Positions 1 to 64,000 of a DNA stretch of 64,000 nt are shown piece after piece. The notes beneath the pieces are model-generated. The model was given only the letters and a program-made list of their open reading frames with translations, was not told where the DNA came from and made no database searches. The position numbers were made by a program, and so were the translations under genes. Every line of letters begins with the position of its first letter. Position 1 is the stretch's first letter. The stretch lies in the NCBI RefSeq assembly GCF_002797315.1, contig NZ_KZ454936.1:3171645-3235644 (forward strand), written 5' to 3'. This DNA comes from Bacillus sp. FJAT-44742 (GTDB taxonomy: Bacteria > Bacillota > Bacilli > Bacillales > Marinococcaceae).

Positions 1-1
1 C

Positions 2-1318
2 TTTGAAACCAACTTAAAAGCCCTGGAGCAGTATTCTTTTTCTAACGATACAATTGTCGTACGAGGAACCTCTGTGAGCAGCGACGGTGAAGACTATCCA
101 GATGCCGTGGCAGCAGCCAGCCTTTCGCACAAGCGTAATGCTCCCGTGGTGCTAAGCCACCACTCAAGCGCACGAAGTGACGTACAAAATTTTTTAAACG
201 GGAGAACTGGCACTCTTTTTGCCCTTGGAGGCCCTCACGCTCTGCCTGATTCAGTCCTTGGCAGCGGAGGATCATCTACTCCGGCTCCAGCTCCGAGTCC
301 TGAACCTGAATCTGAAGATGCGATTGCTGAAGCTACTGTAACTGCCAGCTCCTTAAATGTAAGAAGTACTCCAAGCGGTACAATTATTGGCTCTCTTCCT
401 AACGGAAGTCAGGTTTCTATTTATTCCTATGAAGGAAGCTGGGCTGAAATCCGCTATAACGGGCAAAAGGCTTATGTTTCTTCTAACTTCTTACATGTTC
501 AAACGACATCTCCAGGAGATTCAGGCTCTGAACCTTCTGATGGGATTGTGGCACATGCAAAAGTTGCCGCCTCTACGTTAAATGTAAGAAGAACACCTAA
601 TGGAAGCAGCCTGGGAAGTTTAAGAAACGGATCTTCCGTAGATATTTACTCATTTGACGGCGACTGGGCAGAAATTCGTTATGAAGGTCAAAAAGCCTTT
701 GTCCATTCCTTCTACTTGAACATTGACGGTAAAAACAACCTCCTGCGCGGCCATGTCATTGCTGTTGACCCGGGCCACGGAGGAAGTGACCCTGGAGCAG
801 TAGCAAACGGCCTACAAGAAAAAGAGCTTGTTCTTGATGTTGGCCTTCGTTTAGAGAAGCTGCTAAAAGACGCCGGTGCCACTGTGGTCATGACAAGAAA
901 TACGGATACCGCTGTATCCTTAAGCAACCGTTCTAGAATAGCAAATGATAGAAATGCTCATTCGTTTATCAGCATTCACGCCAATGCTGCCGGTTCTGCG
1001 GCTCACGGAACTGAAACCTACTGGAATCACCGCCATGAGCCTGCGCAGAGTAAAGAGCTTGCTGAAAAAGTGCAAAGCCGTATGATTTATCTTCTCCAGA
1101 CAAATGACAGAGGTGCGAAAGAAGATCGTTCCTTGTCCTTTATCAACACTGGTTTTGCCGTTCTTCTGAACTCTGAAATGCCTGCAGTTCTTGCAGAGCT
1201 TGGCTTTGTAACAAATGCCGCTGAAGCCAACCGAATGAAAACGAATCAGTTTAGAGATGATGCTGCGAATGCTCTTTATCAAGGAATCTTAGATTTCCAC
1301 CGTCAACCTAGAAACTAA
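2..1318 (+). CDS. CWB2-SH3b-SH3b N-acetylmuramoyl-L-alanine amidase (5' partial)
   Basis: Secreted cell-wall hydrolase that cuts the bond between MurNAc and L-alanine in peptidoglycan. The reading frame is open to the window edge, and the residues before the GTG at 74 (NDTIVVRGTS) are typical CWB2 sequence, so the real start lies upstream and the signal peptide is not visible. Order seen: end of a CWB2 repeat (LGGPHALPDS at about 210-260), a Pro-rich linker, two bacterial SH3 domains (SSLNVRSTPSG and STLNVRRTPNG) and an Amidase_3 domain. The zinc and catalytic residues are all there: His in DPGHGG, Glu in EKEL, His in SIHANA and Glu in AELGF. It is convergent with the next CWB2 gene. Amidase identity is firm; only the number of missing CWB2 repeats is unknown. 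Confidence 0.93.
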   Translation, partial: FETNLKALEQYSFSNDTIVVRGTSVSSDGEDYPDAVAAASLSHKRNAPVVLSHHSSARSDVQNFLNGRTGTLFALGGPHALPDSVLGSGGSSTPAPAPSPEPESEDAIAEATVTASSLNVRSTPSGTIIGSLPNGSQVSIYSYEGSWAEIRYNGQKAYVSSNFLHVQTTSPGDSGSEPSDGIVAHAKVAASTLNVRRTPNGSSLGSLRNGSSVDIYSFDGDWAEIRYEGQKAFVHSFYLNIDGKNNLLRGHVIAVDPGHGGSDPGAVANGLQEKELVLDVGLRLEKLLKDAGATVVMTRNTDTAVSLSNRSRIANDRNAHSFISIHANAAGSAAHGTETYWNHRHEPAQSKELAEKVQSRMIYLLQTNDRGAKEDRSLSFINTGFAVLLNSEMPAVLAELGFVTNAAEANRMKTNQFRDDAANALYQGILDFHRQPRN

Positions 1319-1333
1319 ACAGTCTCATAAAAG

Positions 1334-1377
1334 AAAAAGGTGCCGATTATCAAATAAAGATAATCGGCACCTTTTTT
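1334..1377 (+). terminator. Rho-independent terminator of the amidase gene
   Basis: A 12-bp stem (GGTGCCGATTAT with ATAATCGGCACC) is followed by T6, 20 bp after the amidase stop codon. A-rich sequence on the other side means it could also act on the minus strand. Confidence 0.85.
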
Positions 1378-1607
1378 GCTATTTTTTTTGGAGAAAATAG
1401 ATCATATTTATGAAAATAGGTCTTCATCCAAAAAGTCATCTGTAAAAACCACTTCCTATATCATCGCAGAGAGTTTCAGATTATCTTACATTAATAAGCG
1501 AAATCATTTACTTGAAGTCATAGGCTGATTCCACAGTCATCAAGTTGGTAAAAATCAGACGCCAGTGGGAAAAGCAAGCGCTGAAGATCCATGAAAAGAC
1601 ACCGACA

Positions 1608-3233
1608 TTATTGATTAGGACCGTGCACCTTCCCCTGCGGTCTCTTAATTAACCGGTCAAACCAATGGGGAACTGAGGAGTACCCCACTGAGTAACGTCC
1701 TTCTCTGGGTGATAAGTACATGTAAGCGTGAGCTGCATCTATGACTCGTTCCCTGTCGTAAACAGGAAGGTTAACCCCACTTACATTTTGGAACTGGTAA
1801 GAGGAAACGTGAAATTCAGCTTTCTCTATTTCCTTGTCGATATATAATTCATTGACTGCTATTCCTGCAGCTACATGGTCCCGGTGGGGATCATAATATG
1901 AAAAAGTCTTGTGATAGGCCCCAGGGTACCTTTCCTCATATTTCCTAACTACTTCCTTCACCTCATCCACTTGAAGCTGCCCATCCTTAAAGTCATAGAT
2001 TTCATAGTTGCTTTCAGGAAGCCCCAGTCTTTCCATCGCATCTATAAACTCCATCACTCTGGATTGTCCGAACTCTTGAGGAGTAAGGCTGGGATGATCC
2101 GCTAAGACTCTTTGGTAAGTCCCGGATGCCCTGCCTTGCGTTAACAGGATGATATGAACGTCACGGCCGTAGTACAAGTCATTCGCTATTCCCACGCCCA
2201 TGGTTAGTATTTCATCATCAGGATGAGGAGAATAGTAGATAACTGTGTCTCCACCCTGTTCTCTTGTTTGATAGGAAGGAAAGCTTTGTACATCGTTTAG
2301 TACACTTTCTGATAAGGCATTCGGCCCACCAAGGAAGGTAGTATGAACCTTAGGTGTTTCATGTAAGACCTTCCTGCTTGCCGACGGAAAGCTATCTTGT
2401 GCAGAGAGCAAGGTAACGCCCTTTTGTTTTGCTGCGGCCGCTGATCCTGTTAACGCGTCAGCAAAGTCTGTTCCCGTAGCAATGAATATATTTCCATTGT
2501 CCTGGTGAAATTCCTTAATGACTTCCGCCGCTGTTTCATACCGGTTACTTCCGCTGATACGGGTTCCTGAAAACTGTCTTCGTAGCTCTTCGGAGACAAC
2601 GGAAGGACCGCCTATCACGAAAACCTCTTCTGCTTTATTTAGTTTGTTTTCAGTGCCTTTGGTCACCCTTTTCCCGTTACGAGTGAGAAGGATGGGATAC
2701 CCTGCCTCTGCAGCAATCGGGGCAATGGATAGGGCATCTGGAAAGTTGCTGCCGTTTACAAGAATAGCTTTTTCATATTTTCCTAATCTATCAGCAATTG
2801 ATTCAGCTGTTTCCATCCTGTTTTCTCCGCTGATCCTCGTAACCGAAACCCCTGTACTATTTATTAATTCTTTTTCTATTTCATTTGAGACCGCCATGGG
2901 GCCTCCCAGGATGATAACTTCCTCTGCCTGCAGTCGCTGTATTTCCTTTTTTGTTTCTGGTGGTAACGAACTTTTTCTCGTCAGGAGGATCGGGGCTTGC
3001 TGTTTATAGGCAAGAGTAGCTCCTGCCAGGGCATCGGGGAAATTGCCACCTTGCGTAAGAACTACTTTCCGGCTAGTCTCCCAGTGTTCCTTGGATATTT
3101 CCACTGCTGTTTCAAAACGGTTGTCACCGTATATTCTATGGCTCTCTTTGCCCTCCGCTTCTAAAGAAAGGAATCCACCTATCCCAAGGATCATGCTGAT
3201 CATTACTACTAACATACTAAAACGATTTTTCAT
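1608..3233 (-). CDS. Secreted PIG-L/LmbE-type deacetylase with three CWB2 repeats
   Basis: Predicted wall-anchored zinc-dependent N-deacetylase. The N-terminus is a signal peptide (MKNRFSMLVVMISMILGIGG). Three CWB2 repeats follow at about residues 32-125, 128-222 and 223-325, each with the RxxGxNRxETA start and a GGPxAxS end. The C-terminal domain carries the PIG-L metal motif SPHPDDE near 338 and a second His motif DPHRDH near 440. Family members deacetylate GlcNAc-containing sugars; here the substrate could be a wall glycan or secondary polymer, which is inference. The stop codon of the upstream subtilase lies 4 bp before this ATG, so the two are probably cotranscribed. CWB2 repeats bind anionic secondary wall polymers in other Firmicutes. 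No clear terminator is visible downstream. Confidence 0.88.
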   Translation of the reverse strand: MKNRFSMLVVMISMILGIGGFLSLEAEGKESHRIYGDNRFETAVEISKEHWETSRKVVLTQGGNFPDALAGATLAYKQQAPILLTRKSSLPPETKKEIQRLQAEEVIILGGPMAVSNEIEKELINSTGVSVTRISGENRMETAESIADRLGKYEKAILVNGSNFPDALSIAPIAAEAGYPILLTRNGKRVTKGTENKLNKAEEVFVIGGPSVVSEELRRQFSGTRISGSNRYETAAEVIKEFHQDNGNIFIATGTDFADALTGSAAAAKQKGVTLLSAQDSFPSASRKVLHETPKVHTTFLGGPNALSESVLNDVQSFPSYQTREQGGDTVIYYSPHPDDEILTMGVGIANDLYYGRDVHIILLTQGRASGTYQRVLADHPSLTPQEFGQSRVMEFIDAMERLGLPESNYEIYDFKDGQLQVDEVKEVVRKYEERYPGAYHKTFSYYDPHRDHVAAGIAVNELYIDKEIEKAEFHVSSYQFQNVSGVNLPVYDRERVIDAAHAYMYLSPREGRYSVGYSSVPHWFDRLIKRPQGKVHGPNQ

Positions 3234-3237
3234 TTAT

Positions 3238-5346
3238 TTATCCTGCTTCCTTACTAATTGGATCCTGAGTGTGTTCTTTTGCAGGGAAGGGATTGCCCAT
3301 CAATCGATCCAGCTTCCATGCCTTTGATGGTGAAATCGCATTAGGTCCTCCCAGGATTTCATACTGCAATCCCGTGCCTGCTCTGCTTTTAATATACTGT
3401 TCCGTCTCCGGAGTAGCTCTTTCCTTTCTTACGAGGAGCATACTCTTGTTATGTTTGGCAGCATAGGCGGCCCCAGATAAGGCATCAGGGAAATTCTCTC
3501 CTGAAGCAAACAGCAGCTCTTTACTTGAACCTTTGAAGTAATCGTGTACTTTACTAGCTGTTTCATAACGGTTGCTTCCCGCAATTCTAACAGGATTTGG
3601 AAGGCTGCTGACCACCTCCTCAGAGATGGCGTTAGGACCTCCAATGACTATCGTTTCAGATGGGTTCAGCTCCGCTAAATAGGATTTCGTGCTTTCTGGA
3701 ATGGCATTTCTTCGCACTAGGAGAATCGGAATCCCCTCCTTACTTGCGTAAGGTGCTACTGATAACGCGTCTGGAAAGTTTTCACCAGAAGCAATAATAA
3801 CTTTATTCGTTTTCTTTCCTAACTTTTTATTAATGTGAACGGCTGTTTCAAAGCGATTGTCCCCGGCCAGCCGGTGTGTAGTATATCCTTTTCTTTGGAT
3901 AGCCGTTTCAACTGCTGGGGATATGGCATTTGGCCCTCCTAGGAGTACAACGTGATCAATGGCAAGTTCCTCAAGAACCCCCAAGGTTTCTTGGCTGACT
4001 CGATTTGACCTTGTCAGCAGCATCGGTGCGTTTAATTCATAGGCAGCCCTTGTACCTGTTAACGAGTCTGGGAATGAAGCATTGGTAGCTAAAATAGCAA
4101 AATTCCCTTCGCTCTCTTGAAAACTTCCTGTCTTCTCACTGCTCTTTTCCCAGCCTGCTTTGGCAATTTCTATAGAGGTTTGTATGGCATTGCTTCCGTA
4201 TATTCGATTTTTAGATTGTAAGTAAGAAAGTGATTGCTCCGCATCTATTAACGGGAACTTCTGGCTAAGACCAATGTCTTTTGCAGGAACCTCTATGATC
4301 TCTCTAAGCTGGCTCCCTTCTAAGGAAGGCTCTTGTGCCTTTAGCATAGCTGCGAGAGAGGTAACTTGAGGGGCAGCCATGCTGGTTCCGCTCATTTTCT
4401 TATAAGACCCGGGAAATCCGATATATGTACTCATGATTTCTGACCCTGGTGCGACTACCTTAATCTCTGCTCCGAAATTTGAAAAGGAAGATAAGGATGT
4501 ATTCCTTCCATTTAAAGAGCCTACTGCTAATACCTCAGGAAAGGCTGCAGGGAAGTCTACTTTATCCATGCCTTTATTCCCTGACGCGCCGACCATCAAA
4601 ATGCCTTGATCATTGGCATACTGGACGGCCTCATTTACATACCGAGAGTAGTTCTCAAAGCCCAGGCTCATATTAATCACGTCGGCTCCGTGATTCGCGG
4701 CATAAAATATTGCTTCAGCCAAATCAAACGTCGTTCCTTTTTCCCCCTCTAACACTTTCAAGGGAAGGAGATCGACCTTTCCTTTTGACAAAGAGGCAAT
4801 TCCCCTGTTGTTATTTGTGACTGCCCCGATGATTCCAGCCACATGAGTTCCATGACCATCTATGTCTTCCACACTTCCTTTGCTGTGTACGAAGTTTTTC
4901 CCTTTTATCACATTGGATCCAAGGTCTTCATGGGCTTGATATATTCCGCTGTCTAAGATCGCTGTGACTGCTTTTCCTGTTGGCTGATAGCTCTCCCAGG
5001 CACTGTAGGCGTTCATTAAGTTAAGGTCAACCGCCTGAGTGGACAGCAGCGGGTCATTAGGGGTAGAGAAACGAATGAGAGGCTGTTCTGCTTCCGCATA
5101 TACATTCTCTGCTTCTTTCGTTTCTAAAAATTCCTCTACTTCCTCTTCACTTACCTCAACAATATCGTATTGGTCATCTATTCTTTGTGTTTCTTCATTA
5201 CTATCCTTGGTAAATGGTGTGACAGTCTCATCAGCTTCCGGTTCTTTTTCCACAAGTATCTTTACCATGCCATCTTCCATGAAAGCATCGTCTAGTGGAA
5301 AAAGGCATAAAAAAAGCACACTAGCAGCTACTATTTTCTTTTTCAT
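3238..5346 (-). CDS. Subtilisin-family (S8) serine protease with three CWB2 repeats
   Basis: Wall-anchored extracellular protease. The signal peptide (MKKKIVAASVLFLCLF) is followed by an acidic pro-region to about residue 105, then an S8 domain with the catalytic triad: Asp in AILDSGI, His in GHGTHVAG and Ser in SGTSMAAP; the oxyanion Asn lies around GASGNKG. Three CWB2 repeats fill the C-terminal half from about 382 (RIYGSNAIQTS, HRLAGDNRFETA, RIAGSNRYETA). The start is set by AGAGGAG 7 bp before the ATG. It precedes the PIG-L gene by 4 bp, forming a two-gene unit. The target could be wall-associated proteins, or the protease may serve peptide nutrition; the sequence does not decide. Confidence 0.92.
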   Translation of the reverse strand: MKKKIVAASVLFLCLFPLDDAFMEDGMVKILVEKEPEADETVTPFTKDSNEETQRIDDQYDIVEVSEEEVEEFLETKEAENVYAEAEQPLIRFSTPNDPLLSTQAVDLNLMNAYSAWESYQPTGKAVTAILDSGIYQAHEDLGSNVIKGKNFVHSKGSVEDIDGHGTHVAGIIGAVTNNNRGIASLSKGKVDLLPLKVLEGEKGTTFDLAEAIFYAANHGADVINMSLGFENYSRYVNEAVQYANDQGILMVGASGNKGMDKVDFPAAFPEVLAVGSLNGRNTSLSSFSNFGAEIKVVAPGSEIMSTYIGFPGSYKKMSGTSMAAPQVTSLAAMLKAQEPSLEGSQLREIIEVPAKDIGLSQKFPLIDAEQSLSYLQSKNRIYGSNAIQTSIEIAKAGWEKSSEKTGSFQESEGNFAILATNASFPDSLTGTRAAYELNAPMLLTRSNRVSQETLGVLEELAIDHVVLLGGPNAISPAVETAIQRKGYTTHRLAGDNRFETAVHINKKLGKKTNKVIIASGENFPDALSVAPYASKEGIPILLVRRNAIPESTKSYLAELNPSETIVIGGPNAISEEVVSSLPNPVRIAGSNRYETASKVHDYFKGSSKELLFASGENFPDALSGAAYAAKHNKSMLLVRKERATPETEQYIKSRAGTGLQYEILGGPNAISPSKAWKLDRLMGNPFPAKEHTQDPISKEAG

Positions 5347-5552
5347 TTCTTCTCCTCTTTGCTGAAAATCTATTTTATTAACTACTTTCTACCTTTTATT
5401 TTAACATCTATTACCAACTAAGTGAGTCTTTTTTTACATCATTTTTGACAATTGCTAAAAACAATAAATACACCGGCTTACAAAGTAGTAGTACACCGGG
5501 ACATTGTTTTGCTAATTATCTATGAGCCTTTCAGTCTATTTCTATAGAAGAA

Positions 5553-5597
5553 AAAAGAACACGGTACATGCATTGCACGAACCGTATTCTTCTCCTA
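5553..5597 (-). terminator. Terminator of the polysaccharide operon
   Basis: On the minus strand AGAATACGGT pairs with ACCGTGTTCT and is followed by T6, directly after the acyltransferase stop codon at 5606. Confidence 0.75.
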
Positions 5598-5605
5598 CTA
5601 TATTA

Positions 5606-6712
5606 TTAACTTGCTTTTGGTTTCTGCAGCTCTTCTCTTTGAACTGGCGGAGTGTATTTTATTCTATTTACTTTACCCACGACATAAGATCCAAATGGAA
5701 GCTTGTTCATCATATATGCAATCACTATAGATCCTATAACTCCTACAAAAAATAATAGTAAGGTATACACCGCAAGGTTCATATCAACCGACTGATCAGT
5801 GAGCTTTCGTATCGCCCGCAGAATCATAAAGTGAATAAGATAAATACTGAATGAATAGTTACTGATTAGCACAGCCCATTTTGGAAAGGGCTTGATCTTC
5901 GTAAACACGTAATAAAGAAGGGCCATAACCACGCAAGTATATAACAGCAAATCCACTCTCTTGGAAGAGACGTCTGTAACGATGCCTGCTCTGTGGTTAA
6001 ACACTAAGAACATCAATAAACCGGCACCACCGGCGGTTACCCAGACAATATTCTTTTGAAGCCAGGCTTTCACTTGATCAAAATTTTTCCCTGCGTAATA
6101 GGCAGCTGTAAAATAAAATACCCAGCCTGGAAATGGAATGATCGAATGCCTCTCCCAAAACCTTTCCGATATTCCAGCGACAGGATCCATAAAATAAAAG
6201 ATTGAGAGATACGCTGCATTTACTAAAAAGGAGATTGATAGAATCATCAAAGGGTTTGCCTTATATAAATGCTTAGCAAATAATTTATGAAGAATATAAA
6301 ATTGAAAGATAATCAAGACAAAATAACCGTACCAGGAACCTAAAACAAGAATGTTCCAGACCTTATCCCAGTATCCGGCCAGTGATAATGATCCGCCTGC
6401 ATACCATATATCAAACAGTCCGTAAATGAGCCCTATGCTGATGTAGGGCAGAAGAATAAATTGAATCCTTTTAGCAAAGAAATTTTTTGGTACTTGTTTA
6501 GGGTAGGCGTATGCCAGCAGAAACTCAGAAATTAATATAAAAAGAGGTGTAGCAAACATCAATGCAACTTGAAATGTCTGCATCCAGCTTCTTAGCTCAC
6601 CACTAATCGCTACACTATTTATTGCCACAGTCACTGCATGTATAAACACGATGCTCAAACACGCAAACGCCCGGATGTAGTTAATCTCATTAACTACTTT
6701 TTTCTTGCTCAT
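5606..6712 (-). CDS. Acyltransferase 3 family membrane O-acyltransferase
   Basis: Predicted integral membrane enzyme that moves an acyl (often acetyl or succinyl) group onto an extracytoplasmic sugar. The 368-residue protein has about ten hydrophobic segments and the family's N-terminal motif with Arg and His (YIRAFACLSIVFIHA). AAGGAGG precedes the ATG by 7 bp. It is the last gene of the minus-strand polysaccharide cluster, 90 bp after the glycosyltransferase at 6803, so it most likely decorates the polymer made there. The acyl group and acceptor cannot be read from sequence. Confidence 0.85.
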   Translation of the reverse strand: MSKKKVVNEINYIRAFACLSIVFIHAVTVAINSVAISGELRSWMQTFQVALMFATPLFILISEFLLAYAYPKQVPKNFFAKRIQFILLPYISIGLIYGLFDIWYAGGSLSLAGYWDKVWNILVLGSWYGYFVLIIFQFYILHKLFAKHLYKANPLMILSISFLVNAAYLSIFYFMDPVAGISERFWERHSIIPFPGWVFYFTAAYYAGKNFDQVKAWLQKNIVWVTAGGAGLLMFLVFNHRAGIVTDVSSKRVDLLLYTCVVMALLYYVFTKIKPFPKWAVLISNYSFSIYLIHFMILRAIRKLTDQSVDMNLAVYTLLLFFVGVIGSIVIAYMMNKLPFGSYVVGKVNRIKYTPPVQREELQKPKAS

Positions 6713-6802
6713 AAAAAACCTCCTTGCTCCGCTTCCATAAGATATACCATCTTAAAGAATTTAGCAAGAAGGTTTCTGTTGTTAATTCTTACAAATTATG
6801 AA

Positions 6803-7558
6803 CTATCTTTTAAAAAGCTTGGATTTCAGTTTATCCATCCAGCTTACTTTCTTCTTCCCAAAAAACCACTCAAGAATTTCTTCTTTTTCAACTGTATCCT
6901 CAATTTCTTGTTTGTCATAAGCATTTTCAAAGCTTGTTGACGTATTGCTCTGGTGAATGATGACTAAGTATCTTCTATCGGTAATTTCCTCATGAGGAAG
7001 CTCTTGGACAGATAAATGGCCCTTAAGCTTAATTCTTTTACCTTCAAGGTACTCGTTTGCATCATAAATGATTGTATAAAATGGCGGTGACGGCAGATCA
7101 ATTGTAGCCAGCCTGTCTTGAGGAGCGTCATAAATATAGCCGACTTTATTAGTAATCACTACTGTATCGCTATTTGTAGGGTCATGCTGGTGCAAATACT
7201 CAATATGATCCTTATGATACATGTCATCAGAATCAATTCGTACCAAATAGAAATAGTCATGCCCTTCCACTTCTTTGTTTACAAGCGTGTTGAACGCTGA
7301 TTTCTTAACAAACTTTATGTTTTCAGGAAGTTCTTCATACTGGTTTAATGCATCCTGCACCAGTTCTTCTGACCTTTGATCGTACTGTACAAACGTAATA
7401 AAGTCCTGGTTGGTCTGGTTCTTTAAGCTCTTTAAAGTGAATGTCTGGAACACTTCCATCCGGTAATCAATCCACTCTTTTGTCAGCCTTTTCTCTTCCT
7501 TATCCTGTAATCCCCAGTTATTAAAAGCAATGGATACTAATATCTTCTTTTTTGGCAA
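6803..7558 (-). CDS. GT-A glycosyltransferase, putative rhamnosyltransferase type
   Basis: A 251-residue cytoplasmic glycosyltransferase resembling the family annotated as putative rhamnosyl transferase. The N-terminal IAFNNWG and FQTFTLKSLKNQ segments and the acidic RIDSDDMYHKDH motif near residue 110 fit a GT-A fold with a DxD-type nucleotide-sugar and metal site. The C-terminus is basic (KLKSKLFKR), as in proteins that sit at the membrane face. It lies between the acyltransferase and the large GT-B protein in one operon. The sugar added is unknown. Confidence 0.75.
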   Translation of the reverse strand: MPKKKILVSIAFNNWGLQDKEEKRLTKEWIDYRMEVFQTFTLKSLKNQTNQDFITFVQYDQRSEELVQDALNQYEELPENIKFVKKSAFNTLVNKEVEGHDYFYLVRIDSDDMYHKDHIEYLHQHDPTNSDTVVITNKVGYIYDAPQDRLATIDLPSPPFYTIIYDANEYLEGKRIKLKGHLSVQELPHEEITDRRYLVIIHQSNTSTSFENAYDKQEIEDTVEKEEILEWFFGKKKVSWMDKLKSKLFKR

Positions 7559-7607
7559 AAGAGAACCTCCTTACCTATGCTTTTTCTTCACTTTACCATC
7601 GTAAAAG

Positions 7608-9680
7608 CTAGCTTTCCACGATTTTTCTTGCAATTTGGTCTGCACCGTTAATTTGAACAAGCTTTTTCGTGCTTTCTCTCATTTGTTCATTAATCTCTGG
7701 GTCTAATGCACGGTCAATAGCCTCTTTGAAATCATCTTCACTCGGATCTCTTAATACGATCGCAGCTCCTGCGTCGCCTGCAATATTTGCTCTGGCCACC
7801 TGATCATCTGTTTTCGTATTCTCATTAGGCAGGAAGATAGACGGCACACCAAAGTACATAAGCTCATGGAACGTATTATACCCGGTAGCTGAAATAGCCA
7901 GGTCAAACGCTCCAAAATACATGGAGTTAGGATAATCCCTAATTGTCATGACTCTTTCCATATCTACAGCAATCCGTGTTCCAATAATAGATTCACCTAC
8001 GACTACATAGACATTTTCCCGGCTTGTCAATTCCCTCAGCAAAATAGAAATCGTGGAATTAATATCATTTATATTCCCGGCACCAAGCTGTACATAAACA
8101 AGCTTTGCATCTTCAGGAATATTCCACTTTTTCCGTACAATTTCTCTTCCGACAAGCTCTTCCTTATCCAAATAGATAACGGGTTCACTGTGGACCACTT
8201 TATCCTGTGTTTCCATGTTGCCGCTTGCTCCCGCTTCTCCTGGCACAAGAATTCGGTCAAAGTACTTTTCTTTCTCAGAAACAAGCTCAGCTGTGCCTTC
8301 CTTATGCTGACCTCGTTTTACCCAGTACTTTTTGATTCCTTCATCTTTTCTCATGGAGGATACTAAGCCGGCGTAGGGAAATGCCCCGTCAAACACAATC
8401 ATTTCTGGCTGATGCAGATCAATGACATCATTTAAATGATTGTGCAGCATTTGATTCCACTGCTTCGCAGTCATTTCTTTCGGGAAGAGCATCTTGGACG
8501 GCAAATGATATCCCAAAAAGCCTTCCTGAAGGATCAAGTGCATCGCCGAGCTTGTCGTGTGGAAAACGATCTCTTTATTGGGGTCCAGCTTCTTCACTCG
8601 TCTGGCAATGGCCAAGAGTCTCGTTAAGTGGCCAAGACCTGCTCCATTTGTTGGTACAAATACAATCGTCTCTTTTGTTTCGGAGATTGGCTGCACCTTT
8701 TCTTGCTTCTGCTGCTGGGAAGACGCATTTCGAGGAACGATCTCTCCGTTTTTTGTCTGCTTATAAATACGATACAACGTACGAGGCAAGCCAAGCATCT
8801 TCCTGGGAGATCGCATAGAATTAATAATGGCGTCGCCGATTCTGTACCTTGCTGATGCATTTTCTTTATGTACGGCAAGGACTTTATTAGATTTATCTAA
8901 TAAGTTCTTTAGTTTCTTTTGTTTTTGCTGTTCCTTTCCGATTTGGCGCTCAAGATGAGACACCATTCCTTCAAGTTCTTTCATTTGAAGACGATAGCTT
9001 ACCATCTTTTTCAACGTCTCGGCTTCAATAAAACGATCAACATTACTCTCAGATCCTTCAGCTTTATCTACATCCTGATATTTTTCTTTCACATGGGAAA
9101 GAATATCCTGAGTAACCCTTAGCCACTTGCCAGTCTCTGTTTCTTCAGGCTCTTCACTGACTTTTATGTATGGATTTACTTCGCTTGTGAAAAATACATA
9201 CTCATCTAGAATCTTTGTATCTATAATAGAAAGCTTCTGTTCCAAAGACAAATCTTTAAGTTCAGAGATTGTTGCCTCATCATCTTCTGTTAAGAAATCA
9301 TAGTAATAGACAAGCTTTGTCTGTTCCTTAAGAAAAGGAGAAATGAGAGTAAATAACCCGGCTAGGCTTTGTTGCCGGGTTATTTTGGAGTATACAATAA
9401 CATCAGTAAATGAGAGACTTTGATCGATTTCACTAAGGTCGTAGACGAATTGAACTTGTCCTTCGCTAATCGCCTGAACGGGAGGCTCTATTTCTTGATC
9501 TAGCAGGACAGTAGATGAGCAGCCCTTCTGTTCAAGCAAGGAAAGAAGATCAGGCAAAGGCTCTTGTGAGCCGATAATAAGCACTTGCTTGCCCGCTGCT
9601 TTATTTGCGGAATACTGGGTATATGTTCTCCAAAATTCCATTTCATTATAATAGTTGTTCAATTCATTATTCCCTGACAT
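7608..9680 (-). CDS. Large GT-B glycosyltransferase with N-terminal Rossmann-like and coiled-coil region
   Basis: 690 residues. The C-terminal half (from about 320) is a MurG-like GT-B enzyme: the glycine-rich NGAGLGHLTR opening contacts donor and acceptor, and the later SATGYNTFHELMYFGVPSI segment is typical of the UDP-sugar site. Residues 1-190 look like a small nucleotide-binding fold (KQVLIIGSQEPLPDLL) without recognisable catalytic residues, and 210-270 form a coiled coil rich in K, E and Q. That arrangement is unusual and may tether the enzyme to partners. It lies 15 bp downstream of the UDP-sugar dehydrogenase gene, so it may use the uronic-acid donor made there; this is inference. Confidence 0.75.
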   Translation of the reverse strand: MSGNNELNNYYNEMEFWRTYTQYSANKAAGKQVLIIGSQEPLPDLLSLLEQKGCSSTVLLDQEIEPPVQAISEGQVQFVYDLSEIDQSLSFTDVIVYSKITRQQSLAGLFTLISPFLKEQTKLVYYYDFLTEDDEATISELKDLSLEQKLSIIDTKILDEYVFFTSEVNPYIKVSEEPEETETGKWLRVTQDILSHVKEKYQDVDKAEGSESNVDRFIEAETLKKMVSYRLQMKELEGMVSHLERQIGKEQQKQKKLKNLLDKSNKVLAVHKENASARYRIGDAIINSMRSPRKMLGLPRTLYRIYKQTKNGEIVPRNASSQQQKQEKVQPISETKETIVFVPTNGAGLGHLTRLLAIARRVKKLDPNKEIVFHTTSSAMHLILQEGFLGYHLPSKMLFPKEMTAKQWNQMLHNHLNDVIDLHQPEMIVFDGAFPYAGLVSSMRKDEGIKKYWVKRGQHKEGTAELVSEKEKYFDRILVPGEAGASGNMETQDKVVHSEPVIYLDKEELVGREIVRKKWNIPEDAKLVYVQLGAGNINDINSTISILLRELTSRENVYVVVGESIIGTRIAVDMERVMTIRDYPNSMYFGAFDLAISATGYNTFHELMYFGVPSIFLPNENTKTDDQVARANIAGDAGAAIVLRDPSEDDFKEAIDRALDPEINEQMRESTKKLVQINGADQIARKIVES

Positions 9681-9694
9681 TGTTTAGACTCCTA

Positions 9695-11062
9695 TCATTT
9701 TGGGGTTAAGCCGAATTTCTGTTCCAGCAGTCTTACTTCTTCATCATGCTTAGAACCACCAAGCAATACAACATTGCTCCCAGTATTATACTTTTTCGTT
9801 ACATTACGTGTATCATAAACAATTTGGGCGTTATCAATCACCATTTGGTAATCAACGTCAGTATGATTTGTTGCAATCACCACGATATCAGAGTTTGAGA
9901 CGGTATTTTCGTCAAGAGAAACCGGCTCGAGTACCTCACCGCGGTTTTTGAACGATTTCACGTAAGGATCGTGGTAGGTCACATTTGCACCTTTATCTTC
10001 TAACAAACGGAAGAGCTCAACGGCTGGTGATTCTCTAAGATCATCTATATCCTTTTTATAAGCCAGCCCTACAATTAACACATTGGAGTTCTTGATTGGC
10101 TTCTCGTTTTCATTAAGGAGATCACTTACTTGCTGAAGCACGTATCTTGGCATATTTCCATTGACGTCGCTTGCCAGTTCAATAAAGCGGTTATAGAAGT
10201 TAAACATTTTCGCTTTCCAGGAAAGATACATTGGATCTAAAGGAATGCAGTGTCCGCCAATTCCAGGTCCCGGATAGAAAGGCATGTAACCAAATGGTTT
10301 CGTTGCTGCTGCGTCAATAACTTCCCATACATTAATATCCATACGGTCACACATCACTGTTAACTCGTTAACAAGACCGATATTTACACTTCTAAATGTG
10401 TTTTCTAGAAGCTTAACCATTTCAGCGACACTTGTGGAACTAACTGGAACAAGGTTCTCCAGGAAGGAATTGTATAGTCTTAAACCAATTTCCAGGCAGG
10501 TAGGTGTTACACCACCGATAACCTTTGGTGTATTTTTTGTATTAAATTGAGGGTTTCCTGGGTCTACACGCTCTGGAGAGAAGCATAAAAATACGTCTTC
10601 TCCGACCTTATAGTCAGTTTCTTCCTCAATGACGTTTTTAATGAGTTCTTCTGTCGTTCCCGGGTAGGTTGTGCTTTCAAGAATGACCACTGTATCCTTC
10701 GTCATATATTGAATGAGTTCTTGTACTACAGCATTAATAAAGGATACATCCGGGTCTTTTGTTTTGTTTAACGGTGTTGGTACACAAATGCTGATCGCAT
10801 CACAATGCTTGATATTTGAAAAATCTGTAGTTGGTACAAAGCTTCCATCAATGATGTCTTGTAATGTGCTGTCAGACACATCCATCACATATGAATTCCC
10901 GTCCTTCAGCTGGTTTACTTTTTCCTCAGAAACATCAAAACCATATACATTGAACCCTTGCTTGGCAACTTCAACTGCTAATGGAAGACCGACATAACCA
11001 AGGCCCACCACCCCGACAGTAGCGTTCTTATTTGAGATTTTTTCCATTAATGTATTAGACAT
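9695..11062 (-). CDS. UDP-N-acetylhexosamine 6-dehydrogenase (WbpA/UDP-GlcNAcA type)
   Basis: NAD-dependent oxidation of the C6 alcohol of a UDP-sugar to a uronic acid. The N-terminal Rossmann motif is VGLGYVGLPLA; the central helix carries the substrate-binding ENTFRSVNIGLVNE; the catalytic Cys is in GPGIGGHCIPLDP; the C-terminal UDP-binding domain has GLAYKKDIDDLRESPA. At 455 residues it has the usual length. The IPLDP form after the Cys fits WbpA-type UDP-GlcNAc or UDP-GalNAc dehydrogenases rather than the WecC form (IAVDP) of the neighbouring gene. The two dehydrogenases lie side by side, implying a polymer with two different N-acetyl uronic acids. Confidence 0.85.
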   Translation of the reverse strand: MSNTLMEKISNKNATVGVVGLGYVGLPLAVEVAKQGFNVYGFDVSEEKVNQLKDGNSYVMDVSDSTLQDIIDGSFVPTTDFSNIKHCDAISICVPTPLNKTKDPDVSFINAVVQELIQYMTKDTVVILESTTYPGTTEELIKNVIEEETDYKVGEDVFLCFSPERVDPGNPQFNTKNTPKVIGGVTPTCLEIGLRLYNSFLENLVPVSSTSVAEMVKLLENTFRSVNIGLVNELTVMCDRMDINVWEVIDAAATKPFGYMPFYPGPGIGGHCIPLDPMYLSWKAKMFNFYNRFIELASDVNGNMPRYVLQQVSDLLNENEKPIKNSNVLIVGLAYKKDIDDLRESPAVELFRLLEDKGANVTYHDPYVKSFKNRGEVLEPVSLDENTVSNSDIVVIATNHTDVDYQMVIDNAQIVYDTRNVTKKYNTGSNVVLLGGSKHDEEVRLLEQKFGLTPK

Positions 11063-11082
11063 TAATCTTACACCCTTCTTTC

Positions 11083-12363
11083 TTAGGAAAATAAGTAAGG
11101 AACTTGTGAAGCACCTTTTCCTACCTTTTTATATTGAAAACCAATATTACATAGAAGTTTCTCATCAAGCACATTTTTTGTATCTATAATATTATGATTG
11201 TTCATTAAGTCATAAAGCTTCTTGTAGTCAAGCTCCTTAAAGGCTGAATGCTCTGTTAACATGATTATACAATCTGCCCCTTTAACAGCTTCCTCTACTG
11301 TAGAGACCTGCTCTTCCATTTTCGATTCTACGTAAGGATCGTAGATGGTGTACTCTACATTAAGCTTCTTTAAATATGATATCACCTTTAACGAAGGGCT
11401 TTCTCTCATGTCCCCTATATTCCCTTTGTAGGCAAGGCCAAGAAGAGCAACCTTCGGCTTTGTGATAAATTCTGTTATTTGTTCAATTAGCCCCCCTACA
11501 TACATAGGAGTTTCATCGTTGATCCTTCTTGCCGTTTCAATCAGTTTGGCTTTGTCAGGAGAGGCTTCATGTAAGAACCAGGGATCCACTGCGATACAGT
11601 GACCGCCGACACCGGGTCCCGGCTGATGAATATTTACTCTAGGATGGAAGTTTGCCAGCCTGATCGCTTCCCACACATCGCAGCCTAATTGATCGGAGAT
11701 CTGGGCAAGCTCATTGGCCAACGCAATATTTACATCACGGTACGTATTTTCCATTAATTTTACCATTTCCGCCGTCTTGGCATCTGTAATATGAATGGTC
11801 CCTTTAACAAAGTGCTTGTAAAGGGATGCCGTCCTGTCAGCTGATTCCTGATTAATGCCTCCAACAATGCGGTCATTGGAGACCAGTTCTTCAAACAATT
11901 TTCCAGGCAGGACTCTTTCTGGTGAATGAGAAACAAATACTTCTTCTCCTACTTTAAGTCCTGTTTTTTGAAGTTCCTGTATCATTACCTTTTCCACTGT
12001 CCCAGGAGGCACGGTGGATTCTAATATGATTAAATCCCCTTCCTTCACGCAGGGTACAATCATTTCCATAGCATTTCTTACGTAATCTATGTTTGCTTTC
12101 TTTTCTTTTGTAATAGGAGTAGGAACAGCAATGATAAAGGCATCAGCCTCTTCTGGCTCTTTTGAAAAAGAAAGATTTCCTTCTTCAATAACATGACCAA
12201 GCGTTTCCTCCAGCCCTGGCTCTTCAATGTGCGGCTTCTTTAGGGACAAGGAATTGATGACTTCCTGGTTAATATCCACCCCATGCACACGAAAACCACA
12301 GCTTGCAAACATCACTGCGGTTGGCAATCCTATATATCCGAGCCCCATTACACATACTTTCAT
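11083..12363 (-). CDS. UDP-N-acetyl-D-mannosamine dehydrogenase (WecC type)
   Basis: Oxidises UDP-ManNAc to UDP-ManNAcA with two NAD. It shows the Rossmann motif MGLGYIGLPTA, the catalytic segment GPGVGGHCIAVDPWFL (the WecC signature) and the C-terminal GLAYKGNIGDMRESPS. I place the start at the ATG at 12363, not the in-frame ATG at 12384, because AAAGGTGG lies 7 bp before it and the upstream ATG has no ribosome site. That gives 426 residues. Its substrate would come from the UDP-GlcNAc 2-epimerase at 51879-53027, about 40 kb away; no epimerase lies inside the cluster. Confidence 0.87.
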   Translation of the reverse strand: MKVCVMGLGYIGLPTAVMFASCGFRVHGVDINQEVINSLSLKKPHIEEPGLEETLGHVIEEGNLSFSKEPEEADAFIIAVPTPITKEKKANIDYVRNAMEMIVPCVKEGDLIILESTVPPGTVEKVMIQELQKTGLKVGEEVFVSHSPERVLPGKLFEELVSNDRIVGGINQESADRTASLYKHFVKGTIHITDAKTAEMVKLMENTYRDVNIALANELAQISDQLGCDVWEAIRLANFHPRVNIHQPGPGVGGHCIAVDPWFLHEASPDKAKLIETARRINDETPMYVGGLIEQITEFITKPKVALLGLAYKGNIGDMRESPSLKVISYLKKLNVEYTIYDPYVESKMEEQVSTVEEAVKGADCIIMLTEHSAFKELDYKKLYDLMNNHNIIDTKNVLDEKLLCNIGFQYKKVGKGASQVPYLFS

Positions 12364-12507
12364 TCCAATAACCACCTTTGACATATTTCGCTCAAATCCA
12401 TGAAATATGTCGAGACATAAAAATCCTCTATCTTTGAATTTTATTGCAATTACGTGATCAATTCAAGCACCAAACTCTGTCAAGTGTGTATTTTTGCGTG
12501 TTTTATC

Positions 12508-13725
12508 CTATTTTGTCAGCGTTTTATAGAGAGAAACCAGTTTATCCTGTTCGACTTCCCACGTGAAACGAGACTTTTTACGTAAACATGTAGATTTATA
12601 ATGCTCATAACCTTCCATTATATTCATGACCGCTTCAGCAATACTGTGAGCGTCCTCACTGGTGCACACTCCAGTTCCTTCCTCGGTTACAATGTAACTC
12701 TTCCCTGGGTGGTTTGAAGCGACAGCTGGAATACCGGCAAGCATGTATTCAAAAATCTTATTGGGCGTGGAATAGTAATTATTTTTGGAGAGATTCTCAT
12801 ACATCACTAATCCAATATCAGCCTGCTTCGTATACAGAAGCAAGTCTTTTGCTGGTACTTTTTCATGGAGAAAGAAGCGATCGCTTACCTTTTCTTCCTC
12901 AGCTTTTGCCTTAAGGCTTTCTTTAAGGGGACCGTCTCCGATATAAACCATCTTATACTCGTCTGGAAGGCCTCTCAGTGCTTCAATGCATAGATCCAGT
13001 CCTCTTTGCTGACTTAGGCCTCCCTGATAAATAAGGAGAATATCATTATTAGACAAACCATAGAGGGACCGTAAGTCTGGAACTGCACGCCCTTCCTCTT
13101 CGACTATATCTTCTGGTGTGTTTTGGAGGATGGTCGAAGGAAAGTTTCCGTATTTCTTTTTCATTTCCTCTTCCATAAAAGGGTTTACTGTAATTACTTG
13201 ATCTGCTTTTGGCAGGAAATATTCCTCAAGTTTGTATCCTATGGTCCGGTCGAGTTCGTTTCTTCCTGACATTTCGTTAAATAGCTCATGTGCATCAAAG
13301 AGGAGCTTTGCCTGAAACTTCCTTGAAAGGTAATACCCCGTTGGCAGGGTATTAAGGTCATGACAATGTACAACCTTAAAGTTCATCTGGTTATAGGACT
13401 TCAGGATTTTCCGGTAAAATTCACCGTAACCCGTGAAATCTTTTGCCAGCTTTATATAAGGACTTCTAATTATTTTAAAGGCAAGGGAAGTCTTATTCCT
13501 TGTTTGGGAGGGCTTGTACCCTCCTAGTGACTTTTTGGCCTTTTTGCTTATAATAGGAATTCGGTTTACGTACACATTTTCGTGAAGCTCTTCCTTGGGT
13601 TCATGGTCATATTCCTGTAAGCAGGCAATGTGAACGATGTACCCTTTTTTAGCAAGGGCATTTGCTTCTCTGACCACTCTGGCATCATTATGAAGATCCT
13701 TAAATAGAAGCATTAAGACGTTCAT
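12508..13725 (-). CDS. Family 4 glycosyltransferase (GT-B)
   Basis: 405 residues with the GT4 layout: N-terminal acceptor domain (LMLLFKDLHNDARVVREA, then VVHCHDLNTLPTG) and C-terminal donor domain with IYQGGLSQQRGLDL and the E-x7-E region around KIFEYMLAGIPAVAS. Its ATG overlaps the stop of the ABC ATPase gene by 4 bp (ATGA), so the two are translationally coupled. A gap of 144 bp separates it from the next gene downstream, which leaves room for an internal promoter. Role: adds one sugar to the lipid-linked polymer before export. Confidence 0.87.
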   Translation of the reverse strand: MNVLMLLFKDLHNDARVVREANALAKKGYIVHIACLQEYDHEPKEELHENVYVNRIPIISKKAKKSLGGYKPSQTRNKTSLAFKIIRSPYIKLAKDFTGYGEFYRKILKSYNQMNFKVVHCHDLNTLPTGYYLSRKFQAKLLFDAHELFNEMSGRNELDRTIGYKLEEYFLPKADQVITVNPFMEEEMKKKYGNFPSTILQNTPEDIVEEEGRAVPDLRSLYGLSNNDILLIYQGGLSQQRGLDLCIEALRGLPDEYKMVYIGDGPLKESLKAKAEEEKVSDRFFLHEKVPAKDLLLYTKQADIGLVMYENLSKNNYYSTPNKIFEYMLAGIPAVASNHPGKSYIVTEEGTGVCTSEDAHSIAEAVMNIMEGYEHYKSTCLRKKSRFTWEVEQDKLVSLYKTLTK

Positions 13726-14453
13726 TTTTTGTTCCCTTTCATAAATTCAAGATATTTTGGCACGACTTCTTCTGGAGAACCGACTTCCATTTGTTCTCCC
13801 TTATGAATCCAAACGACGCGGTCACAAATGTCTTTTACCAGATTTGCTGAGTGGGTAACCATAATTACCGTCCGTTTTTGCTGGATCTTATCCATAATGG
13901 TTGCTTTGGACTTATCCTTAAACTGCTGGTCTCCTACTCCTAGTACTTCGTCGATAAGAAGAACCTCCGGATCCAGTGTGACGGCAATAGAGAAAGCTAG
14001 TCTTGCCTTCATTCCGGATGAATATGTGCGTACAGGCTTGTAGACAAAATCGCCCAGCTCTGAATACTCAATGATTTCCTCAAGGTCTCTGTCTACGTCT
14101 TTTTTCTTATGGCCAAGGTATAAGGCATTTAAGTAGATGTTGTCTATTCCTGACAACTCTGCATCAAAGCCAGCCCCTAGCGTGAGCAGAACAGGCCTTT
14201 TTCCGTACACTTTATATTCACCCTTGTCGGGAAGAATCAGACCGCTCAATAGTTTGAGAAGAGTGCTTTTCCCAGAGCCGTTCCGGCCGATGATCCCCAG
14301 CACTTCTCCTTTGTTTATTTCAAAATTTAATCCTTTTACCGCCCAAAATACTTCGTCTTTTCGGAGACGAAGTAGATTTTTCATGGAAAAATTGGACGAT
14401 TCAGGGTAAGAAATCCATATATCTTTCAGGTCTATTACTTTTTTATTTGCCAT
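13722..14453 (-). CDS. ABC-2 type polysaccharide exporter, ATPase subunit (TagH/Wzt-like)
   Basis: 243 residues with Walker A GRNGSGKST, signature SSGMKARLAFS, Walker B VLLIDEVLGVGD and the H-loop in VTHSAN. The GVGDQQFKDK stretch after Walker B is typical of the TagH/Wzt/RfbE branch that exports teichoic acids, capsules and O-antigen. It lacks the long C-terminal substrate-binding domain of some Wzt proteins. It overlaps its permease partner upstream by 1 bp and the glycosyltransferase downstream by 4 bp. Confidence 0.92.
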   Translation of the reverse strand: MANKKVIDLKDIWISYPESSNFSMKNLLRLRKDEVFWAVKGLNFEINKGEVLGIIGRNGSGKSTLLKLLSGLILPDKGEYKVYGKRPVLLTLGAGFDAELSGIDNIYLNALYLGHKKKDVDRDLEEIIEYSELGDFVYKPVRTYSSGMKARLAFSIAVTLDPEVLLIDEVLGVGDQQFKDKSKATIMDKIQQKRTVIMVTHSANLVKDICDRVVWIHKGEQMEVGSPEEVVPKYLEFMKGNKK

Positions 14454-15238
14454 TAAATCACCTTAGCATATTGATTTTCAAAGCGGTGCAGGATTTTCCC
14501 ACCTATGTATATAAGGACGATCGCAACACCCAGCCACATGAGCATGAAACTAAACATTGGAAGCTCTTCATATAAAAAGACATTTCGGTACGAAACAATA
14601 AACGTTGTGAGCGGATTTACATAGAGAAACGGCATTACGTTCTCAGGAACCCTGTCCAGCGTGTAAAGAACAGGAGAAAGGTAAAATAATGTCCGAGTAA
14701 TATACTGCATCATGTTCTTAATATCTCTAAAAAACACGCCTACGTGCGCTAAAATCATCATGAATCCCAGCAAGAGAAGCATCTGTATGAAGGCTATGAG
14801 GAAGTAGTAAAATGCCAATGTCGTCACATCTACTCCATACACTAACAAGAACAAAAACATCATGACTGAGCTCACTAAAAATTTTAATGTATTGGTGCAT
14901 AGCCGCACGGTAATAAACACGATTTTAGGTACGTAAATTTGTTGAAGTATCCTGACTTTTGAAGAAATAGCCGTAGTTGAGTCGACTAAACAGGCCATGG
15001 TCCATTTTAATGGAATTAAGCCGACAAACAAGAATACAGCATAGTCTTCTCCACCTCGCTGCAAAATGACTTGAACTAAGAAGTAAAAAATCATCATATA
15101 TAGGATCGGGTCAAGAATCCACCATATAAACCCTATATACGTACGAGCACTTTGTGATTTGAAATCCGAGATTGTAAGATACCAAATTAGATCTTTCGAT
15201 TCTTTAATATCCCGGAAGTACTTTTTCAGAATAAACAT
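14453..15238 (-). CDS. ABC-2 type polysaccharide exporter, permease subunit (TagG/Wzm-like)
   Basis: 261 residues with six predicted membrane helices and the amphipathic N-terminal segment DLIWYLTISDFKSQ common to TagG/Wzm permeases. It is the first gene of the minus-strand cluster; a strong promoter lies 35-63 bp upstream. The stop and the ATPase start share one base (TAATG). With the ATPase it should flip a lipid-linked polymer across the membrane. The uronic-acid dehydrogenases downstream suggest a teichuronic-acid-like or capsular polymer. Confidence 0.9.
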   Translation of the reverse strand: MFILKKYFRDIKESKDLIWYLTISDFKSQSARTYIGFIWWILDPILYMMIFYFLVQVILQRGGEDYAVFLFVGLIPLKWTMACLVDSTTAISSKVRILQQIYVPKIVFITVRLCTNTLKFLVSSVMMFLFLLVYGVDVTTLAFYYFLIAFIQMLLLLGFMMILAHVGVFFRDIKNMMQYITRTLFYLSPVLYTLDRVPENVMPFLYVNPLTTFIVSYRNVFLYEELPMFSFMLMWLGVAIVLIYIGGKILHRFENQYAKVI

Positions 15239-15272
15239 TTAATTACTCCCGATTCTGTTATTTAACAAATGA

Positions 15273-15301
15273 ATTATATTACTTTATAAATAAGGTTTCA
15301 A
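15273..15301 (-). promoter_or_regulatory. Sigma-A promoter of the polysaccharide operon
   Basis: On the minus strand TTGAAA is followed after exactly 17 bp by a perfect TATAAT, 35 bp before the permease ATG. Confidence 0.8.
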
Positions 15302-15332
15302 TGTATATTTTGTTTCAAAACACCAAATTAAA

Positions 15333-15352
15333 TACGAGCCCGATGGCTCGTA
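15333..15352. promoter_or_regulatory. Inverted repeat between the divergent promoters
   Basis: A perfect 8-bp inverted repeat, TACGAGCC and GGCTCGTA with a 4-bp loop, about 30 bp upstream of the -35 box of the polysaccharide promoter. It has no T-tract, so an operator is more likely than a terminator; the regulator is unknown. Confidence 0.45.
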
Positions 15353-15507
15353 ATATTATGGAAGAAACTATACAGAAAAAACAGTGCTCATATTTTAAAA
15401 CTATCCCCTTCGTAAAATGAGCATGATTGGTAACATAAGTTGGTGCTTTGTTTGATATCTTTACCTTTCTACATTATATTACAAATTAAGCTACTATATT
15501 TCTTTGT

Positions 15508-15533
15508 TTTACAAACATTACAGTTGTTTTACA
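15508..15533 (-). promoter_or_regulatory. WalR-like response-regulator box
   Basis: Read on the minus strand: TGTAAA, 5 bp, TGTAAT (15517-15533), then 3 bp and a third TGTAAA. The pair matches the published WalR consensus TGTWAH-N5-TGTWAH exactly. It ends 15 bp before the -35 box of the endopeptidase promoter, a position suited to activation. WalR controls DL-endopeptidases such as lytE and cwlO in B. subtilis. Confidence 0.6.
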
Positions 15534-15548
15534 AATAGCAAGCAAGCA

Positions 15549-15577
15549 TTGCCATAGACGAGGGTTCGGGATAAGAT
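15549..15577 (+). promoter_or_regulatory. Predicted promoter of the endopeptidase gene
   Basis: TTGCCA, 17 bp, TAAGAT. It implies a 5' leader of about 215 nt. The leader contains a strong ribosome-site-like GAGGAGGGA at about 15710 with no convincing ORF behind it; I recognise no riboswitch. Confidence 0.55.
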
Positions 15578-15798
15578 AAGTAACGTGAACAGGAAACGTA
15601 GGAATTTAATTCTAGTCTTATACATAGCAAATATACCTAAAGACCTATATATACAAGATCACTTAACGTGAAACTTAAACTTAAAAACTAAAAAACTTTG
15701 AAAATAAGAGGAGGGAATTCCTGGTTTGTAACAAGTTACGGATTAATAGTTGAGTAATCCTATACATAAACTTAGTTATAAATCAGGGAAAACACATT

Positions 15799-16824
15799 AT
15801 GAAAAAATTTATGATTTCGACAGTATTTGCAACATGTTTAATGGTTGGTACCGTATCGGTTGCTGACGCAGCTTTAGGAGATCAAACACTACGTTCAGGC
15901 ATGAACCACAGTGACGTTCAAGAACTTCAACAAGCGTTGAAAGACGAAGGATACTTTGATTTCCATACCACGACAAACTACTTTGGACCAATTACTCGTC
16001 AAGCGGTTAGAGACTTCCAACGTTCTGCTGGTATCACAGTTGACGGCATTGCTGGACCACAAACGTTCGGAGCACTTGGAGTAAATGGAAGCAGCTCTTC
16101 TTCTTCAAGCTCCAGCAGCAGTTCTTCAAGCAGCTCTAATGTTTCTGCAAGCGATAGAATTGGTACAATCCAAAGCAACGGCACACTTCGCCGCGGTGCG
16201 GTAAACAGCTCTGTAGCTGCCCTTCAAATTGAATTGAAAGAGCGCGGACATTTCTCCGGTTCTACTGGTTCTACTTATGGCCCACGTACTGAACGTGCTG
16301 TAAGAAGCTTCCAACGTTCTGCTGGTATCGCAGCTGACGGAATTGCCGGACCACAAACGTTCCGTGCCCTAGGCGGATCTGGTTCTTCTTCCAACGCAAC
16401 CAGCTCTTCTAACAGCAGTTCTTCAAGCTCCAGCAGCTCTTCTTCACAAGTAGCTGGTGTATCTGCAAGCTATGAAAATGTAATCCGTACTGCTCAAGGT
16501 CTAACTGGTACTCGTTATGTATGGGGAGGAACTTCTCCAAGAACTGGTTTTGACTGCAGTGGTTTCCTGCAATATTCTTTTAACCAGCATGGTATATCTT
16601 TACCAAGAACGGTAGCTCAAATGTGGAATGCTACCACTCGCGTATCCAATCCACAACGTGGAGATCTAGTATTCTTTGAAACTCGTACTGGTCCTTCCCA
16701 CGCTGGTATCTATCTTGGAAATGGACAGTTCATCCACTCCGGTTCTTCTACTGGTGTAACAACTGCAAGCATGAACAGCTCTTACTGGGGACCAAGGTAC
16801 CTTGGCGCTGGCCGTGTAAACTAA
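15799..16824 (+). CDS. Secreted NlpC/P60 DL-endopeptidase with two peptidoglycan-binding domains
   Basis: Cuts the D-Glu to meso-DAP bond of stem peptides, allowing wall expansion. 341 residues: signal peptide ending near VADA-AL, PG_binding_1 domain (about 30-95), poly-Ser linker, a second PG_binding_1 domain (about 118-195), another Ser linker, then NlpC/P60. The full triad is present: Cys253 in FDCSGF, His301 in SHAGIYL and His313 in FIHSGSS. AGGGA precedes the ATG by about 10 bp. A WalR-like box and promoter lie 220-290 bp upstream. It faces an inactive paralogue at 17328-18806 across a repeat array. It may do the job of LytE or CwlO, but PG_binding_1 replaces LysM. Confidence 0.93.
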   Translation: MKKFMISTVFATCLMVGTVSVADAALGDQTLRSGMNHSDVQELQQALKDEGYFDFHTTTNYFGPITRQAVRDFQRSAGITVDGIAGPQTFGALGVNGSSSSSSSSSSSSSSSSNVSASDRIGTIQSNGTLRRGAVNSSVAALQIELKERGHFSGSTGSTYGPRTERAVRSFQRSAGIAADGIAGPQTFRALGGSGSSSNATSSSNSSSSSSSSSSSQVAGVSASYENVIRTAQGLTGTRYVWGGTSPRTGFDCSGFLQYSFNQHGISLPRTVAQMWNATTRVSNPQRGDLVFFETRTGPSHAGIYLGNGQFIHSGSSTGVTTASMNSSYWGPRYLGAGRVN

Positions 16825-16838
16825 TTACTATAACAAGC

Positions 16839-16869
16839 AAAGTGGCTTCCAATCGGGAGTCACTTTTTT
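16839..16869 (+). terminator. Terminator of the endopeptidase gene
   Basis: AAAGTGGCTTCC and GGGAGTCACTTT pair with minor mismatches and are followed by T6, 15 bp after the stop codon. Confidence 0.7.
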
Positions 16870-16929
16870 AATACCCGTTTTGCAGAAGAGTAAACTGCTT
16901 TTTTATATTTATTGCAGCTTTTATAGGGG

Positions 16930-17274
16930 GGTGCCTGGCACCTCCACCCGCTGTAATATATCTTTCCCATTGCAGCGGGAGAATTCACCTGTTTTTGTTA
17001 CACCCTCCCAGCGGTGCCTGGCACCTCCACCCGCTGTAATATATCTTTCCCATTGCAGCGGGAGAATTCACCTGTTTTTGTTACACCCTCCCGCAGGTGC
17101 CTGGCACCATCCATCGCTGTAATATATCTTTCCCACTACAGCGGGCGGTTTCACTGTTTTTTGTTACACCCTCCCGCGGGTGCCTGGCACCATCCATCGC
17201 TGTAATATATCTTTCCCACTACAGCGGGCGGTTTCACTGTTTTTTGTTACACCCTCCCGCGGGTGCCTGGCACC
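16930..17274. repeat. Palindrome array A: five GGTGCCTGGCACC copies at exact 83-bp period
   Basis: Palindromes start at 16930, 17013, 17096, 17179 and 17262. The four intervening 70-bp segments are nearly identical to each other and contain TGTAATATATCTTTCCC soon after each palindrome and GTTACACCCTCCC just before the next. In units 1 and 2 CCCGCTG pairs with CAGCGGG around the TGTAAT box. The array ends 20 bp from the T/A tract of a bidirectional terminator. Confidence 0.95.
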
Positions 17275-17293
17275 CTTCATAAATCTGTCTATC

Positions 17294-17328
17294 TAAAAAG
17301 AAGCAGGCCATGATGGCCTGCTTCTTTT
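17294..17328. terminator. Bidirectional terminator between convergent cell-wall genes
   Basis: A perfect stem AAAAAGAAGCAGGCC / GGCCTGCTTCTTTTT with loop ATGAT. Its right arm runs into the stop codon of the minus-strand gene at 17328. Confidence 0.9.
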
Positions 17329-18806
17329 TAGAAATGATATCTTCTTGCTCCTATGTAACGCTCACTCCAATATATGGAGTCCAGGTCAGCTATTGTCACT
17401 CCGGTCGATGACCCAGCATAGGTAAACTGCCGGCCGCCTATGTAAATTCCCACTTGGGAAGGCCCGGGTCCATCCAGTTCAAAAAAGATGACATCTCCTA
17501 CTGTGGGATTCTCTATTACTTCTCCTTCTTCCCACATTCCTTCGATCGTTTCTGGCAATTCTGTTCCTTGTTCATAAAAAACGCACTGTACGAACCCTAC
17601 TCCATCAAACCCATTAGAGTCTTTTCCTCCCCTGGCATATGGGACACCAAGATAGTCGGAAGCTTTCGCAATTAAGTCTACCACTTTCAACCTTTTACTA
17701 GGAGGCGGAATAACGTTAGGTTCTTTCATTTGAACCTCTTCTTCACTTTCTCCTTTAAGAACCTTGTTTATTATTGATAAAGTCTTTTCCCCTGCTATAC
17801 CGTCTACGACCAATTCCTCGTGTTCACGCTGAAAAAGCTTTATTGCTTTTTCTGTTACTGAGCTGTATATGCCTGTAGGCTCCATTTTTATATATTCTAA
17901 CGTTTGCAGTGCTTTTTGCAGCTTGGAGACATCTTCCCCCTGAGAACCTACTTTTAATTCTTTTCCTATTTCATTTTCATCGGTTTCTGGAATTTCTTCT
18001 GCCTGGCTTTCTCCTATATCTTTCGGAGGCTCGTACGCTGCCAGCTTTTCATGAGTTTCTTCCCCAACAATGCCATCTGCTTCTATATCTACAGCATGTT
18101 GAAAATCCTTCACCGCTTTTTCAGTTCGATCTCCGTAGATACCTGTTACCGCGTAGGTATAAAATCCATATTCCTTGAGTGTGTTTTGCAGCCTTGATAC
18201 TCCGTTTCCCTTTACTCCTAGCTGCAAAAGTTCGGTATGAAAATTATGAACCGGTATATAATGAGATTCCTCTTCTATTGGCTCAGTCGCCGCTGAATCG
18301 CTTTCCACTTCTCCTCCATGGTCCGCCTGGTGGATGGCACGTAATAGCGCAAAGGTTTCAGGTCCGGCTACCCCATCAGGTGTAAGGCTTTGCTTTTTTT
18401 GAAAGCTCCTCACCGCTTCACTTGTGCTTCTGCCAAAACTTCCACTAATTTTACGCTTATAATAGCCGAGATCTTTTAGCTTCTGTTGAAGGGATTTTAC
18501 CATTTTCCCTTCAGAACCTGGTTCCAGCACAGAAAATGAACTAGCTGCCTGTGGCTGGACCTTTGGCTTAGTAGGCGGCAGAGGAGGATCTACGGGCTGT
18601 ACGCCATTTAACAAAGCATAGAAGGTTTCTGGACCTGCCATGCCATCAATACGCAGCCCGTGATCTCTCTGGTAGGCCTTAACCGCTTCTTCAGTATCCT
18701 GGTCATAATGACCTGTAGACTCATCGTATGTAAAATAGCCTTTTTCTTTTAAAATATCCTGCAGTTCTCTCACATCATCGCTTTCTAACCCTTTAGTTAA
18801 CAACAT
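17328..18806 (-). CDS. Catalytically dead NlpC/P60 paralogue with four peptidoglycan-binding domains and no signal peptide
   Basis: 492 residues. Four PG_binding_1 domains start near 6, 97, 197 and 287, joined by acidic or Pro-rich linkers, followed by an NlpC/P60 fold. Every catalytic residue is replaced: FDCSGF became FDGVGF (Gly402), SHAGIYL became SQVGIYI (Gln451) and FIHSGSS became FTYAGSS (Tyr463). The spacing (49 and 12) matches Cys253/His301/His313 of the active neighbour (48 and 12), so the alignment is secure. The frame is intact over 1.5 kb, which argues for a maintained binding role rather than decay. The start has GGAGG 8 bp upstream and begins MLLTKGLESDDVRELQ with no export signal. 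It could be cytoplasmic, perhaps mother-cell or spore-associated, or released by another route. Confidence 0.9.
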   Translation of the reverse strand: MLLTKGLESDDVRELQDILKEKGYFTYDESTGHYDQDTEEAVKAYQRDHGLRIDGMAGPETFYALLNGVQPVDPPLPPTKPKVQPQAASSFSVLEPGSEGKMVKSLQQKLKDLGYYKRKISGSFGRSTSEAVRSFQKKQSLTPDGVAGPETFALLRAIHQADHGGEVESDSAATEPIEEESHYIPVHNFHTELLQLGVKGNGVSRLQNTLKEYGFYTYAVTGIYGDRTEKAVKDFQHAVDIEADGIVGEETHEKLAAYEPPKDIGESQAEEIPETDENEIGKELKVGSQGEDVSKLQKALQTLEYIKMEPTGIYSSVTEKAIKLFQREHEELVVDGIAGEKTLSIINKVLKGESEEEVQMKEPNVIPPPSKRLKVVDLIAKASDYLGVPYARGGKDSNGFDGVGFVQCVFYEQGTELPETIEGMWEEGEVIENPTVGDVIFFELDGPGPSQVGIYIGGRQFTYAGSSTGVTIADLDSIYWSERYIGARRYHF

Positions 18807-18844
18807 CTTATGTCCTCCATTGCCTGTAGCTTTTTGAAAAATAA

Positions 18845-18868
18845 AAAACCAGACGACTACCTGGCTTT
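18845..18868 (-). terminator. Possible leader attenuator before the dead endopeptidase gene
   Basis: On the minus strand AGCCAG and CTGGTT form a short stem followed by T6ATTTTT, about 40 bp upstream of the start codon. A terminator in this position would end the transcript before the gene unless it is bypassed. Weak stem, low confidence. Confidence 0.35.
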
Positions 18869-18873
18869 AGAAA

Positions 18874-18887
18874 TAGTGTTAACACTA
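18874..18887. promoter_or_regulatory. 14-bp perfect palindrome upstream of the dead endopeptidase gene
   Basis: TAGTGTTAACACTA is a perfect palindrome about 68 bp before the start codon and next to the possible attenuator. It is a likely operator for a dimeric regulator; the regulator is not identifiable. Confidence 0.45.
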
Positions 18888-19030
18888 ATCACTGATGTAA
18901 AGATAAGAAGACACTTCTTATGCATTCTATGTGTCTCTATTATAGGGGAAAAAGTGGCAAGAGTGCTAGATTGAAAGGATAAAATAGGCATATAGCCCAG
19001 GTATCTTTCTTAGGGGTGCCTCTTCTTGCG

Positions 19031-19291
19031 GATGCCTGACACCAATGGCCGCTGTAATATGCCTTTCCCGTTGCTACGGCACTTTCACGGGAGTTTTGTT
19101 ACATCTTCAGGCGGGTGCCTGGCACCTCTGGCCGCTGTAATATACTTTTCCCTTGGTGCGGGGGATTCACATGAGTTTTGTTACATCCTCAGGCGGGTGC
19201 CTGGCACCTCTGGCCGCTGTAATATGCCTTTCCCTTTGCTACGGCACTTTCACGGGAGTTTTGTTACACTCCCGGGCGGGTGCCTGGCACC
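19031..19291. repeat. Palindrome array B: one degenerate and three exact copies
   Basis: GATGCCTGACACC at 19031 and exact palindromes at 19114, 19196 and 19279 (spacing 83, 82, 83). Units share GGCCGCTGTAATAT after each palindrome and TTTTGTTACA before the next. The internal stem differs from array A (GCCG/CGGC instead of CCCGCTG/CAGCGGG). The array ends 16 bp before the A-tract of the terminator at 19307. Confidence 0.93.
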
Positions 19292-19306
19292 TAACACGAA
19301 GACATA

Positions 19307-19334
19307 GAAAAAAGCCGGAAGCGGATTCCGGCTT
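19307..19334 (-). terminator. Terminator of the 84-residue gene
   Basis: On the minus strand AAGCCGGAA pairs with TTCCGGCTT, followed by a T6 tract. It overlaps the stop codon at 19333. Confidence 0.85.
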
Positions 19335-19587
19335 ATAGCATTCTGCCACGTTGGTGGTCTTTATTGATATCTTCATTGCGCATGCTTTGATAAATTTTAT
19401 CATAAACGGCCTTTGACTTAGCACGATCTTCTTTCGATGCCATTACACGTCGCTGATTTTGAGCAAGTATCTTTAAAAGATGTTTTTTATCTTCGTTTGT
19501 CAGTAGCATACGTAGCTGGTCTCCCCTTTGATTCAAAGGTAATAAGTGAGTTGCTATTATTCTAGCACATTCCTCTCTATCTATCAC
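19333..19587 (-). CDS. Small hypothetical protein, 84 residues
   Basis: I do not recognise this protein. It is soluble, mostly helical by composition and rich in charged residues (NEDKKHLLKILAQNQRR), without a membrane segment or Cys motif. It starts at a GTG with AAAGGT 6 bp upstream and ends inside a good terminator, so it is probably expressed. It stands alone between array B and the hypothetical gene at 19768. Confidence 0.6.
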   Translation of the reverse strand: MIDREECARIIATHLLPLNQRGDQLRMLLTNEDKKHLLKILAQNQRRVMASKEDRAKSKAVYDKIYQSMRNEDINKDHQRGRML

Positions 19588-19767
19588 TTTTTTACCTTTT
19601 TAGGCTGTAAGGTAAACATACAGAATAAAGTATATTTGCTCTTTTACCGCTGTTCACGTTACTTGTTCGTGAAACATACAACACAGTATATGTAGAAGCT
19701 CCCCAAACGTAACCGGCAGTGGCAGATTTACAGTTTTTCAGCATAGAAAAAAGGGGTCTGCTAATTC

Positions 19768-20205
19768 TTACAGGTAACCCATGTCGTGTAACCTCATCAT
19801 AGATTCCTTCCAATCTTCGGGGTGCAAGTATCCTTTACACAGAATTGCTTTTGGAAGATTAGCTTGTAAGAGCACGATAATATCCATGATAAAAGGAGTA
19901 AGGAGCTTACCTTTCTCGTTGCAAACTCCAAGTGCAATTAATGGAGAGTCACTTACGCGATACTTCATAAGGTTCCTATAAATAATGACTGTATCCGTGG
20001 AAAATGAGTGAAGCGTTTTTACAAATATTTTATCGGGAGACACCCAAACCTGTGTGTTGTCCGTATTGAAAAAAAGGTCATTCTTTCCCCTTGGTAAATC
20101 ATTTGTATAATTAAAAAGAAGATCATACATTTCTCCCCATATATCTTCATTGATGCTTTTACAATTGATGCTTACTTCAATAGAAGTTTCATAACGAGCG
20201 ACCAT
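19768..20205 (-). CDS. Hypothetical protein, 145 residues
   Basis: Not recognised. A mixed alpha/beta soluble protein with SIEVSINCKSINEDIWGE near the N-terminus and a C-terminal LLQANLPKAILCKGYLHPEDW stretch that may pack as a helix. GGGGGA lies 6 bp before the ATG, a strong ribosome site. No clear hairpin follows the stop. About 180 bp without a convincing gene separate it from the 84-residue gene downstream. Confidence 0.6.
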   Translation of the reverse strand: MVARYETSIEVSINCKSINEDIWGEMYDLLFNYTNDLPRGKNDLFFNTDNTQVWVSPDKIFVKTLHSFSTDTVIIYRNLMKYRVSDSPLIALGVCNEKGKLLTPFIMDIIVLLQANLPKAILCKGYLHPEDWKESMMRLHDMGYL

Positions 20206-20379
20206 GATGAGTCCCCCTTTTATAGAATGTATGTTTGGAAATATTATATAACAAATTTTAGGAAATGTAAGTAATTATTACTGTTACGAGTATATTAAAA
20301 TTCCTTTTTCTTCTTTTTCCTCTTTCTCACACACGATTCTTATAGAAATATACTAGGATGATAGTTTGTGAAGGGTGGA

Positions 20380-20487
20380 GGTGCCTGGCACCCCAAAGTA
20401 TCAATAACATGAAAACCCTTATATACCAGGGTTTAGATGCGTTCATTTGTTACAGTAATGTTACATTCCCCCGGGGTGCCAGGCACC
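20380..20487. repeat. Palindrome element C (inverted pair)
   Basis: GGTGCCTGGCACC at 20380 and its complement GGTGCCAGGCACC at 20475, spacing 95. Before the right palindrome TGTTAC-AGTAA-TGTTAC forms an 11-bp-period pair. The A-tract of the lipoprotein terminator starts 28 bp further on. Confidence 0.92.
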
Positions 20488-20514
20488 ATCACAGGGCACC
20501 ATCACAAATGATCA

Positions 20515-20548
20515 CAAAAAAGAGGCACCACGGTGGGTGCCTCTTTGT
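20515..20548 (-). terminator. Terminator of the acidic lipoprotein gene
   Basis: AGAGGCACC and GGTGCCTCT form a 9-bp stem; on the minus strand a T7 tract follows. Confidence 0.88.
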
Positions 20549-20573
20549 ATCATTAATAGGGGGTAACTATTAA

Positions 20574-20987
20574 TTACTCTTCTTCGTCTTCGTCAAGGTC
20601 TAGCTCAGCGTCTTCGTCTTCTTCAGCGTCTTCGTCAGCATCTTCGTCAGCGTCAAGATCTTCGTCTTCTTCTTCGTCAAGCTCTAGCTCTTCATCTTCG
20701 TCTTCTTCGTCAACGTCAAGATCGTCAGCTTCGCCTTCTTCTTCGTCGCCTTCTTCATCTTCAAGCTCTACGTCGTCTTCTTCGTCAAGCTCAACGTCGT
20801 CGCCATCTTCTTCATCTTCAATTTCAAGCTCGTCGTCGCCTTCTTCGATTTCAACGTCTGCTTCTTCTTCTTCACCTACACCGTTGTCGTCAAGACCGTT
20901 TTCATCTTCGCCAGCGTCTCCACAGCCAGCTAGTACTCCCATTGCAAGTAGTGCAGATGCTCCAGTATAAAGTAATTTTTTATTCAT
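20574..20987 (-). CDS. Hyperacidic lipoprotein
   Basis: 137 residues: signal peptide with lipobox LAGC (Cys22), then a mature chain in which 80 of about 115 residues after the Cys are Asp or Glu and none is Lys or Arg. The chain is a near-continuous Glu/Asp tract broken only by single Val, Leu, Ala, Ile or Gly, with repeats such as DVELDEED. AAGGAGG lies 9 bp before the ATG, and the gene has its own terminator, so it looks well expressed. It should be a lipid-anchored polyanion on the outer membrane face. Possible roles, all inference: cation binding (Ca, Mg, Na, protons) at an alkaline or saline surface, or a soft electrostatic layer. Confidence 0.85.
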   Translation of the reverse strand: MNKKLLYTGASALLAMGVLAGCGDAGEDENGLDDNGVGEEEEADVEIEEGDDELEIEDEEDGDDVELDEEDDVELEDEEGDEEEGEADDLDVDEEDEDEELELDEEEDEDLDADEDADEDAEEDEDAELDLDEDEEE

Positions 20988-21221
20988 GTTATAATCCTCC
21001 TTGGATATTTAATAATAGATTTGTTTTGGTTGGGCTAATCTGTCTTGTGTGATTAGCTGATTCTTATGCTATCAGAGGGTGCATTCATCGTCTATGAGTT
21101 CCGCTTCTTTTTGAATGTCTTTTACATTTTCACACGATCTTGTGTAAAATTCCTGATATTAAGGTGTTTTATCTTTCATATGCTTCTCAAGTTTGAAAGC
21201 ATCACATATCCTTTAAATATA

Positions 21222-22960
21222 TTAAAATTGCTTATTATTGTTCATATATGCTAATAATTTACGGCAATCATCGCTATTAACTGGACGGTTAAAGTAGTAC
21301 CCTTGTGCAAAGTCACACCCTTGTTTTTTTACTAGATCATAATGTTCCAGGGTCTCTATCCCTTCGCAGGTAACTCGCAACCTCATCATTTTGGCTATAT
21401 CAATTACCATTTTCACTATGGCTGCATTTTCGTCGTGACCATTGCTCTGACTCACAAAAGAATGATCGATTTTCACGATATCAACAGGGAACTGCTTTAG
21501 CTGGGTGAGAGAAGAATATCCCTTTCCGAAATCATCGAGAGACACTTTGACCCCCTTATCTTTCAGCCTTTTAATCCTTCTGATGGATTCCTTTAAATTG
21601 GCAATGGCATTGTTTTCGGTGATTTCAATGCACAGACATTCCGGAGATAAGCCCGATTCCTGTAAAGCAGAGCTAACAATGGTTTCAAAACGATCACTTT
21701 CAAAAAAAGGAGGAGAAACATTAACAGAAACGGAAAGATCGGAAAACCCTTCCGTCTGCCAGTTTTTCACCTGTATGCACGCTTTTCTCAGCACCCATTC
21801 ATCGAACTCATGAAGATATCCGTTCTCTTCTGCCAAGGGTAAAAACAAAGCAGGAGACAGGGTGCCTTTCTCTGGATGATTCCAGCGAATTAAAGCCTCC
21901 ACACCGTGTGGTTCACCGCTTAACACATCCATTTGCAGCTGGTAGTAGACTTCCAGCTGTTCCGCTTCCAATGCTTCCTGCAGCTGATTACTCAATTTAA
22001 ACTGCTCCATAGATTGATCCTTCATTGCTTCATGATAATAGCTGAAATTATTTCTGCCTTCATCCTTTGTCTGGCACATCGCAAAATCGGCATTATTTAA
22101 CAGTTCTTCCACACTTTGTCCATGATCGGGATAAAAACTGACACCAATTGAGGTTGTCAGTAAAGGTTCTGACCGTCCAGACGTACCGGGGCTCTTAGAG
22201 AATCAAAAACCTTGCTTATTACTACACCGGTTTCTTCTTTCTCTTCTGTGTCTTCAATAAGAATTGTAAATTCATCCCCGCCAAACCTGCTGATTTTTCC
22301 GTGATCTTTAACCGCTGCGTAAAGCCGCCTGCTCACTTCCTGGAGAAGGACATCTCCTCTTTGATGGCCAAAGGAATCATTTACTCTTTTAAAGCGATCT
22401 AAATCCAAAAATAAGATCCCAAGCTTTGTCCCTTTTTCTTGCCCATCTTCCATCGCTTCTTCTACCATATGTTCAAATGCCATGCGGTTGGGCAGGCCGG
22501 TTAAGCTGTCGTGATGGGCTAGATAAGATGCTTCTTCCTCTGCTTTTTTTCGTTCGGTTATATCTCTCATTATCCCTATATAAAAAGAGTCGCTTTCCGG
22601 TTCCTTTTTTACATGAGTGACCGTCATAAAGGAACAAAACTCTTCCTCGTCTTTTCTTTTATTAAAAAGTTCCCCTGTCCACGTCCCTTTTGTATTCAAG
22701 TGATCCCACATTTCAACAATCGCTTCTTTGGAGGTCTTTCCCGAACTGATAAATTTTGGATTCTTTCCATAAACTTCTTCGTATGTATATCCAGTCATTT
22801 GTTCGTAAGCTGGATTAACCATAATGATTCTCTGTCTGTAATCCGTAATGACAAGTCCATCATTCATGTGGGAAAATACTCTCCAAATATTCTCAGAGTC
22901 AAAGGATAGCTCTTTAAATATCTTTTCTTTATTTAAATGAAGACTTTGCCCTTGCTTCAT
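21222..22960 (-). pseudogene. PAS-GGDEF-EAL cyclic-di-GMP protein split by a frameshift
   Basis: One ancestral gene read in two frames. The upstream part (22960 to 22157) encodes a PAS domain (about 25-140) and most of GGDEF, with the active motif RFGGDEF intact. It stops at a TGA at 22157-22159 just after DGQNLY. From 22157 on, the next frame continues the expected domain end (TTSIGVSFYPDHGQS, then EELLNNADFAM) into a complete EAL domain with GVEALIRW and DDFGKGYS. One missing base at about 22158 explains both. In this assembly two fragments could be made: a GGDEF truncated before its last strands, and an EAL protein starting at the ATG at 22112. A sequencing error cannot be excluded. Confidence 0.88.
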
Positions 22961-23242
22961 ACCGGCTCCTCCTCTTTTTTTTGTTTTACACAGTAAGAAG
23001 GGATCTCTATAGTACTATCGGTAAAAATGCAGAAAAGATGAACCACTGTCATAGCTTTATATACAAAGTTTAGAATAGGTTCCATTTTTTTATAAAAGGC
23101 TTTATCAAACTTTGTTGTTGGACGCCCCCCCTTGCATCTAAGCATCCAATCATGCGTCCTTTCCTCGTGAAAAAGCTCATGCTATTTCCAAAGACGCGGC
23201 TCGCTCCAAGTAATCAACAAGACCCGCTAAAAGCCCTTAAAT
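22961..23242. other. Intergenic region with no convincing gene
   Basis: No gene is supported between the start of the PAS-GGDEF gene and the fabZ terminator. A 62-codon minus-strand frame at 22957-23145 has no domain signal and a composition unlike its neighbours. Confidence 0.5.
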
Positions 23243-23288
23243 AAAAAACATCCATGTTAACAGCTACTGCTATCAACATAGATGTTTT
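23243..23288 (-). terminator. fabZ terminator
   Basis: On the minus strand AAAACATCTATGTT pairs with AACATGGATGTTTT and a T-tract follows, immediately after the fabZ stop at 23294. Confidence 0.8.
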
Positions 23289-23293
23289 GGGTT

Positions 23294-23725
23294 TTATTCA
23301 GCGTCCTGCAATGCAAACATTAATTCTGTTTCAGCGACAACCTTGCCGTCGACACTGGCAGTCCCTTTTCCTTTTCCTATTTTTCCACGCAAACGAGTCA
23401 TCTCCACTTCCAGGCGGAGCTGATCGCCAGGCTTCACTTGTCCTTTAAAACGACAGTTGTCAATTCCTGCAAAGAAAGCAATTTTGCCTTGGTTTTCTTC
23501 TTTTTTCAAAATCGCTACCGCTCCTGTTTGAGCCAGCGCTTCAATAATGAGGACACCGGGCATCACAGGGTAATCAGGAAAATGACCGTTGAAATACTCT
23601 TCATTGGCAGAAACATTTTTGATTGCTGTACACATCTTGCCCTCTTCCACTTCTTCTACTTTATCAATAAGAAGAAAGGGATAACGATGGGGAATAATCT
23701 CTTTGATTTCATCAATATTTAACAT
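23294..23725 (-). CDS. fabZ: 3-hydroxyacyl-ACP dehydratase
   Basis: Removes water from 3-hydroxyacyl-ACP in fatty-acid elongation. 143 residues in a hot-dog fold with the catalytic His in [11 protein letters not shown] and the Glu in IIEALAQTG. The start is the ATG at 23725, giving [19 protein letters not shown] as in B. subtilis; the in-frame ATG at 23737 would sit on the AAGGATG ribosome site. Its place after flhO-flhP matches B. subtilis (ywpB). Confidence 0.95.
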
Positions 23726-23821
23726 ATGTAAGCACATCCTTTTTTATATCGTAGAAAAAGAAAGACCCCTTTTCACGGAGTCTTCCTTTTGTCTGCTTAT
23801 TCCGTGAGCAACGGTTTCACT

Positions 23822-24112
23822 TTATTCCCTAACATTTATAAAATCAATGAGACGCTGCCACGTCTCCCATCGCAGAATCTGAGTAGGTTCTCCGCCTCCA
23901 AGAAGACTATAGCCGAATATAAGGCCGATAATTAAACTGATAAAAAGAAGCACAAAAACGATGACAAGGCGAAGCCAGATTGGAATTAAGCGAATGCGCG
24001 GGCCAATCCTCCACCACCACTTTGCATCTTTGTCCTTGCTTTCCACATTAGCCTTTTCTTCTCTTTTTTCTGCTCGCAAACGAGCCTCTTTGTTTTCCGC
24101 TTCGTTACTCAT
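23822..24112 (-). CDS. EpuA-like small membrane protein (annotated as RNA polymerase subunit beta family)
   Basis: 96 residues: a charged cytoplasmic N-terminus (NKEARLRAEKREEK), a Trp-rich basic stretch (KWWWRIGPRIRLIPIWLR) and one membrane helix. This layout matches the EpuA/DNA-directed RNA polymerase subunit beta family (PF11772), whose members sit beside flagellar-type rod and fabZ genes in Bacillaceae. The database name is historical; no polymerase role is evident. It lies between flhP and fabZ, probably in the same transcript. Confidence 0.75.
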   Translation of the reverse strand: MSNEAENKEARLRAEKREEKANVESKDKDAKWWWRIGPRIRLIPIWLRLVIVFVLLFISLIIGLIFGYSLLGGGEPTQILRWETWQRLIDFINVRE

Positions 24113-24166
24113 GGCAATTCCTCGTCTTCCTTGATTAGTAAATCAAAGTTTTTCTGCAAGTTACTT

Positions 24167-25006
24167 CTATCGAAGATTATTGATAAGACCCATCATTTGA
24201 TCTCCTTGACTGACAGACCTTGCATTAAATGAATACGCACGCTGAGCGTTAAGCATATCAGCAAATTCTTTGGAAAAATCAACGTTCGATTGCTCCAGTG
24301 CACGCTGCTGTACTTGAGCTTCGTTACCAGCTACCAACTCTATCACATTTTCAGCCTCAATATCAAGAGCAGCAAGGTCCGGAAGATTGAACATACTGCC
24401 TCCTGCTCCTTCTAAAAGCTGGGGCTTCGTGATGCGGGCAAGCTCCATTTCTCCAATGTTTACTGACTCTCCATTAGCAAGTACGGCTTCCAGCATTCCC
24501 TCATTCGTTAATTGAAAATCTCGGGTGCCAGCTGGAACGAAAAAAGGAGTTCCTTCTCCAGAAAGAAGCTCGCTTCCATCGCCTGTCACAATCACCTGCT
24601 GATCAGGGTTTGCCGGGTCTGGCGAAAGGTAGAAAGCCCCGTCTCTCGTATAGAGGACTTCCCCTTCCTCTCCTTGAACAGGAAAGAAGGTTTCACGGTC
24701 TGTTAATGCAAAATCTAAGGAACGTTCTGTTTGTTGAATGCTGCCTTGCTCCATGCGAAGGGCCGTTTGTGCTATTTTTGCTCCACTTCCCACACGAACG
24801 CCTAAAGGAGTTAACCGTCCTCCTTCATACTGCTGGGCACTCTGGTTATTAACCTGCTGGGCCAAAAGATCGGAAAAGGAATGTTCTCGCCGCTTATACC
24901 CTGTACGGTCAGCATTGGCAAGATTGTTGGAGATCGTATCAAGCTGCTGCTGAAGCTGGCCCATGGTAACAGAGGATGTAATCATTGATGTATTCATAAA
25001 GGTCAC
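24167..25006 (-). CDS. flhP: Flagellar basal-body rod/hook family protein
   Basis: FlgG-family distal rod or hook component. 279 residues with the N-terminal rod motif (MGQLQQQLDTISNNLANADR, then GYKRREHSF) and the C-terminal heptad region ending in NARSVSQGDQMMGLINNLR, the paired helices that pack in the rod. Gene order flhO-flhP after mbl is the same in B. subtilis. No signal peptide; export is through the flagellar type III system. Confidence 0.9.
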   Translation of the reverse strand: MTFMNTSMITSSVTMGQLQQQLDTISNNLANADRTGYKRREHSFSDLLAQQVNNQSAQQYEGGRLTPLGVRVGSGAKIAQTALRMEQGSIQQTERSLDFALTDRETFFPVQGEEGEVLYTRDGAFYLSPDPANPDQQVIVTGDGSELLSGEGTPFFVPAGTRDFQLTNEGMLEAVLANGESVNIGEMELARITKPQLLEGAGGSMFNLPDLAALDIEAENVIELVAGNEAQVQQRALEQSNVDFSKEFADMLNAQRAYSFNARSVSQGDQMMGLINNLR

Positions 25007-25116
25007 ACCTTTTTGGATAAGTAGTATGTCTTGCTGTGCTGCTCTTGTTCCTGTTCAAAGGAAAACTGCCATGCTTGCCCCCAAGATGTAAATTTCCCGG
25101 GAAATTCACTCTACGA

Positions 25117-25944
25117 TCAGCCCAGGCGCCCTACTTCATTGACTGCTTTGTCCATGCTTTGATCATAGGCTTGAAGAACCTTCTGGTTGGCCTCAAACGT
25201 TCGAAAAGCGCTGTTCATCTCAGTCATGGTTTGGGCGGCATCTACGTTAGCCCCTTCCAGGAATCCTTGATTCAGCTGAAAATTCACCTCTTCTACCTCA
25301 AGGGCATTTGGCAGCTCATCTTCTCCTTCACCAAGACGGTAAAGACCCCCACCATCTCTTACCAGAGATTCAGGATTTCCAGCAAAAGCTACTCCGATTT
25401 GCCCAGCGTTAATCCCTTCTTCAGTCTCTATTACCCCATTTTCCCCCACGATAAAATGCTCATTTCCGACATTAATGGTATTTCCGTCAGTCCCAAGAAT
25501 ATAATGTCCTTCTGCTGTGACCAGTGCCCCATCTCCATCGACAGTCCAGCTGCCATTCCTTGTGTAGCGCTGCTCACCGTTTTCATTTGTTACATTAAAA
25601 AATAAGGCACCCGCGCGTCCTGTTTCTTCATTTACCGGTATATTCCCCTGCAATAAGGCAATGTCAGTGCTGTTTCCTGTTTCCCGCAAGTCCCCTTGCG
25701 CAAAATTAGGAGTTCTTTCCTGCATATAGACCCCAGTGGCAAGCGCCCCAATCGGCGCTGCCTGATTAGGCGGCATACTTGCTGTGTTTTGGGCATAAAT
25801 CATCATTTCCGGAAAAGACCGAATCGAAGCATGATCCCCTTTGTATCCCGGTGTGTTGATATTTGCCATGTTCTCCGTCAGCATTTCCGTGCGGCGCTGC
25901 TGAGTAATCATTCCGGCAGCAGCTCCGTAAAAACCTCTTAGCAT
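25117..25944 (-). CDS. flhO: Flagellar basal-body rod/hook family protein
   Basis: 275 residues starting at the ATG at 25944 (MLRGFYGAAAGM), which has GGAGG 9 bp upstream; an in-frame ATG 72 bp further up has no ribosome site. It has the rod motif LTENMANINTPGYKGD and C-terminal heptads (AFRTFEANQKVLQAYDQSMDKAVNEVG). It is the paralogue and operon partner of flhP, 110 bp upstream of it. Confidence 0.9.
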   Translation of the reverse strand: MLRGFYGAAAGMITQQRRTEMLTENMANINTPGYKGDHASIRSFPEMMIYAQNTASMPPNQAAPIGALATGVYMQERTPNFAQGDLRETGNSTDIALLQGNIPVNEETGRAGALFFNVTNENGEQRYTRNGSWTVDGDGALVTAEGHYILGTDGNTINVGNEHFIVGENGVIETEEGINAGQIGVAFAGNPESLVRDGGGLYRLGEGEDELPNALEVEEVNFQLNQGFLEGANVDAAQTMTEMNSAFRTFEANQKVLQAYDQSMDKAVNEVGRLG

Positions 25945-26303
25945 GGATGTGGTCCTCCTTCGTTCTCTCGAGCTATCTATGGTTAAGATATAGATTTTAA
26001 TACTATGTACATTCATTTAGTCTTGGTCTGCGTGTAAGGATTAGCCCGCTCAACACCTACAGGCTCAGGCCATATGCCCAGCCGCCATGCTGGAAATGGG
26101 GAACCTGTCATCTACAAAGTCCTATGTCATACGGCTTGTCTATCTGGTGTTTTGTTTTGTAAGAAAAAAGATCCTTTCTATTATATCGGCTATTCTTCTT
26201 ACTTTTTCAAGGAATCAAGGAGAAAAAAGATTAATCACAACCATACTGCTACATGCTTCGACAATGAACAAGGTTTTTCCTTCTTTTCCGTTCGTTTCTC
26301 CTA
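25945..26303. other. Intergenic region upstream of flhO
   Basis: Should hold the flhO-flhP promoter, but I find no convincing sigma-D or sigma-A site. No gene is supported here. Confidence 0.4.
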
Positions 26304-26339
26304 TAAAAAAAGGTCCCATGCCAATTGCATCAGGGACCC
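26304..26339 (-). terminator. mbl terminator
   Basis: On the minus strand GGTCCC and GGGACC pair around a 15-nt loop (which itself contains TGCAATTGGCA) and are followed by T7. Confidence 0.8.
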
Positions 26340-26347
26340 GGAGTAAT

Positions 26348-27349
26348 TTATAACGTTGCTTTCTTGTTTGATAGTCTGTCAAGATTTTCAAGCATAATTC
26401 CTGTACCATTTGCCACGCAATGCATTGGCTCTTCCGCGATCATCACAGGAACCTTTAATTCATCAGCTAACAGCTCATCAATTCCGTGAATTAAAGCGCC
26501 GCCGCCAGTTAAGATCACCCCTCGGTCTATAATATCAGCCGATAGTTCTGGAGGAGTTCGTTCTAATACCGATTTAGCCGCCTGGACGATGTGACTTGCT
26601 GATTCCATAAGCGAGCCATAAATCTCTGAAGCCGTGATAGAAATCGTGCGTGGCAGACCGCTGACCATGTCACGTCCGCGAATTTCCATTTCCGCTTCCC
26701 GTCCGCTTGGAGATACAGTAGCTACTTCCATCTTAATGGCTTCAGAAGTACGAACACCAATAAGCAGTTTGTATTTCTTTTTAATGTAATTTAAAATATC
26801 CTGATCAAATTGATCGCCTGCTACTTTAATAGAGGATGCCGTGACGACATCGCCCATAGAAAGCACAGCTACATCGGTTGTACCTCCGCCGATATCTACA
26901 ACCATGTGGCCGCTTGGCTGGAAGATATCCATGCCTGCACCTACCGCTGCTACTTTTGGCTCTTCTTCCAGGTACACATTTTTACTGCCGCTTTTCTCTG
27001 CAGCTTCTCTGATTGCCTTTTGCTCCACCGATGTAATGTTTGTCGGGCAGCAAATAAGAATTCTTGGTTTAGAAAACATGCTTTTTACATTAATTTTATT
27101 TAAAAAGTGCTTGAGCATTGCTTCCGTTTGTTCAAAGTCTGCAATGACGCCATCTTTCATAGGACGAATGGCTACAATGTTGCCAGGTGTACGGCCGACC
27201 ATTCGGAAAGCTTCTTCCCCTACCGCCATGACCCGTCCTGTTTGTTTCTCAATTGCAACTACTGATGGCTCGTCCAGTACAATTCCTCGGCCTTTTACAT
27301 GTATTAGAACGTTTGCCGTTCCTAAATCTATCCCAATATCTCTGGCCAT
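26348..27349 (-). CDS. mbl: MreB-like actin homologue Mbl
   Basis: Cytoplasmic actin-family filament protein guiding lateral-wall synthesis. 333 residues, the length of B. subtilis Mbl, with phosphate-1 motif IGIDLGTANVLIHV, phosphate-2 motif DIGGGTTDVAV and adenosine motif LTGGGALIHG. Synteny with spoIIID upstream and flhOP downstream separates it from mreB and mreBH. It has its own terminator. Confidence 0.95.
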   Translation of the reverse strand: MARDIGIDLGTANVLIHVKGRGIVLDEPSVVAIEKQTGRVMAVGEEAFRMVGRTPGNIVAIRPMKDGVIADFEQTEAMLKHFLNKINVKSMFSKPRILICCPTNITSVEQKAIREAAEKSGSKNVYLEEEPKVAAVGAGMDIFQPSGHMVVDIGGGTTDVAVLSMGDVVTASSIKVAGDQFDQDILNYIKKKYKLLIGVRTSEAIKMEVATVSPSGREAEMEIRGRDMVSGLPRTISITASEIYGSLMESASHIVQAAKSVLERTPPELSADIIDRGVILTGGGALIHGIDELLADELKVPVMIAEEPMHCVANGTGIMLENLDRLSNKKATL

Positions 27350-27635
27350 TTTCTTTGTCTCTCCTCCCTTTATCTACAACCAAAATATATCCATACTCAT
27401 TGAAAACACATCACTAAAAGGAGCCACCACAAAAAACGTGACTTCTGTAGGATGCAAAAAGGCGTTTTTTAGTTATTGTTTTCTTATCTCTCCGTTTTTA
27501 TACCGGCATACGCTCTTCTCTAATCTGTAATTTTATCATAAATAAATGGAAACAGAAACAAAAGTCAACCATTGATTTTGAAAAATTGTCTTCAGTGGGA
27601 AAATTATCTTTTATTCCATATCTCATAGGAAAGAC

Positions 27636-28400
27636 CTAGATATCATGGGGGTTTTGTGTAGTCTTTATGTCTTCTAGATGCCTGTTACGTAATTTGACAG
27701 CCGCTGCTGGATCGTCTGTCATCACTGTATCAAAGCCAGCTTTAATGCAGCATTTGATTTCAATCGGATTGTTCACTGTGTACACTCGCACTTTTATCCC
27801 GTGACGTTGAAGTTCCTGCATTTCTTTTACTGTTATTGTATTTACATTGGCATGTAAAGATGTGATGCCGGTGCTTTTCATATAAGACAGGGGATCATAA
27901 AGGCCAGCTGTTACAAGAAGTGCGCTTTCTATATCAGGGTGATTCTGGTGAAGGTCAACCATGATTGAATGGTAAAAGGAAGAAAGGATGATCTTCTTTT
28001 GAACGTTATGCTCCTTGATTACATCTGTTACTTTTTTGGCCAGAGTTTCATACCCTGGTTTATGCTTTTTTAATTCTATATTTATAAGAATCTCTTTGTC
28101 TGTAAGCCATTCCAGAACATCTTTTAACAAAGGAACCTTTTCTCCTCGAAAGGAAGCATCTCTCCATGAACCAGCGTCAAGCTTGGAAATTTCCTTTGCT
28201 GTCAGCTCATGAACTGCGCCAAACCCATCTGTCGTCCGGTTTACTGTATTGTCATGAATGACCACGACTTCTTCGTCTTTTGTTAATTGGACATCTAGTT
28301 CGATACCTTCAGCCCCGGCATCCACAGCTGCCTGAAAAGCAGCCATTGTATTTTCCGGGTGAGTGATTGAAGCTCCCCTATGGGCGAAAATGTTTGTCAT
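27636..28400 (-). CDS. Glycerophosphodiester phosphodiesterase (GDPD)
   Basis: Hydrolyses glycerophosphodiesters to glycerol-3-phosphate and an alcohol. 254 residues in a TIM barrel with the family signature HRGAS-x4-ENT, metal ligands in EGIELDVQLTKD and IHDNT, and C-terminal DTVMTDDP. There is no signal peptide, so it is cytoplasmic like UgpQ. It is inserted between mbl and spoIIID, which are adjacent in B. subtilis, and flanked upstream by a 1-kb gene-free region. Confidence 0.92.
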   Translation of the reverse strand: MTNIFAHRGASITHPENTMAAFQAAVDAGAEGIELDVQLTKDEEVVVIHDNTVNRTTDGFGAVHELTAKEISKLDAGSWRDASFRGEKVPLLKDVLEWLTDKEILINIELKKHKPGYETLAKKVTDVIKEHNVQKKIILSSFYHSIMVDLHQNHPDIESALLVTAGLYDPLSYMKSTGITSLHANVNTITVKEMQELQRHGIKVRVYTVNNPIEIKCCIKAGFDTVMTDDPAAAVKLRNRHLEDIKTTQNPHDI

Positions 28401-29386
28401 CCTTTTTTCTACCTACCTTTCTGGCTTGAAAGCTGGGCTTGTCTTAAGCAGACAGGCCGGTCGTTACGTTGTTTTCCCATTTTGATTTGAGCCGCTTCAG
28501 ACTTGCAAGTGGCAGCTGATTCTGTCTTCTATTTTATCACGGGGCCCTTGCTTGGAAAAAAACAGAGCTTGGTGCTGCACGTGATGCCGGTCTTTTCGGT
28601 CCTTTTTTACATGTCGATTTTCTATAGAAATCAACCTGAAAACGTAAGAAAACTCCCTGACAGGAGGGAGTGAAAATATGGGTTGTAAAAGGGTGATCGG
28701 CAAACCAGCCAGGGATGGCACGACATGGAATAAAGTCAAATGGAACACGAAGCAACCGGCAACTTATCTTTTCCCCTTTGACTTACACCATTTCTACCGC
28801 GCTCATAGTATACTGTATTCCTTTGTAAAGAATTGACCTGTACTCCTGTGTATATCTATGTAAGCTTTACAAAAATATACGGATGACCAGAAATTCTGGT
28901 GTATGTGAGCGGCAGGGGAGGATCCTGACTTTCTCTTACCTCCCAGGAGGTTAAGTTCTCTATCTTTTTAATCTACTTTTTTTCCTTGTCCTCTATTTGT
29001 CAGGAATAAAAGAGAGGAAATGATCTATATATGAAGTAAGAACAAATGGTAGATATCTTTGGGGTGGAGCAAAGGGATTGGAAGATCCTCTGTTCCCTTC
29101 ATACAGGCTGGTTCAGTGATAAATGAAACCTCTTGTTCACGCAAAAGGGCCTGACAAAAGGGCCAGACCCGGCTTTATGGTTGTATAAGAATCTTCGTAA
29201 CTGATTATTAATCATACGTAATGTTTAATAGAATACTAATGTCTTGTGTGCCTGATTATTCGAAGAGGTGAGATACGGTTTGGACACACGAAGAGCTTTG
29301 AACGTACCTATGGTGGACATAGGAGACGCATGCAGGGGGCACGTTGGAAGCTTAGTAAGGGGAGATGACTGAGAGGGTTCTGTTAC
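28401..29386. other. One-kilobase gene-free region with structured sequences
   Basis: No ORF with a ribosome site or family resemblance on either strand. Visible structures: a minus-strand terminator at 28645-28671, a 15-bp palindrome ACCAGAAATTCTGGT at 28886-28900, an imperfect palindrome TTACCTCCCAGGAGGTTAA near 28943, and an imperfect hairpin with a minus-strand T4 tract at about 29147-29172 that could end spoIIID transcripts. The strand bias of the terminators suggests one minus-strand small RNA. Confidence 0.5.
28645..28671 (-). terminator. Orphan minus-strand terminator (possible small RNA end)
   Basis: ACTCCCT and AGGGAGT form a 7-bp stem followed on the minus strand by TTTTCTT. No gene ends here; GDPD begins 245 bp further on. 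It could end a small RNA of up to about 200 nt starting near 28850, or be a leader attenuator for GDPD. Confidence 0.5.
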
Positions 29387-29671
29387 TTAAATAGTAGGTT
29401 CTGTTTGCACAGAGGATCTATCTTGGGTTTTCTTATACTTAATTTTAGTTGCTTCTCCACCTCGAAGATGGCGGATCGATTTATGGTATTCAAGAATTTC
29501 CTTTACTTCGTTTGCCAGTTCTGGATTAATCTCAGGAAGCCTTTCAGTCAGGTCTTTGTGGACAGTGCTTTTCGAAACCCCAAACTCTTTGGCGATCGTC
29601 CGCACAGTCTTGCGAGTCTCCACAATGTACCTCCCAATCTTGATAGTTCGTTCTTTGATGTAATCGTGCAC
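29387..29671 (-). CDS. spoIIID: Sporulation transcription factor SpoIIID
   Basis: Mother-cell DNA-binding regulator that switches sigma-E to sigma-K gene expression. 94 residues with the HTH TIAKEFGVSKSTVHKDL and the conserved basic tail (HLRGGEATKIKYKK). I choose the GTG at 29671 (MHDYIKERTIKIG, as in B. subtilis) because AGGAGG is 9 bp upstream; an earlier in-frame GTG at 29677 is only 3 bp away. Repeat element D lies 105-295 bp upstream of the start. Confidence 0.95.
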   Translation of the reverse strand: MHDYIKERTIKIGRYIVETRKTVRTIAKEFGVSKSTVHKDLTERLPEINPELANEVKEILEYHKSIRHLRGGEATKIKYKKTQDRSSVQTEPTI

Positions 29672-29776
29672 AACCACTCGCCTCCTACTCCATTCTTGGT
29701 GATTTGTTACAGTTTATTAACGAGTGGGCACATATATACCAAAAACTCAAGCAGGACAAGGCTTTCCTTTAAATAA

Positions 29777-29964
29777 GGTGGCTGACACCATCGCGGTGCA
29801 GTGCCTCCTTGGGCTGGTGGTCCGGGTGCGGTGCCTCTGGGGTGCGGTGCCTGGCACCTATGTGCCGCTGTCATCTTATGTTCGCCTCCCCCGCGCTGTA
29901 TCCCCTGGAGCTGGGGCGCGCGCTCCCTTCCCTTTGTTACATTCAACCTGCGGTGCCTGGCACC
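29777..29964. repeat. Palindrome element D
   Basis: Degenerate GGTGGCTGACACC at 29777, exact copies at 29846 and 29952 (spacing 69 and 106). GC-rich interior (CCCTGGAGCTGGGGCGCGCG) unlike the other elements. TTTGTTACA lies 10 bp before the right palindrome. The exonuclease terminator starts 12 bp further on; the other side is the upstream region of spoIIID. Confidence 0.88.
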
Positions 29965-29975
29965 TCGATATACGT

Positions 29976-30005
29976 AAAAAAACCACTGGCATGAGCCAGT
30001 GGTTT
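29976..30005 (-). terminator. Terminator of the exonuclease gene
   Basis: AAACCACTGGC and GCCAGTGGTTT form a perfect 11-bp stem with loop ATGA; a T-tract follows on the minus strand. Confidence 0.9.
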
Positions 30006-30012
30006 ACTCTTA

Positions 30013-30678
30013 TTAAAACTGAAGTATTTTTCCGTTTTCTTTACAGGTTATATCGATGATGTCACCAAGTGTTCTTTTTCCTCGCATTCTAAGATGATGA
30101 AATATCTCCACAAGGAGATGCGCGGTTGTTAAAGCATCTCCTAAAGCACTGTGCCTTTGATATATGTTTGTTCCAAATTGCTTAGCGTAATGTTCAAGAT
30201 CTCTCATATCCCAGGATGGGTTTAAATACCCGATCAAATCTAAAGTATCGACTGATAATGGTTCATCAAAAGTAAATTTATGCCGTTGTAATTCTTTTTT
30301 TAAGACCATTACGTCAAAGCTTAGATAATGACCAACCCATCCTCCGCTGTCATTTTCTTCAACGTATTTATAAAAAGCTTCAATAGCTTCCAGAGAATTA
30401 GGAGCATCCTTTACTTGTCCTTCATTAATGCCAGTTAGTTCTACAATTCTTTCTGGTATTTCTCGCTCTGGGTTCACAAAGGTTTGAAAGGTTCTATCGG
30501 TGACACTCATGTTTTCTACTTGGACAGCCCCTATTTCAATGAGCCGATCTTTCCCTCCGATAGAAAAACCTGTTGTTTCAGTGTCAAAGACGGTAAACGA
30601 CATGTTCTCTAATGGCGTGTTTAACGGGAGCTGATTGGCTAGTTGGTAGTGAAGGCTTTTCTTTTTCCAAAACATCAT
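30013..30678 (-). CDS. DnaQ-like 3'-5' exonuclease domain protein
   Basis: 221 residues with the DEDDh exonuclease motifs: Exo I FDTETTGF, Exo II GHYLSFD and Exo III RHSALGDA. It is not part of a larger polymerase. I place the start at the ATG at 30678 (GAGGGGAG upstream); a GTG at 30681 is equally possible. Similar exonucleases occur beside the CBS/DUF294 and DUF4212-symporter genes found upstream here, as I recall for the Vibrio VC_2704-2707 region. The biological link between a nuclease and this transporter is unknown. Confidence 0.85.
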   Translation of the reverse strand: MMFWKKKSLHYQLANQLPLNTPLENMSFTVFDTETTGFSIGGKDRLIEIGAVQVENMSVTDRTFQTFVNPEREIPERIVELTGINEGQVKDAPNSLEAIEAFYKYVEENDSGGWVGHYLSFDVMVLKKELQRHKFTFDEPLSVDTLDLIGYLNPSWDMRDLEHYAKQFGTNIYQRHSALGDALTTAHLLVEIFHHLRMRGKRTLGDIIDITCKENGKILQF

Positions 30679-30902
30679 CACGTGCAATCTCCCCTCTTGT
30701 GATCAAGCAAGATATTTGGGCTAATTTCAACTTTAGTACCTATGTTTTATTCCCCATAGAAAATCTCTTAAACTTTGGCAACGCTTACAATTTTAAATAA
30801 TTAGAAAATTCTTTATACAATGATTATATATAAAACTGACTAGTTTGTCAGCAACTTTTATAGTTACCTGTTTATTTTTGCTGCCTCAGGCTGAGACGGC
30901 AG

Positions 30903-31198
30903 GATGCCTGGCACCCCACAACCCTCTGTAATATTTCATATGTGCAAACACCTGATGCCACGCACTTCTCACACTTTCTTATGTTACAACCGGGGAGGGT
31001 GCCTGGCACCCCACAAACCCCGTAATATTTCATCTGTGCAATCCCCTGACCACACGCACTTCTCACACTTTCTTATGTTACAACCGGGGAGGGTGCCTGG
31101 CACCCCACAGCCCCTGTAATATTTCACCAGCGCAAACACCTGACCACACGCGCTTCTCCCATTTTTTTATGTTGCAACCTGATGGGGTGCCAGGCACC
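30903..31198. repeat. Palindrome element E: triple unit closed by an inverted copy
   Basis: GATGCCTGGCACC at 30903, exact copies at 30998 and 31092, and the inverse-orientation GGTGCCAGGCACC at 31186 (spacing 95, 94, 94). Each unit has GTAATATTTCA near the left side and TTATGTTACAACC (last unit GTTGCAACC) near the right. It lies between the DUF294 terminator and the exonuclease gene. Confidence 0.93.
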
Positions 31199-31216
31199 CT
31201 AAATAAATGGCACCCC

Positions 31217-31248
31217 CAAAAAAAGGAGCACCTTTTTAAGGGTGCTCC
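31217..31248 (-). terminator. Terminator of the symporter/DUF294 operon
   Basis: AGGAGCACC pairs with GGTGCTCCT; T7 follows on the minus strand, 19 bp from repeat E. Confidence 0.9.
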
Positions 31249-33185
31249 TACATCATGCCGAATGCGCCGATGGCCTGGTTCTGAAGGGACCTGATCGTTT
31301 TCAAGGCGATCATGAGCTCTTCTTTGTCCCGTGATTTAATGTGAGTGAACTTGATTTCGCTTGAGCTTTGCTCTCCTCTGGAATACCGGTTCCATGACTG
31401 CTCTACCCATATTTTTAATACGATCTCATAGGCAAACAGCAATTCATCTTCAAAGGCCTCTGTAAAGACACCTTTCCTTGTTAATTTCTTTATTTGATCT
31501 ATCGGCACTCCGCCTACCACTCCGTGATGAGCTGCGAGAATCTGCAAAGAGTGATGGAAGGGAAATAATGCGTTCTTTTTGATATCGATAGATTCCTTCT
31601 TCAGCCTGAACAACGCTCTAATCGGGTGGTCCAATGTTTGCACCGGGGAGGCTTTTTCCTGTTCCGCTGCCCGGTATAGGAATATCCGGGACTTTTCCAT
31701 CTGCTGCAGAACCATTTTCGTAAATTGCTCGTCTACAGCTTCTTCGCCGTAAAGATAACGAAAGGCCAGGAAATTATGTCCCAGAAGAATATTTTCATTT
31801 GTAGCTCTGACACCCCACGTACGGAGACGCTCTGCCCATTTTGAGACAGATCCTCTCCAGCTATGCTCGCTGGCCATCATATTGCCATCGCACGGCCGGT
31901 ATCCTGCTCTCTCAAGCCAGAGTACAATCTCCCCGCCAAGCATACGAAAATACATTTCTATGTCATCTGGATCTTGGTCGTCCTCAGGGTCTTCATAGAC
32001 GAGGAAGTGATCCTGATCTGTCAGCATGAACTGCTCTCCCCGTCCACCGCTGCCCATCAAATAAAAGGAAAAGGCAACGGGCGGCTTGCCGTACCCTTTT
32101 TCCTCTACACTTTCCACAGCAAGAACGACACAATGGCGTACCAGACGATCAAAGAGCTGTGTAATGATATTTAAGATTTGCAGAGTCGGTATCTTATCTT
32201 GTATCAAATTGCCAAGCACTTCATAGATTGCTTTTTTCACATGAGGCAGTGTCTCTGCATTTGATTCTTCTACCTCTTGTAAAATTTCAAACTTCCCGCG
32301 GTTCTGCTGGCGAAGAAGGTCAGAAAGTGTAAGCATTCCTTTTACACTCTCGTTTTCATCCACCACAGGCAGGTGCTTCACTCTGTTCATCAAAAAGCTG
32401 GACATAGCTTCATAATAATAGGCCTGACGCTGAATCGTAAAAGGACGCGGCGTCATAATCGTGCGGGCTCTTAGTCCGGAAGCCATTCCTTTGGCCACAA
32501 CCCTGTGAACCAAATCCTTTTCTGTAATAATCCCGACAAGCTTTCTATCCTCATCTTCTACTACAACGGAGCTTGTACTTTCTTTTACCATAATTCTTGC
32601 TATGTCATCGACTTCTGTTTCTTGATCTACAACAATTGGTGGCGTGGTCATGATGTCCTGAACACGGCGGATGAACGCTTCGCTTTCGCCCCACTGGCTG
32701 GCCAGCTGAACCTGTTCGGCAAGAGAAGCATAAATATCTCTCAAACGCACTGACACCTGACGAAGCACGTATTCCCTCACTTCTTCTTTGTCCCACCGCT
32801 TCTCGAGAACAGAATAAGGAATTTGCAGACAAACGGACTTCTCTACTGCCTGCACTTCAACCGTATAGTTTACCTCTACCTCACTTGGCTGGCCGAGAAA
32901 GTCTGCCAGACTTGAAAAGCCGATGATGTCTCCTGCTTCTAACACCTCAAGGACTTCCTGGCTGGAGTGTCCTTCTTTTGTGTTTACATATACCTCGGTC
33001 ATTCCCTCAAGAATCAAAAGCAGTCCTTCTCTAGGTGTTTTTGAAAAAAGAACCGTGTCGCCCTTTTCATATTCCCGAAGATTGCAATCTTCCATGAATG
33101 CACCAAATTCAGCGGCTGAAGCGCCGCTGAATAGTGGGTGATTATTTATTTGGTTATAGTAGATATTATTTTCCTGAAGACTCAT
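31248..33185 (-). CDS. cNMP-binding/CBS-pair/DUF294 nucleotidyltransferase-like regulator
   Basis: 645 residues: N-terminal cyclic-nucleotide-binding-like domain (about 15-135), two CBS domains (VQDIMTTPPIVVD, RARTIMTPRPFTIQ), a DUF294 nucleotidyltransferase-like domain with the GlnD-type motif GSGGRGEQ followed by DQDHFLVYED, and a DUF294 C-terminal helical domain. Such proteins are thought to sense nucleotides and control a linked transporter, by analogy with GlnD. The gene overlaps the symporter gene by 20 bp, so translation is coupled and a regulatory role for that transporter is likely. The enzymatic reaction, if any, is unknown. Confidence 0.85.
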   Translation of the reverse strand: MSLQENNIYYNQINNHPLFSGASAAEFGAFMEDCNLREYEKGDTVLFSKTPREGLLLILEGMTEVYVNTKEGHSSQEVLEVLEAGDIIGFSSLADFLGQPSEVEVNYTVEVQAVEKSVCLQIPYSVLEKRWDKEEVREYVLRQVSVRLRDIYASLAEQVQLASQWGESEAFIRRVQDIMTTPPIVVDQETEVDDIARIMVKESTSSVVVEDEDRKLVGIITEKDLVHRVVAKGMASGLRARTIMTPRPFTIQRQAYYYEAMSSFLMNRVKHLPVVDENESVKGMLTLSDLLRQQNRGKFEILQEVEESNAETLPHVKKAIYEVLGNLIQDKIPTLQILNIITQLFDRLVRHCVVLAVESVEEKGYGKPPVAFSFYLMGSGGRGEQFMLTDQDHFLVYEDPEDDQDPDDIEMYFRMLGGEIVLWLERAGYRPCDGNMMASEHSWRGSVSKWAERLRTWGVRATNENILLGHNFLAFRYLYGEEAVDEQFTKMVLQQMEKSRIFLYRAAEQEKASPVQTLDHPIRALFRLKKESIDIKKNALFPFHHSLQILAAHHGVVGGVPIDQIKKLTRKGVFTEAFEDELLFAYEIVLKIWVEQSWNRYSRGEQSSSEIKFTHIKSRDKEELMIALKTIRSLQNQAIGAFGMM

Positions 33186-34827
33186 CCATCCAAACCTCTC
33201 CGTCTTTATAGGTCATTTGCTCAGGGTAACGAAGATCCATTACCTCATCCTGTAAGCGCTGGGCAGGAGGCGCAGTTAAGAGTGACACAACAATCGTTAC
33301 AATCAAGTTAACTGGTACACCGAACAGCCCTGCTCCTGTATCAATTATACCAAAGAACGTGATATCGTTCAGTGCCAGGAAGATATAACCTAGAGTTACA
33401 CCAAGCCCTGAAAGCATCCCGGCAATCGCACCTTTTGCGTTCATACGCTTCCACCATACCCCTAGGAAGAGTACCGGGAAGAATGTACCGCCGGCAATAC
33501 CAAACGCCCAGGCAACAATCTGAGTGATTACTCCTGGTGGATCCAATGCTACAATACCTGCTACAACGGTAGCGGCTACAATGGCAATTCGTCCAGCACG
33601 TAATCGCTTCTGGTCGGAAGCCTCTGGCTTCAATAAACGATAGTAAATATCGTGAGCAAAGGAGGAAGAAATCGTAATCAACAAGCCGCCTGCGGTTGAT
33701 AAGGCTGCCGCCATGGCACCAGCTGCAACAAGGCCAGTTACAAATAATCCAAGGTTTGCAATTTCCGGTGTCGCCATAACTACAATATCATTGCTGATTA
33801 CCAGGTCTTCCCAGTGAAGAACACCATCACCGGTAGTGTCGAGGATTTCCAGACGCCCTGTATCTACCCAAGGCTGTGTCCAGGCAGGCAGATCATCAAT
33901 TGGCTGACCTACAACCTGAGTCATTATAATAAAGCGGGAAAATGCAGCGTATACCGGTGCAGACAAGTAAAGAAGTGCGATAAACAGAATTGCCCAGGCA
34001 CCACTCCAGCGAGCTGCTTTCATTGTTGTTACCGTGTAGAAACGAACAATAACGTGTGGAAGGGAGGCTGTACCCACCATTAACGTAAACATAAGAGCAA
34101 TAAATTGAGCTTTCTGGCTTTCAGCAAAAGGTGCGAAATATTCTGAAAGTCCAAGCTCTGCGTCAATGGCTCCCAGCTCACTTACAACGTTACCATACGT
34201 CAGCCACGGGAATGGGTTTCCAGTAATTTGCAAGGACATAAATACAATCGGAATAATATAGGCAACAATTAAGATCATGTACTGGGCTACCTGTGTCCAG
34301 GTTACACCTTTCATACCACCGAGTGTTGCATAAATTGCGATAATGACAACCCCGATCATTGTCCCGTACATAGAATCAATGTTCAGGATTCTTCCAATTA
34401 CAACCCCGGAACCAGACAGTTGCCCGATGATGTAGGTAAAACTGATAATAATAGTTGCAATTGCGGCAATTAGTCTGGCAGTGTTACTGTCGAATCTGTC
34501 CCCAATAAATTCAGGGACCGTGTAGCGTCCGTATTTTCTAAGCTGAGGCGCCAATAGGAAGGTTAAAAGTAAGTAACCACCTGTCCACCCCATAATGTAG
34601 GCTAGTCCGTCATAACCAAGGAGCATAACCGTACCGGCCATCCCAATAAAGGACGCGGCACTCATCCAGTCACCACCGATAGCCATACCATTCCAGAATG
34701 GAGGAACTCCGCGGCTCGCTACGTAGAAATCAGAGGTAGCTTTCGCTCGGTGATAAATCGATATACCTATATATAAGGCAAATGTTAAAAGTATAAGACC
34801 GATGGACGTTAAGGATTGAGCATCCAT
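33166..34827 (-). CDS. Sodium:solute symporter (VC_2705/ActP-like), large subunit
   Basis: 553 residues with about 13 membrane helices and SSS-family sequence (SDFYVASRGVPPFWNGMAIGGDWMSAASF, shown here only in part of its length: ASRGVPPFWNGMA). Family members with a DUF4212 partner carry small organic acids such as acetate or propionate with sodium. An EF-hand-like loop DTTGDGVLHWED lies in a hydrophilic segment near residue 330. It has a small-subunit gene upstream and a CBS/DUF294 regulator overlapping downstream. The substrate is not determinable from sequence. Confidence 0.9.
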   Translation of the reverse strand: MDAQSLTSIGLILLTFALYIGISIYHRAKATSDFYVASRGVPPFWNGMAIGGDWMSAASFIGMAGTVMLLGYDGLAYIMGWTGGYLLLTFLLAPQLRKYGRYTVPEFIGDRFDSNTARLIAAIATIIISFTYIIGQLSGSGVVIGRILNIDSMYGTMIGVVIIAIYATLGGMKGVTWTQVAQYMILIVAYIIPIVFMSLQITGNPFPWLTYGNVVSELGAIDAELGLSEYFAPFAESQKAQFIALMFTLMVGTASLPHVIVRFYTVTTMKAARWSGAWAILFIALLYLSAPVYAAFSRFIIMTQVVGQPIDDLPAWTQPWVDTGRLEILDTTGDGVLHWEDLVISNDIVVMATPEIANLGLFVTGLVAAGAMAAALSTAGGLLITISSSFAHDIYYRLLKPEASDQKRLRAGRIAIVAATVVAGIVALDPPGVITQIVAWAFGIAGGTFFPVLFLGVWWKRMNAKGAIAGMLSGLGVTLGYIFLALNDITFFGIIDTGAGLFGVPVNLIVTIVVSLLTAPPAQRLQDEVMDLRYPEQMTYKDGEVWMDESSGK

Positions 34828-35066
34828 TGTAATCCTCCCTCACTATTTAAATCTTTAGCATGTGTTTTATTATGATAGGAACTTTCAAGTTTCGTTCTAG
34901 CAGCCAGTCAGCTGTATTTTTTTCTTTGGAGCAGCCCCTCATAGTTGTTTCAACTCCCTGAACCCCTATATCTATCTCCCTTTGTCATCATCCTGTTTTC
35001 TAAAAGTGAAATGACTCTTTCTTCTGATTTTGTTAAAATAAAAGTGAATAGTTTTTTCTATTTACT

Positions 35067-35094
35067 GCTCACACGAACGGCCATTCGTGCGAGC
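35067..35094. promoter_or_regulatory. Intercistronic hairpin between symporter subunits
   Basis: GCTCACACGAA and TTCGTGCGAGC pair with one mismatch (loop CGGCCA). T5 follows only on the plus strand, where no gene ends. In the minus-strand mRNA it lies between the DUF4212 and symporter genes, so RNA processing or differential stability is plausible. Confidence 0.5.
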
Positions 35095-35125
35095 TTTTTA
35101 CTTTCTCCCCCGAAAATTCTTCTAT

Positions 35126-35431
35126 TTAATGATCCAGTGTCTTTCCACCGCTAATCCGAACATTGGACTCTTCATCAATGCCAAATTTCTTATCAACTCT
35201 GTCACTGATAATTGCGTTAAGGAAGAGGAGTACCACGAACATGACTACAGCTCCCTGCGCCCCCATGTAATAGTGAAGCGGCATACCCATAAAGCTAAAT
35301 TGTGCAAAAAACTCTGCGAACGCCACCACCCCAAATGATACTAAAAACCCGATAGCCAGGAAGATTACCACAAGTGTCGTCCTTGTTTTGAAATAAGCAT
35401 CTGCTTTCGCTTTTTCTACTTTTTGCATCAT
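35126..35431 (-). CDS. DUF4212 symporter small subunit
   Basis: 101 residues with two membrane helices (TLVVIFLAIGFLVSFGVVA and AVVMFVVLLFLNAIISDRV) and a short hydrophilic tail ending GIDEESNVRISGG. DUF4212 proteins are encoded next to VC_2705-type symporters and are regarded as their small subunit. GGAGG lies 4 bp before one ATG and 7 bp before the next, so the start may be 35428. A gap of about 300 bp, holding a hairpin, separates it from the large subunit. Confidence 0.88.
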   Translation of the reverse strand: MMQKVEKAKADAYFKTRTTLVVIFLAIGFLVSFGVVAFAEFFAQFSFMGMPLHYYMGAQGAVVMFVVLLFLNAIISDRVDKKFGIDEESNVRISGGKTLDH

Positions 35432-35545
35432 TGCACCTCCTTATTTAATACACTTCTTCCCCCTTCGTCCCTTTAGGTTAGAAGGGCACCACCCCCTTTA
35501 ATATGAGTTATTATCAAACCTTTCCTGAAATGAATGACTGAGCAG

Positions 35546-35836
35546 TCAATCTGGCTGAAATGATGGTTGCGCGTGCCTGCATGTCTTGCAGATCAGAAAA
35601 GGTGTTTTCTTTTTAGCAATCAAGTAATTCATCACGAGAATTCCTGGAATAAACACAAGAAATATAATATGAAAGAAGTATCCTATGAGAAGAGCTGCCA
35701 CTATCGGCATCGTTGAAGTTAAAAACATGTATCTCCATTTTAAAATGAGGAGAAGTTCTTCTTTCCCGCACTTGGGACAGGCAGCATAAGCTTGCTGCTG
35801 ATTGCGAATTGTATGATTTGAAGCTTTAGCATTCAT
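35546..35836 (-). CDS. Small zinc-ribbon membrane protein
   Basis: 96 residues. Two CxxC pairs (CPKCGKEE near 22 and CKTCRH near 87) flank two membrane helices, so the Cys pairs can meet on one side of the membrane as a zinc site. I do not recognise a named family. The start at 35836 has AAAGGAG 8 bp upstream; an in-frame ATG 24 bp earlier lacks one. It follows the 59-residue membrane gene by 26 bp, probably as one unit. Confidence 0.7.
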   Translation of the reverse strand: MNAKASNHTIRNQQQAYAACPKCGKEELLLILKWRYMFLTSTMPIVAALLIGYFFHIIFLVFIPGILVMNYLIAKKKTPFLICKTCRHAQPSFQPD

Positions 35837-35862
35837 GCTTGTTACTCCTTTCTTTGTCATCC

Positions 35863-36042
35863 TTACCGAAGACTAAAGATAAATCGAATGGTTTCAAAAA
35901 AAGGCAGCGGCACCATAGCTATTTGGACGACCATATACAGGCCAATGACTCCAAACGGTACAGTTAAGAGAAGCGGCTTTTTGAAATAAATGGTTCCTAC
36001 AATACAGAGCAAGGTTATTGTCAATAAGAGAATGAGCATCAT
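35863..36042 (-). CDS. 59-residue hydrophobic membrane protein
   Basis: A short ORF starting MMLILLLTITLLCIVGTIYF and ending FETIRFIFSLR. It has two predicted membrane helices with a short KKP turn. AAAGGGG lies 7 bp before the ATG pair, and the gene is followed 26 bp later by the zinc-ribbon membrane gene, so both are probably cotranscribed and may work together. No family is recognised. Confidence 0.7.
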   Translation of the reverse strand: MMLILLLTITLLCIVGTIYFKKPLLLTVPFGVIGLYMVVQIAMVPLPFFETIRFIFSLR

Positions 36043-36365
36043 GATGACCCCTTTCTTTTTTTCATTAATCTGGTAAAAACTGAATACTTGCTCAGCTTAA
36101 CGACTGCCATAAAAGTTCACTCGCCTCATTATCCTCCCCTCTAGTGTATCTGGGAGGTTATTATTCCACTATGCTGTGAAGACCTGTCTTTCAATAAATG
36201 TATGCGTTTTCAAAATATCGATTCGAAAACCTTTTATTCTTCTTTTCTCTATGTTTCTACCTATCTTTCTATGTTACTCATTATTTCAAATTTTCTGATT
36301 CTTAGCAACAGGTTTTTTAAATTATTTTAAAAAAATTCTTTTAATAATGAAAATTAAAATAAATA

Positions 36366-36392
36366 GGACCCTGGATATGTTTACCAGAGTCC
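36366..36392 (-). terminator. Distal spoIIQ terminator
   Basis: GGACTCTGG and CCAGGGTCC pair with one mismatch on the minus strand; T/A-rich sequence follows. Confidence 0.55.
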
Positions 36393-36402
36393 TTAATAGA
36401 GA

Positions 36403-36446
36403 GGGGAGAACGGAGGTGTTACACCTTTACCTTCTTCCCTTTTTTA
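36403..36446. terminator. Hairpin after spoIIQ
   Basis: GGGAGAA pairs with TTCTTCCC around an inner AGGTGT/ACACCT stem. T6 follows on the plus strand; on the minus strand it lies just after the spoIIQ stop codon. The rest of 36043-36460 shows no gene. Confidence 0.55.
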
Positions 36447-36460
36447 TTGGTTCAATTAAA

Positions 36461-37336
36461 TTATTCTACGTCTTCTTCGTTTTCTTCAGGCTGTTCTTCT
36501 TCCTCGTCTTGAGTGTCATCCTCTTGAGGAAGCATTTCTTCTAAGTCTTCATCGCCTTGATCTTCTGTGTCAGCTTCTTCTTCTTTTGGCTCTTCTTTTG
36601 GCTCTTCTTCCTTCTCATCAGCATTTACGATTTCACTCATTGGCTGGTGAAGCATATCAACTGGATTTAATGCTTCTCCATTGCTTCGCACTTCAAAATG
36701 AGCGTGTACGCCAGCGTCAGTGTTATAAAGGTTACGGCCGGCCATTCCAAGAACGTCGCCTTGGGATACAGAATCGCCTTCTTCAACTTCAAGCTTTTCA
36801 AGACTGTTGTAAGATGTAACCAATCCATCTTCATGCTCAAGCTCGACAATATGGCCAAGCAGAGAATCTTTTTCTGCTTTTACCACTTCACCGCTTGCAG
36901 CAGCTGTTACTTCAAAAGTTTCATTGTCTTCTCTCGCTACATCGATTCCCTTGTTGTGGTAGTACATATTATTGTAATATACGAGTGCAGCTTGCTGTTC
37001 TTCTGTGGATGCTTCATGGTCGTAGTAATAGCCAATAATCTCTACACTATCTTCATCACTAACAGGCATTTGTAGATTCTCAGTCTCTAAAGCTACTTCA
37101 ACTGCATCTTCTTCATTTTGAGACTCTTCGCCCCACTCTAAATCATCTGGCGGCAATGGTTCTTCTGCCTGGTCGGTCCCTGTTCCTTGAATGAAAAAGA
37201 ACGAACCTAGTAAAATCGCACATGCACTTAGATAGACTGCAGGCCATACCCACGATTTTTTCATTGCGTCACGCAGCTTTGATGCCCTGGATTGAGATTC
37301 ACGGGCAGCAGTGTGCTGTTTGTCTTCTTCTCTCAT
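36461..37336 (-). CDS. spoIIQ: Stage II sporulation protein SpoIIQ
   Basis: Forespore membrane protein that pairs with SpoIIIAH to form the channel between forespore and mother cell. 291 residues: basic N-terminus, one membrane helix (about 30-50), then an M23/LytM-like domain (about 125-235). The domain is degenerate: the HxGxD His is in register with Asn (NKGID, a His sits one residue earlier), and the Y-x-HL His is Ser (YNSL), while HAHFE is kept. An inactive LytM fold is normal for Bacillus SpoIIQ. The C-terminal 55 residues are almost entirely Glu/Asp with a few Lys, Pro and Gln, longer and more acidic than in B. subtilis. Confidence 0.93.
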   Translation of the reverse strand: MREEDKQHTAARESQSRASKLRDAMKKSWVWPAVYLSACAILLGSFFFIQGTGTDQAEEPLPPDDLEWGEESQNEEDAVEVALETENLQMPVSDEDSVEIIGYYYDHEASTEEQQAALVYYNNMYYHNKGIDVAREDNETFEVTAAASGEVVKAEKDSLLGHIVELEHEDGLVTSYNSLEKLEVEEGDSVSQGDVLGMAGRNLYNTDAGVHAHFEVRSNGEALNPVDMLHQPMSEIVNADEKEEEPKEEPKEEEADTEDQGDEDLEEMLPQEDDTQDEEEEQPEENEEDVE

Positions 37337-37410
37337 TTGATCATCACCTCAAAAACCATTCTGATCAAAACTGAGAGAAGATATACATGAATTTGGAAAT
37401 TTTTTGTAAG

Positions 37411-37517
37411 GGTGCCTGGCACCCTTTTTGTAATAATAAGGTAAAGGCTGATAGCACAGGGCTTACAAGCTCATACTGTTTACAATTATATTACAAACCC
37501 CAGGGGTGCCAGGCACC
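37411..37517. repeat. Palindrome element F (inverted pair)
   Basis: GGTGCCTGGCACC at 37411 and GGTGCCAGGCACC at 37505, spacing 94. Inside, TTGTAATAATA faces TATATTACAAA, and TTTACA-ATTAT-ATTACA has an 11-bp period. The spoIID stop lies 8 bp beyond the right end with no separate terminator between them. Confidence 0.93.
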
Positions 37518-37524
37518 TATAAAT

Positions 37525-38574
37525 CTATGAAGCATCCTCTTCTCCGGTAACCATAGCTGTCAGGCGAGGAACGTATGGATCCACGACATCCACAGAAACT
37601 CCCTGGTAATAATGCTGAATGATGTCTTTATAACTTTTTCCTTCTTTGGCCATTCCATCGGCTCCGTATTGACTCATTCCCACGCCGTGGCCCCAGCCTT
37701 TCGTATAGACGACGACTTCATTTCCAAGCTGTTCAAAGGTAAAGTCACTGGAATCAAGCTCGAGCTTTTCCCGAACATCACGGCCATGAAAGGTTCTCTC
37801 TCCAATCACTACTTCCGACACCCGTCCTCCCTCTGTTCTCTCTACAATATCTCCAATTGCACTTTCTCCGAGCGTGATGCCAAGCTTCTGTTCAAATTCG
37901 GACTGAGTAAACCTTTTCGCATTTTCGTATCGAGGAGATTTCTGGTCCCAGGGACTTTCTACGCTTCGTAAATAAGGAATTTCATTTTCCCAGTAATCCT
38001 CAGAATTCTCAGTGTATCCGTTGCTCGTTGAAAAAAAGGCAGCCGTAATCGGTTCACCTTCAAATGTAAGCACCTGGCCCGCCGTTCCTTTTACCGCTTC
38101 TTCTATTTTGTTTATTTTCCACTCATACTCGCTGCCCCATTGCTCTTTCAATTCTTCTTTACTATGGTAGACCTGATGCATGGGAGTATCCGAAACCATG
38201 GCTCCGTCCGGCAGGTTGATGTCTACAGGCTGCAGGACCTGCTGTATGATGTAAGTTCGTGCTGTAAGGGCTTGAGCCTTCAATGCCTCCATTTCGAAGC
38301 TGGCGGGCATTTCTGAGGCCACTACGCCTGTTACATAATCTTCTAAAGGAATCTCCTCAATCATTTCACTTTTGCTCCTAAAAACACTTACCTCGAGGTT
38401 ATCTGCCATATCGCTGACCTCCTCGGAACTTGTTTCTGCTTCTGTTAAGGGTGCTGTACCATCAGCTGACCCCACAGGAGCCGCGCCGCTTCCTGAAAAA
38501 GCAATGACCAGCAGAGCCGGCATCACTAATAATAAACCAGTAAAAACCAGTCCCAAGCATAACAGTTTTTTCAT
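37525..38574 (-). CDS. spoIID: Stage II sporulation protein SpoIID
   Basis: Lytic transglycosylase of the engulfment DMP complex. 349 residues from the ATG at 38574 (MKKLLCLGLVFTG), which starts a signal anchor; sequence upstream in the same frame lacks a ribosome site and looks random. Conserved SpoIID segments are visible: DYVTGVVASEMPASF with the catalytic Glu, ALTARTYI and GWGHGVGMSQYGA. Downstream of murA, as in B. subtilis, although the ywmB/C/D genes found there are absent. Confidence 0.93.
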   Translation of the reverse strand: MKKLLCLGLVFTGLLLVMPALLVIAFSGSGAAPVGSADGTAPLTEAETSSEEVSDMADNLEVSVFRSKSEMIEEIPLEDYVTGVVASEMPASFEMEALKAQALTARTYIIQQVLQPVDINLPDGAMVSDTPMHQVYHSKEELKEQWGSEYEWKINKIEEAVKGTAGQVLTFEGEPITAAFFSTSNGYTENSEDYWENEIPYLRSVESPWDQKSPRYENAKRFTQSEFEQKLGITLGESAIGDIVERTEGGRVSEVVIGERTFHGRDVREKLELDSSDFTFEQLGNEVVVYTKGWGHGVGMSQYGADGMAKEGKSYKDIIQHYYQGVSVDVVDPYVPRLTAMVTGEEDAS

Positions 38575-38766
38575 ATGAATTTCCCCCATGAGCCAAGAGT
38601 CTTCATGCAACCCAGTGTTAACTTGTCCTGCCTGTACCTTTATTCCCAGCAGGACACAACTAAATAAGCTTTTCTTTTTCTGTATCAGCTTATGAATTCT
38701 AGGTCGGGGATAGAACAAGGATAGAAGGCAAAAACATACTCATGAAAGGAAAGAGGGATCTTGAAA

Positions 38767-38806
38767 TGTTACAGGTATATTACAAACTGCTGTGGTGCCA
38801 GGCACC
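38767..38806. repeat. Half element G
   Basis: TGTTACA, TATTACA 11 bp later, 9 bp, then GGTGCCAGGCACC at 38794. Only the right half of the full element is present. The murA terminator A-tract starts 3 bp further on. Confidence 0.9.
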
Positions 38807-38807
38807 C

Positions 38808-38846
38808 TAAAAAAACGACCACTCCTTTGGTAGAGTGGTCGTTTTG
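38808..38846 (-). terminator. murA terminator
   Basis: ACGACCACTC and GAGTGGTCGT form a perfect stem followed on the minus strand by T7. Confidence 0.9.
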
Positions 38847-38852
38847 GAAGGA

Positions 38853-40178
38853 TTAGTTTACTGCTTTGTTGTTGCTGTTCATAGATACAACTTTGTCTTC
38901 TTCAATATCGCTTTCTTCAATAACTTTTACGCGCTCAATGCGGGCTCCGAGGCTTTTCAGTTTCTCGTGAAAGTTTACATAGCCTCTGTCAATGTGACGA
39001 AGCTCGGTTACGTGAGTCTCGCCCTCTGCAACAAGCCCGGCTAAAATAAGGGCTGCACCTGCACGCAGGTCTGTTGCAGATACTTCTGCTCCTTGAAGGC
39101 GTGTTGGTCCGCTGATGATCGCAGAGCGTCCTTCAATTTTAATACTGGAGTTCATACGACGGAACTCTTCTACATGCATAAAACGATTCTCAAATACTGT
39201 TTCTGTCACTACAGCTGTCCCTTTTGCCTGTGTAAGCAAAGCCATCATTTGTGCTTGCATATCAGTTGGGAAGCCAGGATGAGGCATTGTTTTCAGGTCA
39301 ACCGGGCGAAGAATATCTGAGCCAATCACACGCATTCCGTTATCGTGCTCTTCGATCTTCACTCCCATTTCTCTCATCTTTGCCACTAGTGGACGAAGAT
39401 GTTCAGTAAGAGCTCCCTCAACAAATACATCTCCGCGTGTAATAGCGGCAGCTACCATAAACGTTCCTGCTTCAATCCGGTCAGGGATAATAGTGTGCTC
39501 AGCAGCTTTTAAGCTTTCTACTCCTTCAATACGGATGCTTCCTGTACCTGCACCGCGTACCTTAGCCCCCATTGCATTTAAATAGTTGGCCAAGTCAACG
39601 ATCTCAGGCTCCTCCGCAACGTTCTCAATTACTGTTGTCCCTTCAGCAAGAGACGCAGCCATCATAATGTTTTCCGTCGCACCTACACTTGGGAAATCTA
39701 AATAAATTTTCGCACCTTGAAGTCTTCCTTTTACCTTCGCTTCAATGTAGCCCTGGCCAATTTCCACTTTGGCTCCCATTGCCTCAAATCCTTTTAGGTG
39801 CTGGTCAATCGGGCGAGAACCTATGGCACACCCTCCAGGCAGAGCAATATGCGCATGCCCTTTTCTAGCAAGCAAAGGACCCATGACTAAAAAAGATGCT
39901 CGCATTTTTCTAACATATTCAAACGGTGCGTCTGTCCCAAGAGCACCTTCAGCGTTTGCAACAAACGTATTATCCTTATATTCTACATCCATGTTTAAGT
40001 GCGCAAGCACATTTTTCATTGTGTATACATCTGCTAAGGATGGCACATCATAAATTTTGCTTGTGCCTTCTTCGGCTAATAAAGAAGCTGCAATAACAGG
40101 CAGCACTGCATTCTTGGCGCCTTCTGCTTTTACAGTACCTTTAAGCCGCTTTCCTCCGCGTACAATAATTTTATCCAA
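38853..40178 (-). CDS. murA: UDP-N-acetylglucosamine 1-carboxyvinyltransferase
   Basis: First committed step of peptidoglycan synthesis: adds enolpyruvate from PEP to UDP-GlcNAc. 441 residues with the catalytic Cys in [13 protein letters not shown] and N-terminal KLKGT-like motif [17 protein letters not shown] choose the TTG at 40178 ([12 protein letters not shown]) because GGAGGGG lies 6 bp upstream; the ATG at 40199 would overlap that ribosome site. This fits murAA of B. subtilis by position after the atp operon. Confidence 0.95.
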
Positions 40179-40901
40179 CGTATTCCCCTCCGCGTCCAAT
40201 AATGATCCTAAATCTTTAAGGCAATTCTTAGAAGTCCCGATCGAGGCATGCCCTTTTTAAAATAGTTTCCTACAATACAGTTAGACAGGAATCTCGCCTT
40301 ACTGTTATTCGTATTCAAAAAGGCACATGGGCGTGCTCTTTACGGGTAACGTTCTTAGCCCAATGTTTAGTAGTTGGTCAGTTGCATTTATAAAGTGTAA
40401 TGACGGTCCTAGATTATGTCCGTAATGACAGCTGCTTTTTTTGTTCTTTTCATTTCAAACTTGTGTAACGGATAAAGGGAATTACCAATGGCGTTGTCTC
40501 ACCTTTTTTCAAGGCATCTTCCTTTGATGATCTTCTTTCTGTAAAACCCCCACCGCTTTTCATCGCAGGCTTTCTTCACATTCTTTTTTCATTTTCTTGA
40601 TTAATACAGGAAAGTAATAAAGGAAAACTGAATCTGCAATCTTGCTGCAATTATTGGCTTTTGACCCATAGCTTCTTTACCTCTTTCATGATTTCCTGCC
40701 TAATAATGGAAATACATGCATCCATACTGCACTTACCCCTTCTGATGGTCAGCAAAACTTACAAACCTGTACGTATTCCCGATGCCTATTTCTTCTGCCG
40801 AGTTATGTCCTTATCTAAATTGTGACCTGAACATAAGAGCTCATACATGGAAGAAGTAGTCAGCACCCGCTTTTTAGAACGAATACGAGGGCTTGCTTTG
40901 G
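40179..40901. other. Gene-free region where ywmB is expected
   Basis: I find no supported ORF. B. subtilis carries ywmB between the DUF1146 gene and murAA. A 24-codon minus-strand frame near 40700-40630 with GGGGT upstream is the best remnant and is too short to trust. Confidence 0.4.
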
Positions 40902-41135
40902 TTAAAACAAATAACGAAGCATGAGTGACCAATTTAAATACTCCAGGAAAAATGCGCTCACGAGATGAGCTAGTGCGATTGTGACCAGGATCATAAGCAT
41001 CTTTGCTTTTGGACCATCTGGCTGTCGCACAAAAACATCAAATCGGAAGCATTGTATGCTCCACCAAACAACCACCAAGAAAAAGAGATTGACGACGATA
41101 TGTATGATAGCCTGTTGCCCTGCGGCATCTTCCAT
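40902..41135 (-). CDS. DUF1146 family membrane protein (YwzB-like)
   Basis: 77 residues with two membrane helices (IIHIVVNLFFLVVVWWSIQ and MLMILVTIALAHLVSAFFL) and the family's WWSIQCFRFD segment. AAGGAG lies 9 bp before the ATG. Its place between atpC and murA is the same in B. subtilis. Function unknown. Confidence 0.88.
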   Translation of the reverse strand: MEDAAGQQAIIHIVVNLFFLVVVWWSIQCFRFDVFVRQPDGPKAKMLMILVTIALAHLVSAFFLEYLNWSLMLRYLF

Positions 41136-41517
41136 AACTCAAAACTCCTTACCGTCGAACTGACAATCCGAGAAGTATCATAGGTTAAATTCTGCCATAT
41201 GAGAAGGGCCCATTTACCTATAAATTGCTTTTTTTAAAGAAAGCTTAATCTCTTTGTAATCAGCAATCCAATTTACATAATATCCTATCTCTTCTAAAGA
41301 ATCTATAGATAATTTTTGTCGTTTCACAAAATATTATCAATTGGAAATGCTTACATTACTAAAAGAATACCATATTACGCTCTACGCTTTCTTTCGCAGG
41401 AAGGAGTCCCTGTAGACTGTCTCATACATACCTTTCTAGGATTGTTAATAACTGCTCTTATATCTTCTCTTCCCGCGAGACAGAGAATAAAACAGCTTTT
41501 TTCTCCGCGAACTCAAA
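41136..41517. other. Intergenic region upstream of the DUF1146 gene
   Basis: No supported gene. A 71-codon plus-strand frame at 41316-41531 has no ribosome site or family resemblance and runs into repeat H. Confidence 0.45.
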
Positions 41518-41521
41518 GATT

Positions 41522-41597
41522 GTTACAATAATGTTACAACTAATACGGGTGCCAGGCACCACGGAAATGTTACATAATTGTTACAAATAGGTTACAG
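41522..41597. repeat. Half element H with five 11-bp-phased TGTTACA copies
   Basis: TGTTACA at 41522 and 41533, then GGTGCCAGGCACC at 41549, then TGTTACA at 41569 and 41580 and GGTTACA at 41591. Neighbouring copies within each group are exactly 11 bp apart. The atpC terminator starts 8 bp further on. Confidence 0.92.
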
Positions 41598-41604
41598 AGC
41601 AAAT

Positions 41605-41648
41605 AAAAAAACGTACCTGAACGTCTAATGTTCAGGTACGTTTTTTTA
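41605..41648. terminator. atp operon terminator
   Basis: AACGTACCTGAAC and GTTCAGGTACGTT with loop GTCTAAT, flanked by A7 and T7: a strong, symmetric terminator directly after atpC. Confidence 0.93.
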
Positions 41649-41649
41649 T

Positions 41650-42069
<420 letters not shown>

Positions 42070-42085
42070 TTAACAGCATCCGGGC

Positions 42086-44398
<2,313 letters not shown>

Positions 44399-44443
44399 TC
44401 ACCACCTTCTTGCTGGGCTGGTCATCCAAACAACATTCTCAAA

Positions 44444-47022
<2,579 letters not shown>

Positions 47023-47102
47023 TCATTACAAAAGGAATGGCGAAGCTTCTTAGAGAATATAACTCCGCCATTGGGTTCTGACATCAATCATCAAGATGCT
47101 TG

Positions 47103-48128
<1,026 letters not shown>

Positions 48129-48199
48129 TCACCTCTTTCCCTGTAATTTGCTGTTGCCTAGAGCATTCTTGTTCTTAGTGCTTGGCCCTTTTTCACCGC

Positions 48200-48577
48200 T
48201 TACTGCTTTGATAAGCGTCTGATTTGCAATAAGGCATGGACAAGAATCAAAATATAAGGTGTCATCAAACCGACAACAAGTCCAACAATGTGGAATGTGT
48301 CAGGATAACGTATTGCTAAGAGTGCAAGCAAACCTGCAAGCGCCAGGCGCGAGACTGTTCCTATTGTAAAAAACTTCTTCCCCTTGTCGATTGCTTCATT
48401 AAGCTTCGTTATCTTACGGTACATGCTCCAAAGCATGTACAAGCTGAATAAAGCTCCTAAACTCAGGCTAAGAAAAAGCGTCTCATAAGGAGTGAATCCC
48501 CAGCCAAGCACATATAATGCGGTCAGATAGAGGGTGTACTGAGTGTACTGTTTGATCATTAGGCTAAAATCTTTCAT
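48200..48577 (-). CDS. atpI: ATP synthase accessory protein AtpI
   Basis: 125 residues with four membrane helices. AtpI helps assemble the c-ring in some bacteria and, with AtpZ, has been linked to Mg/Ca uptake in an alkaliphilic Bacillus. Overlaps atpZ by 4 bp. Confidence 0.88.
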   Translation of the reverse strand: MKDFSLMIKQYTQYTLYLTALYVLGWGFTPYETLFLSLSLGALFSLYMLWSMYRKITKLNEAIDKGKKFFTIGTVSRLALAGLLALLAIRYPDTFHIVGLVVGLMTPYILILVHALLQIRRLSKQ

Positions 48578-48807
48578 TCATCATCGTCTCCCAGGTAATG
48601 CCCGAGCAGACGGACTAGTCCGTACACTCCTGCCCCAAGACCGCCAAGGATGCCTAACACTAAAAAGAGAGGCTCTGTGCCCAACAAGCCATCAAGCCAC
48701 CTTCCTCCGAAAATTCCAACGAGGAGAGGCCCTACAAGATAAGATAAGACAGAACTCATCAGCGCGATGGCCCGAAAGTCTTGTGGAGGTTTCTTTTGAT
48801 TGCTCAT
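48574..48807 (-). CDS. atpZ: ATP synthase accessory protein AtpZ (AtpQ family)
   Basis: 77 residues: hydrophilic N-terminus (SNQKKPPQDFRAIALMSS), two membrane helices in a hairpin (LVGPLLVGIFGGRWLDGLLG) and an acidic end DDDE. Start at 48807 with GGGGG 4-8 bp upstream; sequence further up in the frame is not protein-like. atpZ before atpI is common in alkaliphilic Bacillus and is absent from the B. subtilis operon. Confidence 0.85.
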   Translation of the reverse strand: MSNQKKPPQDFRAIALMSSVLSYLVGPLLVGIFGGRWLDGLLGTEPLFLVLGILGGLGAGVYGLVRLLGHYLGDDDE

Positions 48808-49021
48808 GCCAGCCCCCATACACGGTAATATAGGTGAAAAAGCACCTTCCTGCTTGTGCACAATCCTACAAAGTCGAAGGACACACCTGTTTCCAGGCTT
48901 TTGCATAATACAGGCACTTTAAGAATTTACCTTGCGGGTAGAACTGATTTTCATTCCACATAATGCTTCATTGAACCAGCTAAAGAGATTTGTATGTAAA
49001 CCCTCTCATATACCCTTAGTC

Positions 49022-49050
49022 ATCGTACAATAGGGAAAAACATCTGTCAA
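49022..49050 (-). promoter_or_regulatory. Promoter of the atp operon
   Basis: Perfect TTGACA, 17-bp spacer, TACGAT on the minus strand, giving a leader of about 200 nt before atpZ. Confidence 0.75.
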
Positions 49051-49141
49051 TGTCGTTAAATAAGAAAAAAACTGTTAAATCAAGGGTTTCCCCAATTTTA
49101 TTTAATGTGTCAATTGCGTGACATTTTTCACAATAATTTTT

Positions 49142-49247
49142 GGTGCCTGGCACCTCTGTCGTTTTGTAATATTTGACATCCTGTTATCCTTTTTTGACAG
49201 GATTATTTGTATTTTTATATTACATTACCGGTGAGGTGCCAGGCACC
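49142..49247. repeat. Palindrome element I: nested inverted repeat
   Basis: GGTGCCTGGCACC at 49142 and GGTGCCAGGCACC at 49235, spacing 93. Inside, TTGTAATAT pairs with ATATTACAT and ATCCTGT pairs with ACAGGAT, so the whole 106 bp folds as one long hairpin. The next terminator begins 5 bp away; the atp promoter lies 90 bp to the other side. Confidence 0.93.
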
Positions 49248-49250
49248 CTG

Positions 49251-49289
49251 CAAAAAAAGCCGGAGGTCTTCTGGAGACCTCCGGCCATC
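49251..49289 (-). terminator. Terminator of the Vpr-like protease gene
   Basis: GGCCGGAGGTCTCC pairs with its complement around a short loop; T7 follows on the minus strand. Confidence 0.9.
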
Positions 49290-51565
49290 TACTGTACCTC
49301 CTCTTTTTCGTCGGAAAAGAGGATTTCGTTTTCATCTAACAAGATAAGTGTTTCATACACATCTTCCTGGTCTTTATGTCTTGCAAAGATCACAGCCATA
49401 TACAGTCCGTTTTCCACAGGGAGATCATTAAAGGGGATGACCTTTTCGAATAGTCCCTTATTGATATTCTTACTTTTATCAAGGGTGCCAACGTAGGCTG
49501 CCGTGTCCGGGTCATACAGGGCAATTTCCAGCTCCTCTGCCCCTCCTGGCAAGTACACTTCATATTTGAAGCCTTTTTTTTCTGGTTCTGGTTCTAGTTG
49601 AAAAGCACTGACTCTCGGATAATTCGGTTCATTAACAAAGAGGAGAAACGGCAGGTGAATGGTTTCCTTCCCTCCCTCTATCAAAAGCTCTCCGTCAAGG
49701 CGTTCGTAAGAGGCAAGCTCCGGATTAATATCAAGTTCAACCGTCACTTCCTTTTTCTCACCTGGCTCTAAAATAACAGGCATCGGCAGGCGCCACCGCA
49801 ATCCCACTCCAAGACCTGAAGGTGCAGAAAAGGTGTAGGTCCTCTTGCGGTCTGTATGATTTTCAATGGTCACCTTCTGCTTTTGTTTCTCTTCAGGCTG
49901 GGCTGACTCCCATACGCCAAAGGACAAAGCTCCTGGATGTACTAATGTGTCAGCTTCCACCGCTTTTGGTATGTCTATTCTCCCAGCTCCTTGCACAAAG
50001 GGAGGATATCGATGGTCTTCGTTATCTTTTAACGCCACTGCGGTATTCATCAAGGCTGCTTTAATCTGAAGAGGTGACCAGTCAGGATGAGCCTGTTTTA
50101 AAAGAGCTGCGGCACCAGCTACGTGAGGAGCAGCCATGCTAGTGCCGTTTAGTGCAAGATAGCCATTTGGTACAGTGCTGTCTATTTCCACTCCTGGAGC
50201 CACTACATCCGGTTTAATATCCCATGATTGCGTAACTGGCCCCCGTGAGCTGAATAGTGCCATGTGATCCACTTCTTCTTCAAAAGTTGTACGGATCACT
50301 GTAGCTGCGGATTCTTTTGCAGCCTGATCTTCTTTTATTGCTTTGGATAAAAACTCTCCGTCTTCCTTGGAAATACTGATCGCAGGAATGTTGGATGCTT
50401 GTTCTGTCCCGGCTGCAAATGGACCGGAAACATTGTTATAAATCAGAACAGCTGTGGCTCCCGCTTTTTCTGCATTTTTTATTTTTGCGCTAATTGAAAT
50501 ACCGCCTCTTTCTATTAGAACCGCCTTCCCCCTTACAGATGTTAAATCATCTTCAAGGCCAAGGCCCCCTTCCACTAAAGGAAGATCCCTTTGGAAGGTC
50601 CACGGCAGACTCCCTTGAATAGATAAGATAGGAATGGAACGGTCATTTTGCGAAAACAAAGTAAGCACAGGGATTTTCAAGGGAGGCATGGAAGCACCGA
50701 CCGATATTGCCTTCTCACTCGTTCCTGGAGAACCTACGCTCCACATATCTGGTCCGCTGTTTCCATTTGAGGTGACGGTTACAATCCCCGCTTCTGTCGC
50801 CTTATCCAATGCTTCACTAGTCGGCCAGTCCGGTCCATTTATAGGACTGCCAAGTGAAAGATTTAAAACGTCCACTTTGTCTTCCATGGCTTTTTCTATT
50901 GCTGCAAGGATCTGCTCCGTTGAACCATGCCCACCAGGGCCCAGGGCACGGTATACGTAAAGGTCGGCTTCCGGCGCTACTCCCCGTACTGTCCCGTTAG
51001 CTGCGATAATACCCGACACATGTGTTCCATGAAGAGTTCCCTTCCCCTTCCTGGATTTAGTCTCCATAGGATCCTCATCATCATCTACGAGATCATATCC
51101 TTGTTTATAGTTTTTTTGAAGATCCGGATGATTATAGTCGATGCCTGTATCAATGACACCTACTTTCACACCTTTTCCTGTGAGACGAACTCCATTTTCA
51201 TCAAGCTTATTTCTAATATCCTCGGCTCCAATAAAGCGAATGCTTTCGTTGAGAGAAGCTTCATAGGCGACCGCCTGGTGGCTGTTTTTTACGCCCTCTA
51301 TAGATTCTAGACGTGGAATATCTTTTTCAAAAAGAGAAACGGACAGACCATAAAATGCATTTTTGTAGCTTTGCCCTACTTCCGTGTCCGGCAACTGCTT
51401 CTCAATCCTGTCTTTAACTGCATCCAGGTCTTCACTGTTTTCCACTGAGATTATAACGGTGGTCCTGTCATCTACGGCGTAGGCATCATAGATTGTCAAC
51501 GGGGACCATACAAAATTGAATATTATAATAAGCTGGAGGACTATCATCAATTTGTGTTTACCCAC
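49289..51565 (-). CDS. vpr: Secreted Vpr-like subtilase
   Basis: Extracellular serine protease, 758 residues: signal peptide, inhibitor I9 propeptide (about 35-105), S8 catalytic domain with Asp in VIDTGIDYNHPDL, His in LHGTHVSG and Ser in NGTSMAAPH, a PA domain inserted between His and Ser (about 350-460, AGATAVLIYNN), then an Fn3-like C-terminal domain. It has no sorting signal or CWB2 repeat, so it is probably released. The last 12 residues are mostly acidic. The symbol vpr rests on domain order and is tentative. Confidence 0.88.
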   Translation of the reverse strand: MGKHKLMIVLQLIIIFNFVWSPLTIYDAYAVDDRTTVIISVENSEDLDAVKDRIEKQLPDTEVGQSYKNAFYGLSVSLFEKDIPRLESIEGVKNSHQAVAYEASLNESIRFIGAEDIRNKLDENGVRLTGKGVKVGVIDTGIDYNHPDLQKNYKQGYDLVDDDEDPMETKSRKGKGTLHGTHVSGIIAANGTVRGVAPEADLYVYRALGPGGHGSTEQILAAIEKAMEDKVDVLNLSLGSPINGPDWPTSEALDKATEAGIVTVTSNGNSGPDMWSVGSPGTSEKAISVGASMPPLKIPVLTLFSQNDRSIPILSIQGSLPWTFQRDLPLVEGGLGLEDDLTSVRGKAVLIERGGISISAKIKNAEKAGATAVLIYNNVSGPFAAGTEQASNIPAISISKEDGEFLSKAIKEDQAAKESAATVIRTTFEEEVDHMALFSSRGPVTQSWDIKPDVVAPGVEIDSTVPNGYLALNGTSMAAPHVAGAAALLKQAHPDWSPLQIKAALMNTAVALKDNEDHRYPPFVQGAGRIDIPKAVEADTLVHPGALSFGVWESAQPEEKQKQKVTIENHTDRKRTYTFSAPSGLGVGLRWRLPMPVILEPGEKKEVTVELDINPELASYERLDGELLIEGGKETIHLPFLLFVNEPNYPRVSAFQLEPEPEKKGFKYEVYLPGGAEELEIALYDPDTAAYVGTLDKSKNINKGLFEKVIPFNDLPVENGLYMAVIFARHKDQEDVYETLILLDENEILFSDEKEEVQ

Positions 51566-51689
51566 TTATGCGCTCCTCCCTCTTTTTTTGCTTATCTTTT
51601 CAAAAACAAGAAAAAAATATTCATAAGCGGGGTCCTTGTTTGGGGGGTATATTGGGGTGCATTTTTAGGGGTTTTTGAGTGCATTTTTG

Positions 51690-51796
51690 GGTGCCTGGCA
51701 CCCCAGCCTCTTGTAACATTTCAAACTGACGCTCTCCTCTCCCGACAAAGGTTCCAGGAGTTTTTGTGTTACAGTCTCTCTCCGGTGCTTGGCACC
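51690..51796. repeat. Palindrome element J
   Basis: GGTGCCTGGCACC at 51690 and GGTGCTTGGCACC (one change) at 51784, spacing 94; CTTGTAACATTTC near the left end and TGTGTTACAGTC near the right. It is 43 bp from the mnaA terminator and about 125 bp upstream of the vpr start. Confidence 0.9.
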
Positions 51797-51838
51797 ACAT
51801 ACGGCAAGTCTGTTGGTGGATGACAAATAGTTGCAGCA

Positions 51839-51880
51839 CAAAAAAACTGGCTCACTCAATATTGAATGAACCAGTTTTTT
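51839..51880 (-). terminator. mnaA terminator
   Basis: AACTGGTTCATTCAAT pairs with ATTGAGTGAGCCAGTT with small mismatches; T7 follows on the minus strand. Confidence 0.85.
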
Positions 51881-53027
51881 ATAACGGCCGAAAGGTATCC
51901 GGCTTATCTTCTTTCTTCCCAAAGTAATGGAGAATTGCCTCGGTAATTCTTCGTGAAGCTTCACCATCGCCATAGGGGTTAGATGCCTTTGCCATTCCTT
52001 CATAAGTGTTGCGGTCAGTTAACAGCTCTTTTGTAAGGCTGTAGATCCGTTCTTCATCTGTTCCGGCAAGCTTCAAGGTTCCAGCTTCAATTCCTTCTGG
52101 TCGCTCTGTTGTGTTTCGAAGTACGAGCACAGGCTTCCCCAGGGAAGGAGCTTCTTCCTGAATGCCCCCTGAATCCGTTAAAATGATCTCTGCCCTTGAT
52201 GCGAAGTTATGGAAATCGAGCACTCCCAAAGGTTCAATCAGGTGAATGCGGGGATTATTCCCTAAAATGTCGTCTGCTGCTTCACGAACTGCAGGGTTTA
52301 AGTGAACCGGATAAATGACCTGTACGTCTTCATGCTCTGTCACAATGCGCTTGATTGCTCTAAACATCCCCCGCATAGGATCGCCCAGATTTTCTCTGCG
52401 GTGAGCAGTCATTAAAATAAGACGATCATCACCCAATTTATCAAGAGCTTCATGCTGGTAGTCCTCAGAAACGGTTGTTTTCAGGGCGTCAATTGCTGTA
52501 TTCCCTGTAACATATACATGTTCAGACTTTTTATTTTCATCTAATAGATTCTTTTCAGCCTTTTCTGTAGGAGCAAAGTGAAGATCGGCCATGACGCCTG
52601 TCAGCTGACGATTCATTTCTTCAGGAAAAGGCGAGTACTTGTCCCACGTTCGCAGACCAGCTTCTACGTGACCGACAGCAACTTGATTATAATAAGCTGC
52701 CAGACCAGCCGCAAAAGTGGTAGTCGTATCCCCATGAACAAGGACCACGTCCGGCTCCACTTTTTTGATGACATCATCCAGACCTTCAAGAGCTCTTGTC
52801 GTCACGCCTGCCAGTGTCTGTCTGGCCTGCATGATTTGCAGGTCGTAGTCTGGTTTTATATCAAAAACCTCCAGCACCTGGTCAAGCATTTCTCGGTGCT
52901 GCCCCGTTACCGTTACAATCGGCTCAATCTCTTCTGAGTATTTTTTCAGCTCTAAAACAAGAGGTGCCATTTTAATGGCTTCAGGTCTTGTTCCAAAAAC
53001 AGTCATGACTTTAATCTTTTTTCCCAC
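51879..53027 (-). CDS. mnaA: UDP-N-acetylglucosamine 2-epimerase (non-hydrolysing)
   Basis: Interconverts UDP-GlcNAc and UDP-ManNAc for teichoic-acid linkage units and ManNAc polymers. 382 residues with GTRPEAIKMAPLV, VHGDTTTTFA, TAHRRENLG and LTDSGGIQEEAPSLGKPVL. I choose the GTG at 53027 (AGGAG 8 bp upstream); the ATG 21 bp earlier has no ribosome site. Its product is the substrate of the WecC-type dehydrogenase at 11083-12363. Confidence 0.95.
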   Translation of the reverse strand: MGKKIKVMTVFGTRPEAIKMAPLVLELKKYSEEIEPIVTVTGQHREMLDQVLEVFDIKPDYDLQIMQARQTLAGVTTRALEGLDDVIKKVEPDVVLVHGDTTTTFAAGLAAYYNQVAVGHVEAGLRTWDKYSPFPEEMNRQLTGVMADLHFAPTEKAEKNLLDENKKSEHVYVTGNTAIDALKTTVSEDYQHEALDKLGDDRLILMTAHRRENLGDPMRGMFRAIKRIVTEHEDVQVIYPVHLNPAVREAADDILGNNPRIHLIEPLGVLDFHNFASRAEIILTDSGGIQEEAPSLGKPVLVLRNTTERPEGIEAGTLKLAGTDEERIYSLTKELLTDRNTYEGMAKASNPYGDGEASRRITEAILHYFGKKEDKPDTFRPL

Positions 53028-53075
53028 GTTCGCCGCTCCTTGGTTCATTGGTCTGCCGTACCTAATAGATGAATG

Positions 53076-53705
53076 TTACTTCGTTCCAAAAAGACGGTCG
53101 CCGGCATCACCGAGACCAGGGACAATGTAGCCTTTTTCGTTTAGCTTCTGGTCAAGAGCCCCCAGGTAAATTTCCACGTCAGGATGTGCTTCCTGAACCA
53201 CTTCTACACCTTCTGGAGCAGCAATTAAACACATGAGCTTAATGTTGGTGGCTCCCCGTTTTTTGATACTGTTAATGGCTTCAGCTGCTGAACCGCCGGT
53301 AGCCAGCATTGGATCAATAACGATAAACTCACGCTCTTCCACGTCGCTAGGGAGTTTCACGTAGTATTCAACAGGCTGGAGAGTTTCAGGGTCACGATAA
53401 AGTCCAACATGCCCTACTTTAGCAGCCGGTATTAAATCAAGAATTCCATCTACCATTCCAAGTCCTGCACGAAGAATGGGAACAAGGCCAAGCTTTTTCC
53501 CTGCAAGGGTGTATGACTGAGCGGGACCGACTGGAGTCTCCACTGTCACTTCCTGCAATTGAAGATTTCTTGTGATTTCAAAAGCCATTAAAGCTGCTAC
53601 TTCGTCTACGAGCTCGCGAAATTCTTTCGTGCCTGTTTTTACGTCTCGAATGAATGTTAGTTTATGTTGGATCAACGGATGATCTAAAACATGTACTTTA
53701 CCCAT
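53076..53705 (-). CDS. upp: Uracil phosphoribosyltransferase
   Basis: Salvages uracil with PRPP to UMP. 209 residues with the PRPP loop [16 protein letters not shown] and the uracil-binding C-terminus [18 protein letters not shown]. Same neighbours as in B. subtilis (glyA upstream, atp operon side downstream). Confidence 0.96.
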
Positions 53706-53941
53706 GAATGCATGCGCTCCTTTTTCTTAAAAGCTTACGTGCCAGATTATATATTCTTTGAAGATTCTACAGAAAAAGAGCTCTTCCTTCAAGAGATGTT
53801 AAAAAGCGTTATGATTCTGAAAATATTTGTCAGTTTTCTTGTTGGTCTTTTCATGCAGCCTGCAAATTGGCCTCTTCCACTTCGGTCGCTTCCCCGCTGC
53901 ACTGCACTTCTCCTCTCACCCTGGCTGGATAAAAGGTGGAA

Positions 53942-53981
53942 TGTTACAGGAATATTACAGAATGGCAGGGTGCCAGGCACC
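53942..53981. repeat. Half element K
   Basis: TGTTACA at 53942, TATTACA 11 bp later, 9 bp, then GGTGCCAGGCACC at 53969. It touches an A8 tract, and the glyA terminator stem begins about 25 bp on. The rest of 53706-54002 shows no gene. Confidence 0.9.
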
Positions 53982-54002
53982 GAAAAAAAAGGCAAGAATC
54001 GC

Positions 54003-54043
54003 GAAAAAAAGCAGAAGCCTGCTTTGGCTTCTGCTTTCTCATA
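54003..54043 (-). terminator. glyA terminator
   Basis: AGCAGAAGCC and GGCTTCTGCT form a perfect 10-bp stem with loop AAAGCA; T7 follows on the minus strand. Confidence 0.9.
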
Positions 54044-54051
54044 CACCTTTT

Positions 54052-55293
54052 TTACAGGTTTTCGTACATTGGGAACTGCTCTGTTAATGCTTTGACGCGG
54101 TCTTTGGCTTCTTGGAGTTTTTCCTCATTGTCATGGTTTTTAAGAGTTAGGGCCATGATGGCGCCTACTTCTTCCATTTCTTTTTCTCCGAATCCGCGGG
54201 AGGTTACAGCTGCCGTCCCAATACGGATACCGCTTGTTACAAACGGGCTTTCCGGATCGTAAGGAATCGCATTTTTGTTTGTCGTTAAGCCGACTTCATC
54301 AAGAGCTTTCTCCGCTACTTTTCCAGTGATGCCAAGCTTGCGCAAGTCCAATAAAAGCAAGTGGTTGTCGGTGCCGCCGGAAACGAGATCCACTCCGCCT
54401 TCTACAAGAGCTTCACCGAGCTTCTTCGCATTCTTAATGATATTTTGGCCGTAGGTTTTGAAGTCATCCTGAAGAGCTTCTCCAAAAGCTACTGCTTTTG
54501 CTGCAATCACGTGCATAAGGGGGCCGCCCTGCAAGCCAGGGAATACCGATTTGTCTATTTTCTTTGCAAATTCTTCGTTGCAAAGAACCATACCGCCGCG
54601 AGGCCCGCGAAGTGTCTTATGAGTCGTTGTCGTTACAAAGTGAGCATGAGGAACTGGGCTTGGGTGGTCTCCTGTTGCGACTAATCCAGCAATATGAGCC
54701 ATGTCGACCATTAAGTAAGCTCCTACTTCATCAGCGATTTCGCGGAACTTTGCAAAATCAATTTCACGCGGGTAGGCACTTGCTCCGGCAACGATGAGCT
54801 TTGGCTTGCTCTCTTTTGCAATAGCAAGTACGTCATCATAGTCAATACGCTGCTCGTCTTCAGTCACTCCGTATTCCACAAAGTTGTACTGTACCCCACT
54901 GAAGTTAACCGGGCTTCCGTGTGTCAAGTGGCCGCCGTGGGAAAGATTCATTCCAAGTACAGTGTCTCCTGGCTCAAGGATCGTAAAGTATACGGCCATG
55001 TTAGCCTGGGCACCTGAATGAGGCTGGACGTTGACATGCTCTGCCCCAAATAATTCCTTTGCACGGTCACGGGCAATATCTTCAGCTACGTCTACGTATT
55101 CACATCCGCCATAATACCGGCGGCCAGGGTATCCTTCTGCATACTTATTCGTAAGAACAGAGCCCTGTGCTTCCATCACCGCTTCGCTTACAAAGTTCTC
55201 TGAAGCAATTAGTTCGATTTTGTCACGCTGGCGGCCAAGCTCTGCTTGAATCGCTTCAAATACCTTTGGATCTTGCTTTTTTACGTTCTCCAT
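54052..55293 (-). CDS. glyA: Serine hydroxymethyltransferase
   Basis: PLP enzyme converting serine and tetrahydrofolate to glycine and methylene-THF. 413 residues; the PLP Lys is in [14 protein letters not shown], and the N-terminus has [12 protein letters not shown]. It has its own terminator. Confidence 0.97.
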
Positions 55294-55436
55294 GAAAATG
55301 GTGTCCCCTTTCGTTCCCTTACTTGAATATGTTCGTTATTTACTGTCATATTATATACCAAGACCTATTGTAACACGTTATTTTCTTTTAAAAACGTATT
55401 TTATTTGATTTTTATAAAAAAATATTAAGAATTCAG

Positions 55437-55994
55437 TTATTTTTCTACTATGGGATAACGAGCTCTTGAACCGCCGATAAGTTTGGGGCGGGTTTTCGCC
55501 ATAGTCAGGTGTGCGGCTCCAATTTCCTTAATAGAGCTTCGCACCGGTATGGCTACGTGTTTTAAATGCATTCCAATCAATGTGTCACCTATATCTATGC
55601 CCGCGTCTGCCTTCACAAATTCAGTGACTACCGGATCCCTGAATTGCTGGTAAGCATAGGAAGCCATCGCCCCGCCGGCCTTCGCGTGAGGCACGACTGT
55701 CACTTCTTCCAGTGAGAACCTTTCTGCGGTACGGCTTTCAATAACCAGTGCCCGGTTAATGTGCTCACAGCCCTGAAAGGCCAGATGCACACCCGTTTTT
55801 TCCTGAAATTCCTGCAAGACGCTGAATATTTCCTCCGCAGCTTCCTCTGAACCCGCTGAACCGATTCTTTTACCAAGGACTTCACTTGTACTGGCACCAA
55901 TCAAAAAGATATGGCGATCATTCAGGGTGACGACATCACTTAATTCCTGCAGTGCCGTAGACAAGCTTTCTCTTATCTCCGTTTGGATATTCAC
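55437..55994 (-). CDS. ywlG: YwlG/DUF436 family protein
   Basis: 185 residues of the TIGR01440 family; function unknown. Typical segments: [32 protein letters not shown] and [18 protein letters not shown]. The GTG at 55994 has AAGGGG 7 bp upstream; the ATG 21 bp earlier has none. Located between rpiB and glyA as in B. subtilis. Confidence 0.9.
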
Positions 55995-56142
55995 GTTTTC
56001 ACCCCTTATAAACAATCCCTCCTCTTAGGGAATATCCATAAGAGAAGGGACCCATTTTCTTATTTTCAACGCACAGCCACATACGCAGCCTGGAACGCCA
56101 GGAATTTTCTCCGTGCCCGTTGCTTTTCAACCAGTTGTTCTC

Positions 56143-56580
56143 TTAGCCTTCAAGATTTGTAATCTTTTGAACACGGTTCGCATGGCGTCCGCCTTCATAA
56201 TCAGTCGTCAGCCACACTTTGGCGATTTCAAGTGCAAGGCCCGGTCCAATCACGCGCTCACCCATAGCAAGAACGTTGCTGTCATTATGAGCTCTCGTTG
56301 CTTTAGCACTAAACAAATCATGAACCAGCGCACAGCGGATCCCTTTTACTTTATTGGCAGCAATGGACATGCCAATGCCTGTCCCGCAAATAAGAATGCC
56401 TCTGTCTGCTTCTCCGCTTGCCACCTTTTCAGCTACTGGTGAAGCGTAATCAGGGTAATCCACAGAGTCAGTACAGTCACAGCCGACATCCTCAAAGCTT
56501 ATATTTAACTCATCAAGCAGACCTTTGATTTCTTCTTTTAAATGATAGCCGCCGTGGTCGGCGCCAATTGCTACTTTCAT
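56143..56580 (-). CDS. rpiB: Ribose-5-phosphate isomerase B
   Basis: 145 residues of the RpiB/LacA family. GADHGGYHLKEEI at the N-terminus and the catalytic Cys in GILICGTGIGMSIAANKVKG. It occupies the ywlF position of B. subtilis. AAGGAGG lies 9 bp before the ATG. Confidence 0.95.
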   Translation of the reverse strand: MKVAIGADHGGYHLKEEIKGLLDELNISFEDVGCDCTDSVDYPDYASPVAEKVASGEADRGILICGTGIGMSIAANKVKGIRCALVHDLFSAKATRAHNDSNVLAMGERVIGPGLALEIAKVWLTTDYEGGRHANRVQKITNLEG

Positions 56581-56658
56581 GGAATAAATCCTCCTTGTTG
56601 TTCATGATACCCTTTCCTATACAGGATATCCTTTATGGAGATGAATTGCACCATGTAT

Positions 56659-57951
56659 TTATATTGTAAATTTATCGATGGTGAGCTTCAATTTTTTTGC
56701 TTGTTCAGAGAGCTCCTGAGCTTTCTCTGTACATTTCTCCATAACTTGTGTCTGTTCTTCTGTAGCCGAAGACACTTCGAGTGCTCCTGCGGACGTTTCT
56801 TCTGCAATGGCGGCAACCTCCTGCGTTTCCTGGGAGGTACCCTGGATGGCCTTCAGCTGCCTATCAATTAATTCTGTAATATGATCAACGGCTTGTACAA
56901 CCACCTCGACTGATGCTTCCATTTCCCCGATCGCCTGGTGTGTTTCGGTTCCTTTTTTGGACTCTTGCTGAGCCGCCAGTACCTGGTCTTTAATTTTAAA
57001 GACCACATTCTGTACTTCACCTTGGATGTTCTTAATGACTTCAGATACACTTTGGACAGCTGAAGAGCTTTCGTCTGCAAGCTTTCTCACTTCTTCGGCT
57101 ACTACTGCAAATCCTCTGCCCTGTTCACCGGCCCTTGCTGCTTCAATGGATGCATTTAAAGCGAGTAAGTTTGTCTGGCCGGCAATGTCACCTACAAGAG
57201 AAATAATCTCTTCTACTTTTCCAGCCTGCTTGTCCAGCGCTTCAACGGCTAGCAGAGAATCTTGATTATCTCTTTCCATTTGCTTAATCCCGCCTACTAA
57301 CGAATCAGTTACACTCCGGCTTTTCTTCAGGGTATCGACCATTTTTCTCGTAGACTCTTTGGATGACTCAGCCTTACTATGTACTTCTTCCGCAATTCTA
57401 GTGATATCCTCCATAGAGTCGGCAGTGTTTTGGATCGCATAGGCTGAGCTTTCAGCTCCTGCTGAGATTTCATCAATGGTGCCGGCAATCCCGGCTGCCC
57501 GGTTCGATGCCGTCTCTGAAGCAAGTGTAATATCAGCCACTTTCTGGCTCGTTTCCTGAAAATTTGTTTCAATATCATGAACCATGGCTCTCAGACTGCC
57601 AAGCATTTCATTATAAGCAAGGCCTAATGCTCTTAGCTCATCATCCGATTTGGTTACAGCCACATTTTCCTGAATGTTTCCCCCTGCTGCTGTTCGTGCA
57701 GCAGCTTCCAGCCTTGCCAAAGGCTTTGTAATGAACGGAGCTGCCAAGAATGCCAGCAGAATACTCCACAAACAGCCTAAAACAAGTGTTAGAACAATAA
57801 AGGAATCACCGGTCACTCCCCAGGCTTCAGAAATCACATCCACGAGAAAAAAGATAAAAAATCCACTTGTCCCGTACGTGATTAGTGATACTATGCTGAT
57901 TCCCAGGACCAGCTTTTTCCGAATACTAAAAACATACTTCTGTCCCCCCAT
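56659..57951 (-). CDS. Methyl-accepting chemotaxis-type receptor without an extracellular sensor
   Basis: 430 residues: two membrane helices (about 17-40 and 52-75) with only about a dozen residues between them, a HAMP-like segment ([19 protein letters not shown]) and a full signalling domain with the hairpin tip [14 protein letters not shown] and upstream [24 protein letters not shown]. With no ligand domain it may sense membrane state, internal pH or ion gradients; this is inference. The start at 57951 has AGGTGGGGG upstream. It interrupts the otherwise B. subtilis-like ywlE-rpiB order. Confidence 0.9.
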
Positions 57952-57965
57952 AGCCCCCACCTTTT

Positions 57966-58403
57966 CTAGTCAAGTTTTTGTATTACTTTATCTAGAAGGG
58001 CATCCAGTTCTCTGGCTGTGTTCCGGTAATCTTCTATCGTGCCGCCTATCGGATCGCTAATATCCCCGTGATTTTCATCATTAGCAAATTCCTTAATCGT
58101 AAAAGCTTTCTCTGCAGCGGCCGGAAACTTTGCAGCCAGAAGCTGAAAATGACTTTTCGTCATTGTTAAAATTAAATCTGCCCACTCTACTAGTTCTCTA
58201 TCGACAAGTCGGGCAGAATGGTTTAGCGGGATCTCTCTTTCATTTAGGACAGAGGTTGTCCCTTCAGAGGCTCCCATGCCGGGAAAAGCATGAACCCCTG
58301 CTGATTTTATTTCGACTTGCTCCCCAGCTTTTTTCTTCATTAAAGCTTCTGCCATCGGGCTCCGGCACGTGTTTCCTGTGCAAACAAACAATATTTTTTT
58401 CAT
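57966..58403 (-). CDS. ywlE: Protein-arginine phosphatase YwlE
   Basis: 145-residue low-molecular-weight phosphatase. The P-loop CTGNTCRS has Thr at the position that makes YwlE arginine-specific (tyrosine phosphatases have Ile or Leu), and the general acid Asp is in DISDPIGG. Reverses McsB arginine phosphorylation in the stress response. The 15-bp gap to the receptor gene suggests cotranscription. Confidence 0.92.
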
Positions 58404-58628
58404 GATGGCACCCTTTCTTTTCCTGCATTTTTTCTATTATTTTAGCACAAACATTCATAATTCAATACGAAGCAATAGGCAAGCCGGCAAAAAATTCGTT
58501 ACTCCCTCAAGATAAGCAGCAGCCTTACTGAATCACCAAAAGTTCAACCCTTTATTCTCTACATGTCGAATTGTGCTCCTTATGTAGACCACAAATCTAA
58601 AAGAGCGTCCCGTCACTATCATCTTTTT

Positions 58629-59174
58629 TTACAGAGGTAAAAGAAGCTTTACACCAAAAGCAAGGAGTATTCCTCCGCCAAGCATTTCGCCGTAAGAACC
58701 GACCACCCCTTTGGCATGAGTGCCTAAAAATAAACCTACCCACGTTGCTACAGCACTCGTAAGGCCAAAAAGAAGAAGGACCGCTACAATCTTTGCTCCT
58801 ACAATGCCAAGAGTAATACCTACCGAAAATGAATCCAGGCTTACAAGCAAGGCAAACAGCAACAGCCCAAGTCCTCTTGGTGTAATGGAGTTATTTTCGC
58901 TGCTGGACCCGATCCCAGCCCAGATCATATGCAGACCGATTAAAATTAAAAGCCCTCCTCCCACCCAAAGAGCCAGCTGTTCAAAAGAAGAGGCAATCCA
59001 TTTGCCGCCGGCAATCCCGGCTAAAGGCATCAATATATGAAACATTCCGATTGTGCTTGCAATTTTCGGCCTTTCCCTTACTTTGATTCCGTTCATTCCC
59101 ATTGCAAGCGACATAGAAAAGGCATCCATGCCAAGAGCGACAGCGATAATGCCCAGTACTATCCATTCTTCCAT
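58629..59174 (-). CDS. mntP: Manganese efflux pump MntP
   Basis: 181 residues, six membrane helices in two similar halves, with the metal-site Asp motifs ALGMDAFSMSLAMG and LVSLDSFSVGITLG. Corresponds to ywlD of B. subtilis. The ribosome site GGGGGAGGGG lies inside a predicted hairpin just upstream. Confidence 0.92.
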   Translation of the reverse strand: MEEWIVLGIIAVALGMDAFSMSLAMGMNGIKVRERPKIASTIGMFHILMPLAGIAGGKWIASSFEQLALWVGGGLLILIGLHMIWAGIGSSSENNSITPRGLGLLLFALLVSLDSFSVGITLGIVGAKIVAVLLLFGLTSAVATWVGLFLGTHAKGVVGSYGEMLGGGILLAFGVKLLLPL

Positions 59175-59178
59175 GCCG

Positions 59179-59222
59179 TCCCCTCCCCCAAATCTGCTTT
59201 TATAACCCTATGCAGGAGGGGA
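59179..59222 (-). promoter_or_regulatory. Hairpin covering the mntP ribosome site
   Basis: TCCCCTCC pairs with GGAGGGGA, which is part of the Shine-Dalgarno sequence; an inner CTGC/GCAG pair shortens the loop. It does not resemble the yybP-ykoY manganese riboswitch. Confidence 0.45.
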
Positions 59223-59309
59223 TGGGAATAGACAGGCTTTTTAAGACATAAGTACTGCGAGAAACTGGTCTCAAAAATAAACGTTCCTCCAAACCTCTGG
59301 CTTGATTGA

Positions 59310-59323
59310 GCCGAAATTTCGGC
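59310..59323. promoter_or_regulatory. Palindrome GCCGAAATTTCGGC, candidate activator site
   Basis: Perfect 14-bp palindrome about 125 bp upstream of the sigma-54-type promoter, the usual distance for an enhancer-binding protein. A related half site (TCGGCCT) lies about 20 bp downstream. Confidence 0.55.
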
Positions 59324-59444
59324 CTGTCACAGCCACATCCTCGGCCTCTCTATTAAAAAATGACTCAGCTCTTTTCTTCCTCAATCAAGGTAAACGACTA
59401 CAATCACAGCGCTTACCAAACTATTTTTCCTTTTTTAAAGAAAG

Positions 59445-59461
59445 TTGGCATGCTCTTTGCA
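59445..59461 (+). promoter_or_regulatory. Sigma-54 (SigL) promoter of the alcohol-oxidation genes
   Basis: TTGGCATGCTCTTTGCA matches TGGCAC-N5-TTGCW with one change; GG and GC are exactly 12 bp apart. Transcription would start near 59472, 33 bp before the adh start codon. Confidence 0.75.
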
Positions 59462-59504
59462 AGAAAAAGGGGTGAAACTTTGATTTATATGAGGAGGAGA
59501 TCAA

Positions 59505-60698
59505 ATGGTAGAAGAAAAGGTGTATGGATTCTTTATTCCAAGTGTCAACTTAATGGGAGTAGGAGCAGTGAATGAAGCCGGGGAAAGAATCAAGAACCTC
59601 GGAATGAAAAAATCTCTCATTGTAACGGATGAAGGACTTTATAACATGGGTGTGGCAGACGATGTGGCCAACATCATTAAAGCCGCCGGTGTTGATGTTG
59701 AAATCTTCCCTGGTTCCGAACCAAATCCTACGGATCTCAATGTGGCAGCAGGTCTTGAGGTGTATGAGTCTTCAGGATGCGACTCGATCGTCTCTCTTGG
59801 CGGGGGAAGCTCTCACGACTGCGCGAAAGGCATCGGCCTTGTTGCTTCTAATGGAGGAAGAATTCACGATTATGAAGGTGTGGATCAATCCACTAACCCG
59901 CTCCCTCCTCTTGTAGCTATCAATACAACTTCTGGAACAGCCAGTGAAATGACCCGCTTCTGCATCATCACAGATACAGAGCGAAAAGTAAAAATGGCGA
60001 TCGTTGATAAACATACGACGCCAAAAATTTCGATAAATGATCCTATTTTAACAGTGAAAAAGCCGGCAGGACTTACTGCAGCTACAGGAATAGACGCCCT
60101 TACTCATGCGGTGGAGGCCTATGTTTCTACTGATGCTACTCCTATCACCGATGCATGCGCTCTGCAAACGATGCGTCTTGTCAGCAAGTACTTACGCGCC
60201 GCGGTAGCAAACGGCGAAGATATTGAAGCGAGAAACCAGATGTCATATGCTCAGTTCCTTGCTGGTATGGCCTTTAACAATGCATCCCTTGGCTATGTGC
60301 ACGCGATCGCCCACCAGTTCGGAGGCATTTATAACTTCCCTCATGGCGTGTGTAATGCGATCCTTCTTCCCCACGTCGAGCGCTTTAACTTAATGTCCAA
60401 GCCTGAGCGCTTTGCTGACATTGCCGAAGCTCTCGGTGAAAACATTGAAGGGCTGTCCAAGCGTGCTGCTGCAGAAAAAGCGATTGAAGCGATTGAAACG
60501 CTGTGTAAGGACGTAGGGATCCCAGATGGCTTCGCTGAAATGGGAGCCAAAGAAGAGGATATTGAAACCCTTGCCATCCACGCGATGAATGATGCATGCG
60601 CCTTAACCAATCCTCGAAAAGCCACCTTAGAAGATATAAAACAAATCGTGGCTGCTTCCTATAACAGAAAGCCGGCCGAAAAAGCGCAGACATTGTAA
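59505..60698 (+). CDS. Iron-containing (type III) alcohol dehydrogenase
   Basis: NAD-dependent alcohol oxidation to aldehyde. 397 residues with the NAD motif GGGSSHDCAKG and metal ligands Asp and His in GIDALTHAVEA and two His in VHAIAHQFGGIYNFPHG. Similar in layout to Bacillus methanol/1,3-propanediol-type dehydrogenases. GAGGAG lies 7 bp before the ATG. First gene after the sigma-54-type promoter; the next gene oxidises the aldehyde. Confidence 0.92.
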   Translation: MVEEKVYGFFIPSVNLMGVGAVNEAGERIKNLGMKKSLIVTDEGLYNMGVADDVANIIKAAGVDVEIFPGSEPNPTDLNVAAGLEVYESSGCDSIVSLGGGSSHDCAKGIGLVASNGGRIHDYEGVDQSTNPLPPLVAINTTSGTASEMTRFCIITDTERKVKMAIVDKHTTPKISINDPILTVKKPAGLTAATGIDALTHAVEAYVSTDATPITDACALQTMRLVSKYLRAAVANGEDIEARNQMSYAQFLAGMAFNNASLGYVHAIAHQFGGIYNFPHGVCNAILLPHVERFNLMSKPERFADIAEALGENIEGLSKRAAAEKAIEAIETLCKDVGIPDGFAEMGAKEEDIETLAIHAMNDACALTNPRKATLEDIKQIVAASYNRKPAEKAQTL

Positions 60699-60710
60699 AA
60701 CAAACAGGAC

Positions 60711-60743
60711 ACCCGGCGGTAGGAAGCTACAGGCCGGGTTTTC
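60711..60743 (+). terminator. Intercistronic hairpin after adh
   Basis: ACCCGGC and GCCGGGT with T4 following. Weak T-tract, so probably partial read-through and a lower level of the next gene. Confidence 0.5.
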
Positions 60744-60764
60744 TATAAAAAAGGAGGTCCACTT

Positions 60765-62285
60765 ATGATTTATTCAAAGCCAGGAGAAAAAGATGCCCTC
60801 GTATCCTTTAAAGCAAGATATGATAATTTCATTGGAGGCGAGTGGACACCCCCTGTAAATGGAAACTACTTTGATGTGTATACTCCAGTCACCGGGCAGA
60901 CCTTTTGCCAGGTCGCCCGTTCTACTTCTGAGGACATAGAGAAAGCGTTAGATGCAGCTCACAAAGCAAAGGAAAGCTGGGGAAAAACATCAGCAGGCGA
61001 ACGGTCTCTTCTTCTCCAGAGAATCGCTGACAGGATGGAAGAAAATCTTGAAAAGCTTGCGGTAGCTGAAACCTGGGACAATGGGAAAGCGGTGCGTGAA
61101 ACGTTAAACGCAGATTTGCCTTTAGCTGTTGACCATTTTCGTTATTTTGCCGGAGTCATTCGCGCTCAGGAAGGGTCCCTCAGCCAAATTAACAACGACA
61201 CAGTCGCTTACCATTTTCATGAGCCTCTCGGTGTGGTCGGGCAGATTATTCCCTGGAACTTCCCTCTCCTTATGGCAACATGGAAAGTGGCGCCTGCTTT
61301 GGCTGCCGGAAACTGCATTGTTTTAAAGCCGGCAGAACAGACCCCTGCTTCTCTTATGGTTATTCTTGAGCTTATTCAGGATCTTCTGCCTCCGGGAGTA
61401 TTAAATGTAGTAAATGGATTTGGCGTCGAAGCGGGAAAGCCTCTTGCTTCAAATAAAAGAATTAATAAAATCGCCTTTACCGGAGAAACAACCACGGGAC
61501 GATTGATCATGCAATATGCTTCAGCAAATATTATCCCTGTGACACTTGAGCTTGGGGGAAAATCCCCAAATATCTTCTTTGAAGACGTAATGGAAAAGGA
61601 TGATGCCTTTTTAAATAAAGCCATTGAAGGCATGGTTATGTTTGCGTTAAATCAGGGAGAAGTGTGTACTTGCCCTTCTCGCGCCTTAATTCATGAATCG
61701 ATATATGACGACTTTATGGAACGCGCGCTCAAGCGTGTAAAAGAAATACAGACAGGAAATCCACTTGATCCAAATACGATGATGGGTGCCCAGGCATCAA
61801 CAGAACAAGTGGAAAAGATTCTTTCTTATATAGATATTGGTAAACAAGAAGGAGCGACGCTCCTTACCGGCGGGGGAAGAAATGAATTGAACGGTGAGTT
61901 AAAGGATGGCTATTACATTCAGCCAACCATTTTTGAGGGAAATAACAGGATGCGTATTTTTCAGGAAGAAATTTTCGGACCTGTCTTATCTGTAACGACC
62001 TTTAAAGACGATCAGGAAGCCTTATCGATTGCAAATGATACCCTTTATGGGCTGGGGGCAGGTGTATGGACAAGAGATTTCCATACCTCTTACCGTTTTG
62101 GCAGAGAAATTGAGGCTGGCCGTGTATGGACGAACTGCTATCACGACTACCCTGCCCATGCAGCATTCGGCGGCTACAAAATGTCGGGAATCGGGAGGGA
62201 AAATCATTTGATGATGCTAAGCCACTACCAGCAAACGAAAAATTTACTCGTAAGCTATAGTAAAGACGCTCTTGGATTCTTTTAA
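60765..62285 (+). CDS. NAD-dependent aldehyde dehydrogenase (ExaC/AcoD-like)
   Basis: 506 residues. Catalytic Cys in [17 protein letters not shown] (the Cys-Thr-Cys form found in acetaldehyde-type enzymes), general base Glu in [13 protein letters not shown], and [20 protein letters not shown] for NAD. AAGGAGG lies 8 bp before the ATG. With the upstream dehydrogenase it makes an alcohol-to-acid pathway. Confidence 0.94.
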
Positions 62286-62346
62286 CATGTACTAGTCACG
62301 CAATCCTTCTGTTTCGAAAAAACTATCTATATTCCGGGGTGATTCT

Positions 62347-63000
62347 ATGACGGAAGCATTGTATGATCAATCTTATTTTTCCCGAATTCTTGAGTTTTCA
62401 CAACTTTCACCAGAGTCCTTTCAAGCCTTTATCCAATTTGACCAAAGCGTCATGGAAAATGGTATTCTTTCCGTTAAGCTTAAAGAGTTAACAGCGGTGG
62501 CTGTTGCTCATACAACCGGATGCCCGTACTGCATTGAGGTTCATGTCGGAAACCTCAAAGAAGCCGGAGGCACCAAAGAGGAAATGAGCGAAGCGATTTT
62601 TGTAGCCACGGCTCTTAAAGCCGGCTCAGCCGCTGCTCACGGTGTAAATGCTCTTAATGCCTATGACGGAGAATCCGACGGCTCCCTTTACAAAAAAGAA
62701 TATTTTGCACGGATGAAAGAGTTTTCAGATTTGAGTGGAGAGAGCTTTGCTTCCTTTATTGATTTTGACCAAAAAGCCTTGAAGGAAGGGGCGCTTACTG
62801 TAAAAGAAAAAGAGCTGATTGCTGTGGCGGTCGCCCATACCACAGGATGCCCGTACTGCATTTAGGTTCACATTGAAGGTGCCAGAAAAGCCGGTGCAAT
62901 TAAAGAGGAAGTAGCAGAGGTGATCATGGTCGCTACCGCGTTAAAAGCGGGGTCAGCCCTGGCTCACGGAGTGAATGCTTTAAATTCTTTTGATTCGTAA
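62347..63000 (+). pseudogene. Tandem-duplicated AhpD/carboxymuconolactone-decarboxylase-like gene with an in-frame amber codon
   Basis: Two homologous copies of an AhpD-like domain. Copy 1 (about residues 10-110) has the redox/proton-relay motif AVAHTTGCPYCIEVHV. Copy 2 has AVAHTTGCPYCI followed by TAG (62863-62865) where copy 1 has GAG, and then continues in frame with VHIEGARKAGAIKEE and ALKAGSALAHGVNALNSF to a TAA at 63000. So a single G-to-T change cuts the second domain right after its CxxC motif. Copy 1 is complete and may still work as a 172-residue product. Third gene of the alcohol-oxidation unit. Confidence 0.9.
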
Positions 63001-63030
63001 CCAGCATAGTCACAATCACATATGGGACAC

Positions 63031-63085
63031 AGAGGACTGAGGCCAAGCAGAACGCAGCTGCTTTTCACTGCCGGTCCTCTTTTTC
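63031..63085 (+). terminator. Terminator of the alcohol-oxidation genes
   Basis: AGAGGAC pairs with GTCCTCT around an inner GCAG/CTGC stem, followed by T5CTTT, 30 bp after the TAA. Confidence 0.7.
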
Positions 63086-63263
63086 TTTGGGAGAGCGTCT
63101 CTTGGCTCCTTCCTTACAGTGATGATATCTGATTTAAGCAATAGGCCTACGTTCGGAAACTAACTCAAGCAGATGTTCAACACATCGAGCCTAGTTCAAG
63201 ATCAACCTGGTAACATTGCAATATATATTCAGTAGCCTCCCAAGGATTCATGCTTCCGTTGGT

Positions 63264-64000
63264 CTATCCAGAAGATGGAGTCCCTTTTTCATTTAATATA
63301 TAACGAATCTTTCTCATCGTAATGTCCAGCTGCCTGGCCGCTTCCCGTCGATTTCCATACGTCTGCTGAAGAGTTTTCTCTACAAATGACTGCCCGGTAA
63401 CCTGCTCAAGCTCCTTCACCTTATCTAATACCTCATCCAGAGGAGGCGGTTCCTCCTGATGCCATAAGGAAAGTACATGACTTGTCCATTCTTTAAGGTA
63501 GCGTTCAAACTCAGCAGTGGAGTGGCTGCTGCTTTCCTTCTTTTGAGGTATCTCCACAGCGGCACCGGCTTCCTTTTCTGCTGGAGATGCGTGAAAGGTA
63601 TGAGGCAGAAGAGAAACAGGAATCATTGTGGTCTCTTCGTCTGCAAGGGCAATTGCCCGGGAAATGACATTAGACAGCTCACGGATATTCCCGGGCCAGT
63701 GGTACTTCTTCATTCTCGACATGGCTTCGCTGCTGAATGTCATGTCAGGACGTTCGCTTTGACTGACTAAAAAAGCTGTGAGCTCATCAAGATCATCCAC
63801 CCGTTCACGTAGAGGAGGGATCGTAAGCTTGACTACATTCAGCCGGTAGAGAAGGTCTTCACGAAAGGCTTTTTCTTTGACTGCTTCCTGCAAATCCTGG
63901 TGACTTGCGGCCAGAATTCTTGCATTGGTTCGTTTTACTTTTTCACTTCCTACCGGGTAATACTCTCTTGCTTCAAGCACCCGAAGAAGTTTCACCTGAG
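63264..64000 (-). CDS. Sigma-54-dependent transcriptional activator (3' part)
   Basis: The frame is open at the window end. Visible: C-terminal part of the AAA+ domain (LLRVLEAREYYPVGSEK, ASHQDLQEAVKEKAFREDLLYRLNVV, sensor II YHWPGNIRELSNV) and a Fis-type HTH (NRREAARQLDITMRKIRYILNEKG) at the end. The GAFTGA loop and sensor domain lie outside the window. It is convergent with, and adjacent to, the alcohol-oxidation genes, whose promoter has sigma-54 elements, so it is the obvious candidate activator. Confidence 0.9.
   Translation of the reverse strand, partial: QVKLLRVLEAREYYPVGSEKVKRTNARILAASHQDLQEAVKEKAFREDLLYRLNVVKLTIPPLRERVDDLDELTAFLVSQSERPDMTFSSEAMSRMKKYHWPGNIRELSNVISRAIALADEETTMIPVSLLPHTFHASPAEKEAGAAVEIPQKKESSSHSTAEFERYLKEWTSHVLSLWHQEEPPPLDEVLDKVKELEQVTGQSFVEKTLQQTYGNRREAARQLDITMRKIRYILNEKGTPSSG

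Follow-up and report, generated by a model that had tools for sequence, protein, structure and literature searches.

The stretch of DNA analysed here comprises 64,000 nucleotides (henceforth the window) and holds on its minus strand a gene for a predicted wall-binding protein, P0002 (Table 1). The frame of 492 codons is intact in the ORF reading of the window, and reading the same positions on the plus strand gives many stops; the coding strand is the minus strand. Upstream of the ATG the frame offers no alternative start and runs into a stop 20 codons back, and no signal peptide was found in the frame as read. In Pfam the protein matched PG_binding_1 four times (240.7 bits) and, at its C-terminus, NLPC_P60 once (67.2 bits, cut-off 23). 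A preliminary description of this DNA had given an unbroken 492-codon frame, four wall-binding domains, an NlpC/P60 domain with all three catalytic residues replaced, and no signal peptide; all of this was recovered, the replaced residues by comparison with 17 active orthologues. By fold and profile match P0002 belongs to NlpC/P60 (MEROPS C40), with Gly402 and Gln451 where the catalytic Cys and His would be and Tyr463 at the third, polar position of the triad, and judged from its sequence it is a homologue of the active C40 peptidases and not one of them.

Seven NlpC domains were found in the genome, and the DCS motif is present in six of them, all but P0002. The neighbouring P0001, with which P0002 had been compared in the preliminary description, does look active; however, it is a paralogue with its own counterpart elsewhere (61% identical, same convergent arrangement, L055), and the copy that other genera carry at this locus, active and secreted, is the informative comparator. 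The genome also encodes a CwlC-like amidase that lacks a signal peptide and whose three PG_binding_1 repeats are almost identical (contig 1, 2231798-2232424, L156). Two small proteins (window 19768-20205 and 19333-19587) are conserved beside the locus gene in related genera and matched nothing in Pfam or NCBIfam. The window also carries spoIIQ- and spoIID-like ORFs as sporulation genes, the former with an M23 domain.

Table 1 Features of the P0002 gene and its leader, the neighbouring P0001 gene and the non-catalytic copies in Geomicrobium (window positions unless a locus is named)
Feature	Position	Strand	Remark
P0002, non-catalytic NlpC/P60 protein, four PG_binding_1 domains, without signal peptide, 492 codons	17328..18806	-	
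PG_binding_1 domain 1	18612..18782	-	genome 3190256-3190426
PG_binding_1 domain 2	18342..18509	-	genome 3189986-3190153
PG_binding_1 domain 3	18042..18209	-	genome 3189686-3189853
PG_binding_1 domain 4	17772..17942	-	genome 3189416-3189586
NlpC/P60 domain without catalytic residues	17340..17648	-	genome 3188984-3189292
Gly402 codon	17601..17603	-	Cys in all active orthologues
Gln451 codon	17454..17456	-	His in all active orthologues
Tyr463 codon	17418..17420	-	His, sometimes Gln, in active orthologues
GGAGG ribosome-binding site	18814..18818	-	7 nt before P0002 ATG
Terminator-like stem and T-run	18845..18868	-	P0002 leader
Signal-peptide-like micro-ORF MHKKCLLIFTSVISVNTISKAR, then stop	18857..18925	-	out of frame
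14-nt perfect palindrome TAGTGTTAACACTA	18874..18887	.	P0002 leader
P0001, active, secreted neighbour; two PG_binding_1 domains and NlpC/P60 with Cys-His-His	15799..16824	+	sequence-based
Geomicrobium dead NlpC copy, L046	11245-12672	-	
Geomicrobium dead NlpC copy, L047	7201-8628	+	
Geomicrobium dead NlpC copy, L048	6661-7737	+	

Leader and flanking DNA

The leader of the P0002 gene as a whole showed a folding z of -1.02, and comparison with known RNAs and riboswitches yielded no Rfam match at the gathering score, only chance matches below the threshold. Promoters of the sporulation factors sigma E, K, F and G did not stand out before P0002 (p = 0.29-0.93 vs shuffles), and nothing exceeding the shuffles was obtained for sigma A, B, D, H and W. 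The micro-ORF in the leader was equalled in signal-likeness by 5 of 1000 shuffles, by criteria set after it had been seen; it is not similar to the signal peptides of the orthologues, whose profile does not detect it, and may be a relic of the lost signal peptide or a product of chance. The palindrome TAGTGTTAACACTA recurs exactly only once elsewhere in the genome, at 94082-94095 of contig 2, and was rejected as an operator, as this sole other copy shows no evident shared regulon.

Arrays of an 83-nt repeat lie on both sides of the P0002 gene (16929-17274 and 19028-19292), and the gene may have been relocated through these repeats without its signal peptide. A plasmid origin was considered and dropped, no close plasmid relative having been found. 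The palindrome of these two flanking arrays, GGTGCCTGGCACC, also occurs elsewhere, with 48 matches in the window at up to one mismatch (0.03 expected) and 131 exact copies genome-wide, often in arrays with a spacing of 81-95 nt.

Locus counterparts and the pattern of loss

P0002 alone as query returned no matches from genome contigs, while an alignment query returned 80 homologues. Full-length counterparts (37-42% identical) were found in about 17 other genomes of haloalkaliphilic Bacillales, among them Alteribacillus, Salibacterium, Salsuginibacillus, Aliibacillus and Geomicrobium, in a shared neighbourhood of fabZ, flhP, flhO, mbl, orf145 and orf84, in places with EAL and PAS-GGDEF proteins. 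P0002 was taken as an orthologue at this locus on account of the same neighbourhood and the full-length similarity, with the gene order changed locally: orf145-orf84-P0002 in the window (17328-20205) and P0002-orf145-orf84 in the related genomes. The gene has thus moved past its two small neighbours.

Except for second copies, every locus counterpart keeps Cys and His and carries a signal peptide of the MKKVVVTSTAVTGAVLAAPLAADA type, which P0002 lacks. In the alignment with the 17 active orthologues, Cys corresponds to Gly402, the first His to Gln451 and the third triad position to Tyr463, with the spacing kept. A signal peptide was recognised by eye in nearly all of the 80 named homologues (one match is truncated at the end of its contig, and another is ambiguous). 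Cys and the first His are kept in 117/120 NlpC domains from about 90 related loci; measured against these domains, the catalytic loss in P0002 is beyond chance expectation. In another NlpC/P60 homologue, of two Evansella species, Cys is replaced by Ser (GMDSSGF) and both His are kept (L141 and L148, each 8899-9891). Since the locus counterparts keep Cys-His and signal peptides, the losses of catalysis and secretion are derived in the lineage of P0002 itself. Orthologues sharing the Gly/Gln/Tyr set, for which the preliminary description had proposed to search, were not found, and intact orthologues, which it had counted as evidence against its proposal, do exist; these do not make P0002 active and, at the sequence level, show that its loss is a derived one.

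A second case of loss was observed in three Geomicrobium genomes, where a second copy with the locus and architecture of P0002 lies between fabZ and the active copy and has Cys replaced by Ala and His by Tyr. Unlike P0002, this dead copy retains the third His and the signal peptide and adjoins an active copy. It clusters with the Geomicrobium active copies (91-94% support in trees of the binding domains and of the full length) and, by these trees, is a duplication and loss independent of P0002. Of the three copies only one is intact; another is interrupted by an in-frame stop and the remaining one by a frame break, the last possibly an assembly error because the active copy in that genome is broken too. 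The dead domain is under purifying selection, with a dN/dS of 0.08-0.13 (bootstrap 0.06-0.23, one pair) vs 0.02 for the whole active gene; because all three copies share the substitutions, this value describes evolution after the loss.

At positions invariant in the 17 active orthologues, P0002 keeps 45/48 residues in the binding region and 28/35 in the NlpC domain. The NlpC losses are W392R, C402G, S403V, R419E, V431I (conservative), T444L and H451Q, in addition to H463Y, where the active orthologues themselves vary; most of them fall in the conserved motifs that surround the catalytic Cys and His, and from these motifs they are inferred to line the active site. AlphaFold, run on the window protein with 35 homologues, modelled most of the NlpC domain with a pLDDT of about 93-97, and its best PDB match by Foldseek was LytE (8i2d; 42% identity, TM 0.94 by target length, rmsd 1.2), so that the domain is predicted still to fold.

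Evolutionary rates were calibrated with the four housekeeping genes fabZ, flhP, flhO and mbl. Against this expectation the P0002 branch is about 2.3-fold longer in the binding part, overturning the ordinary rate that midpoint-rooted trees had suggested for it, and about 4.4-fold longer in the NlpC domain; partial relaxation alone could account for both values. In neutral simulations the NlpC frame stayed open after 60-80 amino-acid changes with P = 0.0185-0.0075 (NlpC alone, no indels), and the frame of the whole gene in 0/600 runs. These simulations presuppose that the 60-80 NlpC changes were neutral, and they argue against free decay. Selection on P0002 would accordingly be described as mixed from its sequence, combining relaxation centred on the catalytic domain with an open frame and conserved fold residues.

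Possible roles of P0002

Locus position and sequence show that the ancestor of P0002 was a secreted D,L-endopeptidase of the LytE-like C40 type with four binding domains, as it is still seen, active-looking and exported, in the related genera. In the lineage of P0002, the signal peptide and the catalytic residues were lost and the gene was relocated past its two small neighbours; what was retained is an open frame, together with the binding domains and the NlpC fold. Because these three were kept, the protein is probably still functional, and because it is unsecreted and non-catalytic, it is most likely an intracellular actor; without a signal peptide it would stay in the cytoplasm unless freed by lysis. 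There, precursors of peptidoglycan, recycled muropeptides or an enzyme of wall synthesis may be bound by the four wall-binding domains and possibly also by the emptied cleft of the NlpC domain, with P0002 acting as a regulator or scaffold in the mode of CwlM. S, T, N, Q and G together make up 28.9% of mature P0002; the active orthologues have 33-47% and the window's cytoplasmic proteins 21-29%, a resemblance to the latter that agrees weakly with a cytoplasmic location, weakly because the secreted dead Geomicrobium copy (33.3%) partly shares the low content. By analogy, P0002 is tentatively read as an intracellular, non-catalytic wall-binding protein functionally like CwlM, a reading to which we give somewhat less than an even chance. 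Among the roles considered, an intracellular binding or regulatory one is the most likely, with a mother-cell or spore role as its main rival.

CwlC is not known to carry a signal peptide. Since Bacillales have unsecreted sporulation hydrolases such as CwlC and this genome has its own CwlC-like, unsecreted amidase with three PG_binding_1 domains, the rival to be weighed most carefully is a sporulation protein that is made in the mother cell without a signal peptide and either becomes part of the spore integument or gets to the wall once the mother cell has lysed, there serving as a peptidoglycan-binding, non-catalytic layer or modulator. In B. thuringiensis, CwlC acts in mother-cell lysis under the control of sigma K and GerE (PMC9397120). 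The spoIIQ- and spoIID-like ORFs in the window fit with such a role, whereas the promoters of sigma E, K, F and G before P0002 do not rise above shuffles and the gene adjoins vegetative wall genes, so that we consider it rather unlikely. The spore-layer protein offered in the preliminary description is retained in this form, albeit with no sporulation-type promoter standing out.

Slow decay, in which secretion or catalysis was lost first, the remainder became dispensable and the present gene is a late stage before frame loss, is in our estimate unlikely. It would account for the loss of both functions and for the raised rates of the NlpC domain and the binding part, and two of the three Geomicrobium dead copies do show an in-frame stop or a frame break. 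Against it stand 1479 nt without a stop or indel despite many NlpC changes, losses centred on the catalytic motifs with fold and binding residues retained, a strong ribosome site before the gene, and the purifying selection on the Geomicrobium dead domain.

A protein that is exported non-classically or released by lysis and vies for wall sites with P0001 and other active endopeptidases would make use of the four conserved binding domains, and has parallels in RipD, a non-catalytic peptidoglycan binder (PMC12067865), and in the Geomicrobium dead copy, which kept its signal peptide beside an active copy. All active orthologues, however, carry a signal peptide, and its loss from P0002 makes such a competitor or decoy quite improbable. 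The competitor or scaffold in the wall proposed in the preliminary description requires export, unsupported by the sequence, and an intracellular role or release by mother-cell lysis therefore fits better. A misassembly hiding a true protein with a signal peptide is very improbable. It would be favoured by the signal-peptide-like, out-of-frame micro-ORF just upstream, but this is unlike the orthologues' signal peptides and lies about 54 nt from the start (vs about 12) with the terminator-like stem in between; the catalytic losses are separate substitutions beyond any single error, and the ATG has a good ribosome site before it.

Comparison with known systems

The proposed intracellular, CwlM-like role draws on CwlM of Mycobacterium, an unsecreted homologue of amidases that stays in the cytoplasm, carries PG-binding domains and activates MurA (PMC4946905). 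Both proteins are hydrolase homologues with PG-binding domains and no secretion signal; in CwlM the amidase activity is not essential, the active site is degenerate in some lineages, and the protein acts as a regulator. CwlM differs in its amidase domain (none was detected in P0002 by Pfam), its control through phosphorylation by PknB and its ancient presence in Actinobacteria, another phylum, whereas P0002 is a C40 protein of Bacillales with the loss confined to one lineage.

RipD (Rv1566c) has its NlpC/P60 catalytic residues replaced (Ala-Ser-Glu) and binds peptidoglycan without cutting it (PMC12067865); it has a C-terminal pentapeptide repeat and lacks the four PG_binding_1 domains of P0002, which for its part is without a signal peptide, and P0002 scored 21.4 bits against the RipD profile NF033743 (cut-off 215), so it is not RipD. 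Domains 1 and 3 of PgdS (YwtD) of B. subtilis are NlpC/P60 domains kept folded with the catalytic Cys replaced (PMC5880399), but share one polypeptide with an active domain, unlike P0002. The B. subtilis D,L-endopeptidases LytE, CwlS and LytF, closest to the NlpC domain of P0002 in solved fold and sequence, are active and secreted and carry LysM domains instead of PG_binding_1 domains. The profile TIGR02869 of SleB, a spore cortex-lytic enzyme, gave 200 bits summed over four stretches, below its cut-off of 236.5, with the best stretch in a PG_binding domain (residues 90-160).

Non-catalytic NlpC/P60 domains (RipD, PgdS) and a cytoplasmic hydrolase homologue (CwlM) are thus already known; both traits in one lineage-confined protein whose orthologues at this locus are active and secreted were not found in the literature searched. 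That a secreted wall endopeptidase came, in one Bacillales lineage, to work in the cytoplasm without catalysis, regulating or sensing how peptidoglycan is made or recycled, independently of CwlM, from a different enzyme family and with the active, secreted ancestor persisting at the locus in sister genera, is a possibility that we regard as doubtful. In CwlM the change is ancient and its steps are lost, whereas here they can be read in a series of active, secreted same-locus copies (sister genera), a secreted dead copy (Geomicrobium) and the unsecreted dead P0002. If the reading holds, this would be a natural series for how a wall enzyme turns into a binding or regulatory protein, and for whether secretion or catalysis goes first.
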